Below, piece after piece: positions 1 through 64,000 of a stretch of 64,000 bases of DNA (positions within the stretch are counted from its first letter, which is position 1; the number at the start of each line of letters is the position of its first letter). The DNA is from Pararhodobacter sp. SW119. Lineage in GTDB: Bacteria > Pseudomonadota > Alphaproteobacteria > Rhodobacterales > Rhodobacteraceae. Position numbers and translations under genes: made by a program. Below the pieces are notes generated by a model that was not told the DNA's origin, made no database searches, and was given only the letters and a program-made list of their open reading frames with translations. The stretch covers positions 62,001-126,000 of the forward strand of contig NZ_JADDJF010000003.1 in assembly GCF_017811755.1 (NCBI RefSeq), in the 5' to 3' direction.

Positions 1-68
1 CGCATGGCCCGCGACGGTTGAGGCCTCGGGCGCTGGACGCGGTCGCGCGCCGCGCTAAGCTCCTTGGA

Positions 69-1082
69 TTGCGCCTGAAACCGAAAGAGACGAGGCTCCC
101 GCTGTCCAACTCCTCCCTCCTGCTGCTCGCCGTTCTGGCGCTTGCCGTCGGCGCGCTGGCCGGCTGCGCCACGCTGATCGATTCCCGCGCAACGACGCGC
201 GAAACCACTTGGGAGGCTGAAAATCCCCCCGTCGGCCGGCTGCTGGCGCTGGACGGCCGCCAGGTTCACGTGCTGGAGGCCGGGCGACCGCAGGGGACTG
301 CCCCCGATATCGTGCTGATCCACGGCGCCAACGGCAATCTGCGCGACTTCACCTTCGACCTGGTCGACCGGCTGGCCCCCGACTGGCGGGTGATCGCGGT
401 CGACCGTCCGGGCCTCGGCTGGTCGGACAGTTGGGGCGAGGCCGACAGCGATCCGCGCTTTCAGGCGCGCATCCTGCGCCACGCGCTGGCCGAGGTCGGG
501 GTGACACGGCCGCTGGTGCTGGGCCATTCCTATGGCGGCGCGGTGGCGATGGCCTGGGCGTTGGAAGCGCCCGAGGATACCGCCGCGCTGGTCCTGCTGG
601 CCGGCGCCACGCATCCCTGGCCGGGCGATCTGGGCTTCTGGTACCGCATGCACGACTCGGCGCTGGGGCGGTTTGCGCGCGCCGCGCTCGCCGCACTGGC
701 CCCGAAATCGGTGGCCGAAGGCGTCCTTCAAGATGTCTTCGCCCCCGCGCCGATGCCGCCGGGATACTCCGAGCATTTCGGCACCGGGCTGGCGTTGCGC
801 CGTGACCAGCAGGCGGCGAATGCCCGTCAGGTCAATGCGCTCCTTGAACATGTCAGCCAGATGCGCCCGCATTACGCCGACCTGACCCTCCCGATCGAGG
901 CCGTGCACGGCGCCGCCGACACCATCGTCGGGCTCGAGATCCACTCGGCCGCGCTGGCCGGAGAGGTCGACAGCGTCAACCTGACCGTGATCGAGGGCGC
1001 GGGCCACATGCCGCATCACAGCCATCCGCAAGTCGTAATGGACGCGATCGACCGTGCCGCCCGCCGCGCCGGGCTGCGCTGA
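69..1082 (+). CDS. alpha/beta hydrolase with lipoprotein-type N-terminus
   Basis: Alpha/beta-fold hydrolase of unknown substrate, probably membrane-anchored. A hydrophobic N-terminal segment is followed by LAGCAT, a lipobox-like site, so the mature protein may be lipidated at that Cys. The nucleophile elbow is GHSYGG (Ser near residue 153), the acid is probably the Asp in HGAADT (about 283), and the catalytic His is in GAGHMPHHSHP (about 312). The start is uncertain. No ATG or GTG is suitably placed; TTG at 69 is used here, TTG at 18 is in frame, and CTG at 102 has the best spaced GAGG and would put the signal sequence right at the start. A short frame ending in TGA at 19-21 may be the tail of an upstream gene. 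Fold certain, substrate unknown. Confidence 0.8.
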   Translation: MRLKPKETRLPLSNSSLLLLAVLALAVGALAGCATLIDSRATTRETTWEAENPPVGRLLALDGRQVHVLEAGRPQGTAPDIVLIHGANGNLRDFTFDLVDRLAPDWRVIAVDRPGLGWSDSWGEADSDPRFQARILRHALAEVGVTRPLVLGHSYGGAVAMAWALEAPEDTAALVLLAGATHPWPGDLGFWYRMHDSALGRFARAALAALAPKSVAEGVLQDVFAPAPMPPGYSEHFGTGLALRRDQQAANARQVNALLEHVSQMRPHYADLTLPIEAVHGAADTIVGLEIHSAALAGEVDSVNLTVIEGAGHMPHHSHPQVVMDAIDRAARRAGLR

Positions 1083-1186
1083 ACGCGGCTTGATGCCGGC
1101 CCGGACTTGCAAGGCCGTGCCCCCGCGGCGTAGGGGTCGGTCACCACCGGCAATTGGGTCGGACTTGCCCCCACGGCGCGACTTCA

Positions 1187-1262
1187 GAAAGTTTCATTGC
1201 GGTTAACGGCGTCGTTTTATCTTTCTATCGCAACATCTTGCCAAATGGTCCGCATGCGGACC
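1187..1262 (-). repeat. composite palindrome/GTTAAC element, copy a
   Basis: Read on the minus strand: palindrome GGTCCGCATGCGGACC (1247-1262), a spacer containing GGCAAGATGTTG, then a block containing GTTAACCGCAATGAAAC and ending in TTTC (1187-1210). The palindrome starts 40 nt after the stop of the TSUP gene, in the same orientation. It is one of a family of intergenic copies in this window (see findings). Confidence 0.75.
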
Positions 1263-1302
1263 GCCCCGACCTCAGGGGCCAGAACCCCCGCCAGCGTCGG
1301 CG

Positions 1303-2088
1303 TCAGCCCCCGATGAGGCCCTTCGCGCCGTCCCAGACCAGCCGCAGCCCGACCAGCGCGACGGTCGCGTACATGAAGGGATAGAAGACCTCGGCCCGCA
1401 TGCGCTTGACCACCGCCGCCCCGGCCAGTACCGCCACCACCGCGACCGGCAGCAGCACCCCCGCCGTCAGCAGCGTGCGCGCGTCGAAGAACCCGAGCGC
1501 GGCATAGGGCGCGACCTTCACCGTGTTGACCACCGCAAAGAAGATCACGCTGGTGCCGGTCAGCACCTTCGGGTCCAGCTTCAGGGGCAGCGCATAGACC
1601 TGGAACGGCGGCCCGCCGGCATGCGCCACGAACGAGGTGAAGCCGGCCACCGCCCCCCAGAACCACCCCGCCTTGCGCCCCGGCCGCGCGACCCGGCGCA
1701 GCAACACGCGCGCCACGAAGCCGAGCGCGACCAGACCGACGATCAGGCGCACCGCGGCCTCGGGCGTTACCGCCGCGGTCAGCGCGCCGATGCCGATCCC
1801 CAGCAGCGCCGCCGGCAGCATCGCCGACAGCACCGCCCGGTCGTACCACCCCCGCCAGGTCCACAGCCCCACCGCGTCCATCATCAGCAGGACCGGCAAC
1901 AGCAGCGCCGCCGCCTGCACCGGCGGCAGGACCATCGCCAGCACCGCAACCCCGATCAGCGCGAACCCGCCGCCCAGCCCGCCCTTCGACAGCCCGAAGA
2001 AGACCACCGCCACCAGCGCCGCGGCCAGCGTCGCCGGATCGCCCAGCAGCGTGCGGGCGGCCAACGCCTCGGCCAGCGCGTTCAACAC
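1303..2088 (-). CDS. TSUP-family (TauE/SafE) membrane permease
   Basis: Predicted inner-membrane carrier of the sulfite exporter TauE/SafE (TSUP) family, which moves small sulfur or organic anions; the substrate cannot be told from sequence. It has about 261 residues and at least seven hydrophobic segments in the family's two-repeat layout: FFGLSKGGLGGGF near the N-terminus and FTSFVAHAGGPPFQVY after the central loop, both typical TSUP motifs. The open frame runs far upstream, but homology begins only here. GTG at 2088, preceded by CTGGAG, is preferred; TTG at 2085 and ATG at 2160 are alternatives. It is convergent with the hydrolase gene. Confidence 0.82.
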   Translation of the reverse strand: MLNALAEALAARTLLGDPATLAAALVAVVFFGLSKGGLGGGFALIGVAVLAMVLPPVQAAALLLPVLLMMDAVGLWTWRGWYDRAVLSAMLPAALLGIGIGALTAAVTPEAAVRLIVGLVALGFVARVLLRRVARPGRKAGWFWGAVAGFTSFVAHAGGPPFQVYALPLKLDPKVLTGTSVIFFAVVNTVKVAPYAALGFFDARTLLTAGVLLPVAVVAVLAGAAVVKRMRAEVFYPFMYATVALVGLRLVWDGAKGLIGG

Positions 2089-2334
2089 GTGGCTCCAGCG
2101 CGGCGCGGGCAGGCAAGGCAGAGAGGCCGGGCATTCGACGCGATCATGGCCCCGCGGCATACGCGCCCGCCCTGCCCCGCGCAAGCCGCGCCGCGACGGC
2201 CGGTCGCCGGGGCCGGCGGCCCGACGCCCGGAATATCGTTGAGCATCCTGTTCTGCGGGTCTAGCCCTGTTCACGGGCGCCCTGGGGTCATAGATCTCTC
2301 CCGCGCCCTGACCCGCCGCAAGGACCCGCGCCCG

Positions 2335-3027
2335 ATGCCGCCACCTGATCCGCACCCCCGCCCCGCCTCCTCCCCCTGCATGGCCGCCGAGGTCGCGCCG
2401 GAGTATTTCGATCCGCTGGCGGTCGATCCGCAGCAGGCGGTCGACGTGGCGCGCTGGCGTCGGGCCGAGCGCGCGCGCCTCGATGCCGCGCGGCGGTGCC
2501 TGGCGGTGGCCGACCGCGCCCGCATCGACGCCGCGCTGGCCGTGGGGCTGGAGGCGCTGCTGACGCGGCGGCTGGGGGATCCGCGCGGGCGTGTCATCGC
2601 CAGCTACTGGCCGATCCACGGCGAGCCCGACCTGCGCCCCTGGCTGGCCGCCCTGCGCGACCAGGGCGCGGTGATCGCGCTGCCGGTGATCGAGACGCGC
2701 AACGCGCCGCTGGCGTTCCGCCGATGGGACGCGGGCGCCAGGCTGGGGCGCGGCCACTGGAACATCCCCGAACCGCCGCCCGAGGCCGCGGTGATCGACC
2801 CCGAGGTGACGCTGGCGCCCTGCCTGGGCTGGGACGCGCAGGGCTACCGACTGGGTCATGGCGGCGGCTATTTCGACCGCACGCTGGCGGCGCGTCGGCC
2901 GCGGCCGCTGGCTCTGGGCGTCGGCTTGCACGCGGCGCGGTTGGCCACCATCTATCCGCAACCCCATGACATCCGGCTCGACGCCATCGTGACCGAAACC
3001 GGCATCCAGTACGAGGAGACGCCATGA
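2335..3027 (+). CDS. ygfA: 5-formyltetrahydrofolate cyclo-ligase
   Basis: Converts 5-formyl-THF to 5,10-methenyl-THF with ATP, recycling folate in the cytoplasm. The family shows in the basic N-terminal helix (RWRRAERARLDAARR), the SYWPIHGEPDL motif and the nucleotide/folate loop LGHGGGYFDRTL near residue 180. It has 230 residues from ATG 2335, and ATG 2380 is also possible. The N-terminus is proline-rich and longer than in most homologues. Its stop overlaps the start of the next gene by four bases (ATGA), implying translational coupling with nnrS, although the two functions are unrelated. Confidence 0.88.
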   Translation: MPPPDPHPRPASSPCMAAEVAPEYFDPLAVDPQQAVDVARWRRAERARLDAARRCLAVADRARIDAALAVGLEALLTRRLGDPRGRVIASYWPIHGEPDLRPWLAALRDQGAVIALPVIETRNAPLAFRRWDAGARLGRGHWNIPEPPPEAAVIDPEVTLAPCLGWDAQGYRLGHGGGYFDRTLAARRPRPLALGVGLHAARLATIYPQPHDIRLDAIVTETGIQYEETP

Positions 3028-4238
3028 CCACCTCGGCGCAAGCCATACGCAACTGGACCGGCCCCGCGATCCTCAGCTACGGCTACCGGCCCTTCTTCCT
3101 GCTGGCGGGTATCTGGGCGGCGCTGGCGATGGCGCTTTGGGTGCCGATGCTGGCCGGCGCGATCCCGGCGCCGGGGCACTTCGGGCCGGTGGACTGGCAC
3201 GCGCATGCGCTGCTTTTCGGCTATACCAGCGCGGTGATCGCGGGCTTCCTTATGACCGCGGTGCCCAACTGGACCGGGCGCTTTCCCATCGTCGGCTGGC
3301 CGCTGGCGGGACTGGTCGCGCTGTGGCTGGCGGGCCGGGTGGCGATGACCGTGCCACTGGGGCTGTCGCCGCTGGCGGTGGCGGTGGTCGACCTGGCGTT
3401 TCCCGTCGCGCTGGCCGCCGCCATCGGGCGCGAGATCGTGGCGGGGCGGAACTGGCGGAACCTGAAGGTGCTGGGGCTGTTCGCGGCCCTGATCCTGGCC
3501 AATGCGCGGTTCCACTGGGCGGCGGTCGAGGGGGCCGCGGTCGGCGACTGGGGCGCGCGGCTGGGGCTGGGGGTGGTGATCCTGCTGATCGCGGTGATCG
3601 GCGGGCGGATCGTGCCCAGCTTCACCCGCAACTGGCTGGCCAAGCAGGCCCCCGGCCCGATGCCGGCGCCGATGGGAACGTTCGACAGCTTCGTCATGGT
3701 GCTGTCGGTCATCACGCTGCTTTTCTGGGTGCTGGCGCCGTTCGAGCCGGCGACGGGGGTGCTGTGCCTGCTAGCGGGGGGCGCGAACCTGGCGCGGCTC
3801 GCGCGCTGGCAGGGTTGGCACACCGGGGCCGAGCCGCTGGTCTGGGTGCTGCACGTGGGCTTCGCCTGCCTGGGGCTGGGCTTTCTGGCAGTCGGCCTGA
3901 ACGCGCTGGGACTGATGCCCGGCGGGACCGGGCCGCAGCATGTCTGGATGGCCGGGGCCATCGGGCTGATGACGCTGGGCGTGATGACGCGGGCAAGCCT
4001 AGGCCATGCCGGCCTGCCGCTGAGTGCGGGGCGCGGGGTCATCGTGCTCTACGCGCTGGTGATCGGCGCGGTTGTGACGCGGCTGATCGCGGGTTTCCTG
4101 CCCGGAGCGGGGTGGCTGCTGCACCTTTCGGCGGCGCTGTGGATCGGGGGGTTTGCAGGCTTCGCCGCGCTCTACTGGCCGATCCTGACGCGGCCCCGCG
4201 CCGACGCGCGGCGCGCCAATCCTGCCCCGAACCGCTGA
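3024..4238 (+). CDS. nnrS: NnrS family membrane protein
   Basis: NnrS is a polytopic haem- and copper-containing inner-membrane protein linked to nitric oxide and nitrosative stress in denitrifiers. This protein has 404 residues and about twelve hydrophobic segments. The diagnostic N-terminus has YRPFFLLAGIWA, then DWHAHALLFGY with its His pair and a GRFPIVGWPLAGLVALW stretch. It is coupled to the folate gene by a four-base overlap. No nor or nir genes lie in the window, so a role in NO defence is inferred from the family only. Confidence 0.9.
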   Translation: MTTSAQAIRNWTGPAILSYGYRPFFLLAGIWAALAMALWVPMLAGAIPAPGHFGPVDWHAHALLFGYTSAVIAGFLMTAVPNWTGRFPIVGWPLAGLVALWLAGRVAMTVPLGLSPLAVAVVDLAFPVALAAAIGREIVAGRNWRNLKVLGLFAALILANARFHWAAVEGAAVGDWGARLGLGVVILLIAVIGGRIVPSFTRNWLAKQAPGPMPAPMGTFDSFVMVLSVITLLFWVLAPFEPATGVLCLLAGGANLARLARWQGWHTGAEPLVWVLHVGFACLGLGFLAVGLNALGLMPGGTGPQHVWMAGAIGLMTLGVMTRASLGHAGLPLSAGRGVIVLYALVIGAVVTRLIAGFLPGAGWLLHLSAALWIGGFAGFAALYWPILTRPRADARRANPAPNR

Positions 4239-4249
4239 AAATGAGAGGG

Positions 4250-4328
4250 TGCGCGCATGCGCGCATTTCCAGAAGAATCTGATAACATGATAGAAAAGTT
4301 GTGATCTTAACCGGATCGCAACCTTTGC
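4250..4328 (+). repeat. composite palindrome element, copy g (diverged tail)
   Basis: Palindrome TGCGCGCATGCGCGCA (4250-4265) begins 12 nt after the nnrS stop, followed by TTTCC and an A-rich spacer. Near 4307 comes TTAACCGGATCGCAACCTTT, which resembles but does not match the conserved tail of the other copies. The rest of the nnrS/VPLPA gap, to 4431, holds nothing recognisable. Confidence 0.5.
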
Positions 4329-4431
4329 ATCGCGTTGCGCGTGGCGGCGCAAGGGCCAACTGACGCCCATCCGAAGCAGGCGATTGATCGACCCCCAAGG
4401 CCGTCATGCCCGCCGAAGCAGGCAGCCTGCC

Positions 4432-4998
4432 TCAGCCCGCCAGGCGACGACGGGCCAGCAGCGACAACCCGCCCAGCGCCCCGATTAGCAGGAAGCCGGC
4501 CGCCGGCAGCGGAATCGGCGCGACGGGTTCGGGTGCCGGAGCGAAGGCAGGCCCGCCCAGCGACGTGCTGGATAGCTGGAGGAACGCCCCGCCGGGAACC
4601 AGAGGTGACACCGTCAGCGTGCCGGTGATGCGGTAGCTGCCCTCGCCGAACATCGCCTCGGCCGAACTGAACAGCGGGTCGGCGAAGGCGGCGTCGGCAT
4701 CGGGACCGACCGTTTCCCCTTCGGACGCGGGCGGCGAGGTCAGGCCGAGGGACATGCCGTTGGCGAAAACCTCGAACTGATCGCCCGGCAGGAATGCGTC
4801 GGTCACGGCGAGCCAGGCGGTTTCGCCCGCGCCGAGCGTGAAGGTGAATGCGTCATCCCAAGGCGCGCCGACCGCGCTGAAGGCGAAGAATTGCCAGCCG
4901 CCATCCAGCGGCAAGGCGGTTTCGGCCGAGGCCGTTATCGGGAGGGTAAGCGCAGTCGCCGCGAAGGCGAGCGCCTTGAAGTTATTGCAACTTTTCAT
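4432..4998 (-). CDS. VPLPA-CTERM sorting domain protein, secreted
   Basis: An exported protein of 188 residues with no recognised catalytic domain. It has a Sec-type signal peptide (basic start, hydrophobic stretch, ASA cleavage region) and ends with the tripartite sorting tail IPLPA, then a hydrophobic helix (GFLLIGALGGLSLL), then RRR. This is the VPLPA-CTERM form of the PEP-CTERM signal common in Rhodobacterales and handled by an exosortase. The middle is acidic and beta-like (GAGETAWLAVTD, RITGTLTVS). No exosortase gene is in the window. A CtrA-like site lies just upstream of the start. Confidence 0.85.
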   Translation of the reverse strand: MKSCNNFKALAFAATALTLPITASAETALPLDGGWQFFAFSAVGAPWDDAFTFTLGAGETAWLAVTDAFLPGDQFEVFANGMSLGLTSPPASEGETVGPDADAAFADPLFSSAEAMFGEGSYRITGTLTVSPLVPGGAFLQLSSTSLGGPAFAPAPEPVAPIPLPAAGFLLIGALGGLSLLARRRLAG

Positions 4999-5012
4999 TG
5001 AGTTCCCCGATT

Positions 5013-5031
5013 GGTTAACGAAAAGTTAACC
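5013..5031. promoter_or_regulatory. CtrA-like box upstream of the VPLPA-CTERM gene
   Basis: GGTTAAC and GTTAACC form a perfect inverted repeat around GAAAA. The arrangement is exactly TTAA-N7-TTAA, the full CtrA consensus of alphaproteobacteria. It lies 15 nt upstream of the start codon, so it would overlap the leader or transcription start rather than a -35 box. Confidence 0.5.
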
Positions 5032-5131
5032 TGCCCGAGGGCGTGCGCGGCTGTCAAACCCGTACCGACCGGCCCTCGTGACACGGTCCTGCCACGGAGG
5101 CGCGCAGCCTGCCGGCGAAAGGGCGGCGGTG

Positions 5132-6202
5132 TCAGCCCAGCGCGGCTTCAGCCTCGGCCCAGAGGCGGGTGACGATATCGCCGGCGGGTGCGGCCTGCGC
5201 GCGGCCCGCGGCCTGCCCGGCCAGCAGGTACATCCGGTCGGTATCGCCAGCCTCCAGCGCCGCGCGCCGCAGCGGGTCGGTCAGGTGGCGCTGGACCGGA
5301 TAGGGCGCAGGCGGGGGCGCGTCGGGGGCCTGCGCGGCATCGGTGAACCGGTTGGACAGGACCCGGCAGGGGCGGCCGGTATAGGCGCGGGTCAGTACCG
5401 TCGCTTCGGGGCGGGCGCGGGCCAGCGCGTCGGACCAGGCGGGCGCGATAGCGGCCTCGGGCGTGCGCAGGAGCGCGGTGCCGGGCATGACGGCCGCGGC
5501 ACCGAGGACCAGGGCCGCCGCCGCCGTGCGCCCGCAGGCGATCCCGCCGGCGGCGATGACCGGCACGCGCAGGGCATCGGCCAGCGCCGGGATCAGCGCG
5601 AAGGCCCCGACATGGGCCCGCGCCTGGGCATCCGCGGGGGTGAAGGCGCCGCGGTGGCCGCCGGCCTCGGCGCCCTGGGCGATCACCGCGTCGGCGCCGG
5701 CGGCTTCGGCGGCCAACCCCTCGGCAAGCGTGGTGGCGGTGGCGAACCAGGCGATGCCCGCGGCCTTCAGCGCGGCGACCTGATCGGGCCGGAACAGGCC
5801 CATGATGCTGGAGGCCGCGTTGGGCCGCGCCGCCAGCACCGCGGCGAACTGCGCGTCGAAATCGTGCAGAAGCGGGCCTTCGGGGATGTCGGGCGCGGGG
5901 CCGAAGCCCGAAAGGAAGGCGGCCTGCGCGGCCTCGGCCGCCGGGTCGCGGTGGGGGGCGTCGTCGGGCACCCAGAGGTTCAGTTGCACCGCGCCGCTGG
6001 ACATCTGCCGGAACCGCGCCATCCAGCTGGCGATTCCGTCCGCGTCGAAGGGCATCGCCCCGCAGGCGCCCATGCCGCCGGCCTCGGCAACCGCGGCGGC
6101 CAGAGCGGGGGGCGAGGAGCCGGCCATCGGCGCCATCAGGACGGGGAGCGACAGGCCGAAGCGATCGGCGAAGGCGCGGGCGCGGGAAAGGGGGCTGGGC
6201 AT
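5132..6202 (-). CDS. nitronate monooxygenase family flavoprotein
   Basis: FMN-dependent TIM-barrel enzyme of the nitronate monooxygenase (former 2-nitropropane dioxygenase) family, oxidising alkyl nitronates such as propionate 3-nitronate. Family features are PVLMAPMAGSSPPALAAAVAEAGGMG at the N-terminus (flavin and strand-1 region), GADAVIAQGAEAGGHRG with the conserved active-site His (about residue 185), and PVIAAGGIACG with ALVLGAAAVMPGTALL for phosphate binding. ATG 6202 has GGAG upstream and gives 356 residues; the longer frame has no homology before this point. It is divergent from the TRAP operon. The exact substrate is uncertain. Confidence 0.85.
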   Translation of the reverse strand: MPSPLSRARAFADRFGLSLPVLMAPMAGSSPPALAAAVAEAGGMGACGAMPFDADGIASWMARFRQMSSGAVQLNLWVPDDAPHRDPAAEAAQAAFLSGFGPAPDIPEGPLLHDFDAQFAAVLAARPNAASSIMGLFRPDQVAALKAAGIAWFATATTLAEGLAAEAAGADAVIAQGAEAGGHRGAFTPADAQARAHVGAFALIPALADALRVPVIAAGGIACGRTAAAALVLGAAAVMPGTALLRTPEAAIAPAWSDALARARPEATVLTRAYTGRPCRVLSNRFTDAAQAPDAPPPAPYPVQRHLTDPLRRAALEAGDTDRMYLLAGQAAGRAQAAPAGDIVTRLWAEAEAALG

Positions 6203-6262
6203 GGGCAACTCCGGCACGGGACGGCGGGCAGTTTGCGCCCGGCGCGGCGGCGGTGCAACCGC

Positions 6263-6291
6263 TTGACAGCCCCCGCGCGCCGCTGTTGCAT
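6263..6291 (+). promoter_or_regulatory. putative sigma-70 promoter of the TRAP operon
   Basis: TTGACA (6263-6268), 17-nt spacer, TTGCAT (6286-6291). The -35 is perfect and the -10 is weak (3 of 6). It sits 25 nt ahead of the chosen dctQ start, in the divergent gap with the nitronate monooxygenase gene. Confidence 0.4.
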
Positions 6292-6316
6292 GACGCCAGA
6301 TTTGGGGAGGCCCGCG

Positions 6317-6823
6317 TTGCGCACCATCTACCTTGCCCTGGCCCGCGCGCTGGATCGGGTCACGCTGCTGCTGTGCGCCACCGCCGGGCTGGTGCTGGTG
6401 GGGATGGTGCTGGTCAATGTGGTCTTGCGCTATGGCTTCGGCACCGGGTCCATCGCGCTGCAGGATCTGGCCGGCTACGCGTTTGCGGTCTTCGTGATCA
6501 CCGCGCTGCCGGTCTGCCTGGCGCGCGGCGGCCATGTCCGGGTCGAGGTCTTTTCCGAGCGCCGGGGGCCGGGCTACCTGCGCGCCGCCGACACGGTGGC
6601 GCTGATCCTGTTCCTGATCCCGCTTTTCGGTCTGATCGTCTGGGCAGGCTGGGGCGATCTGGTCTACAGCTGGCGGGTGCGCGAGGGGTCGATGACGCCG
6701 GGCGGGCTGGGCGGGCTCTATATCGTCAGGACGGTGCTGCCGGTAGCCGCCGTGCTGATGATCGTGCAGGGGATTGCCGCGGTGATCGACCCGCCAGCCG
6801 CCGCCCGGGACCCGCGGGGATGA
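6317..6823 (+). CDS. dctQ: TRAP transporter small permease (DctQ)
   Basis: Small four-helix membrane subunit of a tripartite ATP-independent periplasmic transporter; it pairs with the large permease and supports substrate release from the binding protein. It has 168 residues with four hydrophobic segments and the family motif NVVLRYGFGTGSIALQDLAGYAF. TTG at 6317 is chosen because GGGGAGG lies exactly six bases upstream; ATG 6290 is in frame but has no ribosome-binding site. Its stop overlaps the next start (ATGA). Confidence 0.85.
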   Translation: MRTIYLALARALDRVTLLLCATAGLVLVGMVLVNVVLRYGFGTGSIALQDLAGYAFAVFVITALPVCLARGGHVRVEVFSERRGPGYLRAADTVALILFLIPLFGLIVWAGWGDLVYSWRVREGSMTPGGLGGLYIVRTVLPVAAVLMIVQGIAAVIDPPAAARDPRG

Positions 6824-8358
6824 GCCCGCAGGAGTGGATACTGCTGGCGATGTTCGCGGCCCTTTTCGCCGGCATACTCAGCGGCATCCCGGCGATGCTG
6901 GCGATTGCCGGCGTGCCCATGGTCACTGCGGTGATCGCGGCGCAGATGGGGCTGTTCAACCTCGATTTCCTCAGCTTCTTTCCGGCGCGGGTCTGGGGGG
7001 TGATGACCAACACGCTGCTGATGGCGGTGCCCTTGTTCGTGCTGATGGGCGTGCTTCTGGAACGCTCGCGCCTGGCCGAGCGGATGCTGCAGGTGCTGGC
7101 GCGGCTGATGGGCGACAGCCCGCGGGGGATGGCGCTGTCGGTGCTGATGTTCAGCGCGGTCATCGCGGCCTCGACCGGCATCATCGGCGCGACGGTGGTG
7201 ATGCTGGTGCTGATCGCGCTGAAGCCGATGCTGGCGGCGGGCGTGCCGCGGCCGCAGGCCTCGGGGCTGATCTGCGCGAGCGGGACGCTGGGCCAGATCA
7301 TTCCGCCGTCGATCGTGCTGGTGCTGCTGGGCGACCAGATCGGCAACACCTATCTGGACGCCCAGCAACGGGCGGGGAATTTCGCGCCGATCCCGGTGTC
7401 GGTCGCCGATCTGTTCGCCGGCGCGCTGATCCCGGGGGTGATGCTGGTCGGGCTTTATGCGCTATGGCTTCTGTTCACGCTGCGGCCGGTGCGCGGCGTG
7501 GTGCCGCCGCCGCGGGTACCGGTGCCGATGGCGGAGGTGCTGTTCACCTTCCTGCCGCCGCTGCTGCTGATCCTGGCGGTGCTGGGCTCGATCCTGGCCG
7601 GCGTCGCCACCGCGACCGAGGCCGCGGGGCTGGGCGCGATCGGCGCGCTGCTGATGGCGGCCTTCGCCGCGAGCGGGCTTCGGGCCGAGCGGGCGGTGAT
7701 CGCCGGCGCGGGGCTGGCGGCCTTTGCGCTGGTGATGCTGAGGATGGCGGGGATGGGGCGCGCGGCGCTGGACACGCCGGCGGGCATGCTGGCGCTGGCC
7801 GCGGCGGCGCTGATCGCGCTGGGGGTGGTGGTCGCGGCGTTCCGGCTCTGGCAGCGGCAGCTCTTGCAGGCGTCGATGGTCGAGACGATCCGTGTCTCGG
7901 GCATGGTCTTCGGCATCGTCATCGCGGCGTCGATGCTGGCGCTGGTCTTTCGAGGCTTCGGCGGCGACCGGACGGTGACGGCGCTGATGGCGGCGCTGCC
8001 GGGGGGGGACCTGACGCCGCTGCTGGTGGTGATGGCGGTCGTCTTCGTGCTGGGCTTCATCCTCGACGCGGTCGAGATCATCTATATCGTCGTGCCGCTG
8101 CTGGGCCCGGCGGTGCTGATGGGCGATGTCTCGCCGGTGTGGTTTGCGGTGCTGCTGGCGATGAACCTGCAGACCAGCTTCCTGACCCCGCCCTTCGGCT
8201 TTGCGCTTTTCTACTTCCGATCCGTCGCGCCGGCCACGATCGGCACGTTCGAGATCTATCGCGGTGTGCTACCCTTCGTGATGCTGCAGCTGGGGGCGCT
8301 GGCGATTCTGATCGCCTTTCCGGCGCTGGCGACCTGGCTGCCCGACCGCTTGTTCTGA
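6820..8358 (+). CDS. dctM: TRAP transporter large permease (DctM), extended form
   Basis: Large subunit of the same TRAP transporter, using the sodium gradient to import an organic anion. It shows typical DctM signatures: LSGIPAMLAIAGVPMV, STGIIGATVVML, ASGTLGQIIPPSIVLVLLGDQ and, near the C-terminus, DAVEIIYIVVPLLGPAV and NLQTSFLTPPFGFALFY. At 512 residues it is longer than the usual 425-440, because a hydrophobic block of about 70 residues lies between the two halves (after TATEAAGLGAIGALL). Such long forms accompany TakP-type binding proteins. It is coupled to dctQ. Confidence 0.88.
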   Translation: MSPQEWILLAMFAALFAGILSGIPAMLAIAGVPMVTAVIAAQMGLFNLDFLSFFPARVWGVMTNTLLMAVPLFVLMGVLLERSRLAERMLQVLARLMGDSPRGMALSVLMFSAVIAASTGIIGATVVMLVLIALKPMLAAGVPRPQASGLICASGTLGQIIPPSIVLVLLGDQIGNTYLDAQQRAGNFAPIPVSVADLFAGALIPGVMLVGLYALWLLFTLRPVRGVVPPPRVPVPMAEVLFTFLPPLLLILAVLGSILAGVATATEAAGLGAIGALLMAAFAASGLRAERAVIAGAGLAAFALVMLRMAGMGRAALDTPAGMLALAAAALIALGVVVAAFRLWQRQLLQASMVETIRVSGMVFGIVIAASMLALVFRGFGGDRTVTALMAALPGGDLTPLLVVMAVVFVLGFILDAVEIIYIVVPLLGPAVLMGDVSPVWFAVLLAMNLQTSFLTPPFGFALFYFRSVAPATIGTFEIYRGVLPFVMLQLGALAILIAFPALATWLPDRLF

Positions 8359-8396
8359 CTGGCAGGACTCAAGAACCAACAATGGAGGAGACCCGA

Positions 8397-9458
8397 ATGA
8401 AACGCAGAACCTTCCTCGCCTCGGGCGCGGGTATCGGCGCCGCCGCCCTGGCCGCGCCGGCCGTCGCGCAGGGCCGCATCGAATGGAACATGCCGTCCAG
8501 CTTTCCCAAGGCGGCGCCGGGCGTCGGCACCAACGTCACCCGCTTTGCCGAACTGGTCGAGAAGATGTCCGACGGCCGCATGGTGCTGACCGTCTACGGC
8601 GCGGGCGAACTGGTGCCGCCCTTCGCGGTCGAGGATGCGGTCCAGCAGGGCAACGTGCCGATCGGGCACAACACGCCCTATTACGCCGCGTCGAAATCGG
8701 CGGCGCTGCACTGGTACACGGGCGTGCCCTTCGGGATGACCGTGTGGGAACACCAGGCCTGGCTGCGCTGGGGCGGCGGGCAGAAGATCTGGGACGACAT
8801 CTATGCCGAGCGCGACCTGAAACCCATCTATTGCGGCAACTCGGGCGTGCAGTCGGGCGGCTGGTTCAAGAACCGCATCGAGAGCCTGGAGGACCTGCAG
8901 GGTCTGAACATGCGCATCGCCGGCCTGGGCGGCGAGATGATGCGCAAGCTGGGCGTCAACGCCGTGCTGATGCCCGCGACCGAGATCTTCCAGGCGCTGC
9001 AGTCGGGGGCGCTGGATGCTGCCGAATGGGTCGGGCCGATGCTGGACCAGGCCTTCGGCCTGCAGCGGATCACCAACCTGTGCTACACGCCCGCCTATGC
9101 CGAGCCGTCGGCGGCGCTGGCCGTGGTCTTCAACACCGACGCCTGGGGAGAGCTGTCGCCCGACCTGCAGGCGATCTGCGAAGCCGCGGCGATGCAGGCA
9201 GCGATGGAGACGAACGCCCAGTTCGACTGGTTCAACGTGCAGGCGATGGATGCGCTGACCGCGGAGGGAGTCGAGTTCCTGGCCTTCCCCGACGAGGTCG
9301 TCACCGCGATGCGCGACGCCTGGGAGGAGGTAAAGGAGGAACAGCGCGCCGCCAGCGACGATGTCGCCCGCGTGCTGGACAGCATCGAGCCGTTCCTGGA
9401 GAAGGCCGCGGCCTACAACGGCGCCTTCCTGGAACGCTACCTGCCGGCGCGCGGCTGA
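8397..9458 (+). CDS. dctP: TRAP transporter solute-binding protein, TakP-like
   Basis: Periplasmic binding protein of the TRAP system. The twin-arginine leader MKRRTFLASGAGIG followed by ALAAPAVAQ predicts Tat export, as in TakP of Rhodobacter. Fold markers are SSFPKAAPGVGTNVTRFAE, YGAGELVPPFAVEDAV, the NMRIAGLGGEMMRKLG hinge and GALDAAEWVGP, all matching the 2-oxo-acid-binding TakP branch rather than the C4-dicarboxylate branch. It has 353 residues, and GGAGGAG lies just before ATG 8397. A 2-oxo acid or related monocarboxylate ligand is inferred from family. Confidence 0.88.
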   Translation: MKRRTFLASGAGIGAAALAAPAVAQGRIEWNMPSSFPKAAPGVGTNVTRFAELVEKMSDGRMVLTVYGAGELVPPFAVEDAVQQGNVPIGHNTPYYAASKSAALHWYTGVPFGMTVWEHQAWLRWGGGQKIWDDIYAERDLKPIYCGNSGVQSGGWFKNRIESLEDLQGLNMRIAGLGGEMMRKLGVNAVLMPATEIFQALQSGALDAAEWVGPMLDQAFGLQRITNLCYTPAYAEPSAALAVVFNTDAWGELSPDLQAICEAAAMQAAMETNAQFDWFNVQAMDALTAEGVEFLAFPDEVVTAMRDAWEEVKEEQRAASDDVARVLDSIEPFLEKAAAYNGAFLERYLPARG

Positions 9459-9503
9459 CGACGGCCGGCCCGCGGGGCGGGCGGCCGGGGAAAACGGACG
9501 GGG

Positions 9504-9535
9504 GGCGCCGGGCATTGTCATCGCCCGGCGCCTTC
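9504..9535 (+). terminator. intrinsic terminator after the TRAP operon
   Basis: A perfect 10-bp stem, GGCGCCGGGC (9504-9513) with GCCCGGCGCC (9523-9532), has a 9-nt loop and is followed by TTCCT. It ends about 35 nt before msrA. A second GC-rich symmetry just after the dctP stop (about 9463-9490) may strengthen it. Confidence 0.8.
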
Positions 9536-9568
9536 CTATCTTGAAGGCAGTCCCGACAGGAGCGCGCC

Positions 9569-10216
9569 ATGTTCTTTTCCACCAAGACCCACGAGATGAT
9601 CGCCCCCGCCGAGGCGCTGCCCGGCCGGCCCGACCCGATCCCCACCGCCGAGACGCATTTCTTGACCGGCCGCCCGCTGAAGGCGCCGGTGCCCGAGGGG
9701 ATGGCGGTCGCGAACTTCGGCATGGGCTGCTTCTGGGGGGTCGAGCGGTTCTTCTGGCAGACCGAGGGCGTCTGGCTGACGATGGTCGGCTATGGCGGCG
9801 GCTACACGCCCAACCCGACCTATCAGGAGGTCTGCACCGGGCGCACCGGCCACAACGAGGTCGTGCGCGTGATCTACGACCCGGCGGTCGTCAGCTATGA
9901 CGAATTGCTGCGGGTCTTCTGGGAAAACCACGACCCGACGCAGGGCATGCGGCAGGGCAACGACCGCGGCACGCAGTATCGGTCCGGCATCTACGCGACG
10001 ACGCCCGAGCAGGAGGCCGCCGCCCGCGCCAGCCGCGAGGTCTATCAGGAACGCCTGAGCGAGGCCGGGCTGGGCCGCATCACCACCGAGATCGCCGCCG
10101 CGCCCGAGTTCTACTTCGCCGAGGATTATCACCAGCAGTACCTGGCCAAGAACCCCGGCGGATATTGCGGCATTGGCGGCACCGGCGTGGCCTGCCCCGT
10201 CGGCCTGAAGGTCTGA
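9569..10216 (+). CDS. msrA: peptide-methionine (S)-S-oxide reductase MsrA
   Basis: Reduces the S-epimer of methionine sulfoxide in oxidised proteins, recycled by thioredoxin. It has 215 residues with the active-site motif GCFWG (Cys 54), the [10 protein letters not shown] and [12 protein letters not shown] motifs, and [17 protein letters not shown] near the C-terminus carrying a resolving Cys. ATG 9569 has AGGAG upstream. It stands alone between a terminator and a palindromic element, so it is probably monocistronic. Confidence 0.95.
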
Positions 10217-10258
10217 GGCCGGAAGCCCCCGCAACCGGCGCGCGGCCCATGCGGGGGT

Positions 10259-10340
10259 GGGTGTCCACGCGTGGACACCCGCGCAAGCCATTGGCGTGAC
10301 AGGGATTATTTCCTGCCGTTAACCTCATTGAAACTTTCGC
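10259..10340 (+). repeat. composite palindrome/GTTAAC element, copy b
   Basis: A 22-bp perfect palindrome (10259-10280, core GTGTCCACGCGTGGACAC) starts 43 nt after the msrA stop. It is followed by GCGCAAGCCATTG and, 34 nt downstream of the palindrome, by GTTAACCTCATTGAAAC with a TTTCGC end. Confidence 0.78.
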
Positions 10341-10476
10341 AGGCGGGCGCTTTTCGCGCGCAACGCGACGATCCGCGGCCACCCCATCGGCTGGCAGGTC
10401 CGCGCCCGCCACTTGACGCGCCCCGCACCGGCTTCTAGGCCGGCAGGCGATTCCGTTTCCGCGAAAGGCCCCGAGC

Positions 10477-11346
10477 ATGCCGACCTATACCGCGCTGACC
10501 ACGCTGCCCGACGAGGCCCGCGCCCAGGCCCTGGGCGCGGCGCTGGAATCCCTCGACCCCGAGCCGGTGGGGGTCGGCGTCTTCGAGATGGAGGACGGGT
10601 CGAACCTGTGGGAGGTCGGCGCCTATTTCACCGACCCGCCCGACGAGATCGGCCTGACGTTGATGGCCGTCGCGCATGGGGCGGCCGAATTCGCCGTGTC
10701 GGAACTGCCCGAGATCGACTGGGTCGCGCATGTCCGGCGCGAGTTGAAACCGGTCGAGGCCGGGCGCTTCTTCGTCTACGGCAGCCACGACGCCGACAAG
10801 CTGCCCGCCGACCGCATCGGGCTCTGGATCGAGGCGGCGATGGCCTTCGGCACCGGCCATCATGGCACGACGCTGGGGTGCCTGCGCGCCATCGACCGGC
10901 TGGCGACCGAGGGGGTGGTGCCGGAACGGGTCATCGATCTGGGCTGCGGCACGGCGGTGCTGGCGATGGGCGCGGCCAAGGTCTGGCCCGGCACGATACT
11001 GGCCAGCGACATCGACGCCGTCGCGGTCGAGGTGGCGACGGCCAATGTCATCGCCAACGGGCTGGAGGGGCGCGTCGAATGCCTGGAAGCGACGGGTTTC
11101 GCGCATGACGTGATCGCCGCCCGCGCGCCCTTTGATCTGGTCATCGCCAATATCCTGAAGGGCCCGCTGATCGACCTGGCGCCGGACATCGCGCGGCATA
11201 CCGCGCCGGGGGGCCGCGCGATCCTGTCGGGGCTGCTGACCGAGCAGGCGGAAGATGTCCTGGCGGCCTATGTCGCCGCGGGCTACACCCAGGAGCGGCG
11301 CGAGGAGATCGGCGACTGGGCGGCGCTGACCCTGTCGCGCAACTGA
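10477..11346 (+). CDS. prmA: ribosomal protein L11 methyltransferase PrmA
   Basis: SAM-dependent methyltransferase that trimethylates ribosomal protein L11. It has 289 residues. An N-terminal substrate domain is followed by GTGHHGTTLGCL (about residues 126-137), the SAM motif VIDLGCGTAVLAMGA (about 152) and the NILKGPL loop (about 224), all diagnostic of PrmA. Start ATG 10477. The downstream membrane-protein gene is in the same direction after a 69-nt gap. Confidence 0.94.
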   Translation: MPTYTALTTLPDEARAQALGAALESLDPEPVGVGVFEMEDGSNLWEVGAYFTDPPDEIGLTLMAVAHGAAEFAVSELPEIDWVAHVRRELKPVEAGRFFVYGSHDADKLPADRIGLWIEAAMAFGTGHHGTTLGCLRAIDRLATEGVVPERVIDLGCGTAVLAMGAAKVWPGTILASDIDAVAVEVATANVIANGLEGRVECLEATGFAHDVIAARAPFDLVIANILKGPLIDLAPDIARHTAPGGRAILSGLLTEQAEDVLAAYVAAGYTQERREEIGDWAALTLSRN

Positions 11347-11415
11347 TCCGGTTCCGCCGCATTTCCGCCCAAGATCGCTGGCAAGGTCCGCCCCGACAGA
11401 TCGGCGGAGCCATAA

Positions 11416-11742
11416 ATGCCCAGTCACGGATACCAGAAACGGATGGAAAAGATCCTTTCCGCGCAGATCGCGGAAAAGGAAGAGGCCATGCGCCCGCCAC
11501 GATGGCGCGGCGCGCTGAGCCTGACGCTGGTCGTGCCGCTGGCGATGGCCGCGGTCTTCTTCGGGCTCAAGGCCGCGCTGCTGGCGGTGCAGGGCGAAGC
11601 GGCCTTTGTCGTGCAGGTCCGGCCCGCCGACCCCGGCGACTGGATCGCCCTGCTGCGCTACTGGCTGGGCGGGATCGACCCGGTGACCGAAGGTCTGGCG
11701 CGCGCGCTGGCGCCGCTGGTCGAGGCCGCGCGCAGGGGCTGA
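11416..11742 (+). CDS. small single-pass membrane protein, unknown function
   Basis: 108 residues. A charged N-terminal part (YQKRMEKILSAQIAEKEEAM) is followed by one or two hydrophobic segments (LTLVVPLAMAAVFFGLKAALLAV) and a C-terminal region with RPADPGDWIALLRYWLGGIDPVTE. I recognise no domain. Translation looks real: GGAG precedes ATG 11416 and a strong terminator follows the stop. The position right after prmA may be conserved in related genomes, but no function follows from it. Confidence 0.6.
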   Translation: MPSHGYQKRMEKILSAQIAEKEEAMRPPRWRGALSLTLVVPLAMAAVFFGLKAALLAVQGEAAFVVQVRPADPGDWIALLRYWLGGIDPVTEGLARALAPLVEAARRG

Positions 11743-11756
11743 AGCGGACATGACAA

Positions 11757-11787
11757 GGGCCGCGCCGGATGCCGGCGCGGCCCTTTT
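11757..11787. terminator. bidirectional intrinsic terminator
   Basis: A 12-bp stem, GGGCCGCGCCGG with CCGGCGCGGCCC, has a 3-nt loop (11757-11783) and is followed by TTTT; the other strand is preceded by AA. It lies between the convergent membrane-protein gene and DUF1127 gene and can serve both. Confidence 0.88.
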
Positions 11788-11806
11788 CCGGTCACCGAAC
11801 GGGTGT

Positions 11807-12001
11807 TCAGCGGATCTGATCGATCACCGTGTCGATGTCGGCACGGCAAAGGCCGATATCCTCCAGTTCCCGGTCGGACAGCTTGGCAAGCTCCCGGCGG
11901 GTGATGCGGCGGTCGTTCCACGCCGAAAAGGCGGTGAACAGGCCGGCGAAGGAGAAACCGCCACCAAGGGCGATCGGGCGGGTTTGGGCGAGGACAGCCA
12001 T
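11807..12001 (-). CDS. DUF1127 domain small protein
   Basis: 64 residues. A short hydrophobic N-terminal part precedes the DUF1127 (YjiS-like) arginine-rich motif: RRITRRELAKLSDRELEDIGL, then RADIDTVI. Small DUF1127 proteins in alphaproteobacteria have been linked to phosphate and carbon physiology and to RNA turnover, and many are strongly induced by stress. Start ATG 12001 is preceded on this strand by a TATTATAC -10-like box and an inverted repeat. Confidence 0.85.
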   Translation of the reverse strand: MAVLAQTRPIALGGGFSFAGLFTAFSAWNDRRITRRELAKLSDRELEDIGLCRADIDTVIDQIR

Positions 12002-12024
12002 GACAGGCTCCGTATAATAAAAGT

Positions 12025-12038
12025 TTCATCTCGATGAA
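12025..12038. promoter_or_regulatory. inverted repeat in the DUF1127 promoter
   Basis: TTCATC-TC-GATGAA, a 6-2-6 inverted repeat, lies just upstream of a TATTATAC-like -10 for the minus-strand DUF1127 gene, where a regulator could bind. The divergent 334-bp gap to ruvC (12002-12335) otherwise shows only a short palindrome CCGCATGCGG near 12183 and no gene that I can support. Confidence 0.4.
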
Positions 12039-12335
12039 GCATCGCGCTTCTACGAGGGCAGGTAACGCCCGCGCCCGGCGGCCGGTAGGGGGATAAAATG
12101 CAAGCCCGCCATGCAATGGCAGCATGACTTGGACATACATACAGGCGCCGGGCCGAAGCGACCCGCGCGCGACCGTTAATTGCCGCATGCGGGCCGCGAT
12201 TGCAAGTCCTGTGTTGTTCGTGCTTTGCGCTGGCCTGTGTTCCCTTTTCGTGCTAGTCAGGACCAACGCCGGGTCAACCGGCAACGGCGGATCGAACGGG
12301 GCAGTTCGAATGCGGCAAGGGGCGGGACGGGCGGC

Positions 12336-12839
12336 ATGCGGGTCTTGGGGTTAGATCCCGGTCTTCGGACGCTGGGCTGGGGCGTGATCGACGTCGACGG
12401 GCCGCGCCTGGCGCATGTCGGCAATGGCCTCTGCCCCTCCAGCGGTGTCGACCTGGCGACGCGGCTCTTGAGCCTTCATGTACAGCTGACCGAGGTGCTG
12501 GCGCGGTTCAAGCCCGACTGCGCCGCGGTCGAGCAGACCTTTGTCAACAAGGACGCCGTCGCCACGCTGAAGCTGGGCCATGCCCGCGCCATCGCGCTGC
12601 TGGTGCCGGCGCAGGCGGGGCTGTCGGTCGGCGAATACGCCCCGAACGCGGTCAAGAAGACGGTGGTCGGCGTCGGCAAGGCGGCGAAGGCGCAGGTCGA
12701 TCACATGGTGCGGATGCAACTGCCGGGGGTGGTGATCGCCGGGCCGGATGCCGCCGACGCGCTGGCCGTCGCCATCTGCCACGCCCATCACGCGCAATCC
12801 GCCGGCCGCTGGCAGGCGGCGTTGAGGGCGGCGGGATGA
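12336..12839 (+). CDS. ruvC: Holliday junction endonuclease RuvC
   Basis: Dimeric resolvase that nicks Holliday junctions symmetrically. It has 167 residues with the RNase-H-like acidic centre: Asp 7 in [13 protein letters not shown], Glu 66 in AAVEQTF and the C-terminal acidic pair in DAADALAVA. The longer open frame upstream (from 12180) has no homology, and ATG 12336 follows a GGGACGGGCGG leader. It is coupled to ruvA by ATGA, and ruvCAB are clearly one operon. Confidence 0.95.
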
Positions 12840-13510
12840 TCGGCATGCTCACCGGCCGGATCGCGCATCGGGGCGCCGATCACGTGGTGATCGACGTCCA
12901 AGGCGTGGGCTATATCGTGCATGTCTCGGACCGGACGCTGATGGCGCTGCCCGGCGCCGGCGGGGTGGCGCGGCTGCATACCGAGCTTCTGGTGCGCGAG
13001 GACCTGCTGCAACTGTTCGGCTTCCTCACCCCAGCGGAAAAAGAGTGGCACCGCCTGCTGACATCGGTCCAGGGGGTGGGGGCGAAGGCGGGCATGGCGA
13101 TCCTGGGCGCGCTGGGGCCGGAAGGGCTGGCGCGGGCCATCGCCATCGGCGACGCCGCCGCCATCCGCCGCGCGCCAGGCGTGGGGCCGAAGCTGGCCAG
13201 CCGCGTGGCGATGGAGCTGAAGGACAAGGCCCCGGCGATCATGGCGCTGGCCGCGACCGCAACGGTGGCCACCGCGCCCGAGGTGATCGAGGCGGACACC
13301 CCCGCCGCACCCGTCGCGCCTCCGGCGGCCCCGGCGACGCCCGCGTCCGGCGGCAGCGCGCAGGTCCAGGCCGAGGCGCTGTCGGCGCTGACCAACCTGG
13401 GCTACGGGCCGTCCGAGGCCGCCGAGGCCGTCGCCCGCGCCGCCGAGACCGAGGCCGAGACGCCCGCCCTGATCCGCGCCGCGCTGCGGGCGCTGGCGCC
13501 GAAGGGCTGA
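12836..13510 (+). CDS. ruvA: Holliday junction branch migration protein RuvA
   Basis: Tetrameric junction-binding protein that recruits RuvB. It has 224 residues: the OB-fold domain ([31 protein letters not shown]), paired helix-hairpin-helix motifs ([18 protein letters not shown] and [18 protein letters not shown]), a long Ala/Pro linker (about residues 140-180) and the C-terminal RuvB-binding domain ([16 protein letters not shown]). The start overlaps the ruvC stop, and ruvB follows after 3 nt. Confidence 0.95.
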
Positions 13511-13513
13511 CGC

Positions 13514-14545
13514 ATGGCGACCCCCGACCCCACACTGCGCCCCGACCGCCGCCCCGAGGATGCCGACCGCGCGCTGCGCCCGCAGAGCTTGGACGAGTTC
13601 ATCGGCCAGCATGAGGCGCGCGCGAACCTGCGGGTCTTCATCCAGTCCGCCCGGATGCGCGGCGAGGCGATGGATCACACGCTTTTCTACGGCCCGCCCG
13701 GTCTGGGCAAGACGACGCTGGCGCAGATCATGGCGCGCGAACTGGGCGTGGGGTTTCGCATGACCTCGGGGCCGGTGCTGGCGCGGGCGGGGGACCTCGC
13801 GGCGATCCTGACCAACCTCGAAGCGCGCGATGTGCTCTTCATCGACGAGATCCACCGCCTGAACCCGGCGGTCGAGGAGGTGCTCTATCCGGCGCTTGAG
13901 GATTTCCAGCTGGACCTGGTGATCGGCGAGGGGCCGGCGGCGCGCACCGTGCGGATCGAGTTGCAGCCCTTCACGCTGGTCGGCGCGACGACCCGCCTGG
14001 GCCTGCTGACCACGCCGCTACGCGACCGCTTCGGCATCCCGACGCGACTGCAGTTCTATACCGAGCCCGAACTTTGCGAGATCGTCAGCCGGGGCGCGCG
14101 CCTTCTGGGGATCGAGGCCGCGGCCGAGGGTGTGACCGAGATCGCGCGGCGCGCGCGGGGCACGCCGCGGATCGCCGGGCGGCTGCTGCGCCGAGTGGTC
14201 GATTTCGCACTGGTCGAGGGTGACGGCAAGCTGACGCGCGCGCTGGCCGACAATGCGCTGACGCGGCTGGGGGTGGATCACCTGGGTCTCGACAGTGCCG
14301 ACCGGCGCTACCTGAAGCTGCTGGCCGAGGGCTATGCCGGCGGGCCGGTGGGGGTGGAGACGATCGCCGCCGCGCTGTCGGAATCGCGCGACGCGATCGA
14401 GGAGGTGATCGAGCCCTACCTGCTGCAGCAGGGCCTGATCGCCCGCACCCCCCGCGGGCGCATGCTGACCGCCAACGCCTGGCGGCACTTGGGGCTGGAG
14501 CCGCCGCGCGCCGGGAGCGGGCAGACGGACCTTTTCGAGGGCTGA
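13514..14545 (+). CDS. ruvB: Holliday junction helicase motor RuvB
   Basis: AAA+ ATPase driving branch migration. It has 343 residues with Walker [10 protein letters not shown] (60-68), Walker [10 protein letters not shown] (about 112), the arginine-finger/sensor region [17 protein letters not shown] and a winged-helix C-terminus ([19 protein letters not shown]). It is the last gene of ruvCAB. A palindrome lies 30 nt after the stop. Confidence 0.96.
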
Positions 14546-14574
14546 AACGCTTCGGGGGCGCGCCGCGGCGGGGG

Positions 14575-14590
14575 TGTCCGCATGCGGACA
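14575..14590 (+). repeat. 3'-end palindrome, copy f (no GTTAAC tail)
   Basis: Perfect palindrome TGTCCGCATGCGGACA, 30 nt after the ruvB stop, followed by an AT-rich stretch containing ATCTTGCTGTTTTGAAATGATATAATCC split over 14593-14625. It has the position and architecture of the composite elements but lacks the conserved tail. TATAAT near 14618 could serve as a -10 for coaBC. Confidence 0.5.
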
Positions 14591-14726
14591 GACAATCATC
14601 TTGCTGTTTTGAAATGATATAATCCGTGATCGCCCATGCGGACCGGGCCGAGACGGGCGCGCGGTTTCCGAGTTGATCTCGCCCCGCCCGCCACCTAGGC
14701 TTTGCACCGCGATAGGGAGGCTTTCG

Positions 14727-15983
14727 ATGCTGTCCGGCAAGCGCATCCTGTTGATCATCGGCGGCGGCATCGCGGCCTACAAGGCGCTGGAGCTGATCCG
14801 CCTGCTACGCGGGGCGGGCGCGGCGGTGGTGCCGGTGCTGACGCGGGCGGGGGAGCAGTTCGTGACGCCCCTGTCGGTCGCGGCGCTGGCCGGGGAGACG
14901 TTGCACCGCGACCTCTTCGATCTGACGACCGAAGCCGAGATGGGCCATATCCAGCTGTCGCGGGCGGCCGACCTGGTGGTGGTGGCGCCCTGCACGGCGG
15001 ACATGATGGCGAAGATGGCGGGCGGGCATGCGGACGACCTGGCCTCGACCCTGCTGATGGCGACGGACAAGCGCGTGCTGATCGCGCCGGCGATGAACGT
15101 GCGGATGTGGGACCACCCGGCGACGCAGCGGAACCTCGCGCAACTGCGGGCCGATGGCGTGCTGACCGTGGGGCCGGATGTGGGCGACATGGCCTGTGGC
15201 GAGCATGGGCCCGGCCGGATGGCGGAGCCGGTGGCGATCCGCGCGGCGATCGCGGCGGCGTTGGGTGGCGTCCAGACGGAGGGCGTCCAGTCGGAGGGCG
15301 TCCAGTCGGGGGGCGTCCAGTCGGGGGGCGGGCCGCTGGCGGGGCGGCATGTCATCGTCACCTCGGGGCCGACGCACGAGCCGATCGACCCGGTGCGCTA
15401 CATCGCCAACCGATCCTCGGGCGCGCAGGGAGCGGCGATCGCGGCGGCGCTGCGCGACCTGGGGGCGCGGGTCAGTTTCGTCACCGGCCCGGCCACCGTG
15501 GCGGCGCCTGCCGGGGTGCAGGTGATCCGGGTCGAAACCGCGCGGCAGATGCTGGCCGCGGTCGAGGCCGCGCTGCCAGCCGATGCGGCGGTGATGGCGG
15601 CGGCGGTGGCCGACTGGCGGGTGGCCAACGCGTCGGGGCAGAAGATGAAGAAGGGCGCGGGCGGGATGCCGGTGCTGGAATTCGCCGAGAACCCCGATAT
15701 CCTGGCGACGCTGGCGCGGCATGCGCAGCGCCCCGGGCTGGTCGTGGGCTTCGCCGCCGAGACGCAGGAGGTGATCGCCCATGCCAGCGCGAAGCGCGCG
15801 CGCAAGGGGTGCGACTGGATCGTCGCCAACGACGTCTCGGACGCGACGGGAATCATGGGCGGGACGGAGAACGCCGTGCACCTGATCACCGAGGACGGCG
15901 TCGAGGACTGGCCGCGGCTGGCCAAGACCGAGGTCGCGCGGCGGCTGGCGGCACGGATCGCCGGGCATCTGGGCGCGGGGTAG
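14727..15983 (+). CDS. coaBC: bifunctional CoaBC (phosphopantothenoylcysteine decarboxylase/synthetase)
   Basis: Carries out two steps of coenzyme A synthesis: CTP-dependent joining of cysteine to 4'-phosphopantothenate (CoaB) and decarboxylation of the product (CoaC). It has 418 residues. The N-terminal flavoprotein CoaC domain starts LLIIGGGIAAYKALELIR and holds APAMNVRMWDHPATQRN. The C-terminal CoaB domain starts VIVTSGPTHEPIDPVRYIANRSSG and includes the MAAAVADWR motif and a KMKKG loop. ATG 14727 has GGGAGG upstream. A four-unit 15-bp tandem repeat encodes the linker between the domains. Confidence 0.95.
   Translation: MLSGKRILLIIGGGIAAYKALELIRLLRGAGAAVVPVLTRAGEQFVTPLSVAALAGETLHRDLFDLTTEAEMGHIQLSRAADLVVVAPCTADMMAKMAGGHADDLASTLLMATDKRVLIAPAMNVRMWDHPATQRNLAQLRADGVLTVGPDVGDMACGEHGPGRMAEPVAIRAAIAAALGGVQTEGVQSEGVQSGGVQSGGGPLAGRHVIVTSGPTHEPIDPVRYIANRSSGAQGAAIAAALRDLGARVSFVTGPATVAAPAGVQVIRVETARQMLAAVEAALPADAAVMAAAVADWRVANASGQKMKKGAGGMPVLEFAENPDILATLARHAQRPGLVVGFAAETQEVIAHASAKRARKGCDWIVANDVSDATGIMGGTENAVHLITEDGVEDWPRLAKTEVARRLAARIAGHLGAG
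15267..15326 (+). repeat. four tandem 15-bp repeats inside coaBC
   Basis: Four units of GGCGTCCAGWCGGRG (15267, 15282, 15297, 15312). Units 3 and 4 are identical; units 1 and 2 differ at one or two bases. They encode GVQ(T/S)(E/G) four times in frame, in the linker between the CoaC and CoaB domains. Multiples of 15 bp keep the frame, so copy number can vary freely. Confidence 0.92.
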
Positions 15984-16004
15984 CGCCGGGGCACTGGGGT
16001 GGAT

Positions 16005-16066
16005 GGGGGCGCTGCCCCCCGTCCCCTGCGGGGCCGTCCCCCGGGATATTTGGGGACAGAAAATGG
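16005..16066 (+). repeat. GC hairpin + CCCGGGATATTTG dispersed element, copy 1
   Basis: GGGGGC-GCT-GCCCCC, a second small hairpin CCCC-TGC-GGGG, then CCCGGGATATTTGGGGACAG. The same tail occurs on the minus strand after kynU. It starts 22 nt after the coaBC stop. Sequences with CCCGGGATATTT cores are common between genes in Rhodobacteraceae and probably act as terminators. Confidence 0.65.
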
Positions 16067-16110
16067 GGCGAAGGTGTTTCCTAACCGGCTGACGAAGGGC
16101 GGCGCGAGGG

Positions 16111-16190
16111 GTGCGCAAATTTGCGCACTTTGGCAAGGCATTGAAAAATATAGGCCATCCGACGGCGTTAACCGCAACGAAACTTTCGGA
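16111..16190 (+). repeat. composite palindrome/GTTAAC element, copy c
   Basis: Perfect palindrome GTGCGCAAATTTGCGCAC (16111-16128), then TTTGGCAAGGCATTGAAAA, and 35 nt after the palindrome GTTAACCGCAACGAAAC followed by TTTCG. It lies between coaBC and the convergent ccoS, downstream of the GC hairpin element. Confidence 0.78.
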
Positions 16191-16244
16191 AAGGGGAGGG
16201 TTGGGCGTCCCTTCGCGTCAGCGGTTGGGCTGGCGGCGGGCCGG

Positions 16245-16403
16245 TCAGGGCTTCGGGTGGTCGTCGTAATCCTTGCGCAGGATGCGGCGGCTGTCGCCTT
16301 CGGGGTCGTCGTACATGCCCTTTTTCAGCGTCCACCAGAACGCGCCGAGGCCCAGGAGGCCGAGGCCCAGCGAGATCGGGATGAGGATGCCCAGAACCTC
16401 CAT
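16245..16403 (-). CDS. ccoS: cbb3 oxidase assembly protein CcoS
   Basis: Small membrane protein of 52 residues needed to insert haem and copper into CcoN. It starts MEVLGILIPISLGLGLLG, has one membrane helix with FWWTLKKG at its end, then the short polar tail MYDDPEGDSRRIL that is diagnostic of the family. It is the last gene of ccoGHIS, 13 nt after the ccoI stop. Confidence 0.92.
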   Translation of the reverse strand: MEVLGILIPISLGLGLLGLGAFWWTLKKGMYDDPEGDSRRILRKDYDDHPKP

Positions 16404-16416
16404 CACGCGGGCCTTT

Positions 16417-18603
16417 CTATTTCAGGCGCAGCGCGTTCAGCGCCACGGTGATCGACGAGAGCGACATGACCGCCGCCGCCCAGAGCGGCGTGCAGAGGCC
16501 CAGCAGGGCGACCGGCACGAAGATGAGGTTGTAGATCCCGGACTGCCAGAAATTCTCGCGGATGCGGCGGGTGGAGAGTTTGCCCATGCGCAGCGCGTCG
16601 GCGATGGGCGCCAGATCCCGGCCCAGAAGCACGATGTCGGACGCCGTGCGCGCGGCATCCAGCGCGGTGGCCGGCGAGATCGAGACATGCGCGGCGGTCA
16701 GCGCGACGGTGTCGTTGAGCCCGTCGCCGACCATCAGCACGCGGTGGCCGGCGGCGTGCAGCGCGTCGATGCGCGCGGCCTTGTCCTGCGGCAGCGCCTC
16801 GGCCTGCCAGTCGTCGATGCCCAGGCGCGCGGCCATCGCCTGCACCGCCGCGGGCACGTCCCCCGAGATCAGGCAGACCTGCTTGCCCTGCGCCTTCAGC
16901 GCCGCGACCACTTCCTCGGCGCCGGGGCGCAGGCGGTCGGCGAAGGTGAAGGCGCGCGGCTGGTCCCCCATCGCCAGACAGGCGGCGGTGGTGTCGCCGG
17001 CCTCGGCGCCGACCCAGGCGGCACGACCCAGCCGGACGCGCTGGCCCTGCCACTGGCCCTCGACGCCGTAGCCCGGAACCTCCTGCACGGCGTCCAGCGT
17101 CGCGGGATCGATACCGCGATCCTGCAGCGCGCGGGCCAGCGCCTGGGCGAGCGGGTGGCTGGAGGCCGAGGCCAGGGCGAGCGCGACGCGCCGGGCAGCC
17201 TCCGGGTGGTCGTCGGGGTTGGTCGGCTCGGGCGTGCCAAGGGTCAGCGTGCCGGTCTTGTCGAAGACGACGGTATCGACCTCGGCCAAACGTTCGAGGG
17301 CGGTGCCGTCCTTGATCAGGAGCCCCTTGCGGAAGAGGCGGCCGCTGGCCGCGGTCACCACCGCCGGCACGGCAAGCCCCAGCGCGCAGGGGCAGGTGAT
17401 GATCAGCGTCGCCACGGCGATGTTGACCGAAAGGCGCAGATCGCCGCCCGAGATGTACATCCAGACGACGAACGCGCCCAGCGACAGGAGCGGGATGGTC
17501 GGCGCGTAGGCGCGCGCGGCGCGTTCGGCGAGGGTGGTGTAGCGGGTGCGCGCGGCCTCGGCATGGGCGACGAGGTCGGCCATGCGGTGCAGCGAGCTGT
17601 CCTTGCCGGCGGCGGTGACGCGCACGGTGAGGGGACCGGTCAGGTTGACCTCGCCGGCGCTGAGCAGGGTGCCGTCGCCGGCGAAGGCGGGCAGCGTCTC
17701 GCCGGTCAGGAGCGAGCGGTCGATTTCCGACCGGCCGGCAGTGACCACGCCGTCGACCGGCACGCGCCCGCCGGGGCGGACCAGCACCAGATCGCCCACC
17801 GCGAGGTCGGCCACGGGCACGGTGACCTCGCGCCGCGCCTCCAGGCGGATCGCGCGCGGCACTTCCAGCGCGGCCAGTTCCTGCGCGGCCGAGCGCGCCG
17901 CGGCGCGGGCGCGGAAGTCGAGGTAGCGGCCGGCGAGCAGGAAAAAGTTGAGCATCACGGCAGCTTCGAAATAGGCGTGTTCACCGGACCTGGTCGTCTC
18001 GTAGAGCGAGATGGCGACGGTCAGCACCAGCGCCAGCGCGATCGGCCCGTCCATGTTGAGCCGCCCGGCGCGCAGCGCCCGGCCCGCGGACCGGAAGAAG
18101 GGCTGGCCGGAAAAGGCGATGGTGGGAATGGCGATCAGTGCCGAGATCAGGTGAAAGAGGTCGCGCGTGGCGTCGGTGGCGCCGGACCAGACGGCCACCG
18201 ACAGCAGCATGATGTTCATCATGGCAAAGCCCGCGACGCCCAGCCGCATCAGCAGGTCGCGGCCCTGGCGGTCGGTTTCGGTCATGCTGAGCGTGCCGGG
18301 GTCCAGCTCGTGCGCGTCGTATCCGAGCCGCTGCAGCCGGTCGATCACGTCCTGCGCGCTTGTGCCCGGATCGGCCTGGACCGAGACGCGGCGCATGGTC
18401 AGGTTCAGCCGCACCGACTGGACGCCGGGCATGCGTTCGAGGTCGTTCTCGATCGTGGCGATGCAGGCGGCGCAATGCGCGTCGGGCACGGAGAGGACCA
18501 GCCGCGCATCCTCGGGCGGGGTCTGCACGCGGTCCAGCGCGGCGACGCCCGCCGCGCAGGCGGGGCAGGCCGAGGCCGGGGGGGCGTGCAGGGTGTCGCT
18601 CAC
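16417..18603 (-). CDS. ccoI: copper-translocating P1B-type ATPase CcoI (FixI)
   Basis: P-type ATPase that exports Cu(I) for assembly of the CuB centre of cbb3 oxidase. It has 728 residues: an N-terminal CPAC motif and HMA domain (HCAACIATIEND), the membrane CPC motif (ITCPCALGLAVPAVV), the phosphorylation site DKTGTL, an HP motif (SSHPLAQAL) and the hinge MVGDGLNDTVALTAA. The CPC form and the operon position between ccoH and ccoS identify it as CcoI rather than a detoxifying CopA. The start overlaps the ccoH stop. Confidence 0.94.
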   Translation of the reverse strand: MSDTLHAPPASACPACAAGVAALDRVQTPPEDARLVLSVPDAHCAACIATIENDLERMPGVQSVRLNLTMRRVSVQADPGTSAQDVIDRLQRLGYDAHELDPGTLSMTETDRQGRDLLMRLGVAGFAMMNIMLLSVAVWSGATDATRDLFHLISALIAIPTIAFSGQPFFRSAGRALRAGRLNMDGPIALALVLTVAISLYETTRSGEHAYFEAAVMLNFFLLAGRYLDFRARAAARSAAQELAALEVPRAIRLEARREVTVPVADLAVGDLVLVRPGGRVPVDGVVTAGRSEIDRSLLTGETLPAFAGDGTLLSAGEVNLTGPLTVRVTAAGKDSSLHRMADLVAHAEAARTRYTTLAERAARAYAPTIPLLSLGAFVVWMYISGGDLRLSVNIAVATLIITCPCALGLAVPAVVTAASGRLFRKGLLIKDGTALERLAEVDTVVFDKTGTLTLGTPEPTNPDDHPEAARRVALALASASSHPLAQALARALQDRGIDPATLDAVQEVPGYGVEGQWQGQRVRLGRAAWVGAEAGDTTAACLAMGDQPRAFTFADRLRPGAEEVVAALKAQGKQVCLISGDVPAAVQAMAARLGIDDWQAEALPQDKAARIDALHAAGHRVLMVGDGLNDTVALTAAHVSISPATALDAARTASDIVLLGRDLAPIADALRMGKLSTRRIRENFWQSGIYNLIFVPVALLGLCTPLWAAAVMSLSSITVALNALRLK

Positions 18604-19073
18604 GCGTCGGGTCCGCGATGGCGGAACGACACGCGCTGCTGGAACTCGGTCCCGTCGCGGGCGGTGGCGACCAGGCGCAGGTTCCAGTTGCCGCGCGCCA
18701 GCTCGACCGGCGCGCGGAAGCTGCCGCGCGCATAGGTGAACTCGGGCGTGATGTCGTCGCGGGTATGGGTCGCGCGGCCCAGCGTGGCGCTGAGGTCGGC
18801 GACCTCGGCGGGGGTGCCGTCGGGGTCGGTGATATGAACCTGAAGCTCGCCGCCCTCGACCGCGACGCGGATGTCCCAGCCCAGCGCGCGCTGCCGGGCC
18901 AGCCGATCGTTGAAGCCCTGGCTCGCGACGTAGCTGTTCTGCACCTCGATGCCCGGGAAGGTGGAAATCGCGCTATAGGCCATGAAGAGGTTGACCGAGA
19001 TGATCAGGCCGAACGCGCCGGCGAAGATCGCGAAGACCTTGGGTCCGGTCAGCTGCTTTCTGCTGTCGCTCAT
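18600..19073 (-). CDS. ccoH: cbb3 oxidase assembly protein CcoH (FixH)
   Basis: Membrane-anchored protein of 157 residues required for cbb3 oxidase assembly and stability. One N-terminal transmembrane helix (KVFAIFAGAFGLIISVNLFMAYSAI) precedes a periplasmic FixH domain beginning FPGIEVQNSYVASQGFN. ATG 19073 is used because it overlaps the ccoG stop by four bases; the much longer frame upstream overlaps ccoG and is a shadow. Confidence 0.92.
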   Translation of the reverse strand: MSDSRKQLTGPKVFAIFAGAFGLIISVNLFMAYSAISTFPGIEVQNSYVASQGFNDRLARQRALGWDIRVAVEGGELQVHITDPDGTPAEVADLSATLGRATHTRDDITPEFTYARGSFRAPVELARGNWNLRLVATARDGTEFQQRVSFRHRGPDA

Positions 19074-20497
19074 TGCTCCCTCCCGTTGAAGACGGTTTCG
19101 CCGTAGATGCGCGCGGTCTCGCCGGGGACAGAGGCCCAGAGGCGCACCGGCGTCGAGGCGCTGCGCGACGCCTCGATCCCCGGCGGCGCGGTGAGATAGA
19201 CGCGGAAGCTGGCCTGTTCGTCGGCGGGCACCGTGACCAGTTGGCCCGCCTCGCCCTCGATCGTCAGGCGGATGGAGGGGGCGTCGGCGACCGACAGGAA
19301 GAAGGGCCGCGGTTCGTTCGACATGTTGCGCAGGCGGATGTCGTAGGCGTTGCGGATCGTGCCGTCGGACAGCACCACGTAGGTCGGGTTGCGCACCGGC
19401 GAGATCGACATGTCGATGTCGGTGCGCAGAAAGAGCGCCACGATCAGGCCGATGCCGATGCCGGCCCAGAGGACGGTGTAGACCATCGTCCGGGGCCGGA
19501 AGACATGCTTCCAGACCGGGATCGCCGGGGCGCCCTGGCGTTCGCGCACCTCGTCCGAAAGCGCGAGATAGTCGATGAGTCCGCGGGGCTTGCCGATGCG
19601 GTCCATCACCTCGTCGCAGGCGTCGATGCAGAGCCCGCAGGTGATGCATTCCATCTGCTGGCCGTCGCGGATGTCGATCCCCATCGGGCAGACGTTGACG
19701 CAGGCCATGCAGTCGATGCAGTCGCCCTGCGCGGGGTCGAGCTGGCCCTTCTTCAGCTTGCCGCGCGGCTCGCCGCGCCAGTCGCGGTAGCCGACGGTCA
19801 GCGTGTCCTCGTCGACCATCGCGGCCTGGATGCGCGGCCAGGGGCAGGCGTAGATGCAGATCTGTTCGCGGAAGAAGCCGCCGAAGAAGAAGGTGGTGGC
19901 GGTCAGGATGCCGACGGTGATGTAGGCCGCCGGATGCGCGTTCAGCGTGAAGAGGTCGCGCAGCAGCGTCGGCGCGTCGGCGAAGTAGAAGATCCAGGCG
20001 CCGCCGGTGCCGACCGCGATCAGCAGCCAGACCAGCCATTTGGTGCCGTACTTGCGGACCTTCTCGCCGTTCCATGTCTGCCGGTGCAGGCGCACGCGGG
20101 CATTGCGGTCGCCCTCGATCCAGCGCTCGACCAGGATGAAGAGGTCGGTCCAGACGGTCTGCGGGCAGGCATAGCCGCACCAGACCCGCCCGAAGGCCGA
20201 GGTGAAGAGGAAGAGCCCGATCCCGGCCATGATCAGAAGGCCCGCGACGAAGTAGAATTCGTGCGGCCAGATCTCGATCATGAAGAAGAAGAAGCGGCGG
20301 TTGGCGATATCGACCAGCACCGCCTGGTCTGGCATCGCCGGGCCGCGGTCCCAGCGAATCCAGGGGGTGATGTAGTAGATGCCCAGAAGCACCCCCATCA
20401 GCCACCATTTGAGCGTGCGGAAGTTGCCCTTCACGCGGCGCGGAAAGATCGGCTCGCGCGCGGCGTAGAGTTGCGGGCTGTCGTCTTGAGAGCTCAC
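19070..20497 (-). CDS. ccoG: cbb3 oxidase accessory ferredoxin CcoG (FixG/RdxA)
   Basis: Polyferredoxin-type membrane protein that reduces copper for cbb3 oxidase assembly. It has 475 residues: several N-terminal membrane helices with WIRWDRGP and VWCGYACPQTVWTDLF, two [4Fe-4S] motifs (CIDCMACVNVCP and CITCGLCIDACD, about residues 255-290) and a periplasmic Ig-like FixG_C domain. The first gene of ccoGHIS, separated from ccoP by 228 bp that contain an AT-rich palindrome. Confidence 0.94.
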   Translation of the reverse strand: MSSQDDSPQLYAAREPIFPRRVKGNFRTLKWWLMGVLLGIYYITPWIRWDRGPAMPDQAVLVDIANRRFFFFMIEIWPHEFYFVAGLLIMAGIGLFLFTSAFGRVWCGYACPQTVWTDLFILVERWIEGDRNARVRLHRQTWNGEKVRKYGTKWLVWLLIAVGTGGAWIFYFADAPTLLRDLFTLNAHPAAYITVGILTATTFFFGGFFREQICIYACPWPRIQAAMVDEDTLTVGYRDWRGEPRGKLKKGQLDPAQGDCIDCMACVNVCPMGIDIRDGQQMECITCGLCIDACDEVMDRIGKPRGLIDYLALSDEVRERQGAPAIPVWKHVFRPRTMVYTVLWAGIGIGLIVALFLRTDIDMSISPVRNPTYVVLSDGTIRNAYDIRLRNMSNEPRPFFLSVADAPSIRLTIEGEAGQLVTVPADEQASFRVYLTAPPGIEASRSASTPVRLWASVPGETARIYGETVFNGREQ

Positions 20498-20566
20498 GGG
20501 CCTCGGGCTCCTGCCTGGTGCCGATGGAAACGGCGTGGCGAGTCTATCGCCTGTTGGTCGCCTGTC

Positions 20567-20580
20567 AAAATGCGCATTTT
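20567..20580. promoter_or_regulatory. AT-rich palindrome upstream of ccoG
   Basis: Perfect 14-bp palindrome AAAATGCGCATTTT in the 228-bp gap between ccoP and ccoG, 70 nt ahead of the ccoG start. The gap also holds GC-rich symmetric sequence close to the ccoP stop, probably a terminator. No consensus FNR box is present here, so the palindrome is a candidate operator or promoter element for ccoGHIS. Confidence 0.35.
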
Positions 20581-20725
20581 CCAGGCAAGTTGCAGTGCGG
20601 CGTAGGCGCGCATCCCCGTTGCCTGCGCGCGGTGGGTCGAACGGCCATGCCCGGCGCCCCTTGAGGATGCGCCGGGCGATGCGGCCGGGCCGGGCGCGGC
20701 GGCCCGGACCGGCAGGACGCTGCGC

Positions 20726-21658
20726 CTACTCGCCCCCGCCCAGCTGGTGGACATAGGCCGCGACCGCGCGGATCTCGGCGTCGCGCAGACGGTCGGCGAA
20801 GCCCGGCATGACGCCGAAGCGCGAATAGTAGACCGAATGCCGGATCGCCTCGAACGATCCGCCATAGAGCCAGACCTGATTGTTCAGCGCCGGCGCGCCG
20901 ACGAAGTAGTCGCCCTCGCCGCTCTCGCCGTGGCAGGAGGCGCAGTTGTTCAGGAAGACCTCCTCGCCCGCCGTGGCCAGTTCAGCGTCATGGCCCTGGT
21001 TCGACATCTGGAGCACGTAGTGGACGACCTGGTCGATCTCGCCCTCGTCCAGCAGACCGTCGCTGCCGAAGGCGGGCATCTGCGACCAGCGCGCATCGGG
21101 GTAATCCTCGTTGCGGATGCCGTAGCGGACGGTTTCGTGGATGTCGTCCATCGTGCCGCCCCAGAGCCAGTCGTCATCCAGCAGGTTGGGAAATCCCGAG
21201 GCCTGCACACCCGCGCCGCCGGTGCCGTGGCATTGCGAGCATTGCGCGCGGAATACCGACCCGCCTGCGTTGACGGCGAAGCGCTGCAGTTCCGGATCGT
21301 CGCTGATCGCATCGACATCGGTGGCGAGCAGGCGGTCGAACCAGACCTGGTTCTCGGTGTTGAAACGCTCGATGTCGCTGACCACCGCGGCGCGCGAATC
21401 GTAGCCGAGGATGCCCTGCGTCGCCCGCGTGACCAGCGGCCAGGCGGGATAGAACAGCCAGTAGATCACCGCCCAGGCAATGGTGATGTAGAAGGTCCAC
21501 AGCCACCAGCGCGGCATCGGGTTGTCGTATTCTTCGATCCCGTCCCAGGAATGGCCGGTCTTGGCGACTTCCTGGCGCAGTTTCCGCTTCGGGTCCGGGT
21601 ACTGCCGCGAGGCCGGGGTGACCTTGTTCTCGGGGGTCTTGTCTTCCTGGTCAACCAT
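20726..21658 (-). CDS. ccoP: cbb3 oxidase dihaem cytochrome c subunit CcoP
   Basis: Subunit III, passing electrons from soluble cytochrome c to CcoO/CcoN. It has 310 residues: one N-terminal membrane helix after GIEEYDNPMPRWW, then two cytochrome c domains with CSQCH (about residue 137) and CASCH (about 226), each with a downstream Met ligand. The start shares one base with the ccoQ stop (TGATG). Confidence 0.96.
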   Translation of the reverse strand: MVDQEDKTPENKVTPASRQYPDPKRKLRQEVAKTGHSWDGIEEYDNPMPRWWLWTFYITIAWAVIYWLFYPAWPLVTRATQGILGYDSRAAVVSDIERFNTENQVWFDRLLATDVDAISDDPELQRFAVNAGGSVFRAQCSQCHGTGGAGVQASGFPNLLDDDWLWGGTMDDIHETVRYGIRNEDYPDARWSQMPAFGSDGLLDEGEIDQVVHYVLQMSNQGHDAELATAGEEVFLNNCASCHGESGEGDYFVGAPALNNQVWLYGGSFEAIRHSVYYSRFGVMPGFADRLRDAEIRAVAAYVHQLGGGE

Positions 21659-21876
21659 CAGCGGGCCTCTCCGTTTGCTCTGCCCTTGCGCCCGGCGCTG
21701 TCGTCCCTTGCGTCGGCCGGGCTGTCTTCGTTGCGGAAGATCATCGAGGACGTTTCGTCATGCACCTTGCGGCTGCCGGGACGGAAGGCCCAGATCACGA
21801 CCCCGATGAAGAAGAGCGTCATGAACAGCAGATGCCAACTGTCGGCGAAGGCGCGCAGAAGCGTATAGGTTTCCAT
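21658..21876 (-). CDS. ccoQ: cbb3 oxidase small subunit CcoQ
   Basis: 72 residues: a single membrane helix (WHLLFMTLFFIGVVIWAFRP) and a charged cytoplasmic tail typical of CcoQ/FixQ, which stabilises the CcoNOP complex and, in Rhodobacter, influences redox signalling to the photosynthesis genes. It lies between ccoO and ccoP with minimal spacing. Confidence 0.92.
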   Translation of the reverse strand: METYTLLRAFADSWHLLFMTLFFIGVVIWAFRPGSRKVHDETSSMIFRNEDSPADARDDSAGRKGRANGEAR

Positions 21877-21886
21877 CCCGCCCTCC

Positions 21887-22612
21887 TCAGCGCTGCGGGT
21901 CGGGGACGAAGGTCGAGAAGTCGACCAGCGTGCCGAGCATCTGCAGATAGGCGATCATCGCGTCCATCTCGGTCAGTTCGGGCTGGCCGTCGAAGTTGCG
22001 GGTCTGCGCCCCCGGATACCGCTCCAGCAGGGCCGAGTGATCGGCATTCGGATTGGCCTGGGCGCGGAAATCGGCGCGCGCGGCCGCGACCATCTCGTCG
22101 GTGTAGGGCACGCCGAGCAGGCGGTAGGTGCGCACCAGATCGGTGATATGCTCGCCGTCGATCACCCGGTTCATCATGAAGCCGTAGGACGGCATGATCG
22201 ATTCCGGCACCACCGACTGCGGGTCGATCATGTGCTGGACATGCCAGTCGTCGCTGTAGCGCCCGCCGACACGCGCCAGGTCCGGCCCGGTGCGCTTCGA
22301 TCCCCACTGGAACGGATGGTCGTACATCGATTCCGCCGCCAGGCTGTAATGGCCGTAACGCTCGACCTCGTCGCGCATCGGGCGGATCATCTGGCTGTGG
22401 CAGGTATAGCAGCCCTCGCGCCGGTAGATCTCGCGCCCCGCCAGTTCGAGCGGGCTGTAGGGGCGCATCCCCTCGACCTCCTCGATCGTGTTCTCGAGGT
22501 AGAAGAGGGGCACGATCTGCACGATCCCGCCGATGGTGACGACCAGGAAGCTGAGGACCAGAAGCAGCGTCGCGTGCCGCTCGATCTTCTTGTGTTGGTC
22601 AAGAATGCCCAT
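21887..22612 (-). CDS. ccoO: cbb3 oxidase monohaem cytochrome c subunit CcoO
   Basis: Subunit II: an N-terminal membrane anchor and a periplasmic cytochrome c domain. It has 241 residues with the haem motif [11 protein letters not shown] (about residue 70), [18 protein letters not shown] and the conserved acidic C-terminal [16 protein letters not shown]. It is 12 nt downstream of ccoN in the same operon. Confidence 0.96.
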
Positions 22613-22624
22613 TGCTTGCTCCCG

Positions 22625-24226
22625 TCACTCGGCCGCGACCGCGGCGCTGGCGGGCTTGCGTTCGCCCACGCTCGTCACGGTTTTCCACAGGTTGTAGCAC
22701 ATGATGATCCCCCCGATCAGGAACAGCGTCCCGCCCAGCGCACGCACCACGTACATCGGGAACTTCGCGGCCACGGTGTCGGCAAAGGAGTTCACGAGGA
22801 AGCCCTGCGCGTCGACCTGGCGCCACATCAGCCCCTCCATGATGCCGGTCACCCACATTGACGCCGCGTAGAGCACGATGCCGATGGTGGCGAGCCAGAA
22901 GTGCCACGAGACCAGCGACAGGCTGTAGAGCCCCTCGCGCTTCCACAGGCGCGGCACCAGGTAGTAGAGCGCGCCGAAGGTGATCATGCCGTTCCAGCCC
23001 AGCGCGCCGGAATGGACATGGCCGATGGTCCAGTCGGTGTAGTGCGACAGGCTGTTGACCGACTTGATCGACATCATCGGGCCTTCGAACGTGGCCATGC
23101 CGTAGAAACCGACGGCGACGACCATCATGCGGATGACCGGGTCGGTGCGCAGCTTGTCCCAGGCGCCCGACAGCGTCATCAGCCCGTTGATCATGCCACC
23201 CCAGGACGGCATCCACAGCATGATGGAAAACGTCATGCCCAGCGTCTGCGCCCAGTCGGGCAGCGCGGTGTAGTGCAGGTGGTGCGGACCGGCCCAGATA
23301 TAGAGGAAGATCAGCGCCCAGAAGTGGATGATGCTGAGCTTGTAGCTGTAGACCGGACGCTCGGCCTGCTTGGGGATGAAGTAGTACATCATCCCCAGGA
23401 AGCCCGCGGTCAAAAAGAAGCCCACGGCGTTGTGGCCGTACCACCACTGGATCATTGCCGACTGCACGCCCGACCAGACCGGCACCGACTGCGAGCCGAA
23501 GATCGACACCGGGATCTGGATGTTGTTGACCACATGCAGCATCGCCACGGTGATGATGAAGCTCAGGTAGAACCAGTTGGCGACGTAGATATGCGGCTCG
23601 CGCCGGTTGATCAGCGTGCCCATGAAGACCGCCAGGAAGGCCAGCCAGACAAAGGTCAGCCACAGGTCGGCCAGCCACTCCGGCTCGGCGTATTCGTTGC
23701 CCTGGGTGGAGCCCAGCACATAGCCCGTCGCCGCCAGCACGATGAACAGCTGGTAGCCCCAGAAGACGAACCAGGCCAGGTTCCCGCCCCAGAGCCGCGC
23801 CGCGCTGGTGCGCTGCACGACATAGAAGGCGGTCGCGATCAGCGCGTTGCCGCCAAAGGCGAAGATCACCGCCGAGGTGTGCAGGGGCCGCAACCGGCCG
23901 AAGTTCAGGTAGGGCGCGGCCCACTCGAAATTCAGCTGCGGAAAGGCCAGCTGGAAGGCGATCCAGACCCCGACGAGGAAGCCGACGACCCCCCAGAGGG
24001 CGGTCGCGATCACCCCGGCGCGGACGACATCGTCCATGTATTCGGCCGGATTGTGCACCGCCGCCGGTTCACCGACATGGCGGATCTGCCACAGAAACAG
24101 CCCGGCCGCGGTCACCATGATGATGATCATGTGCGCCAGATGCGCCGGATCGCGGGCGAAGTTCGCGATCACGGCCGCCAGGATCGTGACCGCCGCCAGC
24201 AGGAAAAGCTTGGCGAAATCCCACAT
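22625..24226 (-). CDS. ccoN: cbb3 oxidase catalytic subunit CcoN
   Basis: Haem-copper oxidase subunit I with low-spin and high-spin haem b and CuB, reducing oxygen to water at low oxygen tension. It has 533 residues and about twelve helices. Metal ligands are visible in [16 protein letters not shown] (low-spin haem His), [22 protein letters not shown] (CuB His and cross-linked Tyr region), [14 protein letters not shown] (CuB His pair) and the [19 protein letters not shown] haem-ligand loop. It is the first gene of ccoNOQP, with FNR boxes upstream. Confidence 0.97.
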
Positions 24227-24334
24227 CGGTTGCGTCCCCTCGTTCTCGAATCGTTGTTCTTGTCGGCCAGCATAAAGCTAGACGTCGCCGCCGATCTACA
24301 ATGCGCGTTATGGCCGCATCCAAAACCTGTAACC

Positions 24335-24348
24335 TTGATTCAGGTCAA
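24335..24348. promoter_or_regulatory. FNR box, ccoN-proximal
   Basis: TTGAT-TCAG-GTCAA matches the FNR/FnrL/FixK consensus TTGAT-N4-ATCAA at 9 of 10 positions. It is 109 nt upstream of ccoN in the divergent gap with uspA and fits anaerobic activation of the cbb3 operon. Confidence 0.82.
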
Positions 24349-24367
24349 GGAAGCCGCGGCACCGCCC

Positions 24368-24381
24368 TTGACAAGGATCAA
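24368..24381. promoter_or_regulatory. FNR box, uspA-proximal
   Basis: TTGAC-AAGG-ATCAA, 9 of 10 consensus positions, 72 nt upstream of the uspA start and 33 bp from the first box. Each divergent gene can thus have its own FNR site. Confidence 0.8.
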
Positions 24382-24452
24382 AGCGGAAAGCGACCTTTCA
24401 GGTCAATCCTTTAATATCGGAAATGTCGCAGCCCGACGACGCAGGAGAGGTC

Positions 24453-25292
24453 ATGGACTACAAATCGATCACCACCTTCATCGGCTCGGAGAGCGAGCTG
24501 AAGATGACGCTGCCTGCCGCGATGGATTTCACGCGGACGCAGGACGGTCATCTGAGCACCTGCCTGCTGGGGGTCGACATGACCCCCGCGGGGGGATTCT
24601 ACATGGGCGCCTCGCCGATCCTGTTGCAGGAGACGCTGGAGCGGGCGCAGGGCGATGCCGAGGCGCTGGAAAAGCTGGCGCGCAAGCAGCTCGACCAGCA
24701 GACACTGCGCTGGTCGACCGAGTCGGCGGTGGTGCAGTTCGGCGGGCTGCCCGGCATGGTCGGGCTGCGCGCGCGGTTCAGCGACCTGGTGATCCAGGCG
24801 CGCCCCTATGGACGCGACGCGCTGCCGACGCAGGAGGCGGTGATCGAATCGGCGCTTTTCGAAGGTTGCGCGCCGGTGCTCGTGGTTCCCGAGACCGGGC
24901 TGGGGCCGAAGTTCGGGCAACGGATCGTCGTCGCCTGGAACCAGTCGAACGAGGCGTTGGCCGCCGTGCGCCGGGCCCTGCCGCTGCTGCGCGAGGCCGA
25001 TCAGGTCTGCGTCGTCATCGTCGATCCCCCGTCCCACAGCCCCGAAAGGTCGGACCCCGGCGGCCTGTTGACCCAGATGCTGGCGCGTCACGGCGTCCGG
25101 GCCGAGGTCTCGGTCCTGGCCAAGACGCTGCCCCGCGTGTCCGACGTGCTGATGCGCCACATGGGCGATATCGACGCGGGGCTTCTGGTCATGGGCGCCT
25201 ATGGCCATTCGCGCCTGCGCGAGGCGATCCTGGGCGGGGCCACGCGCAACCTGCTGGAAAACACCGAATGGCCGGTCTTTCTGGCGCATTGA
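24453..25292 (+). CDS. uspA: universal stress protein (UspA family)
   Basis: Cytoplasmic protein of 279 residues with two Usp-like halves. The first is divergent; the second carries the nucleotide-binding pattern MGAYGHSRLREAILGGATRNLL near the C-terminus. ATG 24453 has CAGGAGAGG before it; an earlier ATG (24423) has no ribosome-binding site. A Usp gene divergent from ccoN with shared FNR control is typical of Rhodobacter relatives and suggests a role in microaerobic adaptation. Confidence 0.9.
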   Translation: MDYKSITTFIGSESELKMTLPAAMDFTRTQDGHLSTCLLGVDMTPAGGFYMGASPILLQETLERAQGDAEALEKLARKQLDQQTLRWSTESAVVQFGGLPGMVGLRARFSDLVIQARPYGRDALPTQEAVIESALFEGCAPVLVVPETGLGPKFGQRIVVAWNQSNEALAAVRRALPLLREADQVCVVIVDPPSHSPERSDPGGLLTQMLARHGVRAEVSVLAKTLPRVSDVLMRHMGDIDAGLLVMGAYGHSRLREAILGGATRNLLENTEWPVFLAH

Positions 25293-25326
25293 TCCGGGCG
25301 CCCGACTCTTGGTGCGGAAACAGATG

Positions 25327-25399
25327 GTTTCCCTGAGGTTAACGCCCAAAAGGAAACCGTTTCCGTTCAGTGACTTGATGCCTATGTGCAAGTTGCACA
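25327..25399 (-). repeat. composite palindrome/GTTAAC element, copy k
   Basis: Read on the minus strand: palindrome TGTGCAA-C-TTGCACA (25385-25399), 62 nt after the cytochrome b561 stop, then TAGGCATCAAGTCACTGAACG, then GCGTTAACCTCAGGGAAACC (25327-25347). The spacer also holds the small palindrome GGAAACGGTTTCC. Confidence 0.65.
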
Positions 25400-25460
25400 C
25401 CCCCCCGCGGCGGCATTCCGGGCGGATGCGGCCGTCGGCGGGGCCAAGTCCCGCGCGGCC

Positions 25461-25985
25461 TCAGCGCCGGCCGAACCCCATGCGCGCCATCAGCCCGTCC
25501 CGGCGGATGAAGTGATGCCAGAGCGCCGCAACGATGTGCAGCGCGATCAGCGCCATGAAAAGCCGCGACGCCAGACCGTGGACCTGCCGCGCGGTGTGGC
25601 CGGCGAAATCGGGCGGCATCGGGCCGCTTCCGAACACGGCGTCCGGCAACCCCGACGCGCGGGCGAAGGTGATGCCCGAGCCGGCCATGACGAAGGCGAG
25701 CAGGTAGAGCGCCGCGTGATTGAGCCGCGCCAGCCGGTCCAGCACCGCATTGCCGGTCTCAGCGGGGGGCGGCACGCGCGTACTCAGGCGCACGGCAAGG
25801 CGCAGGAGCATGAGGAACAGCGTCACCAGGCCCAACCCCATGTGCAGCCGGAAGGACAGCATCTTGGCGGGGTCGTCATTGGCAAGCGGGGCCAGCAACA
25901 CCGTGCCGGCAAACAGCAGCCCGATCAGGCAGAAGGCCAGCGCCCAGTGAAGCACGACCAGCGCGGGGTGGTATCGCGCGGGCAT
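25461..25985 (-). CDS. cytochrome b561 family membrane protein
   Basis: Dihaem four-helix membrane cytochrome of the bacterial b561 (CybB-like) family, moving electrons between quinone or superoxide and a partner. It has 174 residues with HPALVVLHWALAFCLIG at helix 1, FRLHMGLGL at helix 2, HTARQVHGLASRLFMALIALHIVAALWHHFI at helices 3-4, and haem His residues in each. ATG 25985 is chosen for its GGAGG. It is followed by the FGRR tail and convergent with uspA. Confidence 0.88.
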   Translation of the reverse strand: MPARYHPALVVLHWALAFCLIGLLFAGTVLLAPLANDDPAKMLSFRLHMGLGLVTLFLMLLRLAVRLSTRVPPPAETGNAVLDRLARLNHAALYLLAFVMAGSGITFARASGLPDAVFGSGPMPPDFAGHTARQVHGLASRLFMALIALHIVAALWHHFIRRDGLMARMGFGRR

Positions 25986-26019
25986 GGGACCTCCGGCAGG
26001 GGCCTGGGTGGTGGCCCGT

Positions 26020-26847
26020 TCAGCCAAAGCGCGGCGCCCGGTTCTGCATCGTCGCGGTCACCGCCTCGATCTGTTCGGGCGTGCCGATGATCCCCGCCTG
26101 CAGCCGCGCTTCCAGCGCCAGGTGCGCCTCGTCGCCGGGCCAGGCGCTGCGGACCATCGACTTCATGCCGCTGACCGCGGCGGGATTGCGCGCGGCGATG
26201 ACCCGCGCCAGCGACCGCGCGGCGTCCATCGGGTCCTCGGCGATGCGGGTGACGAGGCCCAGCGACGCGGCCTCCGCCGCGCCGAGGACGCGGGCGGTCA
26301 GCATCAGTTCCAGCGCCTGATCGGCGCGCAGGATTCCCGGCATCAGCCGGGTGATCCCCATGTCGGGGACAAGGCCCCATTTCGCCTCCATGATCGACAG
26401 TTGCGCGTCGGGGGCGGCGAGGCGGATGTCGGCCCCCAGCGCCAGTTGCAGCCCGGCCCCGAAGACCGGCCCGTGCAGCGCCGCTATCACCGGCACCGGC
26501 AGATCCGCCCAGACCGTGCAGGGATGCTGGAAGCGGTTCGCGGCCTCGCCCGGCAGCGGCGTGACGATCTCGTCCCGCAGCGCGCCGATGCGGCCGGCAA
26601 GGGCCATCAGGAGGCCCGTGTCGATGCCCGCGCAAAAACCCCGGCCGAGGCCGTGCAGGATGACCGCGCGCAGCCCTACGGTGCCCATCAGCGCGCGCCC
26701 GGCCGCCGACAGCGCGTCGAACATCGCCTCGTCCATCGCGTTCAGCTTGTCGGGGCGGTTGAGCGCCACTTCGGCGACGCCACCCGCCACGCGCACGCGC
26801 AGCCGGTCGTGGGAGAGGGCGTCGCGGGGGATCGCTTCAGTCGACAT
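26020..26847 (-). CDS. crotonase/enoyl-CoA hydratase family protein
   Basis: Crotonase-fold enzyme of 275 residues acting on acyl-CoA thioesters. It shows VAEVALNRPDKLNAMDEAMFDAL, the oxyanion hole loops (GRGFCAGIDTG and HGPVFGAGLQLALGADIRLA) and one probable catalytic Glu in MEAKWGLVPDMG. The other catalytic acid of true hydratases is less clear (AGIDTGLLMAL at that loop), so isomerase or hydrolase activity cannot be excluded. ATG 26847 has an AAAGG leader. Divergent from asmA. Confidence 0.85.
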   Translation of the reverse strand: MSTEAIPRDALSHDRLRVRVAGGVAEVALNRPDKLNAMDEAMFDALSAAGRALMGTVGLRAVILHGLGRGFCAGIDTGLLMALAGRIGALRDEIVTPLPGEAANRFQHPCTVWADLPVPVIAALHGPVFGAGLQLALGADIRLAAPDAQLSIMEAKWGLVPDMGITRLMPGILRADQALELMLTARVLGAAEAASLGLVTRIAEDPMDAARSLARVIAARNPAAVSGMKSMVRSAWPGDEAHLALEARLQAGIIGTPEQIEAVTATMQNRAPRFG

Positions 26848-27008
26848 GTGGGGCCTTTCGCCGGGTCGGAACAGGCTGGCAAAGTGGCGGGGACAAGGCA
26901 AGCGAAACCTCTGCGCGGCGGGGCATCACCGAGTGCGCGACGCGTCGCTTGTGGGGCCGCCTGCCTTTGCTATGCTGGGTTGAATCTTGTGTCGAATGCG
27001 GGGGACTC

Positions 27009-28946
27009 ATGCGCTGGATCTTCAGGCTACTGGGCGTGCTGCTGTCGCTTGCCATCCTCGCCGTCGCCGCGCTGTTCCTGATCCCCGCCGACCGGGTCGC
27101 GCGCATCGCCACCGACCGGTTCGAATCCGCGACCGGCCGCGCGCTCAGCATCGCCGGGCCGGTGCGGCCGTCGATCTGGCCGGTGATCGGCGCGCGGATC
27201 GAGAATGTGCGCCTGGACAATGCGGCCTGGTCCGACGCCGGGCCGATGTTCGAGGCCGACGCGCTGGACCTGGGGCTGGACCTGCAGGCGCTGATCGGCG
27301 GAGATATTGTCATCACCCGGCTGGAAGCGGTGGCGCCGCGCATCCTGCTGGAGCGCGAGGCGGACGGCACGACGAACTGGGACTTCGCACGCCGCGGTCC
27401 GGCAACGCCCGCCGCCGGCGGCGCGGAGGGGCGCCGGATGTCGCTGGCGCTGGCGCAGATCACCAACGCGACGCTGCAGTTTCAGGACCGCGCCGCCGCG
27501 GTCGACCTACGGTTCGAGGGGGTGGATCTGGAACTGTCGCTGCCCGATCTGGCCGGCCCTGGCGCATTGCGCGCGACCGGACGCCGCAACGACCAGGACT
27601 TTGCCGCCGAAGCCCGGATCGACGGGCTGCAGCGATTCCTCGACGGGGCGGTGACGCCGCTGGTCGCCACGCTGGAGGCCGGCGGCAGCCGCGCGCATTT
27701 CGAGGGCCGCGCCGGGATCGCGCCGCTTGCCGCCGAGGGGCGGCTGTCGGTCGAAGGGCCGGGGCTGGCGCCGCTTCTGGCGCTGGCGGGCCAGCGTGGG
27801 GCCGAACCGTTGCCGCCCGCGGCGCGACCCTTTGCGCTGGCCGGGCAGGTGACGCTGGCCCCGGCCGGCAGCCTGCACCTGCGGGAAGGGGTCTTGCGGC
27901 TGGGGCCCAACCGGCTGACCGCGGCGCTGGACCTGGTGCAGGACGGCCCGCGCCCGCGCCTGACCGGCGAGATCGCCGCCGAGACGCTGGACCTGACGGC
28001 GCAGACCGGCGGCGGTGGTACCGGCAACGGGGCCGGCGCGGAGGGCTGGTCGCGCGCGCCGATCGACGCCTCGGCCGTCGGGCTGGTGGATGCCGCGGTG
28101 ACGCTGCGCGCCGGCGTCGTCGAAACCGGTTTCGGCCGGATCGCGCCGTTCCGCGCCGGGCTGACCATCGACCGGGCGCGCGCGGTCTTCGATCTGCGCG
28201 AGGTCGGCCTGTTCGGCGGGCGGCTGGGCGGCGAGTTCGTGATCAACAACCGCTCGGGCCTGTCGGTCGGCGGCGATCTGCGCGCGGAGGAGGTCGCGCT
28301 GCTGCCCCTGCTGCAACAGGTCGCGGGGTTCGACCGACTGACCGGGACCGGCGCGGCGAGCCTGCGTTTCCTGGGCGCCGGGCAGTCGATGGACGCGATC
28401 ATGCGCAGCCTGTCGGGCGAGGGGCGTGTGGATCTGGGCCGGGGCGAGATCGTCGGGCTGGACCTGGCCGGGATGCTGCGCAATCTCGACATGTCCTACA
28501 TGGGGGATCGCAACCGCACGATCTACGACACCCTGACCGGGACCTTCGCCATCCAGGGCGGGGTGCTGCGCAACGACGATCTGCGCATGGAGGCGAGCGC
28601 CATCACCGTCGACGGGCGCGGGTCGGTGGACATTGGCGCGCGCACGCTGGATTACCGCGTGATCCCGACCGCGCTGCGCGATGCCGAGACCGGCCGCGCG
28701 ATCCGGGTGCCGCTGCAGGTCACCGGCCCCTGGGACGCGCCGCGCTTCCGCCTGGACCTGGAGGGGCTGGCCGAGGAGCGCCTGCGCGAGGAACGCGCAC
28801 GGGTCGAGGAGCGCGCGCGCCAGGAGGTGGAGCGCCGGCTGGGGATCGAACGGCAGGAGGGGCAGTCGAGCGAGGATGCCCTGCGCGAGCGCCTGGAGGA
28901 GGAAATCGGCCGCGGGCTGCAGCGCCTGCTGCGGCCGCGCGACTGA
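27009..28946 (+). CDS. AsmA family protein
   Basis: Large inner-membrane-anchored periplasmic protein of 645 residues. AsmA-like proteins form bridge-like repeating-beta-groove structures implicated in phospholipid transfer to the outer membrane. One N-terminal helix (FRLLGVLLSLAILAVAALFLIP) precedes the AsmA domain (RIENVRLDNAAWSDAGPMFEADALDLGLDL) and a C-terminal AsmA_2 domain (SGLSVGGDLRAEEVALLPLL, GMLRNLDMSYMG). The end is a strongly charged Arg/Glu helix, probably coiled coil (about residues 590-640). The upstream frame extension is not supported. Confidence 0.88.
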   Translation: MRWIFRLLGVLLSLAILAVAALFLIPADRVARIATDRFESATGRALSIAGPVRPSIWPVIGARIENVRLDNAAWSDAGPMFEADALDLGLDLQALIGGDIVITRLEAVAPRILLEREADGTTNWDFARRGPATPAAGGAEGRRMSLALAQITNATLQFQDRAAAVDLRFEGVDLELSLPDLAGPGALRATGRRNDQDFAAEARIDGLQRFLDGAVTPLVATLEAGGSRAHFEGRAGIAPLAAEGRLSVEGPGLAPLLALAGQRGAEPLPPAARPFALAGQVTLAPAGSLHLREGVLRLGPNRLTAALDLVQDGPRPRLTGEIAAETLDLTAQTGGGGTGNGAGAEGWSRAPIDASAVGLVDAAVTLRAGVVETGFGRIAPFRAGLTIDRARAVFDLREVGLFGGRLGGEFVINNRSGLSVGGDLRAEEVALLPLLQQVAGFDRLTGTGAASLRFLGAGQSMDAIMRSLSGEGRVDLGRGEIVGLDLAGMLRNLDMSYMGDRNRTIYDTLTGTFAIQGGVLRNDDLRMEASAITVDGRGSVDIGARTLDYRVIPTALRDAETGRAIRVPLQVTGPWDAPRFRLDLEGLAEERLREERARVEERARQEVERRLGIERQEGQSSEDALRERLEEEIGRGLQRLLRPRD

Positions 28947-29016
28947 TCCGGCTTCCGCTTCGTCTTTCGTCTCATCGCATCAATCGGCGCGCTGACCCCG
29001 CCGCGGCGGGGAAAAG

Positions 29017-29032
29017 TGCTCAAGCTTGAGCA
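29017..29032 (+). repeat. 3'-end palindrome, copy h
   Basis: Perfect palindrome TGCTCAAGCTTGAGCA, 71 nt after the asmA stop. It is followed by two related short stretches beginning CTGGCCCC (near 29034 and 29072) and an AT-rich tract with GCTTTTTT at 29166. No GTTAAC tail. The 398-bp gap to the EAL gene also carries the AhpD-like remnant. Confidence 0.5.
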
Positions 29033-29180
29033 ACTGGCCCCTCGGCGCGAAAAAGCGTCGAAGTTTTCAGCTTCTGGCCCCGAAGGTGAAAAGAAATGAC
29101 GCGAAAGGGCCGGAAAGTGGAAAATAGAGACGATTTTCGGGTTCCGAATTTATGCCCGTTTTTTAGCTTTTTTGTTGGTC

Positions 29181-29339
29181 ATGGAATTTCGAATACCACA
29201 TATGGTGTACCTTTCCGCCGAAAAGGCCGCGCAGCCGCGGTTCCCTGACCCGGACGGCGGGACGGGAATGAACAGCTGCAGCTATTGCATTCATTCGCAC
29301 ACCGCCGCGGCGCGCGCCAAGGGCATGAGCGAGGGCTGA
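29181..29339 (+). pseudogene. AhpD/carboxymuconolactone decarboxylase-like remnant
   Basis: A 52-codon open frame (ATG 29181, internal ATG 29268). Its last 23 residues, NSCSYCIHSHTAAARAKGMS within them, reproduce the core of AhpD-like alkylhydroperoxidases: the redox CxxC and its His, then the TAAARAKGMS helix. A whole AhpD-family protein has 110-180 residues, and nothing before or after fits it. Residues 1-29 have no homology that I recognise. It is most simply the relic of a deleted gene, although a short expressed CxxC peptide is possible. The sequence around it is AT-rich compared with its neighbours. Confidence 0.55.
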
Positions 29340-29344
29340 GCCGG

Positions 29345-31552
29345 TCAATCGACCGGGCTGAGGAAGCGCGCCTCGAAGGCTTCCGCGTCCAGCGGGTGCG
29401 ACAGGTAGAAGCCCTGCGCCTGATCGCACCCCGCGCGGCGCAGCCAGTCGAACTGTTCCACGGTCTCGACGCCTTCGGCGACGCTGCGCAGCCCGAAACT
29501 GTGCGCCAGGCCCAGGATGCCGGTGACCAGCTGTTCGTCGCGCGGCTTGCCGCTGCCGATCCGGGCGACGAAACTGCGGTCGATCTTGACCTCTCGCAGG
29601 GGCAGTTCCTGCAGGTAGCGCAGCGACGAATAGCCCGTGCCGAAGTCGTCGATGGCGAATTCCACGCCGGCCGCGCGCAGCGCCTCGATCCCGTCGCGGG
29701 CGCTGCCGCCGATTTCCATCAGCGCGGTTTCGGTGATCTCGAACAGGATCTGATCGGCGGTCAGGCGGTGTTCGCGCAGCTGGTCGATGACATGCGCGGC
29801 GAACCCCTCGCTGGCCAGCGACAGCGTCGAGACATTGATCGCCATGTGCAGGCGCAGCCCGACGCGGCGCCAGCGCGCAAGCTGTTCGAAGACCAGCGTG
29901 ACCATCGCGCGGTCGATATCGGCGACGAGGCCGATGGTCTCGGCCAGCGCGATGAACTCGTCCGGGCCGACCTCGCCCAGGTCGGGGTCGGACCAGCGCA
30001 GCAGCGCCTCGGCCCCGGCGAGGGTGCGATTTTGCCCGTGGAGTGCGAATTTCGGCTGAAAGGCGATGCGGAACCCGCTGGCGTCGAGGACCCGATGCAG
30101 GCCCTCCATCAGGCGGCTGCGCCGGTCCACGACCTTCAGCAGCGACGGCTCGAAGCAAGCGATCTCGCCCCGGCCGCGGGACTTGGCGCGAAAGAGCGCG
30201 ACGCTGGCGGCGCGGATCAGTGCGTCCGCGCCGGGGCCGTCCGCGGGGAATTGGGCGACTCCGATGGAACAGGCGCTGCGCAGCGCCCCGGTGCCCAGCA
30301 GCGCCGGTTCGGACAGCCGCGCGCGCAGCCGGGCGGCCTGGTCCTGCGTCTCGGCCAGATCCTCGGTCGGCAGGATGAGGGCGAATTCGCCGCCGCCGAG
30401 GCGGGCGGCAAACCCGCCGGCGCTGGTCACCGCCTCGAGCCGGCCGGCGGTGGCCCTGAGGATCGCGTCCCCGGCCGGGTGGCCGTGCGCATCGTTGATC
30501 AGCTTCAGGTCATCGATGTCCAGGATCAGCAGGGCGAAGGGCTGCGGCTGGGTCTGCAGTGTCAGGCTGCCCAAGACCTTGTGCAGATAGGCGCGGTTGG
30601 GCAGATGGGTGATGGGATCGTGGTAGGTCAGACGCTCGGCACGGGCGACCGCGGCCTGCAGCGCGGCCTGCCACTCCACCCGGTCGGACAGGTCCGAGGT
30701 GATGCCGCCGATCGCGTAGACCTTGCCCGCGTCGTCGCGCAGCGGAAACTTGTCGATGCGAAAGCTGCGCCCGCGTGCGCCCGGCTGGTTGGCGTAGAAG
30801 GCGCGGGGTTGCCCGGAAAGCAGGACCTCATGGTCGCTGCCGCGTGCGCCGAAGACATGCGCGCTGGCCGCCGCGGGCGGCAGGGCGCCGGCTTCGAGCG
30901 CGGTGCGGCTGGTGCCCAGTTCCCGCGCGATCGCCGAATTGGCCAGAAGGCAGCGCCCGTCGAGGTCGAAGGCGAAGATCATCGCGGCCGAGGAGTCGAT
31001 CAGCGACTGATAGAGCGTGCGCTCTCGCGCGTGGCTGGCCAGATCGGGGCGTTCGACCGCGACGAGTTGGAATTCGGCGGCATTCACCGCGCCGAAGGGC
31101 AGGTCCGACAGATGCGCCTCGGCCGGGACAGGGTGGCCGTCGTCGCAGCGCATGGTCAGATCGCCGATGAGGCGCGCGGCCCGGTCGGGCGTGGCCCCCG
31201 CGCGCATCGCCTCGAAGAGCGCCACCCGCCCGCGCCCACCAAAGAGCGCGAAGGCGCTTTGGTCCGCAAGGGAGGCCTCGTCGTCGGCGCACCAGCGCCG
31301 GCGGGCGGCGGCGTTCCCCTCGACGATGCGGCCGCGGGCATCCAGCGCCAGCGTCGGCAGCGGCAATTCCTCGAAGAGCGCGGCGTAGCGCGCGCGCTCG
31401 GCTTTCAGCGCCTCCAGATCGACCCGCATCTGCCCCTGGCGCTGGCGCAGCATCGCCATCTCGCGCCGCAGGCGCGCGAGATCGGCGCGATCAGGCATGC
31501 GGGGCACCCGGTCCGCGGGGCGCGGCGTCGGGGGCGCGCGCTCCGCGGTCAC
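29345..31552 (-). CDS. PAS-GGDEF-EAL cyclic-di-GMP protein
   Basis: Cytoplasmic protein of 735 residues: an N-terminal coiled coil (DLARLRREMAMLRQRQGQMRVDLEALKAE), two PAS-like domains (about residues 55-165 and 175-300), a GGDEF domain (about 305-465) and an EAL domain (about 480-735). The GGDEF signature reads GGGEF, probably inactive as a cyclase though it may still bind GTP. The EAL domain keeps AEALLRW, the ETAL and DDFGTGYSSL motifs and KIDRSF, so it should be a working c-di-GMP phosphodiesterase. GTG 31552 is chosen for its GAGAGG; ATG 31498 is the alternative. There is no membrane segment. Confidence 0.9.
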   Translation of the reverse strand: MTAERAPPTPRPADRVPRMPDRADLARLRREMAMLRQRQGQMRVDLEALKAERARYAALFEELPLPTLALDARGRIVEGNAAARRRWCADDEASLADQSAFALFGGRGRVALFEAMRAGATPDRAARLIGDLTMRCDDGHPVPAEAHLSDLPFGAVNAAEFQLVAVERPDLASHARERTLYQSLIDSSAAMIFAFDLDGRCLLANSAIARELGTSRTALEAGALPPAAASAHVFGARGSDHEVLLSGQPRAFYANQPGARGRSFRIDKFPLRDDAGKVYAIGGITSDLSDRVEWQAALQAAVARAERLTYHDPITHLPNRAYLHKVLGSLTLQTQPQPFALLILDIDDLKLINDAHGHPAGDAILRATAGRLEAVTSAGGFAARLGGGEFALILPTEDLAETQDQAARLRARLSEPALLGTGALRSACSIGVAQFPADGPGADALIRAASVALFRAKSRGRGEIACFEPSLLKVVDRRSRLMEGLHRVLDASGFRIAFQPKFALHGQNRTLAGAEALLRWSDPDLGEVGPDEFIALAETIGLVADIDRAMVTLVFEQLARWRRVGLRLHMAINVSTLSLASEGFAAHVIDQLREHRLTADQILFEITETALMEIGGSARDGIEALRAAGVEFAIDDFGTGYSSLRYLQELPLREVKIDRSFVARIGSGKPRDEQLVTGILGLAHSFGLRSVAEGVETVEQFDWLRRAGCDQAQGFYLSHPLDAEAFEARFLSPVD

Positions 31553-31688
31553 AGACCTCTCGACACTGGCTCATCGGCACCTCGCCTGGCTCGGCCTGCG
31601 CGCCCGTGACGGATCGCGCAGCGTGAAGGCTCGTCAGGCGGTGACCCCGTCGGAGAGCGCGTATCGCCGCAACCATCTACAACTAGAA

Positions 31689-31717
31689 AGTGTATCCTGC
31701 ACGCATGCAACCGTCAA
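31689..31717 (-). promoter_or_regulatory. sigma-70 promoter of the GGDEF-EAL gene
   Basis: On the minus strand, TTGACG (31717-31712), a 17-nt spacer and TACACT (31694-31689). It is 137 nt upstream of the GTG start. Further upstream lie two direct copies of TCTGCAACGCCG (31762-31773 and 31775-31786). Confidence 0.6.
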
Positions 31718-31790
31718 CGATCACAAGGCGATGTTGCCTGCCGGGGAGGGACCGAGTCTTTTCTGCAACGCCGATCTGCAACGCCGGTCG

Positions 31791-34031
31791 TCAGGACACG
31801 AAATCGACATGCCGCGCCAGCGGCAGGGTGCGCAGGCGCTGGCCGGTCAGGTCGAAGATCGCGTTCGCCAGCGCCGGGGCGGCGGGCGGCGTTCCGGGCT
31901 CGCCCACGCCGCCCAACCGGGCCTGCACCTGCAGGATCCGCGTCTCGATCCGCGGCACGGCGGAAATGCGCAGCGCGTCGTAGTCGTCGAAATTACGCTC
32001 CTGCACCTCGCCGTCCGCGAAGGTGATCTCGCCCCGCACCGCCGCCGACAGTCCGAAGATCAGCCCGGACTCCATCTGCGCCTGCACGATCCCGGGGTCG
32101 AGGGCGCGCCCGACGTCGCAGGCGATCCAGGCCCGCGCGATGCGGATGCGCCCGTCCTCGTCTACCACCTCGATCACCTGGGCGACGGGCGTGCCGAAGG
32201 ACCAGACGAAGGCGACGCCGCGCCCCGTGCCCGCCGGCCTCTCGCCGAACCAGTCCGACATCCGCGCCACCTGGTCGAGCACGTTCGCCGCGATCTCGGA
32301 TTCCGGGCGGATCGCTTCCAGCCGGAATTCCATCGGGTCACGCCCGGCGGCATGGGCCAGTTCGTCGACGAAGCTTTCGTGGATGAAGCCGTTGTGGCTG
32401 TGCCCTACCGAGCGCCAGAAGCCGAGCGGAATGTCCAGATCCGCGAGGTACCCTTCGACGCGATAGTTCGGAATGGCGTAGGGCTGATCGAACGCGCCCT
32501 CGACATGGCCCGTGTCGGGCCCGAAGGCCGGCAGCCCGGTCATCCGCACCACCGCCTGCCGCGTGACCGAGGGTGCGGCGATCCGCGCCTCCAGCGCCGT
32601 CGCCCGGCCCGCCGAGACCACGCCGCGCATCCGGGCGATGACGCCGGGGCGGTAGAAGTCGTGGGTCATGTCCTCTTCCCGCGACCAGGTGACCTGCACC
32701 GGCACGTCCGGCATTTCGCGCGCGACCCGCGCCGCCAGCGCCGAATAATCCGCCTCCAGCCGCCGCCCGAAACCGCCGCCCAGGAACGGCGTGTGCACCG
32801 TCACCTGGTCGGGGTCCAGCCCCACCGCTTCGGCGGCCAGGCGCGCCTGTACCAGCGGCGTCTGGTTCGGCGTCCAGAGTTCCAGCGCATCGCCGGTGAA
32901 GCGCGCCGTCGCCGTCATCGGCTCCATCGTCGCGTGGGCGAGGAACGGCAGGCGGTATTCGACCTCCAGCACACTCTCCGCGCCCTCCAGCGCCTCCTCG
33001 ATATCGCCGTCGTTGCGCAGGCGGGAGTTGCGCCTGCCGTCGAAAGCCTCGGCGATGCGGGCGAAGATCGCCTCGGTCGTCTCGGGATAGGGGGCCGGGC
33101 CCCAGTCGATCGTCACCGCCTCGGCCGCCCGGATCGCGGTCCAGGTGTTGCGCGCGACGACCGCGATGCCGGTGCGCAGGTCGATCACGCGCTCTACCCC
33201 CGGCATCGCCAGGGCGGGGGCCGGATCGAAGCCGCGCATCGTCCCGCCCAGGCGCGGCGACATGCGCACGGTGGCGAATTTCATTCCGGGCAGGCGGATG
33301 TCGACGCCATAGATCGCCGCGCCGGTCGCCTTGGCCTGCATGTCCGGCCGCGGCAGCGACCGGCCCAGCAGGCGCCATTCTGCGGGCGAGCGGGGCTCCA
33401 CCTGCGGCGCCGGTCGCCGGGCGGCGGCTTCGGCCAGCGCGGCATAATCCAGCCGCCGGCCGTCCGGCGCCAGCACCGCGCCGGCCTCGGTGCGCAGGTC
33501 GGCGACCGGAACGCCCAGCCGGTCCGCAGCGACCGACTTCAGCGCCTCGCGCGCGCTGGCGCCGGCCAGGCGCAGGCTGTCGTAGCCGTCGCGGATCGAG
33601 GTCGAGCCGCCGGTGATCTGCAGGCCGAAAACGCGACTGACCGTCCCGGCGGCCCCGGCAAGCCGGTGCTGCATGTCGGTCATGGCATAATCGGCGAAGG
33701 GCAGGCCCATCTCGGCCAAAGCGGCGTTGTGATAGGCCGCCGAGGCCGGCCCGTGGATCAAGCGCACCGCCTCCCACGCCAGATCCAGCTCTTCTGCCAG
33801 AAGCGCGGCCAGCGTCGTCTGCGCGCCCTGCCCCATTTCCGCGCGCCCGACGACCAGCGTCACGCCGCTTGCGTCGATGATCAGGAAGGGATTGAGGCTG
33901 ACCCCCTCGACCGGGCGCAGGGGGTTCTCGACCGGTCTGGTCAGCTTCCAGACACCGAAGGCCGCACCGCCGGCGATGGCGACGGACCCGACCAGAAAGG
34001 TCCGCCGGGCGATCTGTCCCGCGCGCGCCAT
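31791..34031 (-). CDS. molybdenum hydroxylase large subunit (IorB-like)
   Basis: Molybdopterin-cytosine-dinucleotide subunit of a xanthine oxidase-family oxidoreductase resembling isoquinoline 1-oxidoreductase or membrane-bound aldehyde dehydrogenase. It has 746 residues and a Tat-type leader (ARRTFLVGSVAIAGGAAFGVW) that would take the folded cofactor enzyme to the periplasm. Moco-binding loops are GRAEMGQGAQTTLAALLAEEL, the duplicated PFLGGGFGRRLEADYS and, near the C-terminus, VGEPGTPPAAPALANAI, the place of the catalytic Glu. It is 3 nt after its [2Fe-2S] partner. Substrate unknown. No cytochrome subunit gene is adjacent. Confidence 0.88.
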   Translation of the reverse strand: MARAGQIARRTFLVGSVAIAGGAAFGVWKLTRPVENPLRPVEGVSLNPFLIIDASGVTLVVGRAEMGQGAQTTLAALLAEELDLAWEAVRLIHGPASAAYHNAALAEMGLPFADYAMTDMQHRLAGAAGTVSRVFGLQITGGSTSIRDGYDSLRLAGASAREALKSVAADRLGVPVADLRTEAGAVLAPDGRRLDYAALAEAAARRPAPQVEPRSPAEWRLLGRSLPRPDMQAKATGAAIYGVDIRLPGMKFATVRMSPRLGGTMRGFDPAPALAMPGVERVIDLRTGIAVVARNTWTAIRAAEAVTIDWGPAPYPETTEAIFARIAEAFDGRRNSRLRNDGDIEEALEGAESVLEVEYRLPFLAHATMEPMTATARFTGDALELWTPNQTPLVQARLAAEAVGLDPDQVTVHTPFLGGGFGRRLEADYSALAARVAREMPDVPVQVTWSREEDMTHDFYRPGVIARMRGVVSAGRATALEARIAAPSVTRQAVVRMTGLPAFGPDTGHVEGAFDQPYAIPNYRVEGYLADLDIPLGFWRSVGHSHNGFIHESFVDELAHAAGRDPMEFRLEAIRPESEIAANVLDQVARMSDWFGERPAGTGRGVAFVWSFGTPVAQVIEVVDEDGRIRIARAWIACDVGRALDPGIVQAQMESGLIFGLSAAVRGEITFADGEVQERNFDDYDALRISAVPRIETRILQVQARLGGVGEPGTPPAAPALANAIFDLTGQRLRTLPLARHVDFVS

Positions 34032-34034
34032 GGA

Positions 34035-34550
34035 TCAGGCCCGCCGCAGGGTTTCGGCGGCCTCGTGGATCGCGTCGCGGATCCGGCTGTAGGTGCCGCA
34101 GCGGCACAGGTTGCCGGCCATCCATTCGTCGATCTCGGCGTCGCTGGGATCGGGCACCTCGGCCAGCAGCGCCACCGCCTGCATGATCTGGCCGGACTGG
34201 CAATAGCCGCATTGCGCCACCTGGTTGCGTATCCAGGCATCCTGCACGGGATGCAACGTGCCGGTGCGGAGAGGGCCGTCCGTGTCGGTATCGGGTTGCT
34301 GATCGGCTGGGGGGGCCATTGCCAGCCCCTCGATCGTGACGACCTCGCCCCAGATGTCGGCCAGCGCCACTTGGCACGACCGGACCGCCTCGCCGCCGAT
34401 GTGGACGGTGCAGGCGCCGCAGGCCGCGATGCCGCATCCGAACTTGGTGCCGGTCAGGTTCAACTCGTCGCGCAGCACCCACAGAAGCGGGGTGTCGTCG
34501 GCCGCGTCCACCGTCACCATCTCGCCGTTGACCGTCAGGTTGCGGGCCAT
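34035..34550 (-). CDS. molybdenum hydroxylase [2Fe-2S] subunit (IorA-like)
   Basis: Small iron-sulfur subunit carrying electrons away from the Moco subunit encoded next. It has 171 residues: an N-terminal plant-type ferredoxin cluster ([18 protein letters not shown]) and a C-terminal helical cluster domain ([17 protein letters not shown] and [11 protein letters not shown]). It includes an acidic insert ([13 protein letters not shown]) between the domains. There is no Tat leader; it would be co-exported with the large subunit. Confidence 0.92.
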
Positions 34551-34633
34551 GACACCTCCTGCCGGCCCGGTGCCGGCCGCATCGCCTCAGGGGTCGACTT
34601 AGCCAACTGCCGGGCGATTTCCAGTTCCCCCTG

Positions 34634-35263
34634 TCAAAGTACCACGACGCGCGTGCCGCGCCCGACGCGCCCGTAAAGGTCGATCACGTCGTGCTGCAGC
34701 ATGCGGAAACATCCGGCCGACGCGCGATGCCCGATCGACCGCCATTCCGGTGTGCCGTGGATCCGGATCCCCTCGTCCACGCCCGACGGGATCGTGCGCA
34801 TGTAGAGCGCGCGCGCGCCCAGCGGGTTGCGTGGGCCGCCCGCCTGTCCGTCCGCCCAGCGTTCCAGCGACGGGTCGCGCTCGATCATCGAGGGCGTCGG
34901 CGTCCAGCTGGGCCAGCGCGCGGTGCGGTAGATCTCGGCCTCGCCGGTCCAGCCCAGCCCCTCGCGCCCGACGCCGATGCCGTAGCGCAGCGCATAGCCG
35001 TCTTCGAGCACCAGATGCAGAAGCCCCTGGTCCGAGCGGATGACGATCGTCCCCGGCGGTTCCTCGGTCTCGAACGGCACGACCTGACGATGCAGCCATT
35101 CCGGAATCTGGCTCAGGTCGATCGCCGGAATCGCATGCGGCCCGTCGCGCCGCGCCGCGTAGTCGAGCGGCGGCACCTCGGGCGGGGGCGGCCGCATCAC
35201 GCAGCCCGCCACCGCCAGCGCCCCGGTCGCGCCCAGAACCCATCGGCGGGAAACCATCACCAT
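34634..35263 (-). CDS. L,D-transpeptidase (YkuD family)
   Basis: Periplasmic enzyme that crosslinks peptidoglycan or attaches proteins to it through 3-3 bonds. It has 209 residues with a leader RRWVLGATGALAVAGC (lipobox-like, with a twin Arg), a proline-rich linker (RPPPPEVPPL) and a YkuD domain ending in HGTPEWRSIGHRASAGCFRM, with catalytic His and Cys (Cys near residue 186). It is complete and alone in its orientation group. Confidence 0.92.
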   Translation of the reverse strand: MVMVSRRWVLGATGALAVAGCVMRPPPPEVPPLDYAARRDGPHAIPAIDLSQIPEWLHRQVVPFETEEPPGTIVIRSDQGLLHLVLEDGYALRYGIGVGREGLGWTGEAEIYRTARWPSWTPTPSMIERDPSLERWADGQAGGPRNPLGARALYMRTIPSGVDEGIRIHGTPEWRSIGHRASAGCFRMLQHDVIDLYGRVGRGTRVVVL

Positions 35264-35329
35264 TGCAAACTCCGACTCATGAACATGCTTTTACCATCGC
35301 CGAATTGCAGGAGGCGGTCCAGCGCCCAG

Positions 35330-35351
35330 GGCCAATGGGTGCAAATTGGCC
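35330..35351 (-). terminator. possible terminator hairpin after kynA
   Basis: GGCCAAT and ATTGGCC form a 7-bp stem with an 8-nt loop, 74 nt after the kynA stop. There is no clear T run on the minus strand, so function is uncertain. Confidence 0.35.
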
Positions 35352-35424
35352 ACAGGCCGGAAAACCCCTAGACCGAAGTTATGTCGCCGCGACCGGCGCT
35401 CCGGCTCGGCCGCCCGACGCGCGC

Positions 35425-36264
35425 TCAAAGCTCCGTGCGCAGGTGCCAGAGTTCGGGGAAAAGCTCCACCTCCAGCATGCGGCGCAGGTACTGCACGCCG
35501 GCGGTGCCGCCGGTGCCGCGCTTGAAGCCGATCACGCGCTCGACCGTGGTGACGTGGTTGAACCGCCAGCGGCGGAAGTAGTCCTCGAAATCGACCAGCT
35601 TCTCGGCCAGCTCGTAGAGCTCCCAATGCGTCTCCGGCGCGGCGTAGACGGCAAGCCAGGCCTGCTGCACCGCCGGATGGGGCGTCCAGGGCGTGCGCAG
35701 GTCGCGGTCCGTGACCTCGGCGGGGATGTCGAAACCCGCGCGCTTGAGGCAGCCGATCGCCACATCGTAAAGCGACGGGCGGGCAAGCTCCGCCTCCAGC
35801 GCCGCGGTCAGGTCGGCGCGGTGGGCATGCGGGCGCAGCATCGCCAGGTTGCGGTTGCCGACCGCGTATTCGATCAGCCGGTACTGCCACGACTGAAAGC
35901 CCGAGGATTGGCCCAGATCATCGCGAAAGCGCGTGTATTCGCTGGGCGTCATCGTGCGCAGCACGTCCCAGGCGTTGTTGAGCTGCTCGAAGATCCGCGC
36001 CACCCGCGTCAACATCTTGAAGGCCGGGCGCAACTCCCCGCGGCCGAGCCGCTCGCGCGCCGCGCCGATCTCGTGCAGCGCCAGCCGCATCCACAACTCG
36101 GATGTCTGGTGCTGGATGATGAACAGCATCTCGTCATGCGCCTGGCTCAGCGGCTTCTGCGCGTTCAGGATCGCGTCCAGGCCCAGGTAGTCGGTGTAGG
36201 ACATGCGCCCGTCAAAGCGCATCTCGGCGCCTTCGGTCGCGGGGTCGTAGGGTTTCTTGCTCAT
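35425..36264 (-). CDS. kynA: tryptophan 2,3-dioxygenase
   Basis: Haem enzyme opening the indole ring of L-tryptophan to N-formylkynurenine, the first step of the kynurenine pathway. It has 279 residues with [20 protein letters not shown], the substrate-binding [14 protein letters not shown], and the C-terminal [30 protein letters not shown] carrying the proximal haem His. ATG 36264 has GGAG upstream. It lies downstream of kynU on the same strand; no arylformamidase (kynB) gene is adjacent. Confidence 0.95.
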
Positions 36265-36301
36265 CGGACACTCCATGGCGGAAAGGGGCGGGCGGACCCC
36301 C

Positions 36302-36490
36302 TCAGCGCGCGTCCGGCGCCCCGATCCGCGCCAACCGCCGCCAGAGCGCGACCCAGCCCGCCGGCCGGCAGAGCGGCGGCAACCCGGCAGGCTTCATCTG
36401 TCCACAAATATCCCGGGGGGTGAATTCGCGCAGCGAAGAGGGGGGCAGCGCCCCCCTGCCTTGCGCTCGCGGCGTAGCGGCCCCGCTCAT
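36302..36490 (-). CDS. small ORF between kynU and kynA, doubtful
   Basis: 62 codons, starting at an ATG that overlaps the kynU stop. Its first half is simply translation of the dispersed GC hairpin/CCCGGGATATTTG element. The second half (from a possible start at 36397) reads [22 protein letters not shown], a short amphipathic Arg/Trp segment. I recognise no family. The coupling to kynU is suggestive, but the origin from a repeat argues against a conserved protein. Confidence 0.2.
36393..36456 (-). repeat. GC hairpin + CCCGGGATATTTG dispersed element, copy 2
   Basis: On the minus strand: GGGGGCGCTGCCCCC, CTCTTCGCTGCGCGAATT, then CCCGGGATATTTGTGGACAG and ATGAAG. The hairpin core and the GGGATATTTG-GGACAGA tail match copy 1 after coaBC. 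It starts about 30 nt after the kynU stop. Confidence 0.65.
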
Positions 36491-37683
36491 GTCACGCGCG
36501 CCCGCTGGCGGTATTCGGCGCGGTCCCAGGCGCGGCTCTCCATCACCTCGGCCAGCACGGCGACGGCCCGCGCAACATCGTCAAGCCCGATGAAGAGCGG
36601 CGTGAAGCCGAAGCGCAGGATATCGGGTGCGCGGAAATCGCCGATCACGCCGCGCGCGATCAGCGCCTGCATGATCGCGTAACCCTCGGGATGGCGGAAG
36701 CTGACCTGACTGCCACGCCGCGCATGGTCGCGCGGCGTGGCCAGGTCCAGGTCGGGGCAGGCATCCTCGACGCCGGCGATGAAGGCGTCGGTCAGTTCCA
36801 GCGAGCGCGCGCGCAAATCGGCGATCTCGACCCCGTCCCAGACATCCAGCGCGGCATCGAGCGCGGCCAGCTGCAGGACCGGCGGCGTGCCCACGCGCAT
36901 CCGCTCGATCCCCGCGCCGGGGCGGTAGTCGAGGTCGAAGGCAAAGGGCGCCTCGTGGCCCAGCCAGCCCGACAGCGCCGGCACCGCGCGGTCGGCATGG
37001 CGCGGTGCGACGTAGATGAAGGCCGGGCCGCCGGGGCCGGAATTGAGGTACTTGTAGGTGCAGCCCACGGCGAAATCGGCGCCCCCCTCGGCCACCTTCA
37101 CGTCGGTCGCGCCGGCCGAATGCGCCAGATCCCAGACCGCCAGCGCGCCCGCTTCTTGCGCCTTCGCGGTCAGCCGCGGCATGTCGTGGCGCCGGCCCGT
37201 GCCGTAGTCGACCTCGGTCAGCATCAGGACCGCGACGCTCTCGTCGATGGCATCCTCGACCGCCTCGGGCGCGACGGTGCGCAGCGTGTATCCCTGCTTC
37301 AGCATCCCGCACAGCCCCTCGGCCATGTAGAGGTCGGAGGGGAAGTTGCCGGTATCGGACAGGATCACCCGCCGGTCGGGGCGCATGTCCAGCGCCGCGG
37401 CCAGCGCCTGAAAAACCTTGATCGACAGCGTATCGCCCATCACCACATGGCCCGCCTCGGCCCCGATCAGCCGCGCGATCCGGTCGCCGATGCGGGCGGG
37501 CATGTCCATCCAGCCGGCGCGGTTCCAGCCGGTGATCAGCATCTGGCCCCATTCGTCGGTGATGGTGCGGGCCACCCGGTCCCGGACACCTCGGGGCAGC
37601 GGCCCCAGCGAATTGCCGTCGAGGTAGATCACGCCCTCGGGCAGATCGAAAAGCGCGCGGGTGCGGGCGAAGTCGGTTGTCAT
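36487..37683 (-). CDS. kynU: kynureninase
   Basis: PLP enzyme splitting kynurenine to anthranilate and alanine. It has 398 residues: YLDGNSLGPLPRGV at the N-terminus, GDTLSIKVFQALAAALDM, the PLP Asp/His pair region VWDLAHSAGA, the lysine motif VGCTYKYLNSGPGGPAF (PLP Lys near 221) and FGFTPLFIG near the end. With kynA it makes anthranilate from tryptophan. Catabolic use or supply of anthranilate cannot be separated from this window. Confidence 0.95.
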   Translation of the reverse strand: MTTDFARTRALFDLPEGVIYLDGNSLGPLPRGVRDRVARTITDEWGQMLITGWNRAGWMDMPARIGDRIARLIGAEAGHVVMGDTLSIKVFQALAAALDMRPDRRVILSDTGNFPSDLYMAEGLCGMLKQGYTLRTVAPEAVEDAIDESVAVLMLTEVDYGTGRRHDMPRLTAKAQEAGALAVWDLAHSAGATDVKVAEGGADFAVGCTYKYLNSGPGGPAFIYVAPRHADRAVPALSGWLGHEAPFAFDLDYRPGAGIERMRVGTPPVLQLAALDAALDVWDGVEIADLRARSLELTDAFIAGVEDACPDLDLATPRDHARRGSQVSFRHPEGYAIMQALIARGVIGDFRAPDILRFGFTPLFIGLDDVARAVAVLAEVMESRAWDRAEYRQRARVT

Positions 37684-37736
37684 GGCGGACTCGCGATCAG
37701 GGGGCGTGGCGCAGGATAGCGCCGACCCGGTATTAT

Positions 37737-37748
37737 TTCAAGCTTGAA
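37737..37748 (-). repeat. 3'-end palindrome, copy i
   Basis: TTCAAGCTTGAA, 29 nt after the mutT stop on the minus strand, followed by ATAATA. It shares the AAGCTT core with copies h and j. No GTTAAC tail. Confidence 0.4.
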
Positions 37749-37776
37749 TTATCTTGACCCGTCGCCTGCGCGGCCT

Positions 37777-38232
37777 TCACAGCCAGTCCCGCAGCACCGG
37801 GATCAGGGGCAGGTCGGCGGGCGGCATCGGGTAATCGCGCAAACTGGCGGGACGCACCCATTTCAGCGCCTGCCCCTCGCGCGGGTGCAGCGTGCCGGCC
37901 CATTTGCGGCAGGCGAAAAGCGGCATCAGCAGGTGGAAATCCGGGTAGGCGTGGCTGGCAAAGGTCAGCGGCGCGAGGCACGACGCCCAGGTGTCGATGC
38001 CCAGTTCCTCGTGCAACTCGCGGATCAGCGCGGCTTCGGGCGTTTCGCCGGGTTCGACCTTGCCGCCGGGAAATTCCCACAGGCCCGCCATCGACTTGCC
38101 CTCGGGCCGCAGGGCCAGCAGCACGCGGCCATCGGGGTCGATCAGCGCCACCGCCGCAACCAGCACGACCCTCACATGGGGCCGGGGTTCTGCCCCGGAA
38201 ACCGGCATGCCTGGGGACGGATGCGCCGGCAT
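37777..38232 (-). CDS. mutT: 8-oxo-dGTP diphosphatase MutT
   Basis: Nudix hydrolase that removes oxidised dGTP from the nucleotide pool. It has 151 residues with the complete Nudix box GGKVEPGETPEAALIRELHEELGI (about residues 61-84), preceded by MAGLWEFP as in MutT. ATG 38232 follows the argJ stop by one base (TGACATG), implying coupling; ATG 38208 is an alternative. Its pairing with argJ is common in Rhodobacterales. Confidence 0.92.
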   Translation of the reverse strand: MPAHPSPGMPVSGAEPRPHVRVVLVAAVALIDPDGRVLLALRPEGKSMAGLWEFPGGKVEPGETPEAALIRELHEELGIDTWASCLAPLTFASHAYPDFHLLMPLFACRKWAGTLHPREGQALKWVRPASLRDYPMPPADLPLIPVLRDWL

Positions 38233-38233
38233 G

Positions 38234-39568
38234 TCAGGACCGGTAGTCGGCGTTGATCTCGACATAGCGATGCGTCAGGTCGCAGGTCCAGACCGTGGCG
38301 CTGCCCTTGCCGAGGCCGAGGTCGACGCCGATCTGCAATTCGTCCTGCTTCATGTAGGCCGCGCCCGCCGCTTCCGCGTAGTCCGGATCGACCATCCCAT
38401 CAGTCGCCACGGTGATATCGCCGAAAAAGATCGCCAGCTTGTCGCGGTCGGCCGCGGCGCCCGACTTGCCCACCGCCATGACGATGCGGCCCCAGTTCGG
38501 GTCCTCGCCGGCCAGGGCGGTCTTGACCAGGGGCGAGTTGGCGATGGCCAGCGCGCAGCGCTTGGCGTCGTCGTCGTTCTCGGCGCCGGTCACCGCAATC
38601 TCGACGAACTTGGTCGCCCCCTCGCCGTCCCGCACGACCTGATGCGCAAGGTTCAGCATGACATCGGCCAGCGCCTTCTCGAAGGCCTTGGCCGATGCCG
38701 CGCGCATGTCCGACAGCGTCGCGCCGCTCTGGCCCGTCGCGGCGACGATCAGCGTGTCCGAGGTGGAGGTGTCGCTGTCCACGGTGATGCAGTTGAAGGT
38801 CCGGTCGGTCAGCCGGGTGACCATGGATTGCAGCCCCTTCTGCGGCAGGCCGATATCGGTGAAGATGTAGACCAGCATCGTCGCCATGTCGGGCGCGATC
38901 ATCCCCGACCCCTTGGCGATCCCGGCGATGCGCACGGTCTTGCCGTCGATCTCGATCTCGGCGACCGCGCCCTTGGGGAAGGTGTCGGTGGTCATGATCG
39001 CGCGCGCCGCCTGCGGCAGCGCCTCGGGCGACAGGCCGGCGATCAGGTCGTCGATCTTGGCGCTGATCCGCTCGTGCGGCAGCGGCTCGCCGATCACCCC
39101 GGTCGAGGCGGTGAAGACGCGCGACGCCGGCAGCCCGGTCCGTTCGGCCAGCTGCGCGCAGAGGGCCTCGACCGCGGCCTGCCCGCGGGCGCCGGTGAAG
39201 GCGTTGGAATTGCCGGAATTGACCAGGATCGCGGCGCCCTTGGCGGCGTCGGCGGTCTGCGCGATCTTGTCCTGGCAGTCACGCACCGCAGCGGAGCGGG
39301 TCTGCGAGCGGGTGAAGCTGCCGGCAACGACCGTGCCCGGCGCCAGCCGCGCGAGCATCACGTCGAGCCGCCCCTTGTAGCGCACGCCGGCCTCGATCGC
39401 GGCGAATTCGGCGCCGGCGATGACCGTCAGATCGGGAAACCCGTCCTTCGGGGCCAGAGGCGAGACCGCCGCGGTCTTCTTCGGCAGCAGGGCCTCGGAC
39501 AGGCGGGCGCGCAACGACTTCGCCCGGGACTTCCACTTCTTCGCCTTGGTCTTGTGCCGGTTCGCCAT
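38234..39568 (-). CDS. argJ: bifunctional ornithine acetyltransferase/N-acetylglutamate synthase ArgJ
   Basis: Transfers the acetyl group from N-acetylornithine to glutamate and may also use acetyl-CoA (arginine synthesis). It has 444 residues. The self-cleavage site is in APDMATMLVYIFTD (Ala-Thr, Thr near residue 229), the nucleophile of the mature beta chain. Other motifs are LVNSGNSNAFTG, ASTGVIGEPLP and AGEDPNWGRI. It has a lysine-rich N-terminal extension of about 33 residues (MANRHKTKAKKWKSRAKSLR) before the usual start SPLAPK. ATG 39568 is the best start. Confidence 0.94.
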   Translation of the reverse strand: MANRHKTKAKKWKSRAKSLRARLSEALLPKKTAAVSPLAPKDGFPDLTVIAGAEFAAIEAGVRYKGRLDVMLARLAPGTVVAGSFTRSQTRSAAVRDCQDKIAQTADAAKGAAILVNSGNSNAFTGARGQAAVEALCAQLAERTGLPASRVFTASTGVIGEPLPHERISAKIDDLIAGLSPEALPQAARAIMTTDTFPKGAVAEIEIDGKTVRIAGIAKGSGMIAPDMATMLVYIFTDIGLPQKGLQSMVTRLTDRTFNCITVDSDTSTSDTLIVAATGQSGATLSDMRAASAKAFEKALADVMLNLAHQVVRDGEGATKFVEIAVTGAENDDDAKRCALAIANSPLVKTALAGEDPNWGRIVMAVGKSGAAADRDKLAIFFGDITVATDGMVDPDYAEAAGAAYMKQDELQIGVDLGLGKGSATVWTCDLTHRYVEINADYRS

Positions 39569-39642
39569 GTCCACCCCCACGCCGCATCGAAAAGGCCCCC
39601 CCCGACATGGGGACGGGCCCGCCGTTCATACGCGGCGCGCGC

Positions 39643-40500
39643 TCAGTCGTCCAGAAGCTCGCGCTGGCCCAGGATCGACGGGTCCATGTCGGTGGCGAGG
39701 TTCTCGACCTCGGCGGCGGCGCGCAATTCCTCGACGAAGGCGCGCGCGGCCTCGCGCTGGATCTCGCCCGAGAGATCCTCGCGCACCTCCTCCAGCGGCG
39801 GCACCTGCGCGTCGCGCCGGTCGATCAGCCGCACGATATGCCAGCCGAACTGCGTCTCGATGGGCGGCGAGACCTCGCCGGGTTCCAGCTCCATCACCGC
39901 CGCCTCGAAGGCCGGGATCATGACGCCCTCGCCGAACCAGCCCAGATCGCCGCCCGACTGCGCCGACCCGTCGATGGAGCGTTCGCGCGCCACCTCGTCG
40001 AACGGCCGCCCGCCGTCGAGTTCGGCCGCGACCTCCTCGATCTCGGCTTCGCTCTGCACCAGGATATGGGCGGCGTTGTATTCGGTCTCGGGCTCGCCCT
40101 GCCCGAACTCGGCGGCGAAGGCCTCATAGGCGGCGGCGATCGCCTCGTCGCTGGCGGCGGCGATGGCGACCTCGCTCAGCGCGGCGTTGGCGGTGAAGTT
40201 GCGCACCTCGTTGTCCAGCATGCTGCGCTGGCGGCGGGTCAGGTCGTCGGCCTTGTGCTGGTGCAGCAGTTCCTGCTCGATCAGTTGCTCGACGATGGCG
40301 GGAAACAGCGTGGTATCTGGCACGCTGAGGAACTGCTCCGGCAACTGCTCGCGCAGGGCCAGCGCGTGGCCCAGCGTGATCTCGGCCTCGCCGACGCGGG
40401 CCAGCACCGTGGCGGCGTCCGGCGCATCCTGGGCCTGGACCGGCAGTGCCAGGGTCACGGCCAGCGCCGCGGCGGAAAGAAAGGTCGTGTTTCTGCGCAT
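39643..40500 (-). CDS. periplasmic parvulin-type peptidylprolyl isomerase
   Basis: 285 residues. A signal peptide (RRNTTFLSAAALAVTLALPVQAQ) is followed by a SurA-like chaperone helix region and a parvulin domain (YNAAHILVQSEAEIEEVAAEL, SGGDLGWFGEGVMIPAFEAAV, IETQFGWHIVRLID). It assists folding of exported proteins. ATG 40500 is chosen for GAGGAGG; the upstream frame is not homologous. Divergent from secA, so two export-related genes share a regulatory gap. Confidence 0.92.
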   Translation of the reverse strand: MRRNTTFLSAAALAVTLALPVQAQDAPDAATVLARVGEAEITLGHALALREQLPEQFLSVPDTTLFPAIVEQLIEQELLHQHKADDLTRRQRSMLDNEVRNFTANAALSEVAIAAASDEAIAAAYEAFAAEFGQGEPETEYNAAHILVQSEAEIEEVAAELDGGRPFDEVARERSIDGSAQSGGDLGWFGEGVMIPAFEAAVMELEPGEVSPPIETQFGWHIVRLIDRRDAQVPPLEEVREDLSGEIQREAARAFVEELRAAAEVENLATDMDPSILGQRELLDD

Positions 40501-40539
40501 TCGATGCCTCCTCGGCGCGCGCGGTGCGGGCGCGCGCAA

Positions 40540-40567
40540 TTGACTCCCACGGGGCCGGCCCTTACAT
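40540..40567 (+). promoter_or_regulatory. putative secA promoter
   Basis: TTGACT (40540-40545), 16-nt spacer, TTACAT (40562-40567), 122 nt upstream of the secA start. A GC hairpin (GCGCGCGCGGTGCGGGCGCG) lies just before it. Confidence 0.45.
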
Positions 40568-40688
40568 CGCTGGCTGACTTTTGGCTGGCGTGGCGGCCCG
40601 GTTCGCCCTGCTTCTAAGGCAACCGCCCGCCAGCCCACAACCCCCGGAACGTGCTTGAGACGTTCATGCGATTGCGAGCGGAGAACAG

Positions 40689-43394
<2,706 letters not shown>

Positions 43395-43478
43395 CGGCCA
43401 GCCCCCGGCGGCCGTCCCGGCAGCCTTCCGTCATCGAAGACCGGACACCGCGACCCGGCGCGGGGCGGGGCTTTTCAC

Positions 43479-43496
43479 GCGCGCTATCGCGCGCTT
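43479..43496 (+). terminator. weak hairpin after secA
   Basis: GCGCGC-TATC-GCGCGC followed by TT, 85 nt after the secA stop. GC-rich stem, short T run. Confidence 0.35.
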
Positions 43497-43518
43497 CGGG
43501 GCCTGAACCGAGGCCGAC

Positions 43519-43597
43519 GCAAACGTTTCATTGCGGTTAATTTTCGGATTTTCTGCTTCTGAATCATCGGCTTGCCGAAGTGTTCGCATTCGAACAC
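43519..43597 (-). repeat. composite palindrome/GTTAAC element, copy e
   Basis: On the minus strand: GTGTTCG-AATG-CGAACAC (43597-43580), 16 nt after the VanZ-like stop, then TTCGGCAAGCCGATGA, then TTAACCGCAATGAAACGTTT (43541-43521). It is convergent with secA. Confidence 0.75.
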
Positions 43598-43612
43598 CTG
43601 CGCCGTCCGGCC

Positions 43613-44035
43613 TCAAACCGCCCGCGCGCCGAACCAGGCCGACAGGCGCCGGTTCACGCGGAACCCGGCCAGCGTGCCCAGCATCACGCCAAGGCAGTTG
43701 GCGACGAAGTCCATCAACTCACGCTCGCGGTTCACATAGGGCTGGATGATCTCGATCGCGCCGCCATAGACCATCGCCAGCGGCACCACCCAGACCCAGC
43801 GGCGCGGCCCCGTCGCGATCACCGGGAACACCACCGCCGCGAACGCGATCAGGTGATAGACCTTGTCGAACTGGAAGCCCTGCGGCACCTGCGGCGCCGG
43901 CACAGGGGTCAGCGTCAGCACGCCCACCACCGCCGCCAGGATGAACCCCGCCACCAGCCCCAGCTGCGACATCCGGCGCAACGCCGTTGCCCCGGCCCGG
44001 TCGGCTTCTGGCCTTGATACACGCGAGTCGAACAT
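43613..44035 (-). CDS. VanZ-like membrane protein
   Basis: 140 residues and four predicted helices. The VanZ-like pattern is LTLTPVPAPQVP, DKVYHLIAFAAVVFPVI, then GGAIEIIQPYVNRERELMDFVANCLGVMLG, with the conserved His, Glu and Asp residues. Function is poorly known (teicoplanin resistance in the founding case, probably irrelevant here). ATG 44035 is preferred; ATG 43972 would drop the polar N-terminus. Confidence 0.8.
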   Translation of the reverse strand: MFDSRVSRPEADRAGATALRRMSQLGLVAGFILAAVVGVLTLTPVPAPQVPQGFQFDKVYHLIAFAAVVFPVIATGPRRWVWVVPLAMVYGGAIEIIQPYVNRERELMDFVANCLGVMLGTLAGFRVNRRLSAWFGARAV

Positions 44036-44114
44036 GCGCCTTGCTAGCCCGCGCGCGCCGCAAGCGCCATCCATACTGCGTTACAGATGTTCGTGATGCC
44101 CCAACGCCCACCGA

Positions 44115-44957
44115 TCACGCCGGCTCGGGCTCCCGCAAGCTGGCGGTCAGTCGCCCCAGCGCGCGCTCCTCAAGCTGGCGCACCCGCTCTTTCGAAATGC
44201 CCATCTCCGCGCCCAGCTCGGCCAGCGTCACCGGCTCGTCGGCCAGGTGCCGCGCCGCCACGATCCGGCGTTCGCGCGGCGGCAGTTCCGCCACCGCCTG
44301 ATAGAGCGCCCGCCGCTGCCGCGACGTCTCGATCTGCGCCAGCACCGTGGTCTCGGTCGCCGGCGCGTCATCCTCGATCGTCTCGACCCAGGCGCGCCCG
44401 TCCTCGTCGCTCGACTGCGGCGCATCCAGCGACAGGTCGGGACCGGACATGCGGCCCATCATCAGCTCGACCTGCGCCTCGCTGACCTGCAACTCGCGCG
44501 CGATCCGCTGCGTCACCGGCTCGCTCGAATCGCCATCGACGGCGGCGCGCTGCAGCATGCGGCGCAGATGGAAGAACAGCTTCTTCTGGTTGGCATTGGT
44601 CGCCGTGCGGACCATCGACCAGTTGCGCATGACATAGTCCTGCATCGACGCGCGGATCCACCAGGCGGCATAGGTCGAAAACCGCGCGCCATTCTCGGGG
44701 TCGAACTTCTCGGCCGCGCGCATCAGCCCCAGGTTGCCCTGCTGGATCAGATCCTCGTAGGGCACTTCATACCGGCGGAACCGGCCCGCGAACGACACCG
44801 CCAGCCGGGAATACGCGGTGATCAGCCGATGCAGCGCCGCCTCGTCCCGCTTGTCGCGCCACGCGATCGCAAGGGCCGTCTCGGTGGGCGCATCCAGGAT
44901 CTCCTCGGCCATCGAGGCGCGGATGTAGCGGCGGATATGCGGGTCGTGCAGTCCCAT
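44115..44957 (-). CDS. rpoH: RpoH-family heat shock sigma factor, RpoHII-like
   Basis: Alternative sigma-32 factor of 280 residues: region 2 (YEDLIQQGNLGLMRAAEKFDPENGARFSTYAAWWIRASMQDYVMRNWSMVR), the RpoH box QKKLFFHLRR (about residues 129-138) and region 4 (LAELGAEMGISKERVRQLEERAL). The variants RLITAYSRLA and MQDYVMRNWSMVR align better with RpoHII, which responds to photooxidative stress in Rhodobacter, than with RpoHI. Divergent from a cysteine-rich MarR regulator, with an operator-like repeat between. Confidence 0.9.
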   Translation of the reverse strand: MGLHDPHIRRYIRASMAEEILDAPTETALAIAWRDKRDEAALHRLITAYSRLAVSFAGRFRRYEVPYEDLIQQGNLGLMRAAEKFDPENGARFSTYAAWWIRASMQDYVMRNWSMVRTATNANQKKLFFHLRRMLQRAAVDGDSSEPVTQRIARELQVSEAQVELMMGRMSGPDLSLDAPQSSDEDGRAWVETIEDDAPATETTVLAQIETSRQRRALYQAVAELPPRERRIVAARHLADEPVTLAELGAEMGISKERVRQLEERALGRLTASLREPEPA

Positions 44958-44988
44958 CTGCTGGCCTTCCTGCTGCCGCGCCAGGTCA

Positions 44989-45006
44989 CGCTACAATATG
45001 GTAGCG
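44989..45006. promoter_or_regulatory. operator-like inverted repeat between rpoH and marR
   Basis: CGCTAC-AATATG-GTAGCG, a perfect 6-6-6 inverted repeat 32 nt upstream of the rpoH start. A third half-site CGCTAC lies at 45031-45036, nearer marR. The size and symmetry suit a winged-helix MarR dimer, so the adjacent regulator may control itself and rpoH. Confidence 0.65.
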
Positions 45007-45086
45007 CCTTGCGCGCAATTGATATCGTATCGCTACTATCGGCCCCCGTCCTTGTCAAGCCACAGTGCCGCGACTACCTCCGCTTG

Positions 45087-45701
45087 ATGACCGAGTTCAC
45101 TTCGCCCCTTCGCGCGCCGGCACCCGCTGCGCCCGCCACCGCCGTCGAACTGGCGGAACAGGTCGTGCACCTCGCGCGCCTCGTCCACGGCAACGCGCGC
45201 GAGGATGGGCTGACCCCCGCGCAATGGACCGCGCTGCGCTATTTTGCACGCGCCAACCGCTTCTCGCGCACCCCCTCGGCCTTCTCCGAATTTCACGCGA
45301 CAACGCGCGGCACCGCCTCGCAAACGGTGAAATCCCTCGTCGCCCTCGGCCTGCTGGAGCGGCGCCCGAACGAACAGGACGGCCGCTCCGCGCTTTTCGA
45401 GGTCACGCCGGCCGGCCACGCGCGCCTGGCCGAGGATCCCCTGGGCGCGCTCGGCACCCTGATCGACACGCTTCCCGCTGAGGACCGCAGAGCGCTTGCC
45501 ACCGCCCTCTCGCGGCTGACGGGCGGCATGTCGCGGCTGCGCGCGGCGCCGATCTTCGGCAACTGCGTGGATTGTGGCCACTGCGACACGTCCCTTGACG
45601 GGCCGGCCTACTGCCGCTGCACGCAGTCCCTGCTGGCCGAGTCCGAGATGCGCGCGCTCTGCGCCGACTTCGCGCCCGCGAACCTCTCCGCGCCGCGCTA
45701 G
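45087..45701 (+). CDS. MarR-type regulator with C-terminal cysteine cluster
   Basis: 204 residues. Residues about 20-140 form a MarR winged helix (LTPAQWTALRYFARANRF, TTRGTASQTVKSLVALGLLERRPNEQDGRSALFEVTPAGHA). The tail from about 157 is unusual: CVDCGHC, then YCRC and a last Cys, giving cysteines at 160, 163, 166, 176, 178 and 192. This could hold an iron-sulfur cluster or zinc, or sense redox state. The start at ATG 45087 lies after the operator; the long frame upstream is an antisense shadow of rpoH. A redox-sensing role is inferred. Confidence 0.85.
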   Translation: MTEFTSPLRAPAPAAPATAVELAEQVVHLARLVHGNAREDGLTPAQWTALRYFARANRFSRTPSAFSEFHATTRGTASQTVKSLVALGLLERRPNEQDGRSALFEVTPAGHARLAEDPLGALGTLIDTLPAEDRRALATALSRLTGGMSRLRAAPIFGNCVDCGHCDTSLDGPAYCRCTQSLLAESEMRALCADFAPANLSAPR

Positions 45702-45728
45702 ATCGCGCGCGCGGGCAAGCTACTGCCC

Positions 45729-46892
45729 TCAATACACCTTGCCGCGCGCGCTGACCGGCCAGACCACCTCGACCCTGCCGCCGCGCACGCCGACGTACCA
45801 GTCGTGCAGGTTGCAGGTCGGGTCGCAATGTCCCGGCACCAGGCGCAGCTTGTCGTTCACCGCCAGCACGCCGGCCGGGTCCGCGATCTCGCCATGCTCG
45901 TCCGAGCATTTCACGTAAGTCACGTCGTCGCGGCCGAAGACGACGGGCAGGCCGGAATCCACCGACTGCGCCTTCAGCCCGGCGTCGCAGATCGCCTTGT
46001 CGGCCTTGGCATGGCTCATGATCGAGGTCAGCAGGAACAGCGCGTTCTCCCACTCGCCCGCGTCGATCCGGTTGCCGTCGCTGTCCAGGATGCGCCCGTA
46101 GTCCGCGTCCATGAAGGCGTAGGAGCCGCATTGCAGCTCGTTATAGACGCCGCTGCTCGATTCGAACGGATAGCTGCCGGTACCGCCGCCGCTAACGACA
46201 TCGCAGTCCAGCCCCTCGGCTTTCAGCGCCGCGACCGCGTCCGTCACCATCGCGACCGCGACATCAACCTTGGCCTTGCGGTCGGCGTAGCTTTCCAGAT
46301 GCTGCATCGCCCCCTGATAGGCCTGCAGCCCGGCGAACTTCAGCCCCGGCGCGGCCTCGATCGCCCGTGAGATCTTGACGACGTCAGGGGTCGTGGTCAC
46401 CCCGCACCGGCCGGCCCCGCAGTCGATCTCGACCAGGCATTCAAGCGTCGTGCCATGCCGGACCGCCGCCTCCGAAAGATCGGCGAGATTGGCCGGGTCG
46501 TCCACGCAGACCAGCGTGCGCGCGCCCAGCTTCGGCAGCCGCGCCAGCCGGTCGATCTTGGCCGGATCGCGCACCTGGTTCGACAGCATCACGTCCGAAA
46601 TGCCGCCGCGCGCGAAAACCTCGGCCTCGCTCACCTTCTGGCAACAGACGCCGCAGGCGCCACCCAGTTCCATCTGCAGCTTCGCCACGTCGACCGACTT
46701 GTGCATCTTGCCATGCACCCGAAGGCGCATGCCGTGGGCCCGGGCGTAGTCGCCCATCTTGCGGATGTTGCGCTCCAGCGCGTCCAGGTCCAGCAGCAGG
46801 CAGGGCGTCTGGATATCGCCCTCGCGCATCCCCGGCAGGGCGGGAATGTCGTAGCCCACGTCCAGCCCGTCGAGTTTTGTCGCTGAAGTCAT
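45729..46892 (-). CDS. bhcC: beta-hydroxyaspartate aldolase (BhcC-like)
   Basis: PLP- and metal-dependent enzyme with an alanine racemase-like barrel and a D-serine dehydratase-like C-terminal domain. BhcC makes or splits (2R,3S)-beta-hydroxyaspartate from glycine and glyoxylate. It has 387 residues, the same length as the Paracoccus enzyme as I recall it. Motifs are DIQTPCLLLDLDALERNI, VHGKMHKSVDVAKLQ (PLP Lys), VEIDCGAGRCGV, SGGGTGSY, GSYAFMDADYGRI and metal ligands in PGHCDPTCNLHDW. bhcA and bhcD are absent, and upstream bhcB is a remnant, so this is an isolated survivor of the cycle or is used for another D-hydroxy amino acid. Confidence 0.88.
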   Translation of the reverse strand: MTSATKLDGLDVGYDIPALPGMREGDIQTPCLLLDLDALERNIRKMGDYARAHGMRLRVHGKMHKSVDVAKLQMELGGACGVCCQKVSEAEVFARGGISDVMLSNQVRDPAKIDRLARLPKLGARTLVCVDDPANLADLSEAAVRHGTTLECLVEIDCGAGRCGVTTTPDVVKISRAIEAAPGLKFAGLQAYQGAMQHLESYADRKAKVDVAVAMVTDAVAALKAEGLDCDVVSGGGTGSYPFESSSGVYNELQCGSYAFMDADYGRILDSDGNRIDAGEWENALFLLTSIMSHAKADKAICDAGLKAQSVDSGLPVVFGRDDVTYVKCSDEHGEIADPAGVLAVNDKLRLVPGHCDPTCNLHDWYVGVRGGRVEVVWPVSARGKVY

Positions 46893-46903
46893 TCTCGCCT
46901 CCG

Positions 46904-47170
46904 TCAGGGGGTGATCCGGGGTCGGCGGTCCGGATCGACATGGCCACCGGTGATGATGACGCCCACGCGCCTAGCGCGAAAGACCCCGGGGTTCGTCATG
47001 ATATCGGTGACATGGCGGGGCGGGAAATGCCATGTCCCGTCTTTCAACGGCACCTTCCGCCCGTAGTCGACGGTCTCGGGCGCAAGGTCGGCAATAATCC
47101 TCCCCGCCTTGAGGCTGTGCGTGGCGAAGACGTCGTCGCATGTCGGAATATCCAGGACCGGCGCCTGCAT
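46904..47170 (-). pseudogene. bhcB: collapsed bhcB (beta-hydroxyaspartate dehydratase) remnant
   Basis: An 88-codon frame ending 11 nt before bhcC. Its end, RVGVIITGGHVDPD, is the closing motif of PLP threonine-dehydratase-fold enzymes. The middle, KAGRIIADLAPETV and VPLKDGTWHFPPRHVTDI, matches the pre-C-terminal part of BhcB as I recall it, and the start IPTCDDVFATH resembles its N-terminus. A full BhcB has about 320 residues, so over 200 are missing, including the PLP lysine, through at least two internal deletions that left the frame open. It cannot be an active dehydratase. bhcB directly before bhcC is the normal order. Confidence 0.7.
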
Positions 47171-47201
47171 CCTGTCCTCACGTTCTCGGCGCTCGGGGGG
47201 T

Positions 47202-47259
47202 CAAGGGGGGCGCGTACGCCCCCCTTGCGAGGGGGTGCGGGGGGCGAGCAGCCCCCCGC
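47202..47259 (-). terminator. two GC hairpins between the quinone reductase gene and the bhcB remnant
   Basis: First hairpin: CAAGGGGGGCG with CGCCCCCCTTG around CGTA (47202-47227). Second: GCGGGGGGC with GCCCCCCGC around GAGCA (47237-47259). They follow the quinone oxidoreductase gene on the minus strand and precede the bhcB remnant. There is no strong T run. Confidence 0.5.
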
Positions 47260-47312
47260 GCGCCCGCCATCGCCGCCAATGCCTCGGGCGACCGCCAGGC
47301 CACTGAATAGGG

Positions 47313-47384
47313 TTAAAATTCAGTTAACAAAAAAAACGCTTTGCATTCCAAAACAATGCGTTGCGCGATCGTCCAAGCTTGGAC
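47313..47384 (-). repeat. palindrome element copy j with a full TTAA-N7-TTAA site
   Basis: On the minus strand: GTCCAAGCTTGGAC (47384-47371), 29 nt after the quinone oxidoreductase stop, then GCGCAACGCATTGTTTTGG, a T8 run, and GTTAACTGAATTTTAACC. The last part is TTAA-N7-TTAA (47327-47313), a CtrA-type box, in the place where other copies have GTTAACCGCAATG. Confidence 0.55.
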
Positions 47385-47413
47385 CGACCCACTTTCCGGC
47401 TTCGGCCCGTACC

Positions 47414-48379
47414 TCAACCGGGCATCGTGACCACCACCTTGCCGGTCGATTTCCGGCTGCTCAGCAGCTCCAGCCCCTCCCCCGCACGCTCAAGCGGCAG
47501 GGTGTGGCTCACATGCGGCGCCAGCCGCCCCTCGGCGTACCAGGCCAGCAGCCGACCCAGCGAGGCGCGGATCACCTGCGGCCGGAACGCCATGTAGCCG
47601 CCCCAGTAGAAGCCGATCACATCCAGGTTCTTGACCAGCAGGATATTCGCCGGGAACTGCGGCACCTGCCCCCCGGCGAAGCCGATCACCACGAACCGCC
47701 CCTCGGGGTTGAGGGCGCGCAGCGCCGCCGTCGCGGCGGGCTCGCCGACCGCATCATAGACCACGTCCACGCCCCCCAGATCCTTGAAAGCCGCGCGCAG
47801 ATCCGCCCCGTCGCTGTCGATCAGGACGTCCGCACCCGCCGCCCGGGCCACCACCAGCTTCTCGGCGCCGCGCGCCACGGCCACGACACGCGCGCCCATC
47901 AGCTTGCCGATCTGCACGGCGGTCAGCCCCACGCCGCCGGCGGCGCCCAGCACCAGCAGCGTTTCCCCCTCCCGCAACCGCGCCCGCTGGCCCAGCGCGA
48001 CATGCGAGGTCCCGTAGGCGACGATGAAACCCGCCGCTTCCTCGAAAGGCATCGCATCGGGCAGGGGCACGCAGCGATCCGCGGGAAAGCACCCGTACTC
48101 GGCCAGGCCGCCCTGCCCGCCGAATGCCGCGACGCGCTGGCCGGCAACCAGCCCCGACACACCGGCTCCCAGCGCGTCGACCTCGCCCGCAACCTCCATC
48201 CCCATGACGAAGGGCAGCGCGGGACGCTCCTGATACTGGCCCCGGGTCATCAGAAGGTCAGCAAAATTCAGCCCACAGGCACGAATCTTCAACCGGACCT
48301 TACCCGCGCCGGGCACAGGCAGCGGCACGTCGGTCAATGCGGGTGGACTGTCGATGTCGGACAGGACGAAAGCGCGCAT
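47414..48379 (-). CDS. qor: zinc-independent NADPH:quinone oxidoreductase family protein
   Basis: Medium-chain dehydrogenase/reductase of 321 residues without the zinc ligands of alcohol dehydrogenases. It has LKIRACGLNFADLLMTRGQYQ, the Rossmann motif VLGAAGGVGLTAVQIGKLMGARVVAVARG, and FVVIGFAGGQVPQFPANILLVKN, typical of quinone oxidoreductase and zeta-crystallin relatives. The substrate may be a quinone or an enone. ATG 48379 has AAGGAG upstream. Confidence 0.87.
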   Translation of the reverse strand: MRAFVLSDIDSPPALTDVPLPVPGAGKVRLKIRACGLNFADLLMTRGQYQERPALPFVMGMEVAGEVDALGAGVSGLVAGQRVAAFGGQGGLAEYGCFPADRCVPLPDAMPFEEAAGFIVAYGTSHVALGQRARLREGETLLVLGAAGGVGLTAVQIGKLMGARVVAVARGAEKLVVARAAGADVLIDSDGADLRAAFKDLGGVDVVYDAVGEPAATAALRALNPEGRFVVIGFAGGQVPQFPANILLVKNLDVIGFYWGGYMAFRPQVIRASLGRLLAWYAEGRLAPHVSHTLPLERAGEGLELLSSRKSTGKVVVTMPG

Positions 48380-48490
48380 GCTTGCTCCTTTTGGTTGACC
48401 TGTGTGACTTGGCGCGTATCCGCGGCGCCTGCCAGCATGATCGTCGGCTGACGTAACGTAAAGCGATCAAACGTTTTGCAACGACGAGAG

Positions 48491-48566
48491 TTGCATTTCG
48501 CGAATACACGCGCAGGTTGATCGTAAAATGCTTCGCATTTTGCGAAAACACGCGTAGATTGTTTGC
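48491..48566. repeat. imperfect direct repeats (42-bp period) upstream of the XRE gene
   Basis: Two related units of about 33 bp start near 48491 and 48533: GCATTTCGCGAATACACGCG and GCATTTTGCGAAAACACGCG, each continuing with a GCAGGTTGATCG- or GTAGATTGTTTG-like end. Between them is the hairpin AAAATGC-TTC-GCATTTT (48525-48541). They lie in the 408-bp gap between the quinone oxidoreductase and XRE genes; the rest of the gap (48380-48490, 48567-48787) shows no gene. Confidence 0.65.
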
Positions 48567-48787
48567 GACTCGAGCAACACTCGCCCCGGTTTTATGGTTA
48601 ACGCCAGCGCGCGCCGGGAGAGAACCCACCATATTCACCGCCGAATGCTGGAAAATCCCAAAGAAGCGCGAATTATTCTCCTGCGCAGCGAAATTGGCAC
48701 GAAACGTGCTTGGTAGGTGGGATGAGGCGATCCGCATCCTGCCGAAAGCCTTGCTGAAGCACACGTCTGAATAACGAGGAGAATAGC

Positions 48788-49150
48788 GTGAAACACCCTG
48801 TTGATGAGCATGTCGGCAAGCGGATCCGTCACTGTCGCTGGATGGTGGGAATGACCCAGCAGCAACTCGCCGATGCGGTCGGCATCAAGTTCCAGCAGAT
48901 CCAGAAGTACGAGACGGGCATGAACCGTGTCAGCGCATCGCGGCTTTGGGATATCGCCCATACGCTCAACGTGCCGGTCAGCTTCTTCTTCGAAGGCCTC
49001 GACTCGGGGGACGGCGTCGCGGCCGAACTCGACGCGGACATCCTGTCGAACAAGGAAGCCCTCGAACTGGTGCGCACCTACTACACGATCCCCGAGACCC
49101 AGCGTCGTCGCCTGTTCGATCTCGCGCGCGTGCTGTCCGACGCGGCCTGA
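48788..49150 (+). CDS. XRE-family transcriptional regulator (PraR-like)
   Basis: 120 residues. The lambda-repressor-like domain spans about residues 9-65: VGKRIRHCRWMVGMTQQQLADAVGIKFQQIQKYETGMNRVSASRLWDIAHTLNVPVSFFF. A helical tail follows (ELVRTYYTIPETQRRRLFDLARVL). This conserved alphaproteobacterial family includes PraR of rhizobia, linked to quorum sensing and biofilm control. GAGGAGA precedes ATG 48788. The direct repeats upstream may be its own binding sites. Confidence 0.9.
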   Translation: MKHPVDEHVGKRIRHCRWMVGMTQQQLADAVGIKFQQIQKYETGMNRVSASRLWDIAHTLNVPVSFFFEGLDSGDGVAAELDADILSNKEALELVRTYYTIPETQRRRLFDLARVLSDAA

Positions 49151-49242
49151 GCCGTTGGCGCAGTGCCCTTGAACCCGGCGGGTCGCACAGGCTAGAAGCC
49201 TGCCGCGGCGCGTCTGCGGGCCGCTCCGATGGAGGGCTCGCG

Positions 49243-50049
49243 ATGAACGGCCGAAGCTATTCCGGCGCGCTGACCGCCGACTTGTGGCGAACAGCGCATG
49301 CCTTGGCCGATATCGCGCGTCCGGTCACGCTGCAATTCTTCCGCAGCACCGACCTGGACGTGAGCAGCAAGAATGCTTTGCACTTCGACCCGGTCACCGC
49401 GGCGGACCGCGCGGCAGAAGCCGCGATTCGGTCCGCACTGGCGGAACGTCGCCCGCAGGACGCGGTCCTGGGCGAGGAGCAGGGCCTGACGCCCGGCACC
49501 AGCGGCCTGACCTGGATCATCGATCCGATCGACGGCACGCGCGGGTATCTTTCGGGCACGCCGACCTGGGGCGTGTTGATCGCGTTGGCCGATACCGAGG
49601 GGCCGATGCTGGGATTGATCGACCAACCCTATATCGGCGAGCGGTTCTGGGGCGGGCTGGGCGAAGCCGCCTGCGAGGGGCCGCATGGCCGGTCGCGTCT
49701 GGTCACGCGGCGGCCAAGGCCGCTGGAACAGGCGGTGCTCTACACCACCTTCCCCGAGATCGGCACCGACGCGGAACGCGCCGCGTTCGAGCGCGTGCGC
49801 GACCGGGTCCGGCTCGTGCGGTACGGGATGGATTGCTATGCCTATGCCTTGCTGGCGGCCGGCCAGATCGACCTGGTGATCGAGGCCGGGCTGCATGTCT
49901 ATGACATCGCCGCCCCGCTGGCGGTGATCGAGGCCGCGGGCGGGATCGTCACCGACTGGCACGGCGGCCCGGCGCATGCGGGCGGGCAGGTGCTGGCCGC
50001 CGCGAACCGGGAAATCCATGCCGAGGCGCTGGCGCTGCTGCAAGGCTGA
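49243..50049 (+). CDS. hisN: inositol monophosphatase family phosphatase, HisN-like
   Basis: Lithium-sensitive-type metal-dependent phosphatase of 268 residues. Metal ligands are in VLGEEQGL (Glu), WIIDPIDGTRGYLSGTPTWG (Asp-Pro-Ile-Asp-Gly-Thr) and VYDIAAPLAVIEAAGG. The family includes histidinol-phosphatase HisN, inositol-1-phosphatase and 3'(2'),5'-bisphosphate nucleotidase. Alphaproteobacteria of this group usually have HisN here, but substrate is not proven. ATG 49243 has GGAGGG upstream. Confidence 0.82.
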   Translation: MNGRSYSGALTADLWRTAHALADIARPVTLQFFRSTDLDVSSKNALHFDPVTAADRAAEAAIRSALAERRPQDAVLGEEQGLTPGTSGLTWIIDPIDGTRGYLSGTPTWGVLIALADTEGPMLGLIDQPYIGERFWGGLGEAACEGPHGRSRLVTRRPRPLEQAVLYTTFPEIGTDAERAAFERVRDRVRLVRYGMDCYAYALLAAGQIDLVIEAGLHVYDIAAPLAVIEAAGGIVTDWHGGPAHAGGQVLAAANREIHAEALALLQG

Positions 50050-50111
50050 CCCGGCGATCGGTCTGGCCGCACGGCCCCCCAAAGCCCCTGAGGGGATGAT
50101 TTCCGCGCAAG

Positions 50112-50190
50112 GTGTGCACGCGTGCACACTTTCGCAAGCCATTGAAACCGCTTGCGAAAAATCCGGCGTTAACCGCAATGAAACTTCTGG
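50112..50190 (+). repeat. composite palindrome/GTTAAC element, copy d
   Basis: Perfect palindrome GTGTGCACGCGTGCACAC (50112-50129), 62 nt after the phosphatase stop, then TTTCGCAAGCCATTGAAAC, a second small pair GCAAG/CTTGC, and GTTAACCGCAATGAAAC 35 nt downstream. It is convergent with dxs and one of the clearest copies. Confidence 0.8.
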
Positions 50191-50202
50191 CCGGCGCGGT
50201 TT

Positions 50203-52107
50203 TCAGACCGCCCGCGCCACCGTCGCCACGCCCAGGGCGTCCAGCGCGCGCCGCGCGATGGCTGCCGCCGACATGCCCGCCTGTTCGTACATCTGCGCCG
50301 GGCTGGCCTGGTCGATGAACCGATCCGGCAGCGTCACCGTGCGCACCGTCAGACCGCGGTCCAGCGCGCCGGTATTGGCCAGATGGTGCAGCACCATCGC
50401 GCCGAAGCCGCCCTGCGCGCCCTGTTCGACGGTGATCAGCGCGGCATGATGGCGCGCGAGCTGGCCGATCAGATCGGTATCCAGGGGTTTGGCGAAGCGC
50501 GCATCGGCCAGGGTCACGGTGATGCCGCGCCGGGCGAGCAGTTCGGCGGCGCGGCGGACCTCGTCCAGATGGGCGCCAAAGGACAGGAAGGCGACATGGC
50601 TGCCCTCGGCCAGCACGCGGCCCTTGCCGATCTCCAGCACCTCGCCGAAGTCGGGCATGTCGACCCCCACGCCTTCGCCGCGTGGAAAGCGGAAGGCGAT
50701 GGGGCCGGCGTCATGCGCGGCGGCAGTGGCGACCATGCGGATCAGATCGGCCTCGTCCCCCGCGGCCATGACGGTGAAGCCCGGCAGGTTCGAAAGGTAC
50801 GCCACGTCGAAGGCCCCGGCATGGGTCGCACCGTCCGCACCCACCAGCCCCGCGCGGTCGATGGCAAAGCGCACCGGCAGGCCCTGCAGCGCCACGTCAT
50901 GCACGATCTGGTCGTAGCCGCGCTGCAGGAAGGTCGAGTAGATCGCGCAGAACGGGCGCAATCCGGCGGCCGCCATGCCGGCGGCAAAGGTCACCGCGTG
51001 CTGCTCGGCGATGCCCACGTCAAAGACTCGGCGCGGAAAGCGCTTTGCCATGATGTCGAGGCCCGTGCCGCCGGGCATGGCGGCGGTGACCGCGACCAGC
51101 TTGGGGTCGCGGGCCGCGGCCTCGGTCAGCGCCTTGCCGAAGACGCCGGTATAGCTGGGCGCGTTGGCGCCGCCCTTGGCCTGCGCGCCGGTGGCGAGGT
51201 CGAATTTCGACACGCCGTGATAGCAGCATTGCGACGCCTCGGCCGGGGCATACCCCTTGCCCTTGACGGTGCGGGCATGGATCAGCACCGGGCCGGTGGC
51301 CTGCGCGCGCACCGCGCGCAAGGTGGCCAGCAGTTCGGGCATGGAATGGCCGTCGATAGGGCCGAGATAGGTGAAGCCCAGATCCTCGAACAGCGTGGCG
51401 CTGCCCGGCTGGCCGGTCAGCATGGCGCGCGTGCGGCGCGCGTGATCGCGCAGGGGCGCCGGCAGCGCGGCTTCGAAACCCGCCGCCAGGTCGCGCAGCG
51501 CCAGTGCCGGCGGCGTCGCGCCCAGCTTGCGCAGATAGCCGCTCATCGCGCCGACGGGCGGGGCGATGGACATGTCGTTGTCGTTGAGGATCACGAAAAG
51601 CCTGCGCCCCTCGGCCCCGGCGTTGTTGAGCGCCTCGTAGGCCATGCCGGCGGTGATCGAGCCGTCGCCGATGACAGCGATGGCGTCGCCCGTGGGCTGG
51701 CCCATGTCGCGCCCCACCGTGAAGCCCAAAGCGGCCGAGATCGAGGTGGAGCTGTGCGCCGCGCCGAACGGGTCATGTTCGCTTTCGGACCTCTTGGTGA
51801 AGCCGGAGATGCCGCCGCCCTGGCGCAGCCCGTCCATGCGGTGCCGCCGCCCGGTCAGGATCTTGTGCGGATAGCACTGGTGGCCGACGTCCCAGATCAG
51901 CTTGTCGAAGGGCGTGCGGAAGACTGCGTGCAGCGCGACGGTCAGTTCGACCACCCCCAGCGAGGAACCAAGATGCCCGCCGGTGCGGCTGACGGCGGAG
52001 ATCACCTCGGCGCGCAATTCGTCCGACAGCGCGGCCAGTTCGGTATCGTCGAGCGCGCGCAGGTCGTGCGGGCCGGCGACGCGGTCGAGAAGCGGGGTGG
52101 GGGACAT
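50203..52107 (-). CDS. dxs: 1-deoxy-D-xylulose-5-phosphate synthase
   Basis: TPP enzyme that condenses pyruvate and glyceraldehyde-3-phosphate, the committing step of the MEP pathway. It has 634 residues: [20 protein letters not shown], the TPP motif [18 protein letters not shown], and the transketolase domain with [21 protein letters not shown] 52107 has AAGGAG. It lies directly after the puf genes but behind a terminator, so it may be transcribed separately or by read-through, matching isoprenoid supply to pigment synthesis. Confidence 0.96.
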
Positions 52108-52126
52108 CGTCTGCTCCTTCGAAAGG

Positions 52127-52161
52127 AAAAAAGGTGCCGTGGGGCAGGCCCGCACGGCACC
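52127..52161 (-). terminator. terminator of the puf operon
   Basis: On the minus strand, GGTGCCGTG and CACGGCACC pair around an 11-nt loop and are followed by TTTTTT. A second inverted repeat, TTTCCTGTTG and CAACAGGAAA (52164-52184), lies just before it. It is positioned between pufX and dxs. Confidence 0.9.
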
Positions 52162-52280
52162 AGTTTCCTGTTGCCAACAGGAAAGGGAACCGGGCGCAAC
52201 TGGCCCGACGTCCGGGGCGGCTGTGTCCCGAACACCGTAGGGGGGGCGGTTCTGCCGCCGCCCGCCCCGATGGCGAAGTC

Positions 52281-52511
52281 TCAACCCAGCCGGGTTTCGG
52301 CTTCGGGCAGTACCTGGCTGAAGGGCATCGGCGGCGGCGCGTTCTGGCTGTCCTCGGGCAGGAACCAAGCCACCACCCGGATCGCGCCCAGGATCAGCCC
52401 GATCGCCAGCACCACCGCCGCGGCATAGCCGGCCCCGCGCAGCATTTCCGACAGGATCCAGGAGCGCAGGCGCTGTGCGCGTGTCTGGCCGGTATAGTCA
52501 AGGTCGCTCAT
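52281..52511 (-). CDS. pufX: PufX, RC-LH1 core complex protein
   Basis: Small membrane protein of 76 residues that opens the LH1 ring to allow quinone exchange and supports dimeric core complexes. It has a polar N-terminus ([18 protein letters not shown]), one helix with glycine-based [21 protein letters not shown] motifs, then [16 protein letters not shown]. Sequence is poorly conserved in this family, but length, helix pattern and position after pufM identify it. ATG 52511 has GGGAGG. Confidence 0.92.
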
Positions 52512-52524
52512 CGCTTTGCCTCCC

Positions 52525-53451
52525 TCAGTCATAGCTGGGCGCGTAGCCGCGCTCCTGCGCCCAGACGAACCAGTTGTCGACCACCGTGCCGGTCAGCAGG
52601 ATGCCGATCCCGCCGGTCAGCGTGGTCAGCACCGCGAACCACCAGGCCCAGCGATGGATCCCCTCCATCGTGGCATTGAAGCCCATCGTCCAGCGCCAGA
52701 AGAGCGCCGCCCGCTCGGCCGCGGTGCCGCGGTCGACGATCTGCTCCAGCTCCCGGTCGCCGCCGAAACGGCTGACCGCCAGGATCGTCGCCCCGTGCAT
52801 GGCAAAGAGCAGCGCCGAGCCATAGAGGAACACGATCGAGAGCGCGTGGAACGGATTGTAGAAGAGGTTGCCGTAGGTCAGGCTGAAGAGGTTGGTCCAG
52901 TCGAGATGGGTGAAGATGCCGTAGGGCACCGCCTCGGACCACGACCCCATCAGGACCGGGCGGAACAACCCCAGCACCAGAAAGAGCCAGATCGCCGACG
53001 CGAAGGCCCAGGCGACGTGCTTGCCCATGCCCAGCGCCTCGGCCCGGAGCCAGGTGCGGACCCACCAGGTCATCACGCTGATCAGCAGGAAGAACGAGGC
53101 GATGAGGAAATACCCCCCCTGCGCCAGCGGCGGAAAGCGCAGGCCCCATTCCGGCCCCGGCGGGTCCAGCGACAGCCAGAAGAGGTCGCGCAGGAACACC
53201 GCCGGGTTGAACCCCGCCTGCCACCAGAACCACATGCCGACCATGACGAACCAGATCGTCCCGGTGGCCAGGCTGATCACGCCCATCGTGCCCAGGTAGA
53301 CCGGACCCAGTTGCGCGTTGCCGAACCAGCCCGCGAGGTTCGAGAACCTCGCCCCGCGCGTGCGGTTCTCCAGCTCGACCCCCTCGACCATGCCCATTTC
53401 GGGCGCGGCGCGGACCTGCACCTGCGTGAAGATGTTCTGATACTCAGCCAT
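52525..53451 (-). CDS. pufM: photosynthetic reaction centre M subunit
   Basis: M chain of the type-II reaction centre, 308 residues and five membrane helices. Typical sequence includes [50 protein letters not shown] (bacteriochlorophyll His), [22 protein letters not shown] (Fe-ligand His and Glu) and [21 protein letters not shown]. The start overlaps the pufL stop by 8 bp. Confidence 0.98.
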
Positions 53452-54292
53452 TGACGCCTCCCGCGATATCGCGCCACCAGGGCAGATCGAGCCACCAATC
53501 CCACCAGAACACCCACTGGTCGAACCAGATCGTGCCCGAGATGACGATGCAGATCGCCGACCAGAACCCGGCGTTCAGCGCCAGAAGCAGCCCCAGCCGG
53601 TGGATCCCCAGGGGGCCCACCGAATAACCGATCAGGTCGCGGAAGAAGGTGTCCTCGTGGTCGGGCGTCTTCATCCGCTCGCCCTTCTTGGGATTGGCCG
53701 CCGACAGGACCAGCCCGCCATGCAGCGCCAGCGCCAGCGCGGTGGTGAAAAAGAACGTCACCGCGATCATGTGCGCCGGGTTGTAGTGGAAATTCCCGTA
53801 GGTATAGCCGACGTTCGACACCCAATCGAGATGCGTCCAGATCCCGTAGGGAAAGGCATAGCCCCAGGCCCCCATCAGGATCGGGCGGATCACCACCAGC
53901 GTCGTATAGGCGAAGATCGCCACACCGAAGGCGAAGGGGACGTGAAATCCCATGCCCAGCTTTCGGCAGATCTCGACCTCGCGCAGAAGCCAGCTGATGA
54001 AGGCGCCATGCGCGCAGATCGTCACGATCTGCCAGAGCCCGCCCTCGCGCAGCGGCGCCGCGCCCAGCCCGTATTCCAGGGGCGGCGGGTTGATCGTGAT
54101 CAGCCAGGGGCTCCATTCCCCCTGCAGCGACGCCCCCCAGAAGATCAGGAGCGTGCCCAGCACGGCGAAGAAGATCGTCGTGACCCCGAAGAAGCCGACG
54201 TAGAACGGCCCGACCCAGAAGTCGAACAGGTTCCCGCCGACAAGCGTGCCGCCCGGCACGCGGTATTTTCGCTCGAAGCTGAGCAATGCCAT
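53444..54292 (-). CDS. pufL: photosynthetic reaction centre L subunit
   Basis: L chain of the reaction centre, 282 residues, the family's normal length from [15 protein letters not shown]. It has five helices with [33 protein letters not shown] (special-pair His), [13 protein letters not shown] (Fe-ligand His) and [19 protein letters not shown] 54292 rather than the in-frame GTG/ATG further upstream. Confidence 0.98.
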
Positions 54293-54342
54293 GCTTCCCT
54301 CCGCTTGGCTCGGCGGCCCCTGGGCCGTCATCTTGGTATCAA

Positions 54343-54365
54343 GGCGGGCGACCGTGCCGCCCGCC
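54343..54365 (-). promoter_or_regulatory. pufA-pufL intercistronic mRNA hairpin
   Basis: GGCGGGCG and CGCCCGCC form an 8-bp stem with a 7-nt loop between pufA and pufL. In Rhodobacter a hairpin in this position protects the upstream pufBA message from 3' decay, giving more LH1 than reaction-centre transcript; the same role is inferred here. Confidence 0.7.
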
Positions 54366-54374
54366 CTGGATCGG

Positions 54375-54545
54375 TCACTGCATCGGGCGATCGTATTTCG
54401 TCGCGGCGATGTTCAACCAGTTGTAGGAGGGCGTGCTCAGCAGGACGAGATGGATCATCACCGCCAGCAGAAACAGAAACACCCCCTGCGCCACGAAAAC
54501 GCGACGCGGGTCGAAGATCAGCCAGATCTTGTAGAACTTGCTCAT
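54375..54545 (-). CDS. pufA: light-harvesting LH1 alpha polypeptide
   Basis: 56 residues: [20 protein letters not shown], one membrane helix with the bacteriochlorophyll ligand His 32 in AVMIHLVLL, and the tail [16 protein letters not shown] with the H-bonding Trp. Length and pattern match Rhodobacter LH1 alpha. Confidence 0.97.
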
Positions 54546-54558
54546 GCTTCTTTCCCTT

Positions 54559-54708
54559 TCAGAACCACGGCCGCCAGATGAACACGGCAAGGTGGGCAAC
54601 GATTGCCACCGCCGAGAACAGCCAGAGACCGCTCATGTAAACCGAGTGCAGTTCCTGTGCCTGCTCGTCGGTGAGACCTGTGAACGACAGGTCTGTTCTT
54701 TCAGCCAT
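54559..54708 (-). CDS. pufB: light-harvesting LH1 beta polypeptide
   Basis: 49 residues from ATG 54708 (GGAGGAG upstream): [19 protein letters not shown], then the helix with the bacteriochlorophyll ligand His 39 in [15 protein letters not shown]. His 21 is the second conserved His. It is 13 nt before pufA. Confidence 0.97.
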
Positions 54709-54837
54709 ACTCTCCTCCGGATCGTCAGACTGTTGCCGCACGCCCTGCGGCCGGGTCAGTGACGTGACGGGATGCCCCGCCACCGATTTCTCCGCCCGCC
54801 GCGTCTTGGCGCCCGGAGGAATTTCTGCAGCGCGCCG

Positions 54838-55059
54838 TCAGCCGCGCAGGATCGTCGGCGCGATCATGTGCGCCTCGGCGCGGGCGCGGGCGATCGGCCC
54901 CTGCGCCGGCATCCGGCCATCGCGCAGCGCGGCCCAGGCCCAGAAGGCCAGCGCGAACGGCAGCGCCGCGGCAAAGATCAGCGCGAACCAGATCCGGTAC
55001 TCCCACTTTCCGGTCCGCACGTGCCGCGGGCGCGGCGAGTTGACGGTGAAGTCGGCCAT
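54838..55059 (-). CDS. pufQ: PufQ
   Basis: 73 residues, one membrane helix (IWFALIFAAALPFALAFWAWA), then RDGRMPAQGPIARARAEAHMIAPTI, the PufQ tail. Required in Rhodobacter for full bacteriochlorophyll formation. ATG 55059 follows GAGAGAGA, 19 nt after the bchZ stop. The 129 bp to pufB contain a short GC-rich symmetry and no further gene. Confidence 0.92.
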   Translation of the reverse strand: MADFTVNSPRPRHVRTGKWEYRIWFALIFAAALPFALAFWAWAALRDGRMPAQGPIARARAEAHMIAPTILRG

Positions 55060-55078
55060 GATCTCTCTCTCCCTCTCC

Positions 55079-56536
55079 TCAGCTTCCGGGCGCTGCAGGT
55101 CGCAGCGCCAGAACGGTTTCCCTGACCACGCGCTCGGCGCCGGCTTCCAGCGCGGCCCTCTCGGCCGCATCGCGCAAGGTTCGCGCGGCGGAAATGCGGG
55201 TCAGGATCGGATGTTCGGCGACGATGCGGTCAAGCTCGGCCTGGGCATCGCTGTCCCAGGGGAAATCGCGGCGCAGCGTCGCGGGGGTGGCCTGCGCGCT
55301 GTCCATCTCGCTGCCCAAGGGCAGGATGTGGAAAAGCGCATCGAAGAGGCCATTGCAGACCTCCTGCAGCGCATAGACCGCGCCGGCGTAGCCCATGAAG
55401 GGCGTGCCCGTCGCGCGCCGGATGGCAGCACCCGGAAAACCTGCAGGGATGAACGCGGGCGCGGGACCGTAGCCGCCCTTCATCTCGGCCAGGTACATCT
55501 TCTCGTTGATCGAGCCGAAGACGATCAGCGGGCGCTTGGCGTGCAGGGTCGCGCGCACCGCCTCGTTGTTGGTCTTGGTGCCGGCGACGCGGGCGGTGGC
55601 CAGCGCGCAGGGCAGGCCCAGGTCGCTTTCCAGATAGTTGCGCAAGCCGCGCGCGTAGGTCTCGTTGGCGACGACGGCGAAACTGGCCGTCGCAAAGAAG
55701 TCCTGCGTGACCGACCGCCACAGGTCCCAGACGGGTTTCAGCGTCGAATGCTTTTCGCGCGCGATGAACGGCTCGGGGTCGAGCCCCAGCATCTCGCCCA
55801 GCGTGCGCAGGAAGCGCGTGGTCGAGTCCATGCCGATTGGCGCCTGCAAGTAGGGCTTGCCCAGCACCTCGGCCAGGCCGCGTCCGAATTCGCGATACAT
55901 GACGACATTGACATCGGCGTTGACCAGATCGCGCATCTCGGCCAGATGCGCGCCCAGCGGCAGCACCATGTTGACCTCGGCGCCGATCCCTTCGACCAGC
56001 CGGCGGATCTCGGCCAGGTCCGAGGGCATGTTGAAGACGCCATACATCGGACCCAGGATGTTGACGCGGGGCTTGGCGCCCTCCTCGCGCGTCTTCTCGC
56101 GCGGCATCCGGCCCTTTGTCATGCCGAATTCGGTGAAGATCCAGGTCATCGCCCGGTCCGCGGCCTGCCACTGATCCTCGTCGATGGTGCGCGGCAGAAA
56201 GCGCTGGATGTTGGTGCCCTGCGGCGTCACGCCACCGCCGATCATCTCGGCGATGGACCCGGTCACCACGACCGCCGGCAACGCGGGGTCGAGCGTCTTC
56301 CACGCGCGCGACATCGAGGCCTCGGTGCCCGAACTCATCTCGTCCTCGCCCAGGCCCGTGACGACGATGGGCAACTCGTGCGGCGGCAACGCGTCGGTGT
56401 AGTGCAGGACCGAGGTCACCGGCAGGTTCTCGCAGCCCACCGGCCCGTCGATTACCACCTGCAATCCCTTGACGGCGCAGAAGGCATAGACCGCTCCCCA
56501 GTAGCCGCCGGCCCGGTCGTGATCCTGGATCAGCAT
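55079..56536 (-). CDS. bchZ: chlorophyllide a reductase subunit BchZ
   Basis: Nitrogenase-like catalytic subunit; with BchY it reduces ring B of chlorophyllide a using electrons from BchX. It has 485 residues. [24 protein letters not shown], the cluster Cys region [16 protein letters not shown], then [13 protein letters not shown] and the C-terminal domain with [20 protein letters not shown] and [20 protein letters not shown] 56536 is the family start; the upstream frame is repeat-derived. Confidence 0.97.
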
Positions 56537-56587
56537 GGCGCACCTGCGTGACAGGCGGCGGCGCGGCGGGGGTGTTGCGCGTGGCGG

Positions 56588-56631
56588 CTGCCATACGTAC
56601 GCCATACGCTTGCCATACGCTTGCCATACGC
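56588..56631 (-). repeat. four tandem 11-bp repeats between bchY and bchZ
   Basis: Four contiguous units of consensus TTGCCATACGC (plus-strand reading): 56588, 56599, 56610 and 56621; the last two are identical. On the transcribed strand they give GCGTATGGCAA repeats, each containing an ATG. They lie in the 127-nt gap between bchY and bchZ, where tight coupling would be expected. Confidence 0.92.
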
Positions 56632-56663
56632 TTTCTGGCAGGGAATTTTCGGGGTTCCGGGCA

Positions 56664-58247
56664 TCAGATCATCTCCTCCGCCTTGCGCGCCTTCGCGGCC
56701 TTGTCGAGCTTCTTCTGATGCGCCGCCCGGAAGTCCGGGCGCAGGTTCGGATCGCCCTCCCAGACCCCCGCCGTGTCGCCCGCGCCGACCCCTTCGAAGA
56801 AGTCGCGCATGCTGTCCATCCGCGCCTTCCCGGCGATGGCCGCGTTGACCACCTCGCCCAGACTGCCGGCGCCGGCGGGACCCATCAGCGGCCGGGCCGA
56901 GATCAGGTTGGTGAAGTAAAGCGCTGGAATCGCGAGTTGTTTTGCCTGCTGCACGACCGGCGTCGTGCCGATGGCCAGGTCCGGTTTCACCGCCTCCATC
57001 GCGCCCAGATCGTCGGCGAGCGAGGCGCGGAACTTGACCTTCACGCCCTTCGCCTCCAGCCATTCGCGGTCCGCATCGGACCAGGGCGAGCGCGCGCAGG
57101 CCGTTCCCACATAGGGGATTTCCGCGCCGCTCTCGATCAGCAGGCGCGCCACCAGCAGCTCCGACCCCTCGTAGCCCGACAGCGTGATACGGCCCTTGAT
57201 CGGTACCTGCCCCAGCGCCCCCCGGATCGCCGGCAGAAACGCGTTCTGTGACGCCGCGACCTTTTCCTTTGCGATTCCAAGCAGTTCACCGATCCCCGCC
57301 AGCCACGCCGCGGTCCCGTCGATGCCCACCGGCGCCGATCCCAGCACCGACCGCCCGGCCGCCTGGAACTCGCGGATCGAGGCCGCGTAGAACGGATGCA
57401 CCGCCGCCACCGCGACGCCATCGAGCGCCGCGTAAAGCTCGCGCCACTCGCGCACCGGCACCACCGGCCCCGCCGCCAGCCCCATCGGCGCCAGCATCGC
57501 CCCGATCATCATCGGATCGGCCGGGAACATCTCGCCCAGCAGCGTCACCGTCGGACGATCCGCGCGCCCCGAGACCGGCGCCGGCACCGGGCCTGCCTCG
57601 ACCTCGGCGCGCGCGTAGGCCAGCATCGCGCCGGAAAGTACGTCCTTGGCCTCGGCATGGGTCGGCACGCCGAAGCCCGGCACGTCGATCCCGACGATCC
57701 GCACACCGTTGATTTCCCTGGGCAACAGCCGCAGCGGCACGCCGCTGGCGGCGGGCACGCAGAGGTTGGTCACCACGATGGCGTCGTAGCGCGCGGGATC
57801 GGCAAGCTCGTGGACCGATTCGCGGATATCCTCGAAGAGCTTGCCGGTGACCAGCGTTTCGGAGTTGAACGGGACGTATCCCACCGACCGCCGCGCACCG
57901 TAGAAATGGCTCACGAAGGTCAGTCCATAAACGCAGCAGGCCGAGCCCGACAGCACCGTCGCCACCCGCCGCATCCGAAGGCCCACGCGCAGGCTGCCGA
58001 AGGCCGGGCACATCGATTCCGGCTTGTCATGCGGCCCGCGCGGATAGTCCCTGGCGAACTGCTCCAGCACGTCGCCCTTGCCGGCCGCCCGCGCCGCGGC
58101 CGCCATCTGCGCCGCCGGCGCGTGGCAACCGGCGCCATCCGTGCCCGCATCGACCTGCGGTACCGGCACTGACGGCTCGTCCATCCGTTCGATGGTCACC
58201 TGGCCGGCGGCATCGTAGCCAACCTCGTATCCGGCGCGATCAGACAT
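56664..58247 (-). CDS. bchY: chlorophyllide a reductase subunit BchY
   Basis: Nitrogenase-like partner of BchZ, 527 residues. Cluster-binding cysteines are in [13 protein letters not shown] (N-terminal), [31 protein letters not shown] and [12 protein letters not shown]. The C-terminal part has [15 protein letters not shown] and [39 protein letters not shown] 58247 overlaps the bchX stop by 8 bp. Confidence 0.97.
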
Positions 58248-59244
58248 CGTCGTACACCACCTCCAGCGACTTCTTCGGCGCGGCGTACTTGCCGCGCATG
58301 TCGGCATCGCTCGCGGGCATCAGGACCACGTCGCCGCCGGTGTGCTTGCTGTCGAAAAGCCCCAGCAGCCCGTCCTGGGTCAGCGGTGTCGGGCGCAGCG
58401 GCGGCGCTTCGGCGACGTTCTCGGCCAGTTCGGCGAAAAGCCCGCCCCAGCGCCCGGCATCGGTGCCGACGATCTGGTAATTTGCGGATTTCTTGCGCAA
58501 ATCCTCGTCCGCCGGGATCGCGGCCAGGATCGGGATCTTGACCTCGGCAGCGAATGCCGCGGCCTCGCCGGTGCCGTCATCCTTGTTGATGACCAGCCCC
58601 GCGACGCCGACGTTGCCGCCCAGCTTGCGGAAGTACTCGACCGCCGAGCAGACATTGTTCGCCACGTAAAGGCTTTGCAGATCGTTCGAGGCGACAACGA
58701 TGACCTTCTGCGCCATGTCGCGCGCGATCGGCAGGCCGAAGCCGCCGCAGACCACGTCGCCCAGGAAGTCCAGAAGCACATAGTCGAAGTCCCAGTCGTG
58801 GAACCCGAGTTTTTCCAGCAGCTCAAAGCCGTGGATGATGCCGCGGCCGCCGCAGCCGCGGCCGACCTCGGGCCCGCCAAGTTCCATCGCGAAGACGCCG
58901 CCGCTCTTGAAGCAGACATCGCCGATCTTCACTTCCTCGCCCGCCAGCTTCTTGCGGGTCGAGGTTTCGATGATCGTCGGGCAGGCCTTGCCGCCGAACA
59001 GCAGACTCGTGGTATCGGATTTCGGGTCGCAGCCGATCAGCAGCACGCGCTTGCCGCGCTCGGCCATCATGTGGCTCAGGTTGGCCAGGGTGAAGGACTT
59101 GCCGATCCCGCCCTTGCCGTAGATCGCGATGATCTGGGTCTTCTTCGTGGGCGGGTCCGCCGGCACCTCCAGCGTCGGGTCTTCTGCGGCCTCGTCGCGC
59201 AGTCGCTGGTCGAAATCCTTGAGGTTCGGCACGTCGAGAGTCAT
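58240..59244 (-). CDS. bchX: chlorophyllide a reductase iron protein BchX
   Basis: NifH-like ATPase dimer with a bridging [4Fe-4S] cluster that feeds electrons to BchYZ. It has 334 residues: P-loop YGKGGIGKS (42-50), switch I CDPKSDTTSLLFGG, and the cluster cysteines in GPEVGRGCGGRGII and GDVVCGGFGLP. It is directly followed by bchY and starts 1 nt after the bchC stop. Confidence 0.98.
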   Translation of the reverse strand: MTLDVPNLKDFDQRLRDEAAEDPTLEVPADPPTKKTQIIAIYGKGGIGKSFTLANLSHMMAERGKRVLLIGCDPKSDTTSLLFGGKACPTIIETSTRKKLAGEEVKIGDVCFKSGGVFAMELGGPEVGRGCGGRGIIHGFELLEKLGFHDWDFDYVLLDFLGDVVCGGFGLPIARDMAQKVIVVASNDLQSLYVANNVCSAVEYFRKLGGNVGVAGLVINKDDGTGEAAAFAAEVKIPILAAIPADEDLRKKSANYQIVGTDAGRWGGLFAELAENVAEAPPLRPTPLTQDGLLGLFDSKHTGGDVVLMPASDADMRGKYAAPKKSLEVVYDDV

Positions 59245-59245
59245 G

Positions 59246-60196
59246 TCAGCTTTCCCATTCCAGGATCATTTTCAGGCAACGCGGGTCGTTGAAGGCGACC
59301 GTGTAGGCATCGACGGCGGCCTCGACCGGCTGTCGGTGCGTGATCAGTCCGGCAAGCGACAGCGCCCCGGATTCGATGAGTTTGCGGGTCGCCAGCAGGT
59401 CTTCCGGGGCCCATTCGGCCGCGATGCGCAGCCTCGCTTCCTTCATGAAGGCCGGCGGGAAGGCAAAGCTGACGGGTTGGGTGTAGAAACCCGCCAGCAC
59501 GACCTCACCGCCCCGCGTCAGGCGCCCGATCAGCGTATTCAGCAGGCCATCGGCGCCCGAGGCGTCATAGATCGTCGCGTAATCGCGCCGCGGGTCGTCA
59601 TCCGGGTGGATCACGGTGTAGCCCTGCGCCCCGTCGCGGCGCGCAGGATCGATGTCCCAGACCACGGGCGGGGGCGCGCCGGCGGCCAGCGTCAGACGCG
59701 CCAGCAACCGGCCCAACACGCCATGCCCGACGATCAGTTCGGGCGGTTGCGAGCGGGGATCCGCCAGCGCGTGGCGCGCCGTCGCGGCCAGTGCGAGCAA
59801 GGCGCCCTCGGCCCCAAGTGCGCGATCGATCCGGGTGACCCTGGTTGCATCGGTGACCAGGACCTGCGCCGCACCGCCGAAAAGGCCATGAACCGGCCCC
59901 CCATCGGTGCCGACGAAACAGTTCGCGCCGGGCACAAACACCCGCTCGCCCGGCTTGTAACCCGCCTCCGCACCGGCTTCGATTATCTCGCCCGCGGCTT
60001 CATAGCCGGGAACCAGCGGATAGCCCATCCCCGGAAACGGCGCCATCTGGCCGGTCCAGAAAAGCTTTTCGGTGCCTGTGGAAATGCCGGAATGGCTGAT
60101 CCTTACGACCAGGTCGCGCGGTCCGGGCGCCTGCAGCGCGACATGACCGAGGGCGAGCTTCCGTGGGCTGGAAAGTAAGATCGCTCTGGTCTGCAC
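59246..60196 (-). CDS. bchC: bacteriochlorophyllide 3-hydroxyethyl dehydrogenase BchC
   Basis: NAD-dependent oxidation of the 3-hydroxyethyl to the 3-acetyl group in bacteriochlorophyll a synthesis. It has 316 residues of MDR fold: [38 protein letters not shown], then [18 protein letters not shown] and [16 protein letters not shown]. Start GTG 60196 follows AAGGGGGG at good spacing. PpsR sites lie just upstream. Confidence 0.94.
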
Positions 60197-60251
60197 CGCA
60201 TGCCCCCCTTGTCCCGCCAATCCGCGCACGTTTGGCGCCTTGGGCAGTTTC

Positions 60252-60269
60252 TGTCATTCTAAGCTTACA
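60252..60269. promoter_or_regulatory. PpsR/CrtJ site 1 upstream of bchC
   Basis: TGTCATTCTAAGCTTACA is an exact TGT-N12-ACA site 56 nt upstream of bchC. Paired with the next site 8 bp away, as in aerobic PpsR repression of bch promoters in Rhodobacter. Confidence 0.88.
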
Positions 60270-60277
60270 TTTTAATC

Positions 60278-60295
60278 TGTCAACATATGTGGACA
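60278..60295. promoter_or_regulatory. PpsR/CrtJ site 2 upstream of bchC
   Basis: TGTCAACATATGTGGACA is TGT-N12-ACA, one base from the crtF stop codon and 8 bp from site 1. The sites imply a bchC promoter inside the crtEF-bchCXYZ-puf superoperon. Confidence 0.88.
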
Positions 60296-60296
60296 G

Positions 60297-61415
60297 TTAT
60301 TCTTCAACTGATCTGATACGGTGGCCTGCGGACGCCGTTGCCATGACGACGCAAGTCACAAAAGTCCTGTAACTGCGGAGGATACGGATGTTCCGGAACT
60401 GCGCATCGGATAGCATGCCGGCGATGTCGACCGCCGAGCGGGTGCGGCCGGTGCGCATCGCCAGAGTGTAAACCGAAAAGTACACATCGACCTGCGGGTC
60501 CGGTCGCGCGCCGCCCGACATCGGCTCGGACAGAATCAATCGACCACCGGGCGGTAGCGCCTGGGCCACGGCGCGCAGCAGCGCCGCGGCCGTCGCGTCA
60601 TCATGATCGTAAAGGACGCGCACCAGGGAAATGACGTCGGCGCCCACGTCGGGGATGCCCTGCCGGAAGCTGCCGCCCCGCCGCGCGACATCGCCCGGCA
60701 ATGCCGCCTGCGCCACCACTTCCGGCAAATCGAAGAGCGTGAGCTGAAGATCCGGTGCACGCCCCCGCACCGCGCGCAGAAAGGCGCCCGTGCCGCCCCC
60801 GACATCCATCAGGTGCCGATGTCCGCGCAGCGAGACCTGCGCCAATGTTTCTTCGGCCACCAGCGCCTGGCTGTCGGCCATGAGCCGGGAATAGCGCGCC
60901 GCGGCCTCGGCATCGCCGCCGCCGCCCAGAACATAAGGCCAGAACCGCGCCAGCGCCGGATCGGTTTCACCGCGGAAGAAGGCCTGCGGATCGGACAGAT
61001 CTGCGTAGAGCACGCGATGATGGCGGACCATTTCCTCGAGCCCCGGCACGGCGAGAAACGCCGCGCCCCGCCGCGAAAGCGCATAGCGCGCGCCCCGCCG
61101 CCGCAACAGGCCCAGCGCCGCACCCGCCTGCAGCAGGACGGACAATCGCGCCACGGGCACGCCGCAGCGCACGGACAACCCGGCGGCATTGCCCGGCCCC
61201 TCGGCCAGCATGTGCATCAGGCGCAGTTCGACCAGCGCCATCAGGACCTGGCTGCGCACGAAACCCTGCATGATATCGAAAATCGCCGCGCCTTCTGCCC
61301 GGACCAGCCGGCGCAGGAGAGGCACACGCGCCGCCCAGGCCTGGAACCGGCGCGAGCCCGCCAGCCGATTCGCCCAGCCCGGTCCGGGCGGGATCAGGTC
61401 ATCGCTTGTCGCCAC
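60297..61415 (-). CDS. crtF: hydroxyneurosporene O-methyltransferase CrtF
   Basis: SAM-dependent methylation of the tertiary hydroxyl at C-1 of the carotenoid. It has 372 residues: an N-terminal dimerisation/winged-helix part (FVRSQVLMALVELRLMHMLAEG) and a methyltransferase domain with LMDVGGGTGAFLRAV (about residue 200), VISLVRVLYDHDD and GGRLILSEPMSGG. It is downstream of crtE with a 36-nt gap. Confidence 0.95.
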   Translation of the reverse strand: MATSDDLIPPGPGWANRLAGSRRFQAWAARVPLLRRLVRAEGAAIFDIMQGFVRSQVLMALVELRLMHMLAEGPGNAAGLSVRCGVPVARLSVLLQAGAALGLLRRRGARYALSRRGAAFLAVPGLEEMVRHHRVLYADLSDPQAFFRGETDPALARFWPYVLGGGGDAEAAARYSRLMADSQALVAEETLAQVSLRGHRHLMDVGGGTGAFLRAVRGRAPDLQLTLFDLPEVVAQAALPGDVARRGGSFRQGIPDVGADVISLVRVLYDHDDATAAALLRAVAQALPPGGRLILSEPMSGGARPDPQVDVYFSVYTLAMRTGRTRSAVDIAGMLSDAQFRNIRILRSYRTFVTCVVMATASAGHRIRSVEE

Positions 61416-61451
61416 CCCTGGAATCCTTCCCCAGGACCGGCGCGCCCGACC

Positions 61452-62324
61452 TCACGTTCGCACCGGCGCAACCGGCGTCATGCGCTCGGCGTGCAGTCGC
61501 ACCATCGCGGCGAGTTGCGCCTCACCAGGGCAGGACGGGATCGAGGCGATGGCACCGGACAGGATGTCGCGCAGTCGGCGAATCGCGCCCTGCACTCCCA
61601 ATTCCTGCACCGCCGAGGGGCGGGCAAGCGCCACATCCTGCCCCACCGGTTTTCCCAGCGTGTCGGCGTCGTAAAGCGCGTCGCGCAGATCGTCGGCCAC
61701 CTGGAACGCCTCGCCGATACGCGCGCCGAGTTCTTCCCAGGGCTCGGGGTCCTGCCCGGAGGCCGCCGCGCCCATCTTGGTCGCGGCCATGAACAGCGCC
61801 GCGGTTTTCGACCGGTGATAGGCGCGCAGATCGACCGTTTTCTCGCTTTCCCACCCTTGGCCCGCACAGATTCCATGCGGCATACCGGCGTGATGCGCGA
61901 GAAGCCGCGTGAGCGATAGCGCGCGCAGGGCGTCCGCGGGCGATTCGTCCGACGCCGCGCGGGCAACCGTCTCGAACGCGGCGATGATCAGCGCGTCGCC
62001 GGTCAGGACCGCAAGCGGTTCGGAGTAGGCGAGGTGTACCGTCGGCTTGCCGCGCCGGAAGTCGGCATTGTCGAATGCGGGCAGGTCGTCATGGACGAGG
62101 CTGGCACAGTGGATGATCTCCAACGCCGCGGCCGCCGCATCGGCCAGCGCCGGCCGGTCGTCGCCGCAGGCAATCGCCACCGACAGACAGATCGTCGGCC
62201 GTATGCGCGCGCCGCCCGGCACGACCGCATAGTTCAGGGCGTGCGCCAGACGCGCCGGCCCCGCCGCCTGCGCCCTCTCGATGGCTGAAACCATTGCCGC
62301 TTCGATACGTCGGGAAAGATCCAT
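61452..62324 (-). CDS. crtE: geranylgeranyl diphosphate synthase CrtE
   Basis: Makes GGPP for carotenoids and the phytyl tail. It has 290 residues with the first aspartate-rich motif LVHDDLPAFDNADFRRGKPT, GDALIIAAFE, and the second motif QVADDLRDALYD in place of the usual DDILD. ATG 62324 is chosen; PpsR sites lie 17 nt upstream and are shared with divergent crtD. Confidence 0.95.
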   Translation of the reverse strand: MDLSRRIEAAMVSAIERAQAAGPARLAHALNYAVVPGGARIRPTICLSVAIACGDDRPALADAAAAALEIIHCASLVHDDLPAFDNADFRRGKPTVHLAYSEPLAVLTGDALIIAAFETVARAASDESPADALRALSLTRLLAHHAGMPHGICAGQGWESEKTVDLRAYHRSKTAALFMAATKMGAAASGQDPEPWEELGARIGEAFQVADDLRDALYDADTLGKPVGQDVALARPSAVQELGVQGAIRRLRDILSGAIASIPSCPGEAQLAAMVRLHAERMTPVAPVRT

Positions 62325-62340
62325 GGGCGCGCCCCAGTTA

Positions 62341-62358
62341 TGTACATAATTTATTACA
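62341..62358. promoter_or_regulatory. PpsR/CrtJ site 1 between crtE and crtD
   Basis: TGTACATAATTTATTACA, TGT-N12-ACA, in the 88-bp gap. With the second site 7 bp away it can repress both crtE and crtD in air. Confidence 0.87.
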
Positions 62359-62365
62359 CTGCATG

Positions 62366-62383
62366 TGTAAATCATACTGGACA
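62366..62383. promoter_or_regulatory. PpsR/CrtJ site 2 between crtE and crtD
   Basis: TGTAAATCATACTGGACA, TGT-N12-ACA, 30 nt before the crtD start. Confidence 0.87.
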
Positions 62384-62412
62384 TCTCGGTCTGTCAAGTC
62401 AAGTATCGTCAG

Positions 62413-63993
62413 ATGAACGCGTCTCAGGCAGACCACCGCGCGGAAATTGCGGTCATTGGTGCCGGCATCGGCGGGCTGGCGGCGGCGGTCCGCTTGGCTG
62501 CCGCGGGCGCCGATGTGATGCTTCTTGATCGTCACGACTGGCCCGGCGGGAAGATGCGCGCCGTATCCAGCCCGGCAGGGCCGGTTGACGCGGGCCCCAC
62601 GGTCCTGACGATGCGCCCGGTCTTCGAGGCGCTGTTCGATGCCGCCGGTGAAAGGCTGGACGATCACGTGACCCTGATCCCCCAGCCGATACTGGCCCGG
62701 CACTGGTGGCGCGGCGGCCCGCAACTGGACCTGCATTCCGACAGCGCCCAAAGCGCCGAGGCGATCGGTGACGCATTCGGAGCGAGCGCCGCGCGGGAGT
62801 TTCTCGCATTCGATACGCTCATGGGCGCCGCCCTTGACGCCTTCGAGGCGCCGATGATGCGCGCGGCACGACCCGATGCCCTGGCGGCAGCCTACAGATC
62901 ACTGACGCGTCCCGGGATCTGGCCACTGATCGCGCCGGGCCGCACGCTGGAGGGCCTTTTGCGCGCCCGGTTCACGGAGCCACGCCTGCGCCAGCTCTTC
63001 GGCCGCTACGCGACCTATGTCGGCGGCATTCCGTCGCGCACGCCGGCAGTGCTGGGCCTGATCTGGCGGGCCGAGGCGGCGGGCGTCTGGGCCGTAAAAG
63101 GCGGGATGAGCAGCCTCGCGCAAGCTCTCGCCGCGTTGTTCGTACAGCTGGGCGGAAGGCTTTGCCTCGGTACGCCGGTCGCCCGTTTCGAGGTGTCGGG
63201 CGACACGCTCTCGGGCCTGATTCTGGCTGACGGGCGCCGGATCGCGTGCCGGCAGGCCGTTTTCAACGGCGACCCCGAAGCGTTGCGCGCGGGCCTGCTT
63301 GGCGCAGGAGCCCAGCGCGCCGTCGGCCGCGCCGCGACCACGCCGCGCGCGCTTTCCGCGCGGGTCTGGACCTTTGCCGCCAAGGTCTCGGGCCTGCCGC
63401 TGTTGCACCACAACCTGCTTCTTGCAGACGACGCGCGGGATGAATTTGTCCCCCTTGCGCGGAACCAGGCCCCGGTGATGCCGACCATCTACATCTGTGC
63501 GCAGGATCGCGCGGCTCCGGCCGAGGCCGCCGGAATGGAACGCTTCCAGTTCATCCTGAACGCGCCCGCCTGTTCCCCTGATTCGCACGCTGATCCCCAC
63601 GCAGAGGCCGCGACATGCCTGACACCGACATTCGACCGATTGTCCCGCTTCGGTCTGACCTTCACGCCGATACCGACAGCTGCCAACCTCACGACGCCGG
63701 CCGAGTTCGCGAGCCTGTTTCCGGGCAGCCAGGGGTCACTCTACGGCCGCAGCCCGCACGGCACGCTTGCACCCTTTCTGCGCCCGACAGCGCGGACTCG
63801 TATCACGGGACTTTATCTGGCGGGGGGCGGGGCGCATCCAGGGGCGGGCGTGCCGATGGCGGCATTGTCCGGAATGCATGCGGCGGCGGCGGCGCTTTCG
63901 GACCGGACTTCAGTATCGACGTTGCGCCAGACGGCTACGCCTGGTGGTATCTTGACGCGATCAGCGACGACGGCACCCGCGCGCTTTCGGTGA
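62413..63993 (+). CDS. crtD: carotenoid 3,4-desaturase CrtD
   Basis: FAD-dependent desaturase acting on (hydroxy/methoxy)neurosporene in spheroidene synthesis. It has 526 residues: an N-terminal dinucleotide fold (EIAVIGAGIGGLAAAVRLAAAG), then WPGGKMRAV and VDAGPTVLTMRPVF, and the C-terminal FAD motif YLAGGGAHPGAGVPMAALSGMHAAAA. The last 30 or so codons overlap crtC in another frame. ATG 62413 has only a weak ribosome-binding site. Confidence 0.95.
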   Translation: MNASQADHRAEIAVIGAGIGGLAAAVRLAAAGADVMLLDRHDWPGGKMRAVSSPAGPVDAGPTVLTMRPVFEALFDAAGERLDDHVTLIPQPILARHWWRGGPQLDLHSDSAQSAEAIGDAFGASAAREFLAFDTLMGAALDAFEAPMMRAARPDALAAAYRSLTRPGIWPLIAPGRTLEGLLRARFTEPRLRQLFGRYATYVGGIPSRTPAVLGLIWRAEAAGVWAVKGGMSSLAQALAALFVQLGGRLCLGTPVARFEVSGDTLSGLILADGRRIACRQAVFNGDPEALRAGLLGAGAQRAVGRAATTPRALSARVWTFAAKVSGLPLLHHNLLLADDARDEFVPLARNQAPVMPTIYICAQDRAAPAEAAGMERFQFILNAPACSPDSHADPHAEAATCLTPTFDRLSRFGLTFTPIPTAANLTTPAEFASLFPGSQGSLYGRSPHGTLAPFLRPTARTRITGLYLAGGGAHPGAGVPMAALSGMHAAAAALSDRTSVSTLRQTATPGGILTRSATTAPARFR

Positions 63994-64000
63994 TCGGCTT
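63897..64000 (+). CDS. crtC: carotenoid 1,2-hydratase CrtC, 5' end only
   Basis: Partial; the gene runs out of the window. CrtC adds water to the end of neurosporene or lycopene. In the +2 frame relative to crtD the sequence reads DVAPDGYAWWYLDAISDDG then TRALSVIGF, the conserved CrtC N-terminus. No ATG, GTG or TTG precedes it in frame. The first canonical start is GTG 63990 (GTGA overlap with the crtD stop), which would remove this conserved segment. The true start is therefore unresolved. Confidence 0.8.

Follow-up and report, generated by a model that had tools for sequence, protein, structure and literature searches.

How can a short intergenic element keep the symmetry of its palindrome while the sequence of the palindrome changes from copy to copy? 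The question is raised by an element 3′ of coaBC (the product of which matches Pfam DFP/Flavoprotein) in the window, i.e., the whole stretch of 64,000 nucleotides analyzed here, which belongs to the 4.5-Mb, 192-contig genome (G000) of Pararhodobacter sp. SW119. The element consists of a palindrome, GTGCGCAAATTTGCGCAC, at 16111 to 16128 (+ strand, 9 of 9 dyad pairs); an IHF-like site at 16134 to 16146, at a fixed offset of +14 from the dyad center, with the consensus WATCAANNNNTTR on the − strand and CAAGGCATTGAAA on the + strand; and a tail, GTTAACCGCAACGAAACTTTCG, at 16167 to 16188 (+ strand). This order, an 18-bp dyad followed by an IHF-consensus site at one fixed offset and then by the tail, is the layout of class I.

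All six full copies described in a first-pass annotation are present, and the window holds six matches to the class I tail versus 0.07 expected. R1, a covariance model built from 29 copies chosen by exact tail alone, has nine matches within the window, the weakest at an E value of 0.002. Besides the copy behind coaBC, class I copies lie at 1179 to 1270 (− strand; palindrome 1246 to 1263, IHF-like site 1228 to 1240, tail 1186 to 1207; 83.8 bits, as part of R1's own alignment, L021), in the convergent gap 1082/1303; at 10254 to 10346 (+ strand; palindrome 10261 to 10278, IHF-like site 10284 to 10296, tail 10318 to 10339; 65 bits), in a tandem gap 3′ of an msrA-like gene (PMSR); at 43513 to 43604 (− strand; palindrome 43580 to 43597, IHF-like site 43562 to 43574, tail 43520 to 43541; 67.8 bits), in a convergent gap; and at 50105 to 50196 (+ strand; palindrome 50112 to 50129, IHF-like site 50135 to 50147, tail 50168 to 50189; 85.7 bits, also part of R1's alignment, L022), in a convergent gap before a dxs-like gene. 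The sixth copy, at 25322 to 25399 (− strand; IHF-like site 25365 to 25377, tail 25322 to 25343; 27.3 bits), was correctly located, but its palindrome, TGTGCAACTTGCACA at 25385 to 25399, is odd centered and shorter.

Two copies previously annotated as diverged, at 4250 (+) and 47313 (−), are also R1 matches, but their tails are class II-like rather than class I. The first occupies 4242 to 4334 (+ strand; palindrome 4249 to 4266, tail CTTAACCGGATCGCAACC at 4306 to 4323; 39.7 bits, E value of 9e-9), in a convergent gap, and is part of the class II alignment. The second, at 47300 to 47393 (− strand; palindrome 47369 to 47386, IHF-like site 47351 to 47363, tail GTTAACTGAATTTTAACC), scores 21.9 bits (E value of 4e-4). 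A weak copy at 14567 to 14647 (+ strand; 19 bits, E value of 0.002) has the palindrome GTGTCCGCATGCGGACAG (14574 to 14591) and a degenerate tail. Class III is represented by a copy at 29009 to 29114 (+ strand), in a convergent gap, with the palindrome TGCTCAAGCTTGAGCA (29017 to 29032) and the tail CAACTGGCCCCTCGGCGCG...GTGAAAAG; it scores 95.7 bits with the class III model R2, which was built partly from the same copy.

The family is genuine and larger than first noted. The class I tail, GTTAACCNCAATGAAAC, has 116 matches in the window's genome at ≤2 mismatches versus 1 for the control, and exact tails number 35 versus 0 for the reversed-pattern control; the tail is conserved by sequence, as annotated. 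R1 detects at least 137 copies in this genome (E value of ≤0.001; 150 of 1,462 candidates scored), at least 107 in a second carrier, G014 (all 107 scored candidates match), and 65 of the 107 candidates scored in a third, G008. In the 121 fetched stretches, every class I tail (≤2 mismatches) fell within an R1 match. The earlier remark that no named family has this layout stands: no Rfam family matches the window at gathering thresholds, and no described family of this layout is among the literature matches listed, subscription literature lying outside the search.

The anatomy of the element was measured on 218 aligned copies from the three genomes. Dropping 12 copies shorter than 85 nt left 206, and removal of 4 with a dyad under 6/9 left 202; for pair statistics, a further 17 copies (dyad under 7/9 or tail with >4 mismatches) and 1 duplicate were removed, and the pair percentages of the remaining 184 are biased upward by this selection for a good dyad. 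The arms of the palindrome covary, as had been proposed. Pairs ±1 to ±6 are Watson-Crick in 173 of 174 cells in the 29 tail-picked copies; the 202 model-found copies give 1,185 of 1,212 cells, 6 of the exceptions being G·T. In the 184 selected copies the respective shares are 97.8, 97.8, 98.9, 96.7, 96.7, and 100%, and the 1,104 cells include 6 G·T pairs and 16 mismatches of other kinds. With partners shuffled, 73% of positions paired, versus 93% observed, a value reached by 0 of 500 shuffles. Pair ±6 is always G-C and pair ±3 is C-G in 182 of 184 copies; pairs ±1, ±2, ±4, and ±5 are variable. Arms are GTCC, GTGC, GCTC, GCGC, or GCAC in 179 of 184 copies, the inner bases usually read AA, GC, or AC, the center being less constrained, and arms and cores are widely combined. 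Pair ±1 is C-G in 92 copies, A-T in 88, and mismatched in 4 (n = 184), and it is paired in all 29 tail-picked copies. Odd-centered dyads occur in 5 of 206 copies, e.g., at 25385 to 25399 in the window, as if half-sites were able to sit one base closer.

Such a dyad resembles neither of the familiar RNA signals. An intrinsic terminator has a GC-rich hairpin and a U-tract; the T frequency at the four places 3′ of the dyad falls from 0.78 through 0.67 and 0.44 to 0.19 (column table of 152 copies), which leaves class I with only two to three pyrimidines, as already remarked of the short T runs, and the eight class III copies have AA there. In an RNA hairpin, covariation is confined to positions outside the loop and G·U is tolerated, and the dyad shows neither property. 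Recognition as duplex DNA seems favored over an RNA hairpin, because pair ±1, which would lie within the RNA loop (the central four bases), is kept by joint change; the near absence of G·U is a weaker argument, since G·U would likewise be avoided if the hairpin had to form from either strand.

The block at +14 to +26 from the dyad center, CAANNNNTTGATW, is the reverse of the IHF consensus, WATCAANNNNTTR. At least 7 of 9 consensus positions match in 27 of the 29 tail-picked copies and in 164 of the 184 selected copies, and the mean score at the fixed offset is 7.5/9 versus ≤4.1 at other offsets of the same strand (184 copies). The far side of the site is A+T rich (70% A+T), and the forward strand scores up to 5.9/9 at a neighboring offset, so part of the consensus match is composition. 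The spacer motif originally reported here (GCAAGSCATTGAAA) occurs at the chance level (5 matches versus 5.4 expected), the conserved block being CAANNNNTTGATW. The first-pass annotation mentioned neither the IHF-like site nor the class III copy at 29009 to 29114. Of 202 copies, 152 have the tail starting 47 bp from the dyad center and 44 have it starting at 48 bp (196 together); the layout is more rigid than the earlier description, with a tail block about 35 to 43 nt later, had suggested. The strict part of the class I tail is RTTAACCGCAAYGAAAC, followed by TTTYG.

The palindromic head also occurs with other tails. A head-only search of the fetched DNA returned 49 further heads, 28 of them inside gene calls; the 21 outside gene calls, sorted by eye, comprise about 8 with a class II-like tail, which centers on TTAACCNGATCTTAACC, 7 with a class III tail (the window copy at 29009 to 29114 among them), and about 6 with no recognizable tail. 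An eighth class III copy (L308) came from a relaxed search, and R2 was built from the 8 copies, all from the window's genome. Class II is a loose set with 57% mean identity, and class III couples the same kind of palindrome to a different conserved tail and has no IHF-like site. As judged from the sequences, the head is the common module of classes I, II, and III.

The elements are concentrated between convergent genes. With gene boundaries from our own codon-score calls, 189 of the 202 copies have both neighbors in view, and 141 of these lie in convergent gaps, 24 + 19 in tandem gaps, and 5 in divergent gaps, against a background of 270 convergent pairs among 1,586 adjacent gene pairs in the same stretches; 1 of 202 lies inside a gene call. 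All seven convergent gaps of ≥90 bp in the window hold a class I, II, or III element. Beyond the window, 130 of 169 such gaps hold one, a share inflated by the choice of stretches for holding elements; with one element gap per stretch subtracted, the count is 34 of 73. Class III heads lie in convergent gaps in 5 of 8 cases and class II-like heads in 5 of 10. In 84 of 117 convergent gaps with a single copy, the dyad lies closer to its own gene than the tail does to the opposite one. That the elements share the orientation of the upstream gene, as annotated, is automatic in a convergent gap, but in tandem gaps 24 copies point with the neighboring genes and 19 against them. An end rule holds nonetheless: in each of the 12 two-copy convergent gaps, the palindromes lie outside and the tails inside. 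The association is with convergent gene pairs more than with 3′ ends as such.

The best explanation, which we hold tentatively and with slightly less than even confidence, is a clade-specific nucleoprotein site that selection maintains and that insulates convergent transcription or brings it to an end. What follows about the proteins, the bending of the DNA, and the consequences for transcription or topology is inferred. Each element would be the DNA site of one nucleoprotein complex, rather than an RNA structure or, for the most part, the remnant of a transposon. The dyad would be read by a symmetric and probably dimeric protein; IHF would sit at one fixed place beside it, bending the DNA; and a further protein would read the tail, for which an OmpR/CtrA-type regulator is a candidate because the class I tail is a TTAACC-led, direct-repeat-like block and some class II tails contain a CtrA-like site. 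The complex may act as a roadblock or insulator, stopping read-through and collision and/or holding positive supercoils. This role is proposed because the fixed dyad-IHF-tail geometry fits a bent complex and because, in Escherichia coli, GapR-seq shows positive supercoils to be concentrated between convergent genes (PMC8360656). If the elements function in this way, they provide >100 near-uniform natural sites for testing how bacteria separate convergent genes. Several points weigh against it. First, 48 of 189 copies lie outside convergent gaps. Second, the element is not universal: by the leave-one-out count, fewer than half of the ≥90-bp convergent gaps hold one (34 of 73). Third, the part of the IHF match due to composition (5.9/9 at the neighboring forward-strand offset) weakens the case for IHF. 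Fourth, a homodimer with degenerate half-sites alone gives no reason for identical halves, and the cause that forces both halves to match lies outside the proposed explanation.

A bolder reading, possible but doubtful, is a lineage-specific insulator system of convergent genes in which a trans-acting protein senses self-symmetry itself and works with IHF and exchangeable tail readers. Provided that both halves match, it would accept about five different arms in combination with several cores, and the system would have spread into much of the set of convergent gaps as a roadblock or supercoil barrier. If true, this would be a new way to mark gene ends in bacteria, and the variable symmetric dyad raises the biochemical question of what reads the identity of half-sites rather than their sequence.

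A factor-aided or bidirectional terminator, in which the palindrome would fold into a hairpin within the 3′ UTRs of the two convergent transcripts and a termination factor would bind to the blocks downstream of it, is unlikely. It would account for the location of the palindrome, which lies 15 to 57 nt past the stop codon (interquartile range of 165 cases) and adjoins the stops in all 12 two-copy convergent gaps, and the observed avoidance of G·U is what one would expect if the hairpin had to form in both transcripts. E. coli inverted repeats behind stop codons (arms of ≥8 bp) are mostly parts of intrinsic terminators (PMC6060812), and terminators undergo compensatory evolution (PMC5381666); both palindromes behind stop codons and compensatory change are shared with intrinsic and bidirectional terminators. 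Unlike these, the element has no U-tract, its symmetry runs through the would-be loop (pair ±1 included), and its conserved IHF-like site and tail lie past the hairpin; moreover, 19 of 43 tandem-gap copies point against the genes. Intrinsic-terminator-like signals are about equally rare with and without elements (7% of 140 one-element ends and 14% of 14 two-element ends versus 8% of 90 element-free ends), and at least 5 of 12 terminator-like examples are the element's own palindrome or tail. Of the two functions first suggested, a protein landing site is the better idea, and transcript-end formation is unproven; the earlier interpretation is, overall, partly supported.

The distribution of the elements is narrow. 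Class I tails (≤1 mismatch) number 82 in G000, 77 in G014, and 31 in G008 and are absent from 15 other genomes of the genus; R2, scored on a limited number of candidates, finds at least 22, 14, and 2 class III copies, respectively (the 2 in G008 being weak, with E values of 4e-4 and 1e-3), and none among the candidates of the same 15; the class II pattern occurs 21, 17, and 4 times and 0 to 2 times per other genome of the genus. Among 394 genomes sampled in the taxonomic family, no further genome has >7 tail matches. Three from other genera (G353, G398, and G558) have 6 to 7 (≤2 mismatches; control, 0), possibly as distant relatives or by chance. No element was found in 78 Rhodobacterales coaBC loci (1.49 Mb; L102 and L112 left out of 80), and a class-level R1 search of 190 genomes, run under tighter filters on 22 candidates from each, returned the window's own genome only. 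One exact tail is present among IMG/VR viruses, and R1 does not score it as an element. The nearest coaBC relatives in the named loci are Rhodobacteraceae, with Defluviimonas salinarum first at 77% (the closest records possibly being left out). As far as searched, the class I/III system is confined to one small clade, 3 of 18 genomes of the genus, and a spread across Rhodobacterales is not supported. The element-bearing lineage thus has relatives in its own genus without elements, and this sharp boundary should allow a search for the cognate protein by gene presence/absence. It also tells against our preferred explanation, as it is hard to see how the other 15 genomes of the genus could do without the elements if their function were essential.

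Within the clade, individual copies come and go. When 89 copies of G014 and G008 were mapped onto G000, 19 had a same-orientation copy, 32 fell on a place without one, and 38 were unmapped; of the 32, 4 had an opposite-orientation copy and about half were mapped by one flank only. The large number of mapped copies without a same-orientation counterpart in G000 (32 of 51) also counts against our preferred explanation. The copy behind coaBC is itself absent from the 300 bp 3′ of the coaBC orthologue in G008, and at a further locus G014 and G008 have an element that G000 lacks. Shared copies mostly have different heads, e.g., GTGCGCACGCGTGCGCAC versus GTGCGCAAATTTGCGCAC. Among the dyad positions of 18 orthologous pairs (1 of 19 was dropped), 36 had both partners replaced with pairing retained, 9 showed other change, and 63 were unchanged (31, 8, and 63 without one mis-centered pair). 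Orthologous spacer identity is near background, at 0.39 to 0.58 in 10 of 11 measurable pairs and 0.74 in one. Blocks strictly kept while the DNA between them drifts are, to judge from these alignments, the signature of selection on sites.

Copying was assessed on the maxima of similarity between copies, mean pairwise identity being fixed by column composition. At 47-bp spacing, copies are no more similar than shuffles allow (maxima as high as those observed arise in 121, 69, and 406 of 500 shuffles), and no pair of them exceeds 0.75 apart from two near-identical copies in G014 (L269:9511-9603 and L272:5058-5150), which lie near the ends of different contigs and are perhaps an assembly duplicate. 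Copies with 48-bp spacing show a slight excess (0.66 in G000, reached by 8 of 500 shuffles, and 0.64 in G014, reached by 3 of 500). Recent copying would thus be rare at most; old copying is possible, because orthologous spacers are also near background. In an element-free congener (G002, L321 to L340), 54 convergent gaps have a median of about 22 bp and 6 are ≥90 bp, and the element-bearing species seem to have lengthened theirs. Palindromes in the G002 convergent gaps of 60 to 600 bp number 1 in 10 gaps versus 0.4 expected from shuffles.

These data bear on a REP/BIME-like repeat, spread by a transposase and now decaying, in which the IHF site served transposition. We regard this origin as quite unlikely, although it would explain >100 extragenic copies in two genomes, the IHF-like site, the clade restriction, the near-precise empty places between species, the short convergent gaps of G002, to which elements would have added DNA, and the slight similarity excess among 48-bp-spaced copies. 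It is opposed by the lack of such an excess among 47-bp-spaced copies and by the retention of symmetry and three blocks while the remainder drifts. The REP families with GTAG or CGTC tags and RAYT transposases are likewise high-copy short palindromes, with subfamilies of alternative complementary stems (PMC3733652, PMC2817692); unlike them, the present element has no GTAG/CGTC tag in the column table (152 copies), has extra fixed blocks, and almost lacks the G·T pairs corresponding to the G·U often observed in GTAG stems (PMC3733652). A Y1 transposase domain (PF01797) occurs at 2 loci in G000 and was not found in the draft genomes G014 and G008, so that it is not common to the carriers; neither the family head nor GTTAAC occurs near it in the two G000 regions examined.

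By analogy, the nearest functional counterpart is RIB/BIME-1 of E. coli, a repeat made of a REP pair and an IHF site that is described as binding IHF where transcription units end (Boccard and Prentki 1993, cited in PMC2817692). Both are many-copy extragenic palindromes at the ends of transcription units with an IHF site, which in the present element is putative. The element is not a member, as it has one dyad rather than two inverted REPs flanking the IHF site, and, unlike RIB/BIME-1 in that account, a dyad of variable but symmetric sequence, a conserved tail as well as alternative tails, and a concentration in convergent gaps. Correia/NEMIS miniature transposons, too, are short intergenic repeats with an IHF site (PMC2229807), but here no terminal inverted repeats were seen, little spacer sequence is common to the copies, and no target-site duplication was visible by eye at the empty places displayed.

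More improbable is a CtrA/IHF regulatory or replication-linked module, in which the tail would be a CtrA-type double site and the dyad that of a partner, the elements titrating or placing CtrA. Some class II tails, such as TTAACCTGATCTTAACC, equal the alphaproteobacterial CtrA full site TTAA-N7-TTAA, and co-occurrence of CtrA and IHF sites is reported for origins, the latter from a title cited in the same source (PMC6180460). Unlike CtrA sites as presented there, the elements mostly avoid promoters (5 of 189 copies in divergent gaps) and couple the motif to a dyad and an IHF-like site at fixed spacing. The class I tail is a near match, mostly TTAA-N7-GAAA, but its second half is mostly GAAAC, its conservation extends far past the CtrA half-sites, and class III has no such motif. 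CtrA is widespread, and the elements are not.

Least probable, and very much so, is a site for a recombinase or other strand-processing enzyme needing a self-complementary core (a cruciform or single-stranded hairpin): strict self-complementarity with wide sequence choice and almost no G·T would suit it, as would an IHF-like site between core and arm-type block, the arrangement of integrase complexes, but no rearrangement or cargo was noticed at the copies looked at, the pairing at ±1 exceeds what a hairpin needs, and 18 bp is short for cruciform extrusion.

A second repeat type, made of 11-bp direct repeats of CGTATGGCAAG, is present in the window at 56585 to 56630 (− strand) and in L201, L204, L208, L213, L291, and L294. 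Its arrays are absent from 0.38 Mb of G014, 0.4 Mb of G002, and 80 Rhodobacterales loci; G000 has 23 of them within 1.26 Mb, G008 has 3 within 0.14 Mb, and one word of the repeat is enriched in the convergent gaps of G000.
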